A stretch of 36,609 bases of DNA from Enhydrobacter aerosaccus. GTDB lineage: Bacteria > Pseudomonadota > Alphaproteobacteria > Reyranellales > Reyranellaceae. The position numbers were made by a program, and so were the translations under genes. The DNA lies in contig CAIWTJ010000305.1 in NCBI GenBank assembly GCA_903915535.1, forward strand, positions 1 to 36,609, read 5' to 3'. How positions within the stretch are numbered: position 1 is the stretch's first letter; the number at the start of each line of letters is the position of its first letter. The notes under the pieces were generated by a model. It worked only from the letters and a program-made list of their open reading frames with translations, ran no database searches and was not told the DNA's origin. Positions 1 through 36,609 of the stretch are shown piece by piece.

Positions 1-4
1 CTCG

Positions 5-52
5 CTCATGATTTTGAGGCGAGCCGGAGGCTCGCGGTCCAAAAGAGCATGA
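5..52. repeat. Intergenic hairpin, REP-like repeat candidate
   Basis: A perfect 7-bp inverted repeat (GCGAGCC, GGA loop, GGCTCGC at 19-35) lies inside a looser outer stem in which tcatg..tttt at the left matches aaaag..catga at the right. It sits just downstream of the DUF3833 gene on the minus strand. Lacking a T tract, it is not a simple terminator. The nested palindrome looks like an extragenic repeat, but no second copy occurs in the window, so the repeat status is an inference. Confidence 0.4.
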
Positions 53-91
53 CATGCGCGCCATTGGAGTGGCGCACTCCGTTGAGGGCTT

Positions 92-538
92 CTAGATCCG
101 GCGGATCACGAGTTCGACCCGGCCGATCAGGAGGCCCCACTTCCTGACCGTGGAGCGGGCAAGCACGCTGTTGTCGTCACGCAGGATCATGGTTTCGTCG
201 AAGTCGAAGCCGATACCCATCAGCATCAGCACGTAGTTAAGACGCACCGCACGGCCTTCCGTCCAGACGCGACCGGTGCCGATCATGTCCTCGCGGGTGC
301 CGGCGTAGGTGCCGGGGCCAGTCTTTTCCAGGCGCCAGGTCTTGTGATCCGTCTCGCCGTCGGAATAGACGAAGCGTTCGTCGAGCGAGAGCAGCTTGCC
401 GTCCCATGCCGGGATCATGTCGATCACGATCCCGCGCCGCGAGCGCGACCACGCGTTCACGAACGAGCCTTCGGCGCGCATCGGGCCGGAGAAGAAATTC
501 TCCAGCACCAGGGTCGCCGGCAGGGTGGCATCGGGCAT
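92..538 (-). CDS. DUF3833 family protein
   Basis: A 148-residue protein of the DUF3833 type. The family pattern is visible: an N-terminal LENFFSGPMRAEGSF block, the L-x-E-x-F-x-YSDGE block (about residues 50-61), a W-R-L strand, and the T-Y-A-G-T-REDMIG-T-G strand that precedes a small hydrophobic stretch. No signal peptide is evident, although many relatives are lipoproteins, so this is a short form starting close to the domain. The biochemical role of the family is unknown to me. The gene is divergent from the Bug receptor at 667, with 128 bp between the two start codons that must hold both promoters. Confidence 0.75.
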   Translation of the reverse strand: MPDATLPATLVLENFFSGPMRAEGSFVNAWSRSRRGIVIDMIPAWDGKLLSLDERFVYSDGETDHKTWRLEKTGPGTYAGTREDMIGTGRVWTEGRAVRLNYVLMLMGIGFDFDETMILRDDNSVLARSTVRKWGLLIGRVELVIRRI

Positions 539-666
539 GTGTTACATACGCAGCCCCTGCATTCCGGATCATGAATTGCGGGCCTTGCCGGGATTGCCCC
601 CGTTGCCCACAGTCCGGGCAACCAAGCATGTTCGCTTTGGCGAAAATGCTCTGATCGGAGGAAATC

Positions 667-1644
667 ATGACCATCTCTCGCCGCAGCGCCCTTGCCGGAC
701 TGGCTGCTGCACCCCTCGTGCACCGCGCGGCCCAGGCCCAGGGCGCGGCCTTTCCGAGCCGTCCGCTCACCCTGGTCGTGCCCTTCCCGGCCGGCGGCCC
801 GGCCGACATCTTCGGCCGCTATCTCGCGCAGGGCATGACGGCCAACCTGAAGCAGCAGGTCGTCGTCGAGAACAAGAGCGGCGCGGCCGGCGTCACCGGC
901 ATGGACTATGTCGCCAAGGCGAGCGACGCCCATGTCATGGGCATCTACAGCGCCTCGGCGGGCGCCATCATGCAGAGCCTGATGGAAAAGATGCCGTACC
1001 GGCCCGGGATCGACCTCGCGCCCGTGATCCTGCTGGTGCGCATCCAGGAGGTGCTGGTCGTGAATGCCAAGTTCGGCGTCTCGACCTTCGCCGAGCTGAT
1101 GACCAAGCTGAAGGCCAATCCGGGCAAATTTTCATACGGCAGCGCCGGTACCGGCGGCATCACCCATCTCGCGACGGAGTTGTTCAAGCGCGAGACCGGC
1201 ACCGACATCCTGCACGTGCCCTACCGGGGCGCCGCGCCTGCGACCAACGATCTGGTCGCGGACACCGTTCAGATCGCCCTGCTCGACATTCCGGTGCTCC
1301 TGCCGCACATCCGCTCCGGCGCATTGAAAGCGCTCGCCATCAGCTCCGACACGCGCGCGGCACTGCTGCCCGATGTGCCCACAATGCGGGAGCTTGGCTA
1401 TCCCAAGGTGAACTCCGACAACTGGTACGGGCTGGGATCGCCCGGCGCTGCGCTGCGCAAGGACCGCGAGCGCCTGCACGATGCCGCGACCGCCGCGCTG
1501 AAGTCGAAGGAGCTGATCGACGCCTATGCCGCGGTGGGCGGCATTGTGGGCGGCGGCTCGTCCGAGGAGTTCGCGACCTTCCAGCGGCTGGAAGTGCAGA
1601 AGTGGGCCGAGGTCATCAAGGCCGCGAACGTGAAGCTCGAGTAG
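667..1644 (+). CDS. Tripartite tricarboxylate (Bug/TctC) solute-binding protein
   Basis: A 325-residue periplasmic receptor of the Bug family. The N-terminus carries a twin-arginine motif (SRRSALAGL, residues 4-12) followed by a hydrophobic stretch and an A-x-A cleavage region near residue 24. Family hallmarks follow: the first-strand motif VVPFPAGGPADIFGR, the VVENKSGAAG segment, SAGTGGITHLATELF, and HVPYRGAAPATNDL. Bug receptors bind carboxylates, amides or aromatic acids and normally feed a TctA/TctB permease; none is encoded here. The ATG has a good GGAGGA ribosome site six bases upstream. It leads a co-directional cluster with two hydrolases and a PLP enzyme, and the next start lies one base past its stop. 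The ligand is unknown. Confidence 0.92.
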   Translation: MTISRRSALAGLAAAPLVHRAAQAQGAAFPSRPLTLVVPFPAGGPADIFGRYLAQGMTANLKQQVVVENKSGAAGVTGMDYVAKASDAHVMGIYSASAGAIMQSLMEKMPYRPGIDLAPVILLVRIQEVLVVNAKFGVSTFAELMTKLKANPGKFSYGSAGTGGITHLATELFKRETGTDILHVPYRGAAPATNDLVADTVQIALLDIPVLLPHIRSGALKALAISSDTRAALLPDVPTMRELGYPKVNSDNWYGLGSPGAALRKDRERLHDAATAALKSKELIDAYAAVGGIVGGGSSEEFATFQRLEVQKWAEVIKAANVKLE

Positions 1645-1645
1645 C

Positions 1646-2440
1646 ATGGCCTATCCCGTCGAACGCGGCCTGGCGAAGACCTTCGCCGGGCACATCCACT
1701 GGCGCGCCGCCGGAAAAGGCCCTGCGGTGATGATCACGCACATCAACCAGCAGAGCTCGGCGATGATGCTCGAGCTGCTGCAGGCGCTGGCGCCGGACTT
1801 CCGCGCCGTCGCCATCGACTATCCCAGCCATGGCCATTCCGATCCGTTCGACGGCCAGCCGACGATCGAGGACTACGCGCGCTGCGTCATCGAGGTGATG
1901 GATGCGCTGGGGATCGAGCGCGCGTGCGCGATGGGCGAGGCGGTGGGCGCCGGCGTCTCCTATGCGCTGGGCGCCAACTGGCCCAAGCGCATCGACCGCG
2001 TGATCGCGGTCAACACGCCCTATTTCGAGAAGGGCGGCAACGACGTGGCCGACATCGTGAAGGTGCGGCCGACCGATGCCTCGGGCTTTCCCGCCCCGCG
2101 CAGCCTCGAGTTCATGCTCGCCAACGATCCCGAGCACGCGCCGGTGAAACCGACGCAATCGTGGATGGACCGCATCAATACCGCGCAGTTCGAGATCGGC
2201 CGCAATCGCTGGCAGGCGGTGCAGGCCTACGAGCTCTTCGACCTGTTCGGCACGATGCAGCGTCTCACCTGCCCGGTGCTGATGCTCTACGGCGAGACCT
2301 TCGTCTACGGCCGGCACCGCCACATGCTGCGGGCCAAGTGCCCGCACGCGCGGATGGAGATCGTGCCGGGCGGCAATTTCTGCATGACGTGGGAACGCAC
2401 CGCCGACATCGCGGCCCACGCCCGCGCCTTCCTGCTGTGA
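1646..2440 (+). CDS. Alpha/beta-hydrolase-fold protein lacking the catalytic triad
   Basis: A 264-residue protein with the alpha/beta hydrolase layout: strand AVAIDYPSHGHSD (residues 55-66), helix-strand-elbow region 87-103, and a C-terminal CPVLMLYG strand. The nucleophile elbow, normally G-x-S-x-G, reads G-E-A-V-G (97-101), so Ala99 replaces the serine. The acid position after the LMLYG strand is occupied by Phe219 (G-E-T-F), and the usual catalytic histidine reads Asn244 (VPGGNF). I infer a non-hydrolytic member, perhaps binding-only or using other chemistry. It starts one base after the Bug gene and its TGA overlaps the GTG of the next gene, so it is almost certainly co-translated with both. 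Confidence 0.85.
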   Translation: MAYPVERGLAKTFAGHIHWRAAGKGPAVMITHINQQSSAMMLELLQALAPDFRAVAIDYPSHGHSDPFDGQPTIEDYARCVIEVMDALGIERACAMGEAVGAGVSYALGANWPKRIDRVIAVNTPYFEKGGNDVADIVKVRPTDASGFPAPRSLEFMLANDPEHAPVKPTQSWMDRINTAQFEIGRNRWQAVQAYELFDLFGTMQRLTCPVLMLYGETFVYGRHRHMLRAKCPHARMEIVPGGNFCMTWERTADIAAHARAFLL

Positions 2441-3435
2441 GCGATCTCGCTGCACGATTGGCGCGCTTCCGGCGCCTGGGCCTCGCGCATCTGCCGACGC
2501 CGCTCGAGCCGATGAAGCGGCTCAGCGCCCATCTCGGCGGCCCGCGGCTGTGGGTGAAGCGCGAGGATTGCACCGGCGTGGGACTGGGCGGCAACAAGCT
2601 GCGCAAGCTCGACTATGTGCTGGCCGAAGCCGTCGACGCCGGCGCCGACACGCTGGTGTCGGGCGGCGTGGTGCAGTCCAACAGCCAGCGCCAGGTCGCC
2701 GCCGCCGCGGCCAAGCTCGGCTTCGACTGCCATCTCGCCGTCTATCATGGCCGCCTCGCGCCGCCCTCGCCCGAGTACGAGCACACCGGCAACGCCCTGC
2801 TCAACCGCCTGTTCGGCGCCACGCTGCACGACGTGCCGTGGAACGGCGACCGCAACGGCGCCATCCGCGATCTCGCCGAACGCCTGCGCGGCGAGGGACG
2901 CAAGCCCTACGTCGTGCCGTACGGCGTCTCCAATCCGTTGGGCGCGGCGGGCTACGCTTCGACCATCGCCGAAATCGCTGCGACCGGCCTCACTCCGGCG
3001 GCCATCGTTCACTGCACGGGGAGCGCCGGCACACAGGCCGGTCTCGTGGTCGGCGCGCAGCTCGCGTTGCCGCAGACGCGCATCGTCGGCATCGACATCG
3101 ACGCCGAACCCGAGCGCGTGCGGACCGATGTGCTCACGTACGCCGAGGGTGCGGCGGCACTGCTCGATCACACGCTCGATCCGTCGGGCATCGAAGTCGT
3201 TGCCGGTCACGCGGGGCCGGCCTACGGCGTGCCGCACGCCGCGACCCTCGACGCGATCCGGCTCGGCGCGCGGCTGGAGGCCCTGGTGCTCGACCCGGTG
3301 TACTCGGGCAAGGGGCTGGCCGGCCTGATCGCGCTGGTGCAAAGCGGCCGCTGGACGCAGGATCAGGACGTCGTGTTCGTTCACACCGGCGGCGCACCCG
3401 CGCTGTTCGCCTACCGCCACCTCTTTCAAGAGTAG
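2437..3435 (+). CDS. D-cysteine desulfhydrase / ACC-deaminase family PLP enzyme
   Basis: A 332-residue fold type II pyridoxal-phosphate enzyme. The GTG start overlaps the previous stop (GTGA), and the protein begins with the family's RF..LGLAHLPTPLEPM segment. Lys54 in GGNKLRKLDY is the Schiff-base lysine; the Q-S-N motif is at 80-82, followed by Ser83 where relatives usually have His. True ACC deaminases have Glu and Leu at the two specificity sites; here they are Ser290 (DPVYSGKG) and Thr317 (HTGG), the pattern of D-cysteine desulfhydrase, which makes pyruvate, sulfide and ammonia. A related activity such as sulfo-lyase or D-amino acid ammonia-lyase is possible. An open frame extends upstream to 1924 but is noncoding there. 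Confidence 0.87.
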   Translation: MSDLAARLARFRRLGLAHLPTPLEPMKRLSAHLGGPRLWVKREDCTGVGLGGNKLRKLDYVLAEAVDAGADTLVSGGVVQSNSQRQVAAAAAKLGFDCHLAVYHGRLAPPSPEYEHTGNALLNRLFGATLHDVPWNGDRNGAIRDLAERLRGEGRKPYVVPYGVSNPLGAAGYASTIAEIAATGLTPAAIVHCTGSAGTQAGLVVGAQLALPQTRIVGIDIDAEPERVRTDVLTYAEGAAALLDHTLDPSGIEVVAGHAGPAYGVPHAATLDAIRLGARLEALVLDPVYSGKGLAGLIALVQSGRWTQDQDVVFVHTGGAPALFAYRHLFQE

Positions 3436-3439
3436 AGAT

Positions 3440-4387
3440 ATGCTCGATTCGGAAGCCCGCCTGCTGCTCGACCTCATGAACAAGGCCGTCGAGGATGGCC
3501 GCCCCAAGCTCAGCAGCCTTCCGCACGCGGTGGGCCGCACGGCGGTCGACAAGATGTCGGAGGACAGCGAAGCCAACCCGCCCGATGTCGCGTCCGTCCA
3601 TGACGGCGCCTTCGCGGGGCCGGGCGGCGAGATCCGCTTCCGCCGCTATCGTCCGCTCGGCGCTCCGGCCGGCGCGCTGCCGACGCTGATCTACTATCAC
3701 GGCGGCGGCTTCGTGATCGGCAACATCGAGACGCACGATTCGACCTGCCGGCGTCTTGCGAACAAGAGCCGTTGCCAGGTGATCTCGATCGACTATCGCC
3801 TCGCGCCCGAACATCCCTTTCCCGCGCCGATCGACGACGGGATCGCGGCCTTCCGCCATATCCGCGACAATGCCGCTTCCTTCGAGGCCGATCCCAAGCG
3901 CCTCGCCGTCGGCGGCGACTCGGCGGGCGGCGCGGTCGCCGCCGTCGTCTGCCAGAGCTGCCGCAGCGCGGGCGAAAAGATGCCGGCCTTCCAGATGCTG
4001 ATCTATCCCGCGACCGACTCCAGCCGCCAGAGCGCCTCGCGCCGGGAATTCGCCAAGGGCTACTTCCTCGAGAAGGACCTGATCGACTGGTTCTGGAACG
4101 CCTATGCGCCGGCCGGCACCGACCTCAAGGACCTGCGCCTGTCGCCGCTGCTGGCGGCGGATTTCGCCGGCCTGCCACCCGCCTTCGTGCTGACCGCGGG
4201 CTTCGATCCGCTGCGCGACGAGGGCCGCGCCTATGCCAACCGCCTGATCGATGCCGGCGTGAAGACGACCTACGTCAACTATCCCGGCACCATCCACGGC
4301 TTCTTCTCGCTGACGCGATTCCTGCAGCAGGGAATCAAGGCCAACGACGAAGCCGCCGGCGTGCTGGCCGCGTTCTTCGGGACCTAA
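3440..4387 (+). CDS. HSL-family alpha/beta hydrolase (carboxylesterase)
   Basis: A 315-residue esterase of the hormone-sensitive-lipase family (type IV). The oxyanion motif HGGG is at 87-90, the nucleophile elbow GDSAG has Ser161, the acid is Asp256 (TAGFDPLRDEG) and the base His286 (TIHGFF). YRLAPEHPFPAP at 119-130 is typical. There is no signal peptide, so it should be cytoplasmic. It starts four bases after the PLP gene stop and is the fourth member of the plus-strand cluster; unlike the hydrolase-fold protein two genes upstream, its triad is complete. Its 3' end overlaps the convergent cyclase gene by four bases. The natural substrate is not predictable. Confidence 0.92.
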   Translation: MLDSEARLLLDLMNKAVEDGRPKLSSLPHAVGRTAVDKMSEDSEANPPDVASVHDGAFAGPGGEIRFRRYRPLGAPAGALPTLIYYHGGGFVIGNIETHDSTCRRLANKSRCQVISIDYRLAPEHPFPAPIDDGIAAFRHIRDNAASFEADPKRLAVGGDSAGGAVAAVVCQSCRSAGEKMPAFQMLIYPATDSSRQSASRREFAKGYFLEKDLIDWFWNAYAPAGTDLKDLRLSPLLAADFAGLPPAFVLTAGFDPLRDEGRAYANRLIDAGVKTTYVNYPGTIHGFFSLTRFLQQGIKANDEAAGVLAAFFGT

Positions 4388-6165
4388 GGCAGCAGCCGCA
4401 CGAAGCTGACGGGCTTGTCGAAGCCCTTCAGCGCGACGCTCTCCTCGCGCTTCTCGTGACCTTCCAGCAGCGGCTTCACCGCCGGATCGTCGGCGACGGC
4501 ACGCGACAGCACGATGTCGTCGCCCTCGCTCTGGCCCTGCAGGCGCGCCGCCATGTTCACGGTCGACCCGAAGTAATCCAGCCGCTCGTTCAGGTTCACC
4601 ATGATGCTGCTGCCCACGTGCACGCCGAGCTTGATCGACAGGTCACGGTGGTTCTCGTGCGCCTCGTTGAACTCGACGATGCGGTGCTGCATGGCGATGG
4701 CGGCCTTCACCGCGTCGGCGGGATCGCCGAACGACGCCATCACCGCGTCGCCGATGGTCTTCACGATGGCGCCGTCGTGATCGCGCACGATCGACGCCAG
4801 GAAGGCGAAGTGATCGCGCACGATGTTGTAGGCCATCGAATCGCCGACCCGCTCGTAGAGCGCGGTCGAGCCGCGCAGGTCGCTGAACAGCAGCGCCACC
4901 TGCCCCACCGCGGCCTCGTCGCCCGGGCGCAGGGTCGCCTCGGAGAACATGTCACGGAAGGCCTGTAGCGAGATCACTTCGGGCGCGGTCAACGCGTCTG
5001 CTGTCCAGCGGCGATCCTCGACCAGCGCCGCGACCTCGAAACCGGCATCGTTGTGGAACTCGATCTGGCCTGCCGTACCGGACGGGAGCGCCTCGACGCC
5101 CGTCGCGGTGATGCGTACGCCCGGGAACATGCCGCCCGTGTGATCGACATCGGCGTGCGTGCCGGGATGCAGCGTGCGCAGGCGATACTGGCCGGCGGGC
5201 AGATTGACGGCCAACGACCGGCGCTCGCCCGGCTGCAGCACCACCTGCACCGGCACGTGCGGCGTCGACATCGGGCCGCTCAGGCAATAGCCGCCGTCGA
5301 GCAAGGGCCGTATCGTCGGCGCCGGCGAAAACGAGAGCTCGACGTTGCGCTCGAAGTCGCGGTCGTAGTCGATATTGCAGGACTCGCAGTGGGCGCCGCG
5401 CGGCAGTTCGCTCAGCGCCATCGCCGTCACCTTGGCGCCGCGGCAGTTGGTACAGAGCAGGTCCCACTTCATGGTGAGCAGGCCCGACTTCACCGAGGCG
5501 AGGCAGGCCTCGACCGCGGGCCGCGTCGGCACGCCGAACCGGCGCGCCAGCAGCTTGGGCTTCATGTGCACGAGGTCGGACGCCATGCCGGTCATCACGT
5601 AGTCGGCGATCGGCGCGCCGAGGCCGTTGCCGTAAGTGCTGCGGTCGACCTGCTCTGCCGCCGCGAGCGCGCGCGCCCGGCCGCCCTCGGGTAGCACGGG
5701 CGGCGGCAGGTCGAACATGGTGGGCCTCGCGCCCTTCACGAAATCGACCGCCGTCAGCACGCGCTTCTCGATGGCGGCCCCTGCCTGCGCCGCGAGCTTC
5801 TTGCCGAACAGGCGGCCGATCAGGGTGAGCGGCTCCCATTCCAGCGTGTAGGTGACCTTGCTGCCGGCACCGTCGGGCTCCAGCGTGAAGTTCGGCCCGA
5901 ACGTCCTGAACGGGCCCTTGCTGAACACGCGGCCCTGCTTGAACCAGCGGCCGTGGATCCACTCGTAGGGCTTTTCTTCCCATTCGAGGGTGAAGCCCGC
6001 CGCCTTTCCCTTGCCGCGGCGCAGCACCGTGCCGTTGGCCTGCGGCGTTTCCTCGAGGGCATAAGGCGGCAGGCCCATCGCCTCGTTGAAGCGATTGGTG
6101 TCGGCCAGCACCGGCCACAGCCGCTCCGGTGGAAGGTCGAAATGCCAGGTCCAGGTCTGCCGCAT
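4384..6165 (-). CDS. Class III adenylate cyclase with SRPBCC and DUF5939 domains
   Basis: A soluble protein of 593 codons. An SRPBCC-like lipid/ligand-binding domain (about 1-150) is followed by a DUF5939 region holding a zinc-ribbon pair (CTNC...CESC) and a C-terminal class III cyclase domain (about 420-592). Catalytic residues are present: metal Asp428 (FSDLRGST) and Asp472 (KTIGD), purine Lys468 and Asp529 (LDYFG), Asn536 and Arg540 (VNMAAR), so it should make cAMP as a homodimer. I chose the ATG at 6165 because the SRPBCC domain begins at once; a GTG at 6201, overlapping the sodC stop as GTGA, is equally possible and adds 12 residues. It ends the long minus-strand run. Confidence 0.88.
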   Translation of the reverse strand: MRQTWTWHFDLPPERLWPVLADTNRFNEAMGLPPYALEETPQANGTVLRRGKGKAAGFTLEWEEKPYEWIHGRWFKQGRVFSKGPFRTFGPNFTLEPDGAGSKVTYTLEWEPLTLIGRLFGKKLAAQAGAAIEKRVLTAVDFVKGARPTMFDLPPPVLPEGGRARALAAAEQVDRSTYGNGLGAPIADYVMTGMASDLVHMKPKLLARRFGVPTRPAVEACLASVKSGLLTMKWDLLCTNCRGAKVTAMALSELPRGAHCESCNIDYDRDFERNVELSFSPAPTIRPLLDGGYCLSGPMSTPHVPVQVVLQPGERRSLAVNLPAGQYRLRTLHPGTHADVDHTGGMFPGVRITATGVEALPSGTAGQIEFHNDAGFEVAALVEDRRWTADALTAPEVISLQAFRDMFSEATLRPGDEAAVGQVALLFSDLRGSTALYERVGDSMAYNIVRDHFAFLASIVRDHDGAIVKTIGDAVMASFGDPADAVKAAIAMQHRIVEFNEAHENHRDLSIKLGVHVGSSIMVNLNERLDYFGSTVNMAARLQGQSEGDDIVLSRAVADDPAVKPLLEGHEKREESVALKGFDKPVSFVRLLP

Positions 6166-6197
6166 GGGACTGATACTCGCGGACCCGGCTCTTCGGA

Positions 6198-6722
6198 TCA
6201 CTCCACGATCACGCCGCAGGCGATCCGGTCGCCGGCGTTGCCGGTCGGATCGCTCTTGTAGTCGTCGGCGCCGGCATGGATGACGAGGGCCGAGCCGTCG
6301 GCATCGAACACCGAATTAGGCTGTCCCTTGGCGAGCGAGATCATCGGATTGGCGATCTCGACCACCAGTTCTCCGCTCGCCGGAATGTGGAGGTTGGGCA
6401 TGTCGCCGGCGTGCGAGCCTTCCGCCGCTTCCAGACCATGCTTCTTCGTGGCGGGATTGAAGTGACCGCCCGCGCTGGTGAACGGCGGTTCGCACTTGCC
6501 GACCGCGTGGACGTGGAACGCATGCTCGCCCGGCACCGCACCCTTCAATGTCAGTTTGACCAGCACGCCATGCGGCGTCTGCACGAGCGCCGCCTGGCCG
6601 ATTTCCTTGCCGGTCCCATCCTTCAAGGTGGACTTGGCTGTCTCGGCGTGGGCTGTCTCGGCGTGGGCGGACAAAGCGAGGAAGCAGCCCGCAAGAAGTA
6701 AAGGCAGAGCGCAGATGTTCAT
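6198..6722 (-). CDS. sodC: Superoxide dismutase [Cu-Zn], exported
   Basis: A 174-residue periplasmic Cu/Zn superoxide dismutase that converts superoxide to peroxide and oxygen. The metal ligands are all visible: HVH copper pair, bridging His in GGHFNP, zinc-site KKHG and GSHAGD, and the final copper His in VIHAGADDY; the GDRIACG active-site Arg/Cys follows. The signal sequence ends at an AHA site, but LLLAGC at residues 8-13 also resembles a lipobox, so a lipoprotein is possible. A perfect 15-bp tandem duplication doubles the residues AHAET right at the cleavage site. It lies 21 bp downstream of an SDR gene and overlaps one candidate start of the cyclase gene. Confidence 0.95.
   Translation of the reverse strand: MNICALPLLLAGCFLALSAHAETAHAETAKSTLKDGTGKEIGQAALVQTPHGVLVKLTLKGAVPGEHAFHVHAVGKCEPPFTSAGGHFNPATKKHGLEAAEGSHAGDMPNLHIPASGELVVEIANPMISLAKGQPNSVFDADGSALVIHAGADDYKSDPTGNAGDRIACGVIVE
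6636..6665. repeat. 15-bp perfect tandem duplication in sodC
   Basis: The 15-base unit ggctgtctcggcgtg occurs twice without mismatch (6636-6650 and 6651-6665). On the minus strand it encodes AHAET-AHAET at the signal-peptide junction of SodC. Perfect identity suggests a recent slippage event that keeps the frame. Confidence 0.9.
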
Positions 6723-6743
6723 CGTTCCCTCCAGAGCGAAAGA

Positions 6744-7607
6744 CTACTCCAAAACCTTGGGCACCTTGTAGAGCGGGAAGCCATTGAAAGGCCGCGATTT
6801 CTCGTGATCGGGCACCTCGTAGAACGTCGACTTCGAATTGTTGTGCAGGCCGCCGTCGACGCGCAGCGCAATGCCCGTCACGTAGGCGGCAGCATCGCTC
6901 AGCAGATAGACGATGGCGCCCGCGATCTCCGATTCGGTGCCGTGACGCTTGAGCGGAATGCGGCCCTTCACGCTGCGCAGCACCTCGTGCGCGCGCTCGG
7001 GATAGCGGTCGAGGCCCGACGAGGCGATGAAGCCCGGCAGCACGGAGTTGATGCGCACGCCCGAATGCGCCCATTCGACCGAAGCGGTGTAGGTGAAGTT
7101 GGTCTGGCCCGCGCGCGCGGCACCGTTGTGCCCCATGCCGGGATTGCCCAGTTCGAAATCGGCGCCCACGTTCACGATCGCACCGCCGTTCTGTTCCATC
7201 CAGCGCAGGTAGACTTCCTTGGAGACCAGGAACGTCGCCGTCATGTTGTTGGCGACGACCGCGTTCCAGCCGTTCAGCGAGATGTCCTTGAGGGGCGCGG
7301 GAAACTGGCCGCCCGCATTGTTGACCAGTCCGTCGATGCGGCCGGCCCACTTCATCACGCCGTCGATCGCGGCCTTCACCTGGTCCTCCACGCGCAGGTC
7401 GGCGGAGAAGGTGAACGTGTCCTTGTCGCCCAGCTCCTCCTTGACCTGGTCGAGCTTGGATTGCGTGCGGCCGATCAGGGCGAGGCGCGCGCCGAGCGAC
7501 TTCAGCTCGTGCGCCGTGCAGCGACCGAGGCCCGAGCCTCCGCCGGTGACGATGACGACCCGGTCCTTGAACAGGCCAGGGCGGAAGACAGAAGCGTATC
7601 CGGTCAT
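6744..7607 (-). CDS. SDR oxidoreductase, peroxisomal trans-2-enoyl-CoA reductase-like
   Basis: A 287-residue short-chain dehydrogenase. The cofactor motif TGGGSGLG is at 21-28 and NNAG lies near residue 94. Where classical SDRs have YxxxK, this protein reads GHNGAARAGQTNFT, which matches the PECR / 2,4-dienoyl-CoA reductase branch (human PECR has SGAARAG there); the C-terminal EVPDHE is also PECR-like. I infer an NADPH-dependent reductase acting on enoyl-CoA esters. The ATG overlaps the stop of the upstream Bug gene (ATGA), which fixes the start; a longer upstream open frame is noncoding. It probably acts with the other catabolic genes of the run. Confidence 0.88.
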   Translation of the reverse strand: MTGYASVFRPGLFKDRVVIVTGGGSGLGRCTAHELKSLGARLALIGRTQSKLDQVKEELGDKDTFTFSADLRVEDQVKAAIDGVMKWAGRIDGLVNNAGGQFPAPLKDISLNGWNAVVANNMTATFLVSKEVYLRWMEQNGGAIVNVGADFELGNPGMGHNGAARAGQTNFTYTASVEWAHSGVRINSVLPGFIASSGLDRYPERAHEVLRSVKGRIPLKRHGTESEIAGAIVYLLSDAAAYVTGIALRVDGGLHNNSKSTFYEVPDHEKSRPFNGFPLYKVPKVLE

Positions 7608-8569
7608 TCGATCTTGATGCTGGCGGCCTTCACGACCTCCGCCCACTTCTTGCGCTCGTCTTCCATGAACGCCGCGAGCTCGGCCGGCGTCGAGCCGATC
7701 GACTCGACGCCGAGATCGGCAAACTTCGCCTTGATCGCCGGGTCGCGCATGATCTTGGCGAGTTCGGCGGCCAGGCGATCGATCAACGGCTGTGGCGTGG
7801 CCGCGGGCGCCAGGATGCCGTTCCACTCCGAGATCACGCAGCCCTTCACGCCCGCCTCTTCCATGGTGGGCACGTCAGGCGCAGCGGGCGAGCGCTGGGC
7901 GCTGGTGACGGCAAGCGCGCGCACGTGGCCGGCGCGCGCCTGCGGCAGCGCCGCACTCATGTTGCCGAAGTAGAACGGGATGTGACCTGCGGCCACGTCG
8001 CCGACGGCCAGGCCGCCGCCCTTGTAGGGCACGTGGCCGATGTCGGTACCGGTGCGCAGCTTGAACAGCTCGGCCGCGAGATGCTGGGCACTGCCGTTGC
8101 CCGACGAGGCATAGAACAGCTTGCCCGGCTGCGCCTTGGCGAGCGCCACGAGGTCGGCGACCGTCCTGGCGGGATGCGACGGCGTGATCACCATCAGCTC
8201 CGGCACCGAGGTCAGCAGCGAGACCGGCGCAAAATCCTCCGGCGTCCTGAACGGCATCCTGGGCTGGATCAGCGGATTGACCGCATGGGCGAACGCACCA
8301 AGGAGAAGCGTGCCGCCGTCGGGCGCGGCCTTTGCCACGACCTCGTCGCCGATCATGCCCGCAGCACCCGGCTTGTTCTCGACCACGATGGTGGCGCCCA
8401 GCGCCTCTTGCAGGGGATTCTGGATGAAACGCGCCGTGGTGTCCGCGCCGCCCCCGGGCGGATAGGGCACGACGATGCGGATCTGCTTCGGAAAGGTCTG
8501 GGCGCGCACGGGGCCCGCGAGGATGGCAGCGCTTGCCCCCAGCATCAGGGCGCGTCGGTTCGACTTCAT
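7604..8569 (-). CDS. Tripartite tricarboxylate (Bug/TctC) solute-binding protein
   Basis: A 321-residue periplasmic receptor, the second of this family in the window. A basic/hydrophobic leader (MKSNRRALMLGASAAILAG, with RR) ends near VRAQ. Hallmarks are IVVPYPPGGGADTTAR, VVENKPGAAGMIG, YASSGNGSAQHLAAELF and HVPYKGGGLAVGDV. The start at 8569 has a strong GGGAGGA ribosome site. The stop overlaps the SDR start by four bases, implying translational coupling. No TctA/TctB membrane partner is present; the genes upstream encode ABC-type permeases of a different class. The sequence differs clearly from the receptor at 667, so it is not a recent duplicate. Ligand unknown. Confidence 0.93.
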   Translation of the reverse strand: MKSNRRALMLGASAAILAGPVRAQTFPKQIRIVVPYPPGGGADTTARFIQNPLQEALGATIVVENKPGAAGMIGDEVVAKAAPDGGTLLLGAFAHAVNPLIQPRMPFRTPEDFAPVSLLTSVPELMVITPSHPARTVADLVALAKAQPGKLFYASSGNGSAQHLAAELFKLRTGTDIGHVPYKGGGLAVGDVAAGHIPFYFGNMSAALPQARAGHVRALAVTSAQRSPAAPDVPTMEEAGVKGCVISEWNGILAPAATPQPLIDRLAAELAKIMRDPAIKAKFADLGVESIGSTPAELAAFMEDERKKWAEVVKAASIKIE

Positions 8570-8583
8570 TACGTCCTCCCGTT

Positions 8584-9192
8584 TCAGCGCATCATAACCC
8601 GGCTGAGGCGGCGCTGGAGAGCCCGGATCAGGGCAAATCCGACCTGCAGCGGAATGCCGAACAGCGTGACGCCGAGCGCAAATAGCGCCAGCCGCTCGCC
8701 CAGGGTCGGCAACAGCTCGGCCTGGCGCAGGATCACCGCGATGCCTTCGTTGACGCCGATCGCAGCACCCGCGCCCGACGACATCACCAGCACGAAGAAG
8801 GCGCGGGTCACGTTGGGCAGGAAGAGCAACGCGCCGAGATGCGAGCCCGCGCGCCACTGCACCGTCGCCGCCACGCCAGCGTCTGCCACATAGGCTGCGG
8901 AGTACGGCACCAGCGACAGCGCCACCGCCATCAGGCCGCTCGGCGCCATCGGCAGGCCGAGGAAGGTCGCGTCGCGCGGAATGGCGTTCAGCAGGAAGAA
9001 CATGACGACGAAGGTCGGCGCCGCGCGCATCAGGCCGATGATCGCCGCCGCCGCCGCGCCCGCGATGCCGCCGGCGATGCGCGCCCAGGCGAGCAGCAGG
9101 CCGAGCACGAGCCCCATGACGAGCGACAGGGCGGCAATCTCGAAGTTCACCGCCATGCCGGCCAGGAACTGGGGCAGAAAGTTTTCGATCAT
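8584..9192 (-). CDS. Polar amino acid-type ABC transporter permease
   Basis: A 202-residue inner-membrane permease of the HisM/GlnP type with about five hydrophobic segments. It starts MIENFLPQFLAGMAVNFEIAAL, the usual opening of amino-acid ABC permeases, and MRAAPTFVVMFFLL matches the R-x-x-P-x-x-V signature. The EAA loop that contacts the ATPase is degenerate. The ATG overlaps the stop of the upstream fused binding-protein/permease gene (ATGA), so the two subunits probably assemble as a heterodimer. No ATP-binding subunit is encoded nearby. It ends 14 bp before the Bug receptor gene. Confidence 0.85.
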   Translation of the reverse strand: MIENFLPQFLAGMAVNFEIAALSLVMGLVLGLLLAWARIAGGIAGAAAAAIIGLMRAAPTFVVMFFLLNAIPRDATFLGLPMAPSGLMAVALSLVPYSAAYVADAGVAATVQWRAGSHLGALLFLPNVTRAFFVLVMSSGAGAAIGVNEGIAVILRQAELLPTLGERLALFALGVTLFGIPLQVGFALIRALQRRLSRVMMR

Positions 9193-10817
9193 GCCGGCAC
9201 CTGCGGCTGCTCGAGCCAGGCCTGGAGCCGCCGGCACAGCCAGACCACGATCATCACCACTGCGGTGTAGAAGATCAGCAACAGCCAGTAGGTCGTGACC
9301 CGGCCTGTCGAGAAGGACGAGATGTCGGTGAGCGCCGTCAGCAATTCGGGCGCTCCGATGAAGCTCGCGGTCGGCGTGCCCTTGGCGGCATTGACCAGGA
9401 ACGACACGATCTGCGACGCCGAGCGCGCGAGCGCCCGGCCGAACAGACCGTCCCGCACGCCTTCGGCCCGCAGGCTCGTCATCGCCTCGCCGATCGCCTG
9501 ACCCGCATTGGCGCCGTTGGTGAGGCCGAGCGCCACGATCGCCGAGCAGATCGCGGCCCCCGCCGTGGCGGGAAACAGCGCATGCGACAGCGCCGAGGCG
9601 ATCACCAGCGTGAGCACGATCGGCGAGGATTGCAGCACGATGGTGAGCATCCGCGCCAGCACATGCGGCAGCGCGGTGCGCGCGCCCTGCGCGGCGCCAA
9701 GCAGCAATGCAAAGCCCAGGGTCGCCGCCAGCGCGCCGGCGATCAGCAAGAGCGAGGTGGCAACGCCGCTCTTGAACAGCGACCAGGCCGACTCCGTCTT
9801 GAGCATCGGCAGCTGCAGGTCGATGTCGAGATGCGCCTCGACCCACGATTCCAGCACCGTGACGGGGAGCGCGAAGCGCGTCGGCTTCAGTTCGCTGTTG
9901 AGCGCGGGCAGGATGCACGCCGAGCGGTTCGGCCCGTCGGCAATGTTGCAGTCCAGGCGGTTCCACACCGCCTTCTGCTGCTCGAGAAATGCCGTCGCGA
10001 TCTTGTGGCGGCGCGCGAGTTCGAGGAACACGCCGTCGCGATGGAAGATCGCGCTCATCAGGTCCAGCGCGCGCGCCAGACGGTCGCTGCCGGTCCGTGC
10101 CACCGCCATGCCCCACGGCACCTGGGCGAAGCCGAACTTCTCCACGAACGATTTGGCAAAGACCGGATCGGCCAGCGACGCCGCAAAGAAGCTGTTGTCC
10201 TGGGCGGCAAGGGTGCAGGTGCCGTTGCGCAACCGATCAGGCAGCAGGCCCGCTTCGTCGAACAGCATCAGGCGCGCGCCATGGGCGACCAGTTCGGCGT
10301 TGGAGCCGTTGCCCACGGTGGCGCAGATCGTACGCTCGGGCACATCGACCCAGCTCGACACCTTCAGCGCCGGCGCACCGACGAGAACCGTCTCCGATTG
10401 ATAATAATGCGGCCGCACGAAGCGCACCTGCCCCGAGCGCTGGGTGTTATGGCCCATGGTCGCGATCGCGACGTCGATCCTGTCTTCCGCCAGCAGCGGG
10501 ATTCGGTTGGCCGCGTTCACGAGGCTGAAGTCGGCCTCCACGCCCAGCCTGGCCGCGATAGCGTCGGCCACGTCGATCTCGTAGCCTTGCCGCGTGTTGT
10601 TCTCGTGCGTGGCGAACAGCGGATAAAAGTCGCGCACGCCCACCCGGATATGCCCGCCGCAGAGGATTCGCACCAGCCGGTCGCTCGCGGGCTGGCTGCA
10701 GGACGCACGCGCTTCGTCGAGCATCTTCGCGAGTTCTACATCGGGCGATTGAGCGGACGATTGCGCCGACGCGGGCAGGGCCGCGACCAGCGTCAGGAGC
10801 GCAAGCCACCACCGCAT
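9189..10817 (-). CDS. Fused amino acid ABC transporter substrate-binding/permease protein
   Basis: A 542-residue fusion. Residues 1-19 are a signal sequence; about 50-290 form a family 3 solute-binding domain (GGHIRVGVRDFYPLFA, GYEIDVADAIAARLG, DVAIATMGHN); about 345-540 form a permease domain with several membrane spans (WSLFKSGVATSLLLIAGALAAT onward). Fusions of this kind are known in GlnP-type transporters. A linker at about 290-335 contains two cysteines (LDCNIADGPNRSACIL) that could form a disulfide. The EAA-loop region ALTNGANAGQAIGEA... is recognisable. It starts one base after the methyltransferase stop and overlaps the second permease. Substrate is probably an amino acid or similar small solute. 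The missing ATPase is odd. Confidence 0.87.
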   Translation of the reverse strand: MRWWLALLTLVAALPASAQSSAQSPDVELAKMLDEARASCSQPASDRLVRILCGGHIRVGVRDFYPLFATHENNTRQGYEIDVADAIAARLGVEADFSLVNAANRIPLLAEDRIDVAIATMGHNTQRSGQVRFVRPHYYQSETVLVGAPALKVSSWVDVPERTICATVGNGSNAELVAHGARLMLFDEAGLLPDRLRNGTCTLAAQDNSFFAASLADPVFAKSFVEKFGFAQVPWGMAVARTGSDRLARALDLMSAIFHRDGVFLELARRHKIATAFLEQQKAVWNRLDCNIADGPNRSACILPALNSELKPTRFALPVTVLESWVEAHLDIDLQLPMLKTESAWSLFKSGVATSLLLIAGALAATLGFALLLGAAQGARTALPHVLARMLTIVLQSSPIVLTLVIASALSHALFPATAGAAICSAIVALGLTNGANAGQAIGEAMTSLRAEGVRDGLFGRALARSASQIVSFLVNAAKGTPTASFIGAPELLTALTDISSFSTGRVTTYWLLLIFYTAVVMIVVWLCRRLQAWLEQPQVPA

Positions 10818-10818
10818 G

Positions 10819-11511
10819 TCAGCTCAGCGATCCGGCGGCGCCGATCTCTACGATGTGCATCTCGGCGAAGGCATAGGGGCCGTAGCGATGGATCGACCGG
10901 CCCTCCTCGCGACGGACGATGCTCTCGCTCATATGCTCGAGCTTTTCGTCCGGCAGGTAGACCAGCGTTGTGTGCGCGATCCTGAGCGACAGGCCGGCGC
11001 GCTCCGCTTTCTCCCGCGACCGCTCGAGGTCGACGAAACCGTTGTGCGCGATGACTGCCCGGCCGCCGGATGCCAAATGGTGCGGCAAGCCGTCGAGGAA
11101 CGGATCGAGCAGGCGCCGGCCATCGATGCCGCCATCGCTCCAGCTCGGCAGGCGTCCGGACAGCTCGGCGCCCTTCATCGGAAAATGCGGCAGGTTGGCT
11201 GCGATCAGGCCGAAACGCCGGCCGGCGACCGGCTGCCACATGTCGCCGCAAAAGACCTGCGAGGACGCGCCGTGGCCGAGTTTGGCGAGCAACGCCTTGC
11301 TGATCGTGACCGCTTCCTGTTCGATATCGACGCCGCACAGCGATGCAGCGCCGAGTTCGCCGAGCGTCGCCAAGACCACGCCGCTGCCCGATCCGATCTC
11401 GAGGGCCGCAACGCCGCGCACCCAGGCGGCGCGTGCGCGCAGGCCCTGGATCAGGGTTGCCGTATATTCGCTGGGACGCAGTTCCGGGACAGGGGCGTGC
11501 TCGACCTTCAT
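10819..11511 (-). CDS. Class I SAM-dependent methyltransferase (HemK/PrmC-like fold)
   Basis: A 230-residue methyltransferase. Motif I reads ALEIGSGSGVV, the acidic residue ending strand 2 is in CGVDIEQEAV, and motif IV reads IAANLPHFP, the place of NPPY/NPPF in HemK, RsmC and similar enzymes; the Leu for Pro change leaves the amide or base target open. The start overlaps the stop of the Cache-cyclase gene (ATGA), which excludes the longer upstream frame. The protein has no membrane segment and should be cytoplasmic. Its position between a cyclase and transporter genes gives no clear substrate. Confidence 0.8.
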   Translation of the reverse strand: MKVEHAPVPELRPSEYTATLIQGLRARAAWVRGVAALEIGSGSGVVLATLGELGAASLCGVDIEQEAVTISKALLAKLGHGASSQVFCGDMWQPVAGRRFGLIAANLPHFPMKGAELSGRLPSWSDGGIDGRRLLDPFLDGLPHHLASGGRAVIAHNGFVDLERSREKAERAGLSLRIAHTTLVYLPDEKLEHMSESIVRREEGRSIHRYGPYAFAEMHIVEIGAAGSLS

Positions 11512-13619
11512 ATCTCGCCCAGCCGCTTGGCCAGGATGGCGGCAACAGGATCGTCGGGGAATTTCCGCGCGATCTCGCCGTAGAGCTGGCGCGCCAGCAC
11601 CGTATCGCCGGAGGCCAGCGCTTCGTAGGCAGGCCGGGTCATGCGGCTCAGTTCGAGCGTCGCCGCATCCGGCTCGAACTCGGCGCCGGCGCCGTAGACG
11701 CCCATGAGCTCGTAGATCGGGAACTTGGCGCGGCGGCCCTTCACCGCGACGTCGTCGAGAGGCCGCACACACAGTCGTTCACCGGCCTCACGGAAGACGC
11801 TGTGGCTGATGCACACGCGCGTCCCGTACTCCTTGTTGATCGCTTCGAGGCGCGAGGCAATGTTCACGCCGTCGCCCATCACCGTGTAGCTCATGCGCTC
11901 GGAGCTGCCGACATTGCCCACCACCACGGCATCGCAGTGCAGCCCGACTCGGACGTTGAACGGTCGCAGCCCTTCAGCCTGCCAGCGCGCGTTGAGCGTC
12001 TTCATATCGCGCTGGATCGCGAAGGCCGCCACGCAGGAGCGCCAGGCGTGGTCTTCGAGCAGTGCAGGCGCGCCCCAGAACGCCATCACGCCGTCGCCCA
12101 TGAACTTGTCGATCGTGCCCTGCTGCTCGTTGACGGCCTTGATGACGACCTCGAGATAGGCCGACACGCGCAGCAGAATTTCCTGCGCCGGCATCTCTTC
12201 GGCGATCGAAGCGAAGGATTCGACATCGCAGAAGAAGATCGACAGGAACCGGCTGTTGCCGCCCAGCGTCAGCTTCTTGTCCGATTCCAGAAGTTGCTTC
12301 ACCAATCCGACCGGCACGAAAGCGGAGAATGACTGTACTGCGTTGTCGAGCGTGTCGATGGCTCGGGAAAGGGTGGCGATCTCGCGGATCGGCGACGACA
12401 CCACCGGCAGCTGGTGAGCCCCCAGCTCCTGGATCTTGTCGACATTTTTCGCCAGTCGCTCGAGCGGCCGCGAGATCACGCCGCTCAGGAAGAAGATGAT
12501 GGCGATCTGCAGCGCAATGGCGACAAGGCCGAAGACCAGCAGGTTGTTGTTGTTGCGCTGGAACGCGCTCGTGAAGTCGTCGACCGGCGTCACGATGAAA
12601 ATCTGCCAGCGCCCGCCGAATCCCACCGGCAGGGTCGACAGGCTCGCGGTGTATTCGCGGCCGCCATGGGAGAAACTGTAGAGGAGCTTGCCGCCGTCCT
12701 TATTGCTTTCCGGGGCGCTCTCCTGGCCCCGCGGACGCGCCGCGAAGGCGACCGCGGGCAGCTCTTTGTCGAGCGACGAGATGTGGCGCAGTTCGAGCGT
12801 GCCGTTGCGGTTGGTATAGGTCCGCGACAGGTCGGAGGCGGCCAGCACGTTATCGCGGCCGTCCAGGATGTAGCTCAGCGTGCCGGGGCTAACCTTGCGC
12901 TCGGCGAGATACTGCCCGAGCCCATCCAGCGTGATGTCGATGGCCGCGACACCCGCGAGCTTGCCAGCCGCAAAGAAAGGCTGCGCTACCGTGAAGCCGA
13001 CCAGGCCGAGAGTCGCAAAGACATCGGGGTCGGTAACATGGAGCTTGCCTTCCTGGACAGTCCATCGATACCAGCCGCGCGTGCGCGGATCGTAGGCCGT
13101 GGGCTCGTCGAGCCTGCCCAGCTCCTTGCCGTCCCTGTCGAAAAAGACATAGCGGTCGAGCAGCGGCGCCCCCTTGGCGGGATCGATGACACGCGAGGCG
13201 AAGCTCGAGCCGGCGGGTGGAAACGCGTTGCCGATGCGGGCATTGCTCTCCACCCGCCGGGCCTGGCGGAACGATCCGTCGATCAGACCGACGTAGGCAC
13301 TCACGATCTTGTCGCTGTGCGGCAACAGGCTCTGGAAATAGGCGATGGAGCGGTCGCTGGCATAGTAGTCGGGCATCTCGTTGCCCAGGGTCGCCGCGGC
13401 ACGGACCAGCGACTTGATGGGAACGATGTCGTCTTCGATATCGCCGAGCGTGTCGACCCGGAAGCGTTCGATCAGCGCCCGTGCGTTCTCGCGCGCAATA
13501 CGGTCGTTGGAGATATAGGTGACGGAGATGATACCCGCGAAGACCGGCACTGTGAGCGCAACGAACGCCACCAGGATGCTGGGCCTCAGCCGCAGATTGT
13601 TTCTGAAGAAAGCTCTCAT
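11508..13619 (-). CDS. Membrane adenylate cyclase with Cache sensor and HAMP-like linker
   Basis: A 703-residue sensor cyclase. A transmembrane helix (about 13-35) precedes a large periplasmic double-Cache-like domain (about 40-345, with RGWYR and GVAAIDITLDGL), a second helix (about 358-382), a HAMP-like linker beginning SRPLERLAKNV, and a class III cyclase domain (about 455-650). Metal Asp465 and Asp509, Lys505, Asn586 and Arg590 are present; the purine-pairing Asp is replaced by Thr579 (YTVMGDGVN), the hallmark of class IIIb enzymes, several of which respond to bicarbonate. A C-terminal helical tail resembles a TPR repeat. It starts 16 bp downstream of the amidase and overlaps the methyltransferase gene. 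Its extracytoplasmic ligand may be a solute also handled by the neighbouring transporter. Confidence 0.92.
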   Translation of the reverse strand: MRAFFRNNLRLRPSILVAFVALTVPVFAGIISVTYISNDRIARENARALIERFRVDTLGDIEDDIVPIKSLVRAAATLGNEMPDYYASDRSIAYFQSLLPHSDKIVSAYVGLIDGSFRQARRVESNARIGNAFPPAGSSFASRVIDPAKGAPLLDRYVFFDRDGKELGRLDEPTAYDPRTRGWYRWTVQEGKLHVTDPDVFATLGLVGFTVAQPFFAAGKLAGVAAIDITLDGLGQYLAERKVSPGTLSYILDGRDNVLAASDLSRTYTNRNGTLELRHISSLDKELPAVAFAARPRGQESAPESNKDGGKLLYSFSHGGREYTASLSTLPVGFGGRWQIFIVTPVDDFTSAFQRNNNNLLVFGLVAIALQIAIIFFLSGVISRPLERLAKNVDKIQELGAHQLPVVSSPIREIATLSRAIDTLDNAVQSFSAFVPVGLVKQLLESDKKLTLGGNSRFLSIFFCDVESFASIAEEMPAQEILLRVSAYLEVVIKAVNEQQGTIDKFMGDGVMAFWGAPALLEDHAWRSCVAAFAIQRDMKTLNARWQAEGLRPFNVRVGLHCDAVVVGNVGSSERMSYTVMGDGVNIASRLEAINKEYGTRVCISHSVFREAGERLCVRPLDDVAVKGRRAKFPIYELMGVYGAGAEFEPDAATLELSRMTRPAYEALASGDTVLARQLYGEIARKFPDDPVAAILAKRLGEI

Positions 13620-13635
13620 CCGACGTTCGGCACCT

Positions 13636-15027
13636 TTACAGCGGCGGCCGCTTCAGGTGCCAGTCGGTCGCCTGCTGGAAGGCATGCCCGGCAGCGAGGA
13701 TCGGGCCTTCGTCGAAGGCACGACCGACGATCTGGAAGCCTGTCGGCACACCATCGTGGGTCATCCCGCCGGGCAAGGTCAAGGTTGGATGCCCCGAGAG
13801 ATCGAAGGGCGCGGTGTAGCGCAACCGGGCGGCGACCGATTCGGGATCGCGGCCGCCCGCGGCCAGGCTTTCCAGCGAGTAGACCGCGCGGCCCATTACC
13901 GGCATCAACAGAAGATCGAGCGAGGCCAGCAGCTTGTTGAGGCCCCCGGTCAGCGCCGCACGCCGCACCTGCAGCCGCGCGATCTCGAGGCCCGAGAGCC
14001 TGCGGCCCATCTCGATCAGGCCGGCCAGCACCGGACCGTATTCCGCCGCGCGCGAGGGATAGGTCGCCTCGTGCGCGAGCGCCGTCTCGATCGCACAGAG
14101 CGCCACCCAGTCGCGCGAGCCGTTGTTGAAATCGCCCGGCAATGCCACGTCGACGATCTCCGCACCCGCGGCGCGCAACGTCTTTGCCGCCCCGTCGAGC
14201 GCCTGGCGCGAATCGGGGTCGAGGTCGGTCATGTTGGTGGCAAGTCCGATCCGCTTGCCGCGCACACCGGCGCCGATCGAGCCGGCATAGTCGGGCACCG
14301 CAAGCGGCACCGCCGTCGGATCGTCGGCATCGGCGCCGGCAATGACGCCCAGCATGATCGCGGCATCGAGGGCGCTGCGCGTCATCGGTCCAATGTGATC
14401 GAGCGAATCGGCCAAAGCGAAGACACCGGCGCGGCTCACCCTGCCCCAGGTCGGCTTCATGCCGGAGAGGCCGTTCATCGTCGAAGGAAAGCGGATCGAT
14501 CCGCCGGTGTCCGACCCCAGGGAGCCGAAGCATAGCCCGGCCGCTGTCGCCGACCCCGAGCCCGACGAGGACGAGCCCGTCCAGTAGGTCGCGTTCCAGG
14601 GATTGAGCGGCGCCGGAATGCTGGGGTGATGCGCGCCGAAGGCGCCTTCGGTCATCTGCAGCTTGCCCAGGATGACGGCGCCGGCCTGCTTCAGCCGCGC
14701 GACGACGGTCGCATCCTTCACCGGGACATTGTTCCTGTGGATCGCCATGCCTCCTGCGGTCGGCACGCCTTCGGTATTGCATAGATCCTTTACCGCGATC
14801 GGAACGCCATGCAGCGGCCCCAGCGATTTGCCCGCCGCCGTCTCGGCATCGCGCGCCTTCGCGTCGGCCAGCGCGCGATCTCGCGTCACTGTGGCATAGG
14901 CCTTGAGCTTAGGATCGAGCGTATCGATTCGGTCCAGGATCGCCGTGGTGGCTTCGACCGAGGAAATCTTTCGTGCCTTCAGGCGACGCGCGACTTCATC
15001 CAGCGACAGATAGTGCAGATTCGACAT
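13636..15027 (-). CDS. Amidase signature family amidase
   Basis: A 463-residue Ser-cisSer-Lys amidase. Lys80 lies in PIAVKDLCNT, the Ser-rich loop GSSSSGSGS (151-159) holds the cis-Ser, and Ser177 in GSDTGGSIR is the nucleophile. It hydrolyses a carboxamide to acid and ammonia; the family also contains GatA, but there are no gatB or gatC genes here, so a catabolic amidase is more likely. I start at the ATG at 15027, which has GGGGGAAA upstream and gives the normal MSNLHYLSLDEV beginning; an upstream ATG at 15066 adds 13 unrelated residues and overlaps the cold-shock terminator region. It may head the long minus-strand operon. Confidence 0.92.
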   Translation of the reverse strand: MSNLHYLSLDEVARRLKARKISSVEATTAILDRIDTLDPKLKAYATVTRDRALADAKARDAETAAGKSLGPLHGVPIAVKDLCNTEGVPTAGGMAIHRNNVPVKDATVVARLKQAGAVILGKLQMTEGAFGAHHPSIPAPLNPWNATYWTGSSSSGSGSATAAGLCFGSLGSDTGGSIRFPSTMNGLSGMKPTWGRVSRAGVFALADSLDHIGPMTRSALDAAIMLGVIAGADADDPTAVPLAVPDYAGSIGAGVRGKRIGLATNMTDLDPDSRQALDGAAKTLRAAGAEIVDVALPGDFNNGSRDWVALCAIETALAHEATYPSRAAEYGPVLAGLIEMGRRLSGLEIARLQVRRAALTGGLNKLLASLDLLLMPVMGRAVYSLESLAAGGRDPESVAARLRYTAPFDLSGHPTLTLPGGMTHDGVPTGFQIVGRAFDEGPILAAGHAFQQATDWHLKRPPL

Positions 15028-15066
15028 CGGTTTCCCCCAGCGCTTCGCCTGAAGGAGAGTGCACAA

Positions 15067-15097
15067 ACGAAAACGGCGGCGCCAGTGGCACCGCCGT
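15067..15097 (-). terminator. Rho-independent terminator of the cold-shock gene
   Basis: Read on the minus strand, acggcggTgcc / act / ggcGccgccgt forms an 11-bp GC-rich stem with one G-T wobble and a three-base loop, followed directly by the T-rich run tttcgttt. It lies about 30 bp past the cold-shock stop and separates that gene from the amidase operon. Confidence 0.85.
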
Positions 15098-15126
15098 CCC
15101 GTTTTGCCTATCTCGGCGAGGTCCTG

Positions 15127-15333
15127 TCAGCCCTCGGCCTTGAGATTGACGGCCGCCGAGCGGCCACGCTCGGTGGCAATTTCGTAGCTGATCTTCTGGC
15201 CTTCGTTGAGGCCATTGAGGCCGGAGCGCTCCACGGCACTGATGTGCACGAAAACGTCCTTGCCGCCCTCGTTCGGCTGGATGAAACCGAAACCCTTCGT
15301 GGCGTTGAACCACTTCACAGTACCAGTAGCCAT
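15127..15333 (-). CDS. Cold shock domain protein (CspA family)
   Basis: A 68-residue single-domain cold-shock protein, a single-strand nucleic-acid-binding RNA chaperone. It starts [19 protein letters not shown], giving RNP1 (KGFGFI, 13-18), and RNP2 is VFVHIS. The length is normal for the family. AAGGAGA lies eight bases before the ATG. A 228-bp gap precedes the gene on its strand, room for the long 5' leader typical of csp genes, and a strong terminator follows, so it is probably monocistronic. Whether it is truly cold-induced cannot be told. Confidence 0.96.
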
Positions 15334-15530
15334 CTCGTTCTCTCCTTGGCAGTTTTACGAGCTACACATTACGCGTGAGCCCGAGCGCTCGTTGCTGCGG
15401 TCCACGACAACTGAAGAATTGGAATCAGCTCGGTGTAGTCCGTCGCCACAGGGGGCTCGGCCGCCAAGGCATGGCCAAGTTCGTAGTCGTAAGGCCGCAT
15501 ATAGTGCCCAACGTTCGGGAGTCAAGATTG

Positions 15531-15553
15531 GTTGCCCGGCGCGCGCGGGCGAC
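15531..15553 (-). other. GC-rich hairpin after the dehydratase gene
   Basis: On the minus strand gtcgcccg / cgcgcgc / cgggcaac forms an 8-bp stem with one wobble, eight bases past the stop of the UxaA-family gene. A T tract is absent, so it is at best a weak or Rho-assisted terminator. The rest of 15334-15530 shows no gene; it should contain the cold-shock promoter and leader. Confidence 0.35.
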
Positions 15554-15561
15554 CGCACGGG

Positions 15562-17073
15562 TTACATTGTTGCGCCGATTTTCCACGGCTCGAACTCGTC
15601 GTCGCCGATGCCGAGCGCTTCGGATTTCGTCTTCTCGCCCGAAGCTGTTTTCACGATGAGTTCAAATATCCGCTTGCCGTTCTCCTGGATGGATTCCTCA
15701 CCGTCGACGATGGTCCCGCAGTTGATATCCATGTCGTCCGTCATGCGCCGGTAGAGCGCGCTGTTCGTCGCAAGCTTCAGCGACGGCGTGGGCTTGCAGC
15801 CGAATACGCTGCCCCGACCGGTGGTGAAGCACAGAACGTTGGCTCCTCCGGCAACTTGTCCAGTGGCGGACACCGGGTCGTACCCCGGCGAATCCATGTA
15901 GACAAAACCCTTGGCCGTGATCGGCTGGGCGTATTCGTAGACATCGACCAGGTTGGTCGTGCCGCCCTTCGCGACAGCGCCCAGCGACTTCTCGAGAATC
16001 GTCGTGAGGCCGCCCGCCTTGTTGCCCGGAGAGGGATTGTTGTTCATCTCGCCGCCGGTGCGGGCGCAATGGTCCTCCCACCATTTGATTCGCTTGACGA
16101 TCTTCTCGCCGACCTCGCGGCTCACCGCGCGGCGCGTCAGCAGATGCTCGGCGCCATAGATCTCCGGAGTCTCCGAGAGCACCGCCGTGCCGCCGTTCTG
16201 GACCAGCAGATCGACCGCCGCGCCGAGTGCGGGATTGGCCGAGATGCCCGAATACCCGTCCGACCCGCCACACTGCAGCGCCAGGATCAACTCGCTCACC
16301 GGCAGCGGCTCGCGCTTCACACTGTTGGCTTCCGGCAAGAGTTCCTTCAGGAAACCGACCGCGCGCATCACCGTCTTCGACACGCCGCCTTCGTCCTGGA
16401 TGGCCATCGGGATCAGCTTCGGCCCTTCCTTGAGTCCCTCGGCGTCCATCAGGCCGGAAATCTGGTTGGTCTCGCAGCCGAGTCCCAGCACCACGACCGC
16501 CGCCATGTTGGGATGACGCGTGTAGCCGCCGATCGTTCGGCGCAGCACGTCCATCTCGAGACCGGAGGCCGCCATGCCGCAACCGCCGCCGTGCGTCAGC
16601 GGCACGACGCCATCGATATTGGGATACTGCGCCAGCAGCGGCTCGAGCTGCCTGGCGATCATGCGACTGGTCGCGGCCGAGCAGTTCACCGTGGTCACGA
16701 TGCCGAGATAGTTGCGCGTGGCCGCGCGGCCGTCGGCACGGCGATAGCCCATGAAGGTTGCCGGGTTCTTCGCATAGTCGGTGGGATGAGCATCGGCGCA
16801 GAACGCATAGTCGCGCTCGAAATCGCCCATGACGCAGTTGTGCGTGTGGATGTGCGTGCCCGGCGGCAGATCCTCGGTCGCAAAGCCGATGATCTGATTG
16901 TACTTGCGCAGGGGCTCGCCCTTTTTCACCGCACGCGTCAGGATCTTGTGACCCGGTGGCACGCGGGTCGCGGCCGACACGCCAGGCTCGACGACGGTGT
17001 TGGGCAGGATGTCCATGCGCGCCACGACGACATTGTCGCTGGGGTGCAGGCGGATGACGATCGGTGCGGGCAT
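15562..17073 (-). CDS. UxaA/GarD family sugar-acid dehydratase
   Basis: A 503-residue protein of the altronate/galactarate dehydratase family. An N-terminal SAF domain (about 10-90, ending in THIHTHNCVMGDF) is joined to the large UxaA catalytic domain, seen in GYRRADGRAATRNYLGI, PLTHGGGCGM, LALQCGGSDGYSGI, and FTTGRGSVFGCKPTPSLKLATN. These Fe-dependent enzymes dehydrate D-altronate or D-galactarate to 2-keto-3-deoxy acids. AAGGAG precedes the ATG. It starts nine bases after the DapA-type aldolase gene, which could act on the product. Substrate choice (hexonate or hexarate) is not decided by what I can see. Confidence 0.9.
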   Translation of the reverse strand: MPAPIVIRLHPSDNVVVARMDILPNTVVEPGVSAATRVPPGHKILTRAVKKGEPLRKYNQIIGFATEDLPPGTHIHTHNCVMGDFERDYAFCADAHPTDYAKNPATFMGYRRADGRAATRNYLGIVTTVNCSAATSRMIARQLEPLLAQYPNIDGVVPLTHGGGCGMAASGLEMDVLRRTIGGYTRHPNMAAVVVLGLGCETNQISGLMDAEGLKEGPKLIPMAIQDEGGVSKTVMRAVGFLKELLPEANSVKREPLPVSELILALQCGGSDGYSGISANPALGAAVDLLVQNGGTAVLSETPEIYGAEHLLTRRAVSREVGEKIVKRIKWWEDHCARTGGEMNNNPSPGNKAGGLTTILEKSLGAVAKGGTTNLVDVYEYAQPITAKGFVYMDSPGYDPVSATGQVAGGANVLCFTTGRGSVFGCKPTPSLKLATNSALYRRMTDDMDINCGTIVDGEESIQENGKRIFELIVKTASGEKTKSEALGIGDDEFEPWKIGATM

Positions 17074-17082
17074 GGGAACTCC

Positions 17083-17994
17083 TTAAGCCGCGCGAGACTT
17101 GGCGGAAGACTGGGTGCGGATGGCATCGACGGCGGCGAAGATCGCGCGGCACTCCGCTTCGCCCAGAGACCGGAGCGGCGCGCGCATGCGGCTCCAGGCG
17201 ACGGGATCGTTGCGGCGATGGCCGACCAGCGCCTTCACAGCGGCGGTCACCGCATAGGGCAGCACGACCTCGATCATGGCGGCGACCATCGGCTCCTCGA
17301 TGCCGTTCACCGGCTTCTGCATGAGGTCCGGCGCGATGTTGGCGAGGCCGCAGATCGTGCCCGAGGCGCCGAGGTTCATGCCCTTGGCCAACAGGCGCTC
17401 GTCGCCGATCAGGATGTGCAGGTCGGCATGCTGCTTCAGAAGCGCCTGCGTGTTGTCCCAATCGCCGGACGAGTCCTTCACGCCCTTCACCTGGTTCGGA
17501 AAGGCCTTCTTGAGACGACCAACCAGGTCGACAGAGAGGCCGACCGCGGTGACCTGGGGGATGTGATAAAGGATGACGTTGCTCGCCTTGGGGCCGAGGC
17601 CGGTCAGCACGGCCGCGAACCAGTCGAACAGGCCCTCGTCGCCCGGGTTCTTGAAATAGAACGGCGGCGCCAGCAGGAAGCTCGGGCAGCCCAGCATCAG
17701 GCCTGCCCGGCCTTGCGCGATCGCGTCCTCGACGGAGGATGCCGCGATTCCGACGACGAGCTGCGTCTTCGCATCGACGCCGGCGCCAACCAGGGCGCCG
17801 AGCGCACGATTGCGCTCGTTGAGGCCCAGCATCGCGCCTTCGCCGGTGGTGCCGAACACCGTCAGGCTGTTGCAGCCGTCGGCCAGCGACTGAAGCCCGT
17901 GCGCCACGAAGCGCGGCAGATCGATCGCACGCTCCTCGGTGAACGGCGTGGCGAGGGCGACGGAGAGCCCGAAGCGGTTGGCGCGGAGCGGCAC
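17083..17994 (-). CDS. Dihydrodipicolinate synthase family aldolase/dehydratase
   Basis: A 303-residue class I aldolase of the DapA/NAL superfamily. The GTTGE motif is at 48-52, Tyr143 is in LYHIPQ, and Schiff-base Lys173 is in KGVKDSSGD. It is unlikely to be the lysine-biosynthesis DapA because of its pairing with a sugar-acid dehydratase nine bases downstream. A 2-keto-3-deoxy-gluconate aldolase or a 5-keto-4-deoxy-glucarate dehydratase would make sense; the motif GTTGEGA is closer to the aldolase branch than to the KdgD GGTGEF pattern. It is the first gene of the pair, with its promoter in the 108-bp gap upstream. Confidence 0.88.
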   Translation of the reverse strand: MPLRANRFGLSVALATPFTEERAIDLPRFVAHGLQSLADGCNSLTVFGTTGEGAMLGLNERNRALGALVGAGVDAKTQLVVGIAASSVEDAIAQGRAGLMLGCPSFLLAPPFYFKNPGDEGLFDWFAAVLTGLGPKASNVILYHIPQVTAVGLSVDLVGRLKKAFPNQVKGVKDSSGDWDNTQALLKQHADLHILIGDERLLAKGMNLGASGTICGLANIAPDLMQKPVNGIEEPMVAAMIEVVLPYAVTAAVKALVGHRRNDPVAWSRMRAPLRSLGEAECRAIFAAVDAIRTQSSAKSRAA

Positions 17995-18033
17995 GTTTGT
18001 TTCCTTCCCGGTGGATTTGGCCGGGAGGATAGC

Positions 18034-18066
18034 AAAAAGAAAGCGGGACGCCGAGGCGCCCCGCTT
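18034..18066 (-). terminator. Rho-independent terminator after the first YXWGXW gene
   Basis: On the minus strand agcggggcgcc and ggcgtcccgct pair over about 10 bp with one G-T wobble and a tight loop, followed by ttctttttgc, a good T tract. It sits 36 bp past the stop codon at 18103 and before the aldolase gene. Confidence 0.85.
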
Positions 18067-18102
18067 CCTTCTTCAGCCAACCGTATTAGGGCTATTTGGC
18101 GC

Positions 18103-18546
18103 CTAGCGACGGTAGGGGTTGTTCGGATGGTTGTCGTACCGGTCCGGCACGCCGTCATGGTCGCGGTCCGAGCGGGCCTGGTAGCGGTCGGGAATGCCGT
18201 CGCCGTTACGGTCCCAGCTGCTCGCGTGATAGCGCCAGCGCTCGTGGCCGCCCTCGACGTAACGCTCCCAGCGATCGGGAACGTAACGGTAGCCCGGACG
18301 CTCGGCGACGAAATGGCCGGGCGCCCAGACATGGCGGCTGCCCTCCCAGCTCCAGTAACCCGGAGCCCAGACGTAGCCGGCACGCGGAGCCGGAACCACC
18401 TCGTACAGCGGAGCGGGCGGCGGGGCGCCGATGCTGATGTTGACGCCGACCTCGGCTGCGGCCGGGGTCACCAGCGCCGGAGCGACGAGCGCCGTCGTGG
18501 AAATCGCCGCGGCGGCAAGAGTAACGAGCAGAGATCGCTTCATCAT
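18103..18546 (-). CDS. Secreted YXWGXW-repeat protein with DxDxDG-type C-terminus
   Basis: A 147-residue exported protein. A signal peptide (1 to about 31, ending PAAAE) precedes NISIGAPPPAPLYEVVPAPRAG and tandem aromatic motifs YVWAPGYW and HVWAPGHF, as in the YXWGXW family. The tail carries two DRNGDGIPDRY / DRDHDGVPDRYD segments like thrombospondin type 3 or EF-hand calcium loops. AGGAGG lies just before the double ATG (MMK). The function is unknown; proteins of this kind are small envelope or periplasmic components. It is a paralogue of the gene just upstream (18722-19138) and has its own terminator, so the two may be separate units. Confidence 0.85.
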   Translation of the reverse strand: MMKRSLLVTLAAAAISTTALVAPALVTPAAAEVGVNISIGAPPPAPLYEVVPAPRAGYVWAPGYWSWEGSRHVWAPGHFVAERPGYRYVPDRWERYVEGGHERWRYHASSWDRNGDGIPDRYQARSDRDHDGVPDRYDNHPNNPYRR

Positions 18547-18670
18547 AAAAGCCTCCTGTGCGGCCAGTGGGCCGCTCGACAGGTATTACGCTGGAGGCCC
18601 GCTGCGCGTGCCCTCCACTATCCAGGGAATTCGCGACACGCCTGCGCCTTGTTCCCCCCACAACGAGAAC

Positions 18671-18690
18671 GGGGCGCCCCTGGGCGCCCC
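18671..18690 (-). other. Perfect hairpin after the second YXWGXW gene
   Basis: A perfect 8- to 9-bp stem (ggggcgccc, short loop, ggcgcccc) lies about 30 bp past the stop at 18722. The following bases on the minus strand (gttctcgttgt) are only partly T-rich, so it may be a weak terminator or attenuate transcription into the next gene. Confidence 0.5.
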
Positions 18691-18721
18691 GCTTCCGATT
18701 TGGAGAATACGTGCGTGCAGA

Positions 18722-19138
18722 CTAGCGCCGCCCCTTGTCCGGACCGCGACCGTTGTCGGGATGTCCGTCATGGTTATGATCGCCCTTGTTGTCGCGCGGG
18801 CCGTCGTTGTCCCAGTGGCCGGCCTGGTGCTGCCAACGATCGCGATCGCCCTCGCGATGCGAGTCCCAGCGATCGGCGACCCAATGCTGGCCGGGACGAT
18901 CTTCGATCCAGCGGCCGGGGGCCCATTGATGAGTGTTGTTCTGGACCTCCCAGTAACCGGGAGCCCAGGCATAGCCCGGTCTCGGGGCAGGAACGACCTC
19001 GTACCGTGGCGCGGGCGGCGCACCGAGATTGATGTCCAGATTGATCTGGGCCGATGCGGGGGAGAACACGGCGGGAGCAACGATCACGCTGCACAGCGCC
19101 GTGGTTGCCATGAGGGCGAGAAGCGAACGAGTGAACAT
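18722..19138 (-). CDS. Secreted YXWGXW-repeat protein, paralogue of 18103-18546
   Basis: A 138-residue exported protein. The signal peptide ends near PASAQ; then NLDINLGAPPAPRYEVVPAPRPG, YAWAPGYW and HQWAPGRW match the paralogue position for position. The tail is His/Asp/Gly-rich (DNDGPRDNKGDHNHDGHPDNG), a decayed form of the DxDxDG segments of the other copy. The ATG at 19138 is chosen because CAGGAGGC lies nine bases upstream and the signal peptide begins there; an upstream ATG at 19180 adds 14 residues that break it. Function unknown. Metal binding by the tail is only an inference. Confidence 0.82.
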   Translation of the reverse strand: MFTRSLLALMATTALCSVIVAPAVFSPASAQINLDINLGAPPAPRYEVVPAPRPGYAWAPGYWEVQNNTHQWAPGRWIEDRPGQHWVADRWDSHREGDRDRWQHQAGHWDNDGPRDNKGDHNHDGHPDNGRGPDKGRR

Positions 19139-19218
19139 GGTGCCTCCTGAAAGGCACGGACGAACTGCCAACGCCTGCACACACTACGTGGGCACGCGGC
19201 CATAGTTCCCCCAACTCA

Positions 19219-19238
19219 ATAAAGGCGCGTGCCTTTAT
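19219..19238 (-). other. Perfect inverted repeat at the EamA stop codon
   Basis: ATAAAGGC / GCGT / GCCTTTAT is a perfect 8-bp palindromic stem overlapping the TAA of the EamA gene. The bases following on the minus strand are only weakly T-rich (TTGAGTT). It could be a short terminator or protect the 3' end. Confidence 0.4.
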
Positions 19239-20098
19239 CGCGCGACCAGCAGCACGATGACGCCCACTACGCTCACCACCATTCCCGCCAGCCCGATCGG
19301 ATGCATCTTCTCGCCTTTCAGGAAGAAGAAGCTGAGCACCACGGCGATCAGCGGAAAGAGCGCGACCAGCGGTGCCACTACGGTGATAGAGCCCAGTCCC
19401 AGTGCGGCGTAGAGAAGGAACGTCGCCGAGCCGTTGAACAGGCCGACCCCGGTGAACCAGAACACGCCCCGCCGGTCGGCGGGTCCGGCGCGCCAGGCGC
19501 GGCGGCCGACCAGCAAGAGGATCATGATCGTCGACATCGTGTAGCCGATCGCCGTTGCCGCCATCGGCTCATGCCACAGGCCGAGGCCGGTCTTGATCGC
19601 GGGCTGGACGGCGCCACGGATCATGGCGGCGCAAAGCGGCAGCAGCAGCACCCAGAGCGGCCACCGGCGGCCGCCCGCTCCACCGCGCAACGCGAGCAAT
19701 GCGACGCCCGCGATGACCAGCGCGAGGCCGGCCATCCTTCCATAACCCAGACGCTCGTCGAGGAAGACGACAGCACCCAGCACGGCGAAAAGCGGCGTCA
19801 CGTTGCCGACGGCGCCCGCCACGGCGGGACCGAGCTTCTCGTTCGACCGCACCGACAGGATCGACACGACGACGGGGAAGACCACGCCCACGGCCGCGAA
19901 GATCAGCGCGGCCCTAGTTTGGAAGGTGGCCGGGTCGACAAAAAGTATGGCGAAGAACCATGCGAGGATCGCCGATCCGCAGATACTATAAAGCGGCGAA
20001 CGCCACGACGGCATGGTCCGCAGCCCGTACTGGGTGAGGATCAGGGCAACCGCAAAGCAGACCGCGGCGGCCAAAGCCAGAAGGGCTGCCACACTCAT
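19235..20098 (-). CDS. EamA/DMT-superfamily transporter
   Basis: A 287-residue inner-membrane protein with about ten hydrophobic segments arranged as two EamA repeats (about 1-138 and 148-287). The repeats end in the typical LGAVVFLDERLGYGRMAGLALVIAGVALL and FFFLKGEKMHPIGLAGMVVSVVGVIVLL, the 'E-x-(x) ... G-x-x-L-I-x-x-G' pattern of drug/metabolite exporters. The substrate is unknown. The gene is divergent from the class IV aminotransferase with 46 bp between start codons, so the two probably share a regulatory region. Confidence 0.92.
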   Translation of the reverse strand: MSVAALLALAAAVCFAVALILTQYGLRTMPSWRSPLYSICGSAILAWFFAILFVDPATFQTRAALIFAAVGVVFPVVVSILSVRSNEKLGPAVAGAVGNVTPLFAVLGAVVFLDERLGYGRMAGLALVIAGVALLALRGGAGGRRWPLWVLLLPLCAAMIRGAVQPAIKTGLGLWHEPMAATAIGYTMSTIMILLLVGRRAWRAGPADRRGVFWFTGVGLFNGSATFLLYAALGLGSITVVAPLVALFPLIAVVLSFFFLKGEKMHPIGLAGMVVSVVGVIVLLVAR

Positions 20099-20144
20099 GG
20101 GAATCTGCTATTCCCGCCGGCTTCCGAGAGACGAGGAAACGACA

Positions 20145-21002
20145 ATGGACACGCTGACCTACTGGAACGAAACGTGGCACGAGGGCAACCCCGCAATCCT
20201 GGGCCCACGCGATCATGCTTTCTGGCTGGGGTCGATGGTGTTCGACGGCGGGCGCGCCTTCGGCGGCTGCGGCCCCGATCTCGACCTGCATGCCGCGCGG
20301 GTCTGCCGTTCGGCCAGGGCGCTCGGCCTCAAGCCGACGAAGACGCCCGAGGAAATCCTGAAGCTGATGCACGTGAGCGTGCGGCGCTTCGGCCCCAAGG
20401 TCGATCTATACGTCCGGCCGATGTTCTGGGCGACCAAGGGCGGCGCGGGACCCATCTCGGTCGATCCCGAGTCCACGCAGTTCCTGCTCTGCACCTATAT
20501 CTCCCCGATGCGCGCCGGCACGCCGCTGACGCTCGGCCTCTGCCGTTCGATCCGCCGGCCGACGCCCGAGAGCGCACCGACCGACGCCAAGGCCTCGTGC
20601 CTCTATCCCAACTCCTCGCGCGGCGTGGCCGAGATGCTGGAGCGCGGCTTCAACAACGGCATCGTGCTCGATGCCGTGGGCAACGTGGCGGAAACCTGCA
20701 GCTCGAATATCTTCCTCGCCAAGAACGGCAAGGTGGCGACGCCCATTCCCAACGGCACCTTCCTGGCCGGCATCACCCGCAACCGCACGATCTCGCTGCT
20801 GCGCAATGCCGGCGTCACGGTCGAGGAGCGCACGGTGCGCCCGGCCGAACTCGAGGATGCCGACGAGCTTTTCACCACAGGCAACGCGGGCAAGGTCCAG
20901 CCGGTCAACAAGTACGAGAGCCGCAACCTGCAGCCGGGTCCGATCGCCCGCCAGGCGCACGAGCTCTACCTCGCCTACGCCGAAACGCAGCGGGTGATCT
21001 GA
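20145..21002 (+). CDS. Class IV aminotransferase (branched-chain-aminotransferase-like)
   Basis: A 285-residue fold type IV PLP enzyme related to IlvE and D-amino acid transaminase. WLGSMVFDGGRAFGG is the usual N-terminal block, Lys149 (TDAKASCLYPNSSRG) is the PLP lysine, and EtCSSNIFLAKNGK followed by FLAGITRNRTISLL contains the phosphate-binding region. The normal K-x-x-x-N-Y after the lysine reads K-A-S-C-L-Y-P-N. The ATG at 20145 has GAGGAAAC upstream; a longer open frame to 20013 covers the divergent promoter. A role in amino-acid or keto-acid conversion is likely; the specific substrate is open. Confidence 0.9.
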   Translation: MDTLTYWNETWHEGNPAILGPRDHAFWLGSMVFDGGRAFGGCGPDLDLHAARVCRSARALGLKPTKTPEEILKLMHVSVRRFGPKVDLYVRPMFWATKGGAGPISVDPESTQFLLCTYISPMRAGTPLTLGLCRSIRRPTPESAPTDAKASCLYPNSSRGVAEMLERGFNNGIVLDAVGNVAETCSSNIFLAKNGKVATPIPNGTFLAGITRNRTISLLRNAGVTVEERTVRPAELEDADELFTTGNAGKVQPVNKYESRNLQPGPIARQAHELYLAYAETQRVI

Positions 21003-21041
21003 GCCGGAACCAGCGGCGGACGGTGGCGTTTTCCTGCTGAA

Positions 21042-21635
21042 ATGCGCCTTCAGGTCGTCCACGCCCATCCGCTGACCGACAGCTACAATCACGCGCTGTT
21101 CCGCGCGATCGTCGACACGCTGGAGACCAACGGCCACGAGGTCGTCGCGACCGACCTTTATCGCGAGGGCTTCCAGCCCGCGATGACCGAGCATGAGCGC
21201 GACACCTACATGCAGGAATCCTACGACCACAGCGCGGTCGCGGGCTATGTCGAGACCCTGAAGTCGGTGGACGGCATCATCCTGTGCTTTCCCCACTGGT
21301 GGTTCTCGATGCCCGCGATTCTGAAGGGCTGGGTCGACCGCGTCTGGGGACCGGGTATCGCCTTCGACTACGATCCCAAGGATCACCATCTCACGCCGGC
21401 GCTGCACAACATCCGCCTGTTCGGCGTGGTCACGAGCTATGGCTCGCCCTGGTGGATCGTTACGCTGTTCGCGGGCAATGCCGGGCGCAAGGTTCTCATG
21501 CGCGGCATGAAACCCCTGTGCGCCAAAGGCGTGAAGTCCTTTTATCTCGTGCACTACGACATGGATCATTCCACCGCGGCGTCGCGCAGCGCCTTCCTCG
21601 AGAAGGTGAAGGCAAGGATCGCGCGGCTGCGCTGA
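21042..21635 (+). CDS. NAD(P)H-dependent flavoprotein (NQO/KefF/MdaB-like)
   Basis: A 197-residue flavodoxin-fold quinone reductase-like protein. It opens with LQVVHAHPLTDSYNHAL, the phosphate-binding loop typical of NQO1/MdaB. The PHWWFSMPAILKGWVDRVWGPGIAFDY block is diagnostic, and SYGSPWWIV follows. It should bind FMN or FAD and reduce quinones or similar electrophiles with NAD(P)H in the cytoplasm. It starts 39 bp after the aminotransferase and is probably transcribed with it and the following DUF4345 gene. Confidence 0.92.
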   Translation: MRLQVVHAHPLTDSYNHALFRAIVDTLETNGHEVVATDLYREGFQPAMTEHERDTYMQESYDHSAVAGYVETLKSVDGIILCFPHWWFSMPAILKGWVDRVWGPGIAFDYDPKDHHLTPALHNIRLFGVVTSYGSPWWIVTLFAGNAGRKVLMRGMKPLCAKGVKSFYLVHYDMDHSTAASRSAFLEKVKARIARLR

Positions 21636-21666
21636 TCCAACCGGTCTGTGGGTCCGTAATCAAATC

Positions 21667-22089
21667 GTGAAACAGTCCTCGCCCTCGAAACACGCGCTGC
21701 AAGCCGCCGTCACTCTGGCCGCTGCCTTGCCCGTCTTCGCCAGCGCGTGGGACGTGGTGCACGGTCTGCAGGGCGCGGGCGCCTGGGCCACCAATCACGA
21801 GCGCTATCTTTCCGGCCTGCTGTTGGCGGTCGGGCTCGGTTTCTGGAGTACGATCCCGCACATCGAGCGGAAGGCCGCGCGCTTTCGGCTCCTCACCTTT
21901 GTCGTCGTGACCGGCGGCTTGTGTCGCCTGATGGGTGTTGTGCTGGGCGATCCCGCGTCACCGGCGGTGCTGGTCGCCCTCGTCATGGAACTGGGCGTCA
22001 CGCCTGCGCTTTGCTTCTGGCAAAGCCGGCTACTGCCGACCCGACCCAAATACTGGACCGTCCCTTTTTCGCCTCAATTCGACTCGTAA
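21667..22089 (+). CDS. DUF4345 family membrane protein
   Basis: A 140-residue protein with about four hydrophobic segments. The HERYLSGLLLAVGLGFWSTIPHIERKAARFRLLTF block and GGLCRLMGVVLGDPASP...LVMELGVTPALCFWQ are the DUF4345 pattern. The start is a GTG at 21667; no in-frame ATG is near the beginning of the family homology. The function of the family is unknown. It follows the flavoprotein by 31 bp, with which it is probably co-transcribed. Confidence 0.8.
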   Translation: MKQSSPSKHALQAAVTLAAALPVFASAWDVVHGLQGAGAWATNHERYLSGLLLAVGLGFWSTIPHIERKAARFRLLTFVVVTGGLCRLMGVVLGDPASPAVLVALVMELGVTPALCFWQSRLLPTRPKYWTVPFSPQFDS

Positions 22090-22143
22090 CTACCTCTCGA
22101 GGATCCCTGCGGCGGGATCTGCCCAGCCAAGAGGTGATGCGAC

Positions 22144-22353
22144 ATGCGTAACTATATCGTCCTGACCGCCATCCTCCTTTCTATCACCGCCTGCGGTGAC
22201 ACTTGGGGGCAGCGCGCCGTCACAGGCGGCGGTATTGGCGCAGCATCCGGCGCCGTCCTCGGCGCCGCGACCGGATTCAACCCGCTGCTCGGCGCCGTCG
22301 TGGGCGGCGCGGCCGGCGCCGGCATCGGAGCCGCAACCACGCCGCGCCGCTAG
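22144..22353 (+). CDS. Small glycine-zipper lipoprotein
   Basis: A 69-residue predicted lipoprotein. The signal ends in a lipobox (SITAC, Cys17), and residues 27-63 are a Gly/Ala zipper (GGGIGAASGAVLGAATG ... GAVVGGAAGAGIGAA) that should form a membrane-inserting helical hairpin. GAGGTG lies eight bases before the ATG. Such small proteins associate with the outer membrane or periplasmic face; the exact function is unknown. It converges on the PNPOx gene, 14 bp apart. Confidence 0.82.
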   Translation: MRNYIVLTAILLSITACGDTWGQRAVTGGGIGAASGAVLGAATGFNPLLGAVVGGAAGAGIGAATTPRR

Positions 22354-22367
22354 AGCGGATTTCGCGA

Positions 22368-22859
22368 CTACCTCATGCGCACCTGGGCATGCTCGCCCAT
22401 CTTCGGCGGCGTACCCGTTACCGCCGCCTTGGCCATCTCGAAGATCTTGGTCGCCTTGTTCTTCTTCACGTCCCAGTACTCGGCGTGGTTGATGGTCACA
22501 GCGATCAAGGCCAGGTCGGGATCGCCGACGCCGCCCGGAAACCAGGCCTGGTACAGCGAATTCCAGAGCGCGTTCTTCATCGCGGGATCGTTCACGACCC
22601 GCGCCGTGCCGGACACCGAGACATAGGCGTCACGGCCGGGGTCGCTGTAGGCCACGTTCACTTCCGGCGCGCTCGTGACGTCGAGCAGCGGCTCGCCGCT
22701 CTTCGACATGAAGAACCAGAGAACGCCGCCTTTTTCGTCGCGATTGAGCGTGGTCATCGGACGCGAATGCAGGTGACCGTTCGCATGATGCGCGGTGAAC
22801 ATGCCGAACTTGATGTCCTTGATCAGCTCCCAGAGCTTGGAAGTGGTATCGGTCTGCAT
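22368..22859 (-). CDS. Pyridoxamine 5'-phosphate oxidase-like general stress protein
   Basis: A 163-residue split-barrel flavin-binding protein of the 'general stress protein 26' group. The LWELIKDIKFGMFTAHHANGHLHSRPMT start, GGVLWFFMSKSGEPLLDV and VNVAYSDPGRDAYVSVSGTARVV segments are characteristic, as is WFPGGVGDPDLALIAVTINHAEYWD. It binds FMN, FAD or F420-like flavins in relatives; it lacks the PdxH C-terminal signature, so vitamin B6 oxidation is unlikely. GGAGGC precedes the ATG. It follows the SDR gene by 63 bp on the same strand. Confidence 0.92.
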   Translation of the reverse strand: MQTDTTSKLWELIKDIKFGMFTAHHANGHLHSRPMTTLNRDEKGGVLWFFMSKSGEPLLDVTSAPEVNVAYSDPGRDAYVSVSGTARVVNDPAMKNALWNSLYQAWFPGGVGDPDLALIAVTINHAEYWDVKKNKATKIFEMAKAAVTGTPPKMGEHAQVRMR

Positions 22860-22922
22860 GGTGTTGCCTCCGTGATGGGTTCACGAAAGCAACGACATCC
22901 GAACGACGATAGTTGCTGCCCT

Positions 22923-23648
22923 TTACCAAGTCTCCTTCCAGGGGCGGAGATCCATTTCGAATGTCCATGCGCTGCGGGGCTGCTTGTGCAGCTGAAAAAA
23001 AGACTCCGCGATGTGATCCGGATTCAGGATGGCGTCGGGACCGGCACTATAGCGCTCGGGAAAGTTCGTCTTGATCCATTCGGTATCTATCGCACCGTCG
23101 ACGATGACATGGGCGACGTGGATGTTCTGGGGCATCAGCTCGCGCGCCATCGATTGCGCCAGCGCGCGCACCGCATGCTTGCCGCCGGCGAAGGCCGAGA
23201 AGCCGCGGCCGCCGCGGATACTGGCGGTGGCACCCGTGAACAACATCGTGCCCCTCCCCCTCGGCACCATGGCCCTGGCCGCCTCGCGCGCCGTCAGGAA
23301 GCCCGCGAAGGCCGTCATCTCCCAGACCTTGCGGTACACCCGGCTGGTCGTGTCGCGGATGTCGAAGCGGACGTTGCCGCCGATGTTGAAGACGAAGACT
23401 TCGACCTCGCCGATCTCCTGCTCGATCTTACGGAACAGCTCGACCACCTGGTCCTCGTCGCGGGCATCGGAACCGAAGGCATGGACCTTGCCGCCCTCGG
23501 CCGCGATCCGATCGGCGAGCGGCTTCAGCTTGTCGGCGCTGCGCCGCGTCACGACGGCGGTGTAGCCCTCACGCGCGAAGCGACGGGCGATCGCGCCGCC
23601 CGTCGCATCTCCCGCGCCGATCACGACGCAGACCTTTTCCTTTGCCAT
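22923..23648 (-). CDS. SDR family oxidoreductase with Phe in place of catalytic Tyr
   Basis: A 241-residue short-chain dehydrogenase-like protein. The cofactor loop reads GAGDATGGAIARRFA (normally TGxxxGxG), the usual NNAG is FNIGG, and the active site has Ser in GATAS but Phe-A-G-G-Lys instead of YxxxK. The C-terminal IHVAHVIVDGAIDTEWI is characteristic of a subgroup of bacterial SDRs that shares this Phe. Without the Tyr acid, normal alcohol-ketone chemistry is doubtful, and a different role is possible. AAGGAG precedes the ATG, and a 7-bp hairpin lies just upstream. It is flanked by a desaturase and a stress protein on the same strand. Confidence 0.87.
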   Translation of the reverse strand: MAKEKVCVVIGAGDATGGAIARRFAREGYTAVVTRRSADKLKPLADRIAAEGGKVHAFGSDARDEDQVVELFRKIEQEIGEVEVFVFNIGGNVRFDIRDTTSRVYRKVWEMTAFAGFLTAREAARAMVPRGRGTMLFTGATASIRGGRGFSAFAGGKHAVRALAQSMARELMPQNIHVAHVIVDGAIDTEWIKTNFPERYSAGPDAILNPDHIAESFFQLHKQPRSAWTFEMDLRPWKETW

Positions 23649-23662
23649 CGAGCATCTCCTTC

Positions 23663-23681
23663 CGGGCCAGTGTGTGGCCCG
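23663..23681 (-). other. Intercistronic hairpin upstream of the SDR start
   Basis: CGGGCCA / 5-base loop / TGGCCCG forms a perfect 7-bp stem in the 55-bp gap between the sterol desaturase and SDR genes, right before the AAGGAG of the SDR. There is no T tract. It may end or slow transcription, or affect SDR translation. Confidence 0.4.
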
Positions 23682-23703
23682 AAGGAAAGCCGCTCAACGG
23701 AGA

Positions 23704-24600
23704 TTAAGTCATGAGGGGCTGAGCCTGGCGATGCTGGGCGCGCAACTCCGCGGTCGTCGAGCCCTTGCCGTCGGGGCGCCAGCCCGGCGGGGCAAAGAGG
23801 TAGTTCCAGGCTTCGGACGGCGAGCGGGCGGAAAGAAGGTCCTTCACCTGGCCGATCCAGGGGTCGAGGTTGATGCGCACGGGATTGTAGGTCGTCACCG
23901 GGTGCACCAGGCCGTATTCGCAGGGCAGGTCCTCGCGTTCCTCGACATAGGTGCCGAACAGGCGGTCGAACACGATCAGCACACCGCCGTAGTTGGCATC
24001 GAGATACTCGGGGTTGCGGGCATGATGCACGCGATGGGCGGACGGCGTGTTCAGCACATACTCCAGCACGCCGAGCTTGGGGATCCAGTCGGCATGGATC
24101 CAGAACTGGTAGAGCAGGTTCAACGCCAGCGCCGCCAGGATGGTGGTGGGCTCGAAGCCCAGGAACGCGAGCGGCGTGAAGAAGACGGTGGCACCCGTCA
24201 GCTTGCCCATCCAGCCCAGGCGATAGGCCGCCGCCAGATTGAACTGGTTGGGCGAATGATGGACCGAGTGGGTATTCCAGAAGTAGCGCACCGTGTGGCT
24301 GGCGCGATGGTACCAGTAGTAGAAGAATTCGAGGCCGATGAAGAGCGCCAGCACGGCGCCCACGCTGTCGAGCGGCACCGTGAACAGACGATGTTCATAG
24401 GCCAGCATGAAGACCGGTGTCGCGAGGCTGTACGGGATGAAGGCGAAGAGCCGGCGCACCATCACGTCGGCGACCGAGGTGCCCCACGCCTTCCAGTCGT
24501 AGCCGTCCTTGCGGGTGCGCGAGATCCAGACACCCTCGATCAGCGCGGCGCCCAGCACCAGCGGCAGGAGGATCATGTAAATCGTGCCGAGATCTTCCAT
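23704..24600 (-). CDS. Sterol desaturase / fatty acid hydroxylase family protein
   Basis: A 298-residue integral-membrane di-iron hydroxylase. The three His boxes are HRASH, HSVHH and HRVHH, with the intervening 3-4 hydrophobic segments (IYMILLPLVLGAALIEG, FAFIPYSLATPVFML, and others). YYWYHRASHTVRYFWNTHSVHHS and FDRLFGTYVEE are typical. It hydroxylates or desaturates a lipid or isoprenoid using oxygen. The ATG at 24600 has AAAGGAG upstream; the longer open frame to 25227 runs through the TetR gene on the other strand and is not coding. It is divergent from the TetR regulator, which is its likely controller. Confidence 0.93.
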   Translation of the reverse strand: MEDLGTIYMILLPLVLGAALIEGVWISRTRKDGYDWKAWGTSVADVMVRRLFAFIPYSLATPVFMLAYEHRLFTVPLDSVGAVLALFIGLEFFYYWYHRASHTVRYFWNTHSVHHSPNQFNLAAAYRLGWMGKLTGATVFFTPLAFLGFEPTTILAALALNLLYQFWIHADWIPKLGVLEYVLNTPSAHRVHHARNPEYLDANYGGVLIVFDRLFGTYVEEREDLPCEYGLVHPVTTYNPVRINLDPWIGQVKDLLSARSPSEAWNYLFAPPGWRPDGKGSTTAELRAQHRQAQPLMT

Positions 24601-24636
24601 CGGAATGCTCCTTTGCGTTCGATGCCTTTCAATATA

Positions 24637-24649
24637 TGAGTATATCTCA
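24637..24649. promoter_or_regulatory. Palindromic operator candidate between desaturase and TetR genes
   Basis: TGAG-TATAT-CTCA is a 13-bp palindrome with perfect 4-bp arms and a near-symmetric centre. It lies in the 84-bp AT-richer gap between two divergent start codons, 36 bp from the TetR gene and 37 bp from the desaturase gene. A TetR dimer site placed over both promoters is a good fit, but this is an inference from position and symmetry. Confidence 0.55.
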
Positions 24650-24684
24650 GGTTTAGTACTCGCCTTCGACACGGCAGGAACGCG

Positions 24685-25344
24685 ATGGCTCGGACCAGAC
24701 AACTCCCTGAAAATAAAAGAAGAATCCCGCGTCAGGCGCGCGCGACCGAGACTGTCGCGGCGATTCTGGAGGGGGCGGCTCAGGTTTTGGAGGGAGGGGG
24801 GCTGCCCGCGTTCACGACCAACGCCGTGGCCGACAGGGCGGGCGTCAGCATCGGCACTCTTTATCAGTACTTCGCCGACAAGAGCGCACTGCTGCGCGCG
24901 CTGGCCGAGCGCGAGATGACGGCGACGCTCGCCGCCGTGGGAAAGGCACTCCGCGGCGAGACCGACTTCACCTTCGAGGGCCGCGTGCGCGCCATCGTGC
25001 GGGCGATCGTGAATGCGTTCCACGGACGCCAACGCGCGCGCAAGGCCGTGGTCCAGGCTGTGATGGCGCAAGGCATGACCGTCGAGATGCTGGGGCCGAT
25101 CGCTTCCTTCATTGCGCAGGCCGGTGAAGAGCCTCGCCCGGGTCTGGCACGTCTCGGTCCCGAGCAGGTCTTCGTGCTGTCGCGCGCCTTGATGGGCGCG
25201 ATCCGCGCCGCTGTTCTCGAGGAGCAACCGTTCCTCCGAAGCCGCGCCTTCGAGGACGAGCTGGTGCGGCTGGTGCTGTCCTATCTTGACGCCCTGCGCG
25301 CCGGCACGCCGCCGTCATCTGCAGGTCAAACAACCGCAAGCTGA
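24685..25344 (+). CDS. TetR/AcrR family transcriptional regulator
   Basis: A 219-residue repressor-type protein. The N-terminal helix-turn-helix is clear: ATETVAAILEGAAQVLEGGG (about 20-39) leads to FTTNAVADRAGVSIGTLYQYFADKSALLRALAE (about 43-75), where GTLYQYF is the recognition-helix signature. The C-terminal ligand/dimer domain is divergent, as usual. The extended basic start (MARTRQLPENKRRIPRQARATE) is common in the family. It is divergent from the desaturase with a palindrome between them, so autoregulation and control of the desaturase/SDR/PNPOx cluster are likely. The inducer may be a lipid. Confidence 0.94.
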   Translation: MARTRQLPENKRRIPRQARATETVAAILEGAAQVLEGGGLPAFTTNAVADRAGVSIGTLYQYFADKSALLRALAEREMTATLAAVGKALRGETDFTFEGRVRAIVRAIVNAFHGRQRARKAVVQAVMAQGMTVEMLGPIASFIAQAGEEPRPGLARLGPEQVFVLSRALMGAIRAAVLEEQPFLRSRAFEDELVRLVLSYLDALRAGTPPSSAGQTTAS

Positions 25345-25389
25345 CTGTCACCTCTGCGGCCCACGGTGCGGCCCTGAGGAGAACCCGCA

Positions 25390-26994
25390 ATGTCATTGTC
25401 CCGTCGTCACGCCCTCGGCCTCGCCGGAGCGTTCGTCCTGCCGCGCATAGCCATCGGCCAGTCCGACAATCGCCCCAGCATCGTGGTTGCGGTGCAGAAG
25501 ATTTCGACATCGAACTCGCTCGAGCCGATGCGCGAGCAATCCAATGTCGGCCAGCGCGTCTTCTACACCTTTGCCGAGACGTTGACCGATCATGCCTGGA
25601 CCGGCGACCTGTCGCTGCAGCCCTGCCTTGCCGAAGGCTTCCGGCGGATCGACGGCCGCACGCTCGAGCTCAAGCTGCGCCAGAACGTCCGCTTCCACAA
25701 CGGCGACGCCATGACGGCGGAAGATGTGGCCTTCAGCTTCGGTCCCGAGCGCATGTGGTCCGGCAGCAGCGTCGAGACGCGCGGCATGTGGGTCGACACA
25801 GCACAAGGCGCCGCCAGCAAGGTACCACCACCCGAGGCGCCCAAGATCGCCATGGCTGCGTATCCGGGCTTCGAGCGCATGGAGATCGTCGACAAGCACA
25901 CCGTGCGCTTCGTCAATCGCGTGCCCGACGCCGCCCTTGAAGGACGCCTCACCCGCAATTGCGGCGCGATCTTCTCGCGGCGCGCCTTCGCCGAGGCTGC
26001 GAGCTGGCTCGACTGGTCGCGCAAGCCGGTCGGCACGGGCCCGTATCGCATCGTCGAGTACAAGCCCGATGTCGAGCTGGTGATGGAATCGTTCGACGAA
26101 TACTGGGGCGGCCGGCCGCCGATCAAGCGCCTGCGCTTCGTCGAGGTGCCGGACGTTTCGCAGCGCGTGAACGGCCTGCGCGCCGGCGACTTCGATTTCG
26201 CCTGCGACATGCCGCCGGACCAGATCTCCGCGATCGAGCAGAATCCGAAGCTCGACGTGGCGGGCGGGCCGATCATGAACATCCGACTCACCATCTTCGA
26301 CAAGCACCATCCCGTACTGGCCGATCCGCGCGTGCGCCGCGCCATGACGCACTCGGTCGACCGCCAGGCGATCGTCGATGCGCTGTGGGCGGGCCGCACG
26401 AAGGTGCCCAAGGGGCTGCAGTGGGATTTCTTCGGACCGATGCTGCTCGGCGACTGGGCGCCTCCCGCCTACGATCCGGCCGAAGCCCGGCGACTGCTGA
26501 AGGAAGCCGGGTACGACGGCGCGCCGATCCCCTACCAGATGCTGAACAACTACTACACCAACCAGTTGCAGACCGCGCAGATCATGCAGGAGCAGTGGAA
26601 GGCCGTCGGCCTCAACGTCGCGATGGAGATGAAGGAGAACTGGGGTCAGATCCTGGGCCGCTTTCCGGGCCGCGGCATCTGCGAGAACTCGAATTCGTCG
26701 TGGTTCAACGATCCGGTGGCCTCGCTCGCGGCCTACGCGCCGGGCGGCCAGACCTGGGAAGCGGGCCAGTGGGAGAACCCCGAAGTGGCGAAGCTGATCT
26801 CGGCCCTGCAGGAAGGCACCGACCTCGAGCAGCGCCGCCGCGACTTCCGCCGCACGCTCACGATCCTCGAACGTGAGGATCCCGCCTACAACGTCGTGCA
26901 ACAGAACGCGACGTTCACCGCCAAGCGGCGCGACTACAAGTGGCGGCCCGCGCAGTCTTTCGTCGCCGACTTCCGCGCGTCCAACTGGGGTTAG
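25390..26994 (+). CDS. ABC transporter substrate-binding protein, family 5 (dipeptide/oligopeptide type)
   Basis: A 534-residue periplasmic receptor of the DppA/OppA class. A twin-arginine leader (LSRRHALGLAGAF) opens it. Family motifs are seen: LAEGFRRIDGRTLELKLRQNVRFHNGDAMTAEDVAFSF, the KPVGTGPYRIVEYKPDVELVME segment, and VRRAMTHSVDRQAIVDALW. GAGGAGAA precedes the ATG. It binds peptides, opines or other solutes. No DppB/C permease or ATPase gene follows; the gene is instead convergent with the molybdenum subunit gene and overlaps it by four bases, so its transporter must be elsewhere. It starts 45 bp after the TetR gene on the same strand. Confidence 0.93.
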   Translation: MSLSRRHALGLAGAFVLPRIAIGQSDNRPSIVVAVQKISTSNSLEPMREQSNVGQRVFYTFAETLTDHAWTGDLSLQPCLAEGFRRIDGRTLELKLRQNVRFHNGDAMTAEDVAFSFGPERMWSGSSVETRGMWVDTAQGAASKVPPPEAPKIAMAAYPGFERMEIVDKHTVRFVNRVPDAALEGRLTRNCGAIFSRRAFAEAASWLDWSRKPVGTGPYRIVEYKPDVELVMESFDEYWGGRPPIKRLRFVEVPDVSQRVNGLRAGDFDFACDMPPDQISAIEQNPKLDVAGGPIMNIRLTIFDKHHPVLADPRVRRAMTHSVDRQAIVDALWAGRTKVPKGLQWDFFGPMLLGDWAPPAYDPAEARRLLKEAGYDGAPIPYQMLNNYYTNQLQTAQIMQEQWKAVGLNVAMEMKENWGQILGRFPGRGICENSNSSWFNDPVASLAAYAPGGQTWEAGQWENPEVAKLISALQEGTDLEQRRRDFRRTLTILEREDPAYNVVQQNATFTAKRRDYKWRPAQSFVADFRASNWG

Positions 26995-29231
26995 CCGGGC
27001 GGCTGCGCCGCCTGAATGGCCTGCCACACTCTATGCGGGCTGGCCGGCATGTCGATGTGCGTGACGCCGAACTCGGCCAGCGCATCGACGACTGCGTTCA
27101 TGATCACGCCTAGCGCCGGCGTGATGCCACCCTCGCCGCCGCCGCGGAAGCCCAGCGGATGGTTGGTCGAGGGCACTTCGCTGAGCGCCGTCACGAACAT
27201 CGGGAAGTCGTGGGCGTGCGGCATGGCGTAGTCCATGAACGAGCCCGCCAGAAGCTGGCCGTCCTCGTAGACCATGTTCTCCATCAGCGCCTGCCCCGCG
27301 CCCTGCACGATGCCGCCATGGGTCTGGCCGTGCAGGATCAGCGGGTTCACCGCGCGTCCGACGTCGTCGATGGTCGTGTAGCGGTCGAGCCGGACCGTGC
27401 CGGTGTCGACGTCGACCTCGACCTCGCAGACATGCCAGCCGTAGGGATAGGAGCCGACCCGGCTGTCGGAGTTGCCCTCATCCACGATCGGGCCGTGCGC
27501 GGCAGCGAGCTCGAACAGGCTGGCGCCACGGTCGGTGCCCGTCACGGTGAAGCGGCCGTCGGAAAAGACGATGTCGGCTTCGCTCGCCTCGAGATGCAGC
27601 GCCGCGAGCTTCAGCCCCTTGGCGATGATGCCTTGCGAGGCCTTGTGGATCGTGGTGCCGGCCTGGCGGATCGAGCGGCCGGAGTGCGAGCCGCCGCCGA
27701 TGGTGAGGAGATCGGTGTCGCTGGTCTCGATGCGCACTGATTGCGCCGGCACGCCCAGCCACTCCGCCGCAAGCTGTGCGAAGCTGGTGGCATGGCCCTG
27801 GCCCGCCGACAGCGTGCCGATCACGATCTCGACGCTCTTGTCGGGCCGCACCGTCACCTCGGCGCGTTCGAGTGGCGCGCCGCTCTGGGACTCGATGTAT
27901 CCGCCGAGGCCAAGGCCGCGCCGCAGGCCGCGCGCCAGCGAGTCTTGGCGCCGCGCGTCGTAGCCCTGCCAGTCGGCAAGCTTCAGGATCTGCTCGAAGG
28001 TGCCTGCGTAGTCGCCGCTGTCGTAGACCACGCCGAACGCGTTGCGATGCGGCGTCTTGCGGATGAGGTTGCGGCGCCGCAGCTCGACGCGGTCGAAGCC
28101 GTGGGCGCGCGCGGCCATGTCGATCAGCCGCTCGATCACGAACATGGTCTCGGGCCGGCCGGCGCTGCGATAGGGCGCCGTGCTCACGGTGTTGCTGAGC
28201 ACGCCGCGCGCGCGGGCCACCGCCGGCATGTCGTAGACACTGGTCATCAGCTGCGTGCCCTTGGTGAGCGGCACGAAGGACGCAGTGTAGGCGCCGAGGT
28301 TGCTGGTGCTGGTCGCGTGCAGGCCGACGAACTTGCCGTCGGCGCTCAACGCCAGCTCGGACTCGATCCTGAAGTCGCGCGCGGCGTAGTCGCTCGCGAA
28401 GGCTTCCTGGCGCTCGCAGGTCCACTTCACCGCGCAGCCGGTCTTCTTGGCGGCCCAGGCCACCAGCGCGAATTCGGGGTAGGAGAAGTTGCGGGTACCG
28501 AAGTTGCCGCCCACGTCCTTCGCGATCACGCGCACCTTCTCGGGCGGGATGCCCAGGATGATCGCGATTTCCTTCTTGGTCCGCACGATCGCGCCGCCGC
28601 CGGCATGCACGGTATAGCGGTCCGTGGCGGGATCGTAGTGGGCAAGTGCCGCGCGCGGTTCCATCGGCACGCCGGTCACGCGCTGGATGTCGGTCTCGAG
28701 CCGCACGACATATTCGGCCTCGGCGAACCCCGCGCGCGTCGCCGCCGTATTGCCGACCCGGGCATCGACGCAGATGTCGCCGATCGGCGGCAGGGACTCG
28801 TAGGCCACCTCGATCGCTTCTGCCGCGTCCTTGGCCTGCGCCACGGTCTCGGCCACGACAAAGGCAACCCCCTCGCCCACGTGGCGCACGGTATCGATCG
28901 CCAGGATCGACGGCTGTTCGACGAGGTGCGGCGAGCCGTCGAGATTGTCGAGGCGGATGTCGGGCGGACTCTGGGCCTGCGGGATGTGCGGGATCGGCTT
29001 CAGCCCTTCGGCCGCGACGTCGGCACCGGTGAGGACGAGCAGCACGCCCGGCATTTTGCGCGCGACGGCGGCATCGATCGCGACGATGCGCGCGTGCGGA
29101 TGCGGCGACCGCAGCACGAAGGCGCGCGCCTGATCCTCATGAACAAAGTCGTCGCTGTACTGGCCCTGGCCCTGCAGCAGGCGGGCATCCTCGAACCGCG
29201 GCAGCGCCGCGCCGATGCCGCCTTTCACCAC
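26991..29231 (-). CDS. Molybdopterin-binding large subunit, xanthine dehydrogenase/CO dehydrogenase family
   Basis: A 746-residue CoxL/XdhB-type catalytic subunit. Molybdenum-cofactor motifs are GGNFGTR (241-247), the active-site loop APYRSAGRPE (352-361), GxGHATSFAQ in the middle, and the catalytic Glu700 in GGGEGG. Form I CO dehydrogenases have AYRCSFR; the PYRSAGR loop is form II-like with Ser for Gly, so it is probably an aromatic/heterocycle or aldehyde hydroxylase and not a true CO dehydrogenase. The two small partners (FAD and 2Fe-2S subunits) are absent here. The start is a GTG at 29231, three bases after the ureidoglycolate lyase stop; a second GTG follows at once. Confidence 0.9.
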   Translation of the reverse strand: MVKGGIGAALPRFEDARLLQGQGQYSDDFVHEDQARAFVLRSPHPHARIVAIDAAVARKMPGVLLVLTGADVAAEGLKPIPHIPQAQSPPDIRLDNLDGSPHLVEQPSILAIDTVRHVGEGVAFVVAETVAQAKDAAEAIEVAYESLPPIGDICVDARVGNTAATRAGFAEAEYVVRLETDIQRVTGVPMEPRAALAHYDPATDRYTVHAGGGAIVRTKKEIAIILGIPPEKVRVIAKDVGGNFGTRNFSYPEFALVAWAAKKTGCAVKWTCERQEAFASDYAARDFRIESELALSADGKFVGLHATSTSNLGAYTASFVPLTKGTQLMTSVYDMPAVARARGVLSNTVSTAPYRSAGRPETMFVIERLIDMAARAHGFDRVELRRRNLIRKTPHRNAFGVVYDSGDYAGTFEQILKLADWQGYDARRQDSLARGLRRGLGLGGYIESQSGAPLERAEVTVRPDKSVEIVIGTLSAGQGHATSFAQLAAEWLGVPAQSVRIETSDTDLLTIGGGSHSGRSIRQAGTTIHKASQGIIAKGLKLAALHLEASEADIVFSDGRFTVTGTDRGASLFELAAAHGPIVDEGNSDSRVGSYPYGWHVCEVEVDVDTGTVRLDRYTTIDDVGRAVNPLILHGQTHGGIVQGAGQALMENMVYEDGQLLAGSFMDYAMPHAHDFPMFVTALSEVPSTNHPLGFRGGGEGGITPALGVIMNAVVDALAEFGVTHIDMPASPHRVWQAIQAAQPPG

Positions 29232-29234
29232 CGG

Positions 29235-29897
29235 CTAGACCGCGCCCGGCAGCGGCACGCCCAGCAGCACGCCCAGCAGCACGCCGAACTCGCGCGCGAT
29301 ATCGCAGCTGATGCGTGCGTGGACCTTGCCCTGCTTGTCGAAGTAGCGGCCGGACGATCCCACCGGGAACGGACCTTCGTGCCAGATGTTCGGATGGATG
29401 TAGATGCCGTGTCCGCCGTCGGACCAGAAGGCCACGAAGTCCTCGGGCTTCACGTCCTCGCCCGGCGGCGCCACCGGCACGACGAAGGGCTTGCCGTCGA
29501 GCGGCCAGAAGAACTGCCCGCCGTCGGGATGATAGTTGCAATGCCACAGCAGCACGCGGCCCATCGTCGGCGGCGCGCCCTGCCCCACGAGGTCCGGCGG
29601 ATCGCGGAAGCCCAGCACGTAGTGACCGCCAACCGCTTCGTTGCGGCCGATCAGTTCATTGCCCTGCCACTCGCAGGCGAAGGTGCCTTCGGTCGTGCCG
29701 CCCTCGTTGCCGGTGCCGGGATCGAGCTTGCGCCAGCCCGGCGCCGGCCACGTCGCGATCTCGACCTTGTGCGTCTTGGGATCGCGCACGATCTCGCCGA
29801 AGCCCTTCAGCGACTGCCGCGTCGCGCGGATCAGCGGGACATCGAACACGCGCGTGCCCGCGGCGATCTCGGGGCTGAGATAGTCCTCGGCGTTCAC
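29235..29897 (-). CDS. Ureidoglycolate lyase family (AllA-like) protein
   Basis: A 220-residue cupin-like protein of the ureidoglycolate lyase family. The C-terminal half matches AllA segment for segment: [22 protein letters not shown], then [16 protein letters not shown], where E. coli AllA has FVVVVA...GVNYHRNVWHHPLFAW; the N-terminal KGFGEIVRD equals the AllA AYGDVI block. AllA releases urea from ureidoglycolate in purine/allantoin breakdown. This protein is longer than AllA (about 160), with a 40-residue insertion in the middle. A 12-bp tandem repeat encodes [10 protein letters not shown] at the end. The GTG start overlaps the LysRS stop (GTGA). Confidence 0.8.
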
Positions 29898-31498
29898 GCC
29901 GCCTTCCCGAGATCTTCCCCGGCCAGCGCGCGATCGATCAGCTTCACCACGTTGTCGCGGCCGTAGAGCTTGATGAAAGCGCCCATGCGCGGGCCCTGCT
30001 CGCTGCCGAGCAGCACTTCATAGAGGGTCTTGAACCACTGGCGCAGCTCTTCCTTGGCGAAGTGCCGCTTGCCGGTTTCGTAGACCTCGTTCTGGATGAA
30101 CTCCGCGCTCTCGCTCTCGGGAATCTTGCGCAGCACGTCCGCGAGGTCGGCCAGCGCCGCGCGTTCCTTGTCGGACGGCAGGCGGAACTTCTTCGAGGCC
30201 TTCACGAAGTTCTGATAGTAGGCGACCGCCCCCGCAAGCAACCGGTCGAGATAGGGCGCCGACTCAGGCGTCGCGCCCGGCACGTAGCGGTTCAGGTACT
30301 GCCACAGCACGTTCTTGTCTTCGGTGTTGGCGACGCTCGCCAAATTCAACAGCATCGCGAAGCTGACGCCGCCCGAGGTGTTGGACGGCATCTGGCCGTT
30401 GTGGATGTGCCACGCCGGATTCTCGACCGCCTTCGCGGCCTCTTCCGCCGGCATCTTTTCGATCAACGCCAGATACTCGTCGACCGCGCGCGGGATCACG
30501 TCGAAGTGCAGACGCTTCGCGCGCCGCGGCGCCTGATGCATGTAATAGGCGAGCGACTCCGGCGTGCCGTAGCTCAGCCACTCCTCGACCGACAGGCCGT
30601 TGCCCTTGGACTTGGAGATCTTCTTGCCCTCGTGATCGAGAAAGAGCTCGTAGTTGAAACCCTCCGGCGGCCGTCCGCCCAGGACCTTCACGATCTTCGC
30701 GGAAAGCTCGGCCGAGGGGATGAGATCCTTGCCGTACATCTCGTAGTCGACGTCGAGCGCGAACCAGCGGCCGGCCCAGTCGGCCTTCCACTGCAGCTTG
30801 ACGTTGCCGCCGGTCACCGGCGTCTCGACGGTCGAGCCGTCCTCGTCGCGGTAGGCGATGGTGCCCGCCGCCGCATCGACCTTCATCAGCGGCACCTGCA
30901 GCACGCGGCCGGTCCTGGGGCTGATCGGCAGGAAGATCGAATAGGTCGCGCGCCGCTCCTCGCCCAGCGTCGGCAGCATGATCGCCTGCACTTCGTCGTA
31001 GTGCTTCAGCATGGCAAGCAGCATCGCGTCGAACTTGCCGCCTTTGTAATAGTCGGTCGCCGACTGGAACTCGTACTCGAAGCCGAAGGAATCGAGGAAG
31101 GCACGCAGGCGCGCGTTGTTGGCGGCACCGAACGATGTGTACTCGTTGCTGAACGGATCGGGCACGGAGGTCAGCGGCTTGCCGAGATGGGCCGCCAGCA
31201 TCTCCTTGTTCGGCACGTTGTCGGGTACCTTGCGCAGCCCGTCCATGTCGTCGGAGAAGCAGAACAGCCGGGTCGGCACGTCGCTCAGCCGCTGGAACGC
31301 CTGGCGCACCATGGTCGTGCGCACGACCTCGCCGAAGGTGCCGATGTGCGGCAGGCCCGACGGGCCGTAGCCGGTCTCGAACAGCACATAGCCTTTCGCC
31401 GGCACCTTGCCGCCGATGCGGGCGACGATCTTGCGGGCTTCTTCAAAGGGCCACGCGCGCGCGGCCTCGGCAGTGGGGCGATCGATGATGTTCGTCAT
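29894..31498 (-). CDS. lysK: Lysine--tRNA ligase, class I
   Basis: A 534-residue class I lysyl-tRNA synthetase, which charges tRNA-Lys. Class I signatures are present: HIGT (51-54) in [18 protein letters not shown] and [11 protein letters not shown] (about residue 290) as the KMSKS loop; class II motifs are absent. The archaeal-type LysRS1 is the standard enzyme of most alphaproteobacteria, so it is probably the housekeeping copy. Its 3' end overlaps the ureidoglycolate lyase start by four bases, an unusual coupling of translation and catabolic genes. It is divergent from the MFS transporter with 61 bp between starts. Confidence 0.95.
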
Positions 31499-31559
31499 GA
31501 AGGGATAAAACTAAGTCATTTGCGCTGCGAACGCCACCGGACCAGAGTACGCGCCCAGC

Positions 31560-32681
31560 ATGAAAATAAGTCCCCTCACCCTGGCGTCCGGAGGCCTGCT
31601 GGCGTTGGCCTCGGCGGTCGGCATCGGCCGCTTCGTCTACACGCCGATCCTGCCACACATGGTGGATGCCCTTCATCTCACCAAGAGCCAGGCGGGGCTG
31701 ATCGCGTCGGCAAATTTCATCGGCTACCTCGCGGGCGCGCTGCTCTCGGCGGTCAAGCTGCCCGGCACGCACCGTGGCTGGCTGCTGGCAGCGCTCGCAG
31801 CCAATGTGATCTGCCTCGCCGCCATGGGCCTCACCACCGACATGGCCGCGTTCCTGGTGCTCCGCGCCGTCGCAGGCTTCGCCAGCGCCTTCGCCCTGGT
31901 CTTCGCCTCGGCGCTGGTGCTGAACCGGCTGACCGCGAGCGGCCACGCCTCGCTCTCTTCCGTGCACTTCGCCGGCGTCGGCACCGGCATCGCCGTCGCG
32001 TCGGCGGTCGTGGCCTGCATCGCCGGCTGGCGCGAGATGTGGTTTGCGAGCGCCGCGCTGGCGCTCGCCTCCACCGTCGCCGTGCTGCTGTTCGTGCCGC
32101 CGGATCAGCCGGGCCACACACAGCAGTTTGCCCAAAAGACGAAGCTCACGAGCGGCTTCTGGTTCCTGCTCGTGGCCTACGGCCTGTTCGGCTTCGGCTA
32201 CATCATCACCGCGACCTTCATCGTGCAGATGGTCCGCGGCACACCCGCCATCGCGGGGCTCGAGCCCTTCATCTTCATCCTGTTCGGCCTGAGCGCAGCG
32301 CCGTCGGTCGCGCTGTGGACGCGGCTGGGCGCAAAGCTCGGCATCCTGCGCACCTTCTCCATCGCCGCGATCGTCGAGGCCGCGGGCGTGGCGGCCAGCG
32401 CCCTGTTCCTCTCGCCCGCCACCGTGATCCTGACCTCCGTCTTCGTGGGCGGCACCTTCATGGGCCTGACGGCGCTCGGGCTGATCGGCGCGCGCGAAGG
32501 GGGTGGCGATCCGCGCGGCCGCATCGCGCTGATGACCGCCTCGTTCTCGTTCGGCCAGATCCTGGGACCGAGCTTCGCGGGTTACGTCTACGACCTGACC
32601 GGAAGCCTCGCCGTGCCGTCGCTGGCGGCCGCCGGCGCGCTGGTCATCGCAGCGCTGTTTTCGCTTCGGCCGCGGCCCTGA
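31560..32681 (+). CDS. MFS transporter, YbfB/YjiJ family
   Basis: A 373-residue membrane protein with about 12 hydrophobic segments. The opening SGGLLALASAVGIGRFVYTPILPHM is the YbfB/YjiJ signature (GxGRFaytPiLP), and it is shorter than typical MFS proteins, as in this family. Loops and helices repeat in two halves. The substrate is unknown. The 3' end runs 38 bp into the convergent amine oxidase gene, an antisense overlap. No regulatory gene is adjacent, and it is divergent from LysRS. Confidence 0.93.
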   Translation: MKISPLTLASGGLLALASAVGIGRFVYTPILPHMVDALHLTKSQAGLIASANFIGYLAGALLSAVKLPGTHRGWLLAALAANVICLAAMGLTTDMAAFLVLRAVAGFASAFALVFASALVLNRLTASGHASLSSVHFAGVGTGIAVASAVVACIAGWREMWFASAALALASTVAVLLFVPPDQPGHTQQFAQKTKLTSGFWFLLVAYGLFGFGYIITATFIVQMVRGTPAIAGLEPFIFILFGLSAAPSVALWTRLGAKLGILRTFSIAAIVEAAGVAASALFLSPATVILTSVFVGGTFMGLTALGLIGAREGGGDPRGRIALMTASFSFGQILGPSFAGYVYDLTGSLAVPSLAAAGALVIAALFSLRPRP

Positions 32682-33894
32682 GGCCGGAGGCGTAGGCCGC
32701 GTCGAGCGTGCCGGGATTTTCCGCCATCGCCTCGCCCGCGAAGAAGACGCGCTCGCCGTGCGGCGCGGCCAACGTCGCGACCGCGGCTTTCGGCGGCACG
32801 CACCACGCCCCCAGCGAGTAAGGATCGCGGCCCCAGCGCGAGGCGACGCTGCCGCGGAACGCCGCGCGGATGTCGCTGCCATAGATCTCGGCCAGCGTTG
32901 TCAGCGCGAACGCGCCCGACGCATTCGCCCCGGACTCTTCCACCTGGCGCGCCGCCTGCGACTCGAGCACCAGGATCACCGCATCGCGGTTCTGCGGCCG
33001 CACGAAGGCGTCGAACGGCACGCCGGCGCGCGTGATGCCGGTCACCCAGGCATTGGCCGGCGCCTTGGGCATGCCGGGCTGGAAGGCGACGGCGATGCGC
33101 GTGCACGAGGCCATCGGCGTGGCCGCCAGCGCATCGCGCTTCTTTTGCGACAGCGGCGGCGCGAAACCCATGTGTCCGCCACCCAGGACGCTCACCGGCA
33201 AGGCCACGATCACCGCGCGCGCCTGTAGCGTGCCGGTCGTGGTGACGACCTCGATGAACTGGCCCCCCGAGGAAGAGCCCGTCGAATTGATGCGCAGCAC
33301 GCGCGTGCCGAGCTTCACCGGCACTTTGGCGCCCAGCCGCGCGACGGCGGCGCCGATGCCGCCCTCGAGCGCCTGCGTCACCGCGAACGGCGGCTTGTTG
33401 AGGAGGCGCGAGAAGGACAGCTGCTCGTTGGGCGTCAGCGGCCGGATGAATGCCGCCGGATCGGCATCGGGCATGCGGCTGTGCAGGTCCTTCACCAGCG
33501 CCTTCATCCGCTCGTCGGCCTTGGCATAGTCCGCCATCTGCTCGGCGGTGAGCGGCTTGCCGCTGAGGACAATCGCGCCGACGTCGGGCCCCGGCAGCAG
33601 CTTGCCGCCAAGCTCCTTGGCCAGCGGCCCCGGCGCCAGCCATGCCGCACCTGTATCGACGGGAAAGCCCAGGCTGGTGTCGGTGACGGCGCGGCCGCCG
33701 ATGCGGTCGCGCGCCTCGAGCACCAGCACCTTCTTCCTGTCGGCCACCAGCGCGCGGCCTGCGGCGAGCCCGGCCAGTCCGCCGCCCAGGATCGCGACAT
33801 CGACCTCGTCGGCGGCAAGCGCCGGCGTCACGATTGCCGGCGTGGTGGCGGCAGCCGCGAGCGTGGCGAGAAAGGGCCGGCGACTGAGCCTCAT
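32644..33894 (-). CDS. Flavin monoamine oxidase family protein, Tat-exported
   Basis: A 416-residue FAD-dependent amine oxidase. The leader has an excellent twin-arginine motif SRRPFLATL (4-12) and a hydrophobic stretch ending ALAA. The dinucleotide loop DVAILGGGLAGLAAGRALV is followed by VLEARDRIGGRAVTD, the classical GG-doublet of amine oxidases; the C-terminal GERVFFAGEAMAENPGTLDAAYASGLRAA binds FAD. It should oxidise an amine or a related substrate in the periplasm, producing peroxide. GAGGAG before the ATG fixes the start at 33894; an open frame further upstream is a shadow of the helicase gene. It overlaps the MFS gene 3' end by 38 bp. Confidence 0.93.
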   Translation of the reverse strand: MRLSRRPFLATLAAAATTPAIVTPALAADEVDVAILGGGLAGLAAGRALVADRKKVLVLEARDRIGGRAVTDTSLGFPVDTGAAWLAPGPLAKELGGKLLPGPDVGAIVLSGKPLTAEQMADYAKADERMKALVKDLHSRMPDADPAAFIRPLTPNEQLSFSRLLNKPPFAVTQALEGGIGAAVARLGAKVPVKLGTRVLRINSTGSSSGGQFIEVVTTTGTLQARAVIVALPVSVLGGGHMGFAPPLSQKKRDALAATPMASCTRIAVAFQPGMPKAPANAWVTGITRAGVPFDAFVRPQNRDAVILVLESQAARQVEESGANASGAFALTTLAEIYGSDIRAAFRGSVASRWGRDPYSLGAWCVPPKAAVATLAAPHGERVFFAGEAMAENPGTLDAAYASGLRAAAEAKTALR

Positions 33895-33925
33895 TTGCTC
33901 CTCATTATATGGTATCGCAGCAGCA

Positions 33926-36609
33926 ATGGCGCCTCCCTTCACCTTCCCCGCCCTGATCGCCACGGCGCGCGGCGCTTTGTGGCTGTCGGCGGACGGTACG
34001 ATCGAGCGACTCACGGCGCCTGAAGCGGCGCTGCGCTCGGCGCGCGCGATGCCGCTGGTCGTGCACGCCCCGGCCGTCGCGGCGCGCCTCGGCCTCGACA
34101 ACCTGCCGGCGCGCGACCTGCTGGAACTGTACGCCTTCGTCCATCCGGCGACGTTCTGTTTGCCCACCGTGCGCGGCCTCGCCGCTGCCCTCGACGTGAC
34201 GGTGGGACCGACGCCCGAAGACGAGCTGGCCGCCCTGCCCCGGATCGCCCAGGCGCTGGTCGGTTCGCTGGAGGACATGGCGGCGCTCGCCTCGCCCGAG
34301 TTCAAGGACATCGCGCTGACCATGGCGCGCGGCGACTGGGCGTGGGGCGACGCGGTGCTGCTCGCGCTCGACGTCAGCCCGCCCCCCGGCAAGAAGCCGC
34401 GCCCCGGCGCCGGCCTCGACATCTGGAAGAGCCTCGCGGCGTGGGAAGAGCCGCCGCCCGCCACGCCGCCCGGCAGCGAACCGGTCGAGCCGCGCGAGGC
34501 GCGCCTGCGTCTCGCGCAGATGGTCTCGGCCGGCCCGAACATGGCCGAGGCGCGCCCCACGCAAAGCGACTACGCCTCCGCCGCGTCCGAGGCCTTCGCG
34601 CCGCGCCTCGTCGAGGACCAGCCCAACGTCGTGCTGGTCGAGGCCGGCACCGGCGTCGGCAAAACGCTTGGCTACGTCGCGCCCGCCAGCCTGTGGGCGG
34701 AAAAGAACGGCGCGCCGGTCTGGATCGCCACCTACACGCGCAACCTGCAGCGCCAGATCGACAACGAGCTCGACCGGCTGCACCGCGACTCCGCCGAGAA
34801 GCGCCGCAAGGTCGTGATCCGCAAGGGCCGCGAGAACTATCTCTGCCTGCTGAACTTCCAGGAAGCGGTGAGCCGCACCGGCCTCGCGCCCGAGAATGCC
34901 GTGGGCCTGGGCCTGCTGGCGCGCTGGGCCTTGGCCAGCCGCGACGGCGACATGCTGGGCGGCGATTTGCCGGCATGGCTACTCGACCTGATCGGCCGTT
35001 TCCGTCTCCAGCGTCTCGCCGACCGGCGCGGCGAGTGCATCTACTCCGCGTGCGAGCACTATCGGAAGTGCTTCGTCGAACGCACGATCCGGCGCGCGCG
35101 CACCGCCGACATCGTGATCGCCAACCACGCGCTGGTGATGGTGCAGGCCGCGATGGGTGGCCTCGACGATGCCACGCGCCCGCTGCGCTATGTGTTCGAC
35201 GAGGGCCATCACCTGTTCGACGCGGCCGACGGTGCGTTCGGCGCGCATCTGTCGGGCGTCGAGTGCTCGGACCTGCGCCGCTGGCTGCTGGGCGCCGAGG
35301 GACGGCGCGGCAGCCGCGCGCGCGGCCTCGAAAAGCGCGTGACCGACCTGCTGGGCGAGGACGTCGAGGCGAAGAACGCGCTCGGCCGCCTGCTCGACCT
35401 GGCGCAACGCCTGCCCGCGACCAACTGGCAAACACGACTGGCCGACGGCACGGTGCTGGGCCCGGCGGAAGAGTTCCTGGCACTCGTGCGCGTGCAAGTG
35501 CGCGCGCGCGCGGCGGGCGAGGACCAGGGCTTCGGCCAGGAATGCGACGTGCGGCCGCTCAATCCCGGGCTGATCGAAGCCGCCGACCAGCTCGCCAAGC
35601 TGTTCGAGCAGATGCTGATCCCCGTGCGCAGGCTGCGCCAGGCGCTGCGCACCAAGCTCGAGAGCGAGGCCGATGCGCTCGACAGCGGCCAGCGCGGCCG
35701 CATCGAGGGTGTGGCGCGTTCGCTCACCAACCGCTGCGAGCTCACGCTGGAGGCGTGGCGCGCCATGCTGCGCGGCCTGCACAACGAGGCCGATCCCGTC
35801 TACGTCGACTGGTTCGCGATCGAGCGCAGCCAGACCCGTGAGACCGATGTCGGCATGTACCGCCACTATCTCGACCCGACCGAGCCGTTCGTGAACGCCG
35901 TGATCAAGCCCTCGCACGGCGCCGTCATCACCTCGGCCACCCTGCGCGACTCCCTGGGCTTGCCCTCCCCCGCCAACGACGACTCCGTACGGGACCGCGG
36001 AGCTCCAGCTCCGCTCATGTCTTCCGATCCCGCAGCCGCGATGAACATGAGCCCGAGCGGAGCGGGAGCTCCGCGATCCCGTGAAGACACGCCCGGCGAC
36101 TGGCTCTCCGCCGAAGCGCGCACCGGCACGCGCCACCTGCAGGCGCCGGCGGTGCGCGCTGCTATGGCCTCGCCGTTCGACTACGCCGTCAATACCAAGG
36201 TATTCGTGGTGAAGGACGTGAAGCGCGACGACAGCGACCAGGTGGCGGCCGCGTACCGCGAGCTGTTCCTGGCGAGCGGCGGCGGCGCGCTGGGCCTCTT
36301 CACCGCGATCGGACGGCTGCGCGCCGTGCACCAGCGCATCGCGCCCGCGCTCGAGGAGGCGAACCTGCCGCTGTACGCCCAGCATGTCGGCGGTATGGAT
36401 GCGGCCACATTGGTCGACATCTTCCGCGCCGAAGAACATTCCTGCCTCCTCGGCACCGACGCGGTGCGCGACGGCGTCGACGTGCCCGGCCGCAGCCTGC
36501 GCCTCATCGTGTTCGACCGCGTGCCGTGGCCGCGCCCCGACATCCTCCACCGCGCGCGCAAGGCGCACTGGAAGGACAAGATGACGTCGGGCGGCGCGGG
36601 CAGCGCCAA
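33926..36609 (+). CDS. DinG/XPD-like ATP-dependent DNA helicase (3' end cut by window)
   Basis: An open frame of 894 codons to the window edge, read from ATG 33926. It is a superfamily 2 Fe-S helicase: Walker A EAGTGVGKT (Lys246), four cluster cysteines (307, 371, 376, 382), DEGHH (425-429) for motif II, and SATLRD, FTAIGRLRAVH, LGTDAVRDGVDVPG and RVPWPRPDILHRAR for the later motifs. The first 230 residues are a variable N-terminal part that I do not recognise. It probably unwinds forked or damaged DNA or R-loops. It is divergent from the amine oxidase gene with 31 bp between start codons. A 94-bp palindrome interrupts the coding sequence in frame (residues about 688-719). The stop lies beyond 36609. 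Confidence 0.93.
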   Translation, partial: MAPPFTFPALIATARGALWLSADGTIERLTAPEAALRSARAMPLVVHAPAVAARLGLDNLPARDLLELYAFVHPATFCLPTVRGLAAALDVTVGPTPEDELAALPRIAQALVGSLEDMAALASPEFKDIALTMARGDWAWGDAVLLALDVSPPPGKKPRPGAGLDIWKSLAAWEEPPPATPPGSEPVEPREARLRLAQMVSAGPNMAEARPTQSDYASAASEAFAPRLVEDQPNVVLVEAGTGVGKTLGYVAPASLWAEKNGAPVWIATYTRNLQRQIDNELDRLHRDSAEKRRKVVIRKGRENYLCLLNFQEAVSRTGLAPENAVGLGLLARWALASRDGDMLGGDLPAWLLDLIGRFRLQRLADRRGECIYSACEHYRKCFVERTIRRARTADIVIANHALVMVQAAMGGLDDATRPLRYVFDEGHHLFDAADGAFGAHLSGVECSDLRRWLLGAEGRRGSRARGLEKRVTDLLGEDVEAKNALGRLLDLAQRLPATNWQTRLADGTVLGPAEEFLALVRVQVRARAAGEDQGFGQECDVRPLNPGLIEAADQLAKLFEQMLIPVRRLRQALRTKLESEADALDSGQRGRIEGVARSLTNRCELTLEAWRAMLRGLHNEADPVYVDWFAIERSQTRETDVGMYRHYLDPTEPFVNAVIKPSHGAVITSATLRDSLGLPSPANDDSVRDRGAPAPLMSSDPAAAMNMSPSGAGAPRSREDTPGDWLSAEARTGTRHLQAPAVRAAMASPFDYAVNTKVFVVKDVKRDDSDQVAAAYRELFLASGGGALGLFTAIGRLRAVHQRIAPALEEANLPLYAQHVGGMDAATLVDIFRAEEHSCLLGTDAVRDGVDVPGRSLRLIVFDRVPWPRPDILHRARKAHWKDKMTSGGAGSA
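35989..36082. repeat. Imperfect palindromic element embedded in the helicase reading frame
   Basis: The left arm (35989-36019) and the reverse complement of the right arm (36046-36082) match at 29 of 31 positions, the right arm having six extra bases; both begin acggga and share cgcggagctcc. A 26-base loop separates them. The frame is kept, adding about 32 residues between SATLRD and GDWLSAEARTG. Both strands read RDRGAPAPL near one end and SGAGAPRSR near the other. This is the behaviour of a protein-embedded palindromic repeat such as the Rickettsia palindromic elements; that it is repeated in the genome is inferred. Confidence 0.75.

Follow-up and report, generated by a model that had tools for sequence, protein, structure and literature searches.

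A REPIN-type palindrome lies in frame in a predicted disordered linker of a DinG-family helicase gene of Reyranella

A helicase gene of the DinG family in Reyranella carries, in frame, a 94-bp palindrome that has many relatives elsewhere in the same genome. The window, as the whole stretch of DNA analysed is called here, comprises 36,609 nt of one contig of Enhydrobacter aerosaccus (Reyranellaceae). The palindrome is best explained as a REPIN that was copied by a RAYT and tolerated as a disordered linker of DinG, a reading to which a probability of about 0.8 is given. The element would be a non-autonomous REPIN, composed of two short hairpin-forming REPs in inverted orientation, and it was most likely copied, via a single-stranded hairpin, by a Y1/HUH-type RAYT transposase whose gene lies elsewhere in the genome. 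The insertion would have taken place in the ancestry of the window's Reyranella, after its split from the relative G052, into a variable linker that follows the sequence TSATL. Because the frame is kept and free of stops, the REPIN is presumably translated; it would encode about 32 disordered residues, mostly Pro, Ala, Ser, Gly and Arg-rich sequence, and its presence would be tolerated rather than selected. The basis for mobility is presence and absence between relatives.

The host gene occupies positions 33926-36607 on the plus strand, where 894 codons were read from a start codon of our choosing; the genome is assembled in 306 contigs, and the dinG gene runs off the end of its own. The gene has the domains and fold of a DinG/XPD-like helicase, and its best Foldseek match is DinG of E. 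coli (6fws, E 7.6e-13). The NCBIfam DinG/YoaA equivalogs match it below their cut-offs, and a Pfam scan alone gave it no DinG name, with a DEAD match below the cut-off; the gene is a member of the DinG family and not a named equivalog. In an AlphaFold model of moderate quality (35 sequences, mean pLDDT 68), residues 671-721 form a coil with pLDDT below 50 between TSATL and a helix, and the linker holding the palindrome is predicted to be disordered. We take TSATL to be helicase motif III and the insertion place to be the link between the two motor domains. The insert would add a flexible loop to a working DinG.

The palindrome itself spans positions 35989-36082 (unstranded; about residues 688-719). 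Its left REP (35989-36016, plus strand, 28 nt) is identical to the inverted ends around a RAYT gene on contig C193, and its right REP, in inverted orientation (36055-36082, minus strand), is identical to the left one at 26 of 28 positions. The two arms (93% complementary) are separated by an enlarged spacer of 38 nt (36017-36054, unstranded), and where BLAST matches of the element elsewhere in the genome extend over this spacer, they are short and score poorly, at E 0.885 or worse. The window has 11 listed inverted repeats (copies of at least 18 nt, at most 150 bases apart), of which only this one exceeds 85% complementarity. The first-pass annotation had described an imperfect palindrome with 29 of 31 arm positions paired, which is borne out: 26 of 28 positions pair in the arms, and pairing of CTCATG with CATGAG around a 6-base bulge raises the count to 29 of 31 (by eye). 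It had also held that the palindrome keeps the frame of a DinG-like gene, that both strands encode RDRGAPAPL...SGAGAPRSR in matching phase and that conserved host residues follow directly. All of this stands, as the frame is open across the palindrome within the 894-residue reading frame, the matching phase was seen on inspection by eye, and DinG is conserved on both sides. The hairpin modelling that it proposed yielded a strong RNA fold for positions 35980-36092 (-62.6 kcal/mol, z -6.3), equalled by none of 200 shuffles.

The suggested search for other copies in the genome uncovered a large family. With the 94-bp element as BLAST query there were 62 matches (E up to 10), most of which cover one arm and the weakest of which are at chance level, while a repeat model gave 97 matches (both strands, E up to 0.01), which collapse by hand to about 50 sites. 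This model was built from 26 copies of the genus Reyranella, found via similarity to one copy of the window's genome, and includes no dinG copy. The list for the window's genome has 52 entries, made of model matches and contig-end BLAST pieces and collapsed by hand; two of them are halves around the transposase gene RAYT1, and some pieces at contig ends may represent opposite ends of a single copy. The model has matches in all 61 genomes of the genus at E 0.001, with just one or two in some and the weakest genome, G022, at that very value; the DNA query has matches in 17 of 25 genus genomes and in none of 16 others. Covariation supports folding into one long hairpin (96.3% of cells paired) as well as into two hairpins (96.6%), and the choice of either as the one conserved fold was rejected. 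In copies with unlike arms each short hairpin stays paired, and in such copies it is the short hairpins that are slightly better preserved.

Other repeats accompany this family. The contig begins within half of a second REPIN, of type B (1-46, unstranded, E 4.5e-6), followed at about 52-82 by a further REP-like hairpin, GCGCCATTGGAGTGGCGC. In the window's genome, G000, REPINs of 92-99 bp enclose a second, nested hairpin built around variants of ATTGACC...GGTCAAT (C189:4558, C245:42065, C297:16181, C93:1064, C141:14368 and the right end of the transposase gene RAYT2, L270). The genome G024 has, immediately upstream of dinG, an additional REPIN of a different type (L090:2881-2951). One copy in the window's genome (L244, G000:C285:5358-8425) lies in the middle of an inverted duplication that matches perfectly, over 664 bp in the stretch compared; this is probably an assembly fold-back. 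That copy, and the position of 12 of the 52 entries at contig ends, would fit a dinG palindrome that is itself an assembly chimera formed at a repeat; the conserved DinG residues continuing on both sides, and further long loops in the single-contig genome G016 and in Enhydrobacter aerosaccus ATCC 27094, leave that reading a probability close to nil.

Several features place the element among REPINs. Two REPs in inverted orientation form a hairpin, the copies are many, dispersed and mostly extragenic (3 of the 52 entries lie in frame in genes), and a RAYT gene flanked by the same REP is present in the window's genome. This genome has two RAYT-type transposase genes. RAYT1 (C193:3346-3576) lies between perfect inverted arms of 28 nt that equal the left arm of the window element, and a PDB sequence search with it, at a threshold of E 0.01, gave a single match, TnpA-REP of E. 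coli (4er8, E 5.8e-5). RAYT2 (C141) is flanked by a second REP subfamily (by eye). At 22 of 30 fetched RAYT loci the gene is enclosed by inverted arms, of several REP types, that match perfectly over 15 nt or more; applied to 156 control sites next to dinG, the same scan found one such case. Not every relative conforms: PF01797 was found in 30 of the 61 genus genomes, with none at threshold in the other 31, and it speaks against copying by RAYT that about half of the genus genomes hold repeats without a detected RAYT. Repeat-rich genomes are among these (model matches on both strands: at least 79 in G002, at least 79 in G054 and at least 83 in G021), and the same PF01797 search gave no match in G003, which carries a dinG insert, nor in G052. 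These absences could stem from incomplete assemblies or from lost RAYTs. By eye, the repeat shows neither the unpaired GTAG end tag of the GTAG-tagged REP superfamily nor the CGTC/TGTC/CCTC tag and A/T-starting stem of 8-9 bp of the CGTC-tagged superfamily; its own stem starts with G-C.

The history of the insertion was read from orthologous loops. A motif filter that requires an open frame read 89 of 110 fetched DinG loci and missed 21, mostly from other genera; removal of 27 contigs found twice left 62 distinct rows. The loop has 33-34 residues in 49 rows, 44-66 in eight, 39 in one, 38 in two and 24 in two. An absence from close orthologues had been proposed as a check and was found: the nearest ones, G052 (96% identical), G001 and LIN-13, have a loop of 33-34 residues and lack the palindrome, and the window row falls with these three insert-free rows in a fully supported clade. 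As the three nearest orthologues and 49 of the 62 share the 33-34 residue loop, the window palindrome is, by comparison of these sequences, a derived insertion.

Long loops are not confined to one lineage. At least four changes of the label 'long loop' are needed, whether it is mapped on the protein tree or on a DNA tree of 25 selected rows, and the grouping of the eight long-loop rows as one clade is rejected on the latter (AU p 1.6e-52). Tree changes alone cannot separate gain from loss; gains are preferred because the 33-34 residue loop is common across the rows, and the pattern is read as gains, with a minimum of one loss or additional gain around G002. It is very unlikely that a single old insertion in the genus was lost many times and that its recurrence is only apparent. 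The ambiguity of the change counts would allow this, as would the putative REPIN excisions reported in Pseudomonas (Bertels and Rainey, 2011, PMC3116915), but 49 of the 62 orthologues, across Reyranella clades, have the common loop, many losses would each need to restore the same length, and the inserts are of different types.

These types are distinct at the sequence level. Six of the eight long loops match the repeat model at the loop (the window, G011, LIN-12, G003, G024 and G016; the best E value of each row lies between 5e-13 and 1.3e-4), while the model has no match at the long loops of G005 and G059 or in five no-insert control rows; in the 39-residue row (L130) a match at E 4.4 barely touches the loop edge. 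The loop of G005 holds an unrelated palindrome of TGTC type, TGTCATCCTGAG..., in frame in dinG (L060/L092) and similar to repeats in all six genomes searched; this insert, TGTCATCCT, may be closer to the CGTC-tagged REPs. The insert of G059 is an extra 30 nt that match no recognised repeat. The inner stems of the dinG inserts differ between rows, and fold z-scores are strong in six of the eight and not in G011 and G059 (mononucleotide shuffle). The loop codons flanking the palindrome differ from those of relatives, and within these diverged flanks no target duplication or exact empty site is evident, which speaks against the preferred reading. It appears that the same dinG spot has been struck more than once in related species, by different palindromes.

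In-frame copies inside genes number six among 134 surveyed entries of four genomes: three in dinG, two in the gene for E2 of pyruvate dehydrogenase (PDH) and one in that for PDH E1beta. Among the matches listed they amount to 3 of 52 in the window's genome, 2 of 50 in G024, 1 of 20 in G003 and 0 of 12 in G052, in a survey that gene-breaking copies would escape and for which G024 and G003 were picked partly for carrying a dinG insert. Both flanks were readable for 40 of the 52 entries and one flank for 12, as for one entry of G052; the coding-potential scan had 21 window ORFs as its training set, of which we judge two to be probably false. The PDH copies sit in Ala/Pro-rich linkers. The E2 linker was read in 29 of 30 fetched loci, with inserts (by eye) in G000, G001, G024 and G005, and E1beta in 20 of 30, with an insert in G000 only. 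The E1beta and E2 linkers of the window's genome (L262, G000:C18:8421-8481 and 9866-9926) hold in-frame REPINs with shared flanks, which suggests local copying between the two genes; because of these flanks the two copies are probably not independent. A preference for repair genes as a rule is not borne out, PDH copies being as many as dinG copies.

Forty intergenic copies have on average 3.25 of six frames open, so that survival in frame is plausible once a tolerant linker has been hit. The hairpin is very stable, as might be expected if the palindrome were an intron-like or ribosome-bypassed segment that escapes translation. This is extremely unlikely, in that all eight long loops are open and in frame (among rows found with a filter that required an open frame) and the PDH copies are open too, whereas bypass needs neither frame nor absence of stops.

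A benefit of REPs in replication and repair genes has been put forward as speculation (Di Nocera, 2013, PMC3733652), and the recurrence in dinG could reflect one if the loop altered DinG activity or the mRNA hairpin altered expression. Such selection is unlikely. The fact that several lineages have long dinG loops, whose inserts are not all of one type, the strong hairpin in dinG mRNA and the share of dinG among the in-frame copies (three of six) would fit it; yet the encoded peptides differ between lineages, the insert of G059 is short and unrecognised, G002 is nested among carriers and has no insert, the other three in-frame copies lie in PDH genes, which are not repair genes, and the linker stretch is variable also in insert-free relatives. 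Under the preferred reading of a tolerated insert, the DinG linker would be one of few permissive places inside genes, and its repeated hits in the genus would follow from that scarcity. A bolder proposal, which we regard as quite unlikely, is that the linker after TSATL in Reyranella DinG is a true hot spot at which unrelated mobile palindromes are repeatedly captured as protein, that the captured loops tune a helicase acting on the single-stranded DNA that RAYT elements need, and that element and helicase co-evolve. An in-frame palindrome in a protein is tied here to a transposase gene of the same genome with ends of the same sequence, and one linker offers a natural series across the genus (empty, intact, shortened and of another type), by which the status of REPs in repair genes as passengers or as selected parts becomes directly testable.

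The closest known system is that of REPINs and RAYTs (Bertels and Rainey, 2011, PMC3116915), with which the Reyranella repeats share inverted REP doublets forming a hairpin, many dispersed and mostly extragenic copies, and RAYT genes flanked by a matching REP. They differ in the core of the hairpin, GGACC-GCGGACCT-CC-AGGTCCGC-TCATGA, and in the in-frame copies in dinG and PDH genes. Reyranella was not found mentioned in the accessible text of that paper, nor was a description of such repeats in the genus found in the open literature searched, a scope that leaves most subscription papers outside. In TIRtrons (TIRYT), too, a RAYT-like gene is enclosed by palindromic inverted repeats, which also occur as families of dimers (Di Nocera, 2013, PMC3733652). 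The same source sees tyrosine transposase genes and repeat families as not obviously correlated, which counts against the RAYT reading. It already records intragenic, in-frame REPs, many of them in replication or repair genes; in recB of two Xanthomonas species the REPs differ but sit at roughly the same place. The sections of that text considered here do not name dinG or PDH, the gene list being in its supplement; as far as they go, the Reyranella case differs in that the recurrence is mapped on a tree and extends to a second repeat type, unrelated to the first. The likeness to the in-gene palindromes of Rickettsia drawn in the first-pass annotation proved apt, at the level of description, in that RPE-4 and RPE-6 are filed under REPs and Rickettsia palindromic elements are likewise intragenic palindromes kept as extra peptide (Di Nocera, 2013, PMC3733652). 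By description, the Reyranella palindrome differs from these elements in that a candidate transposase gene with the same ends is present in the window's genome. Its kind is thus already known, and the repeated hits on one linker are what the Reyranella dinG genes add.
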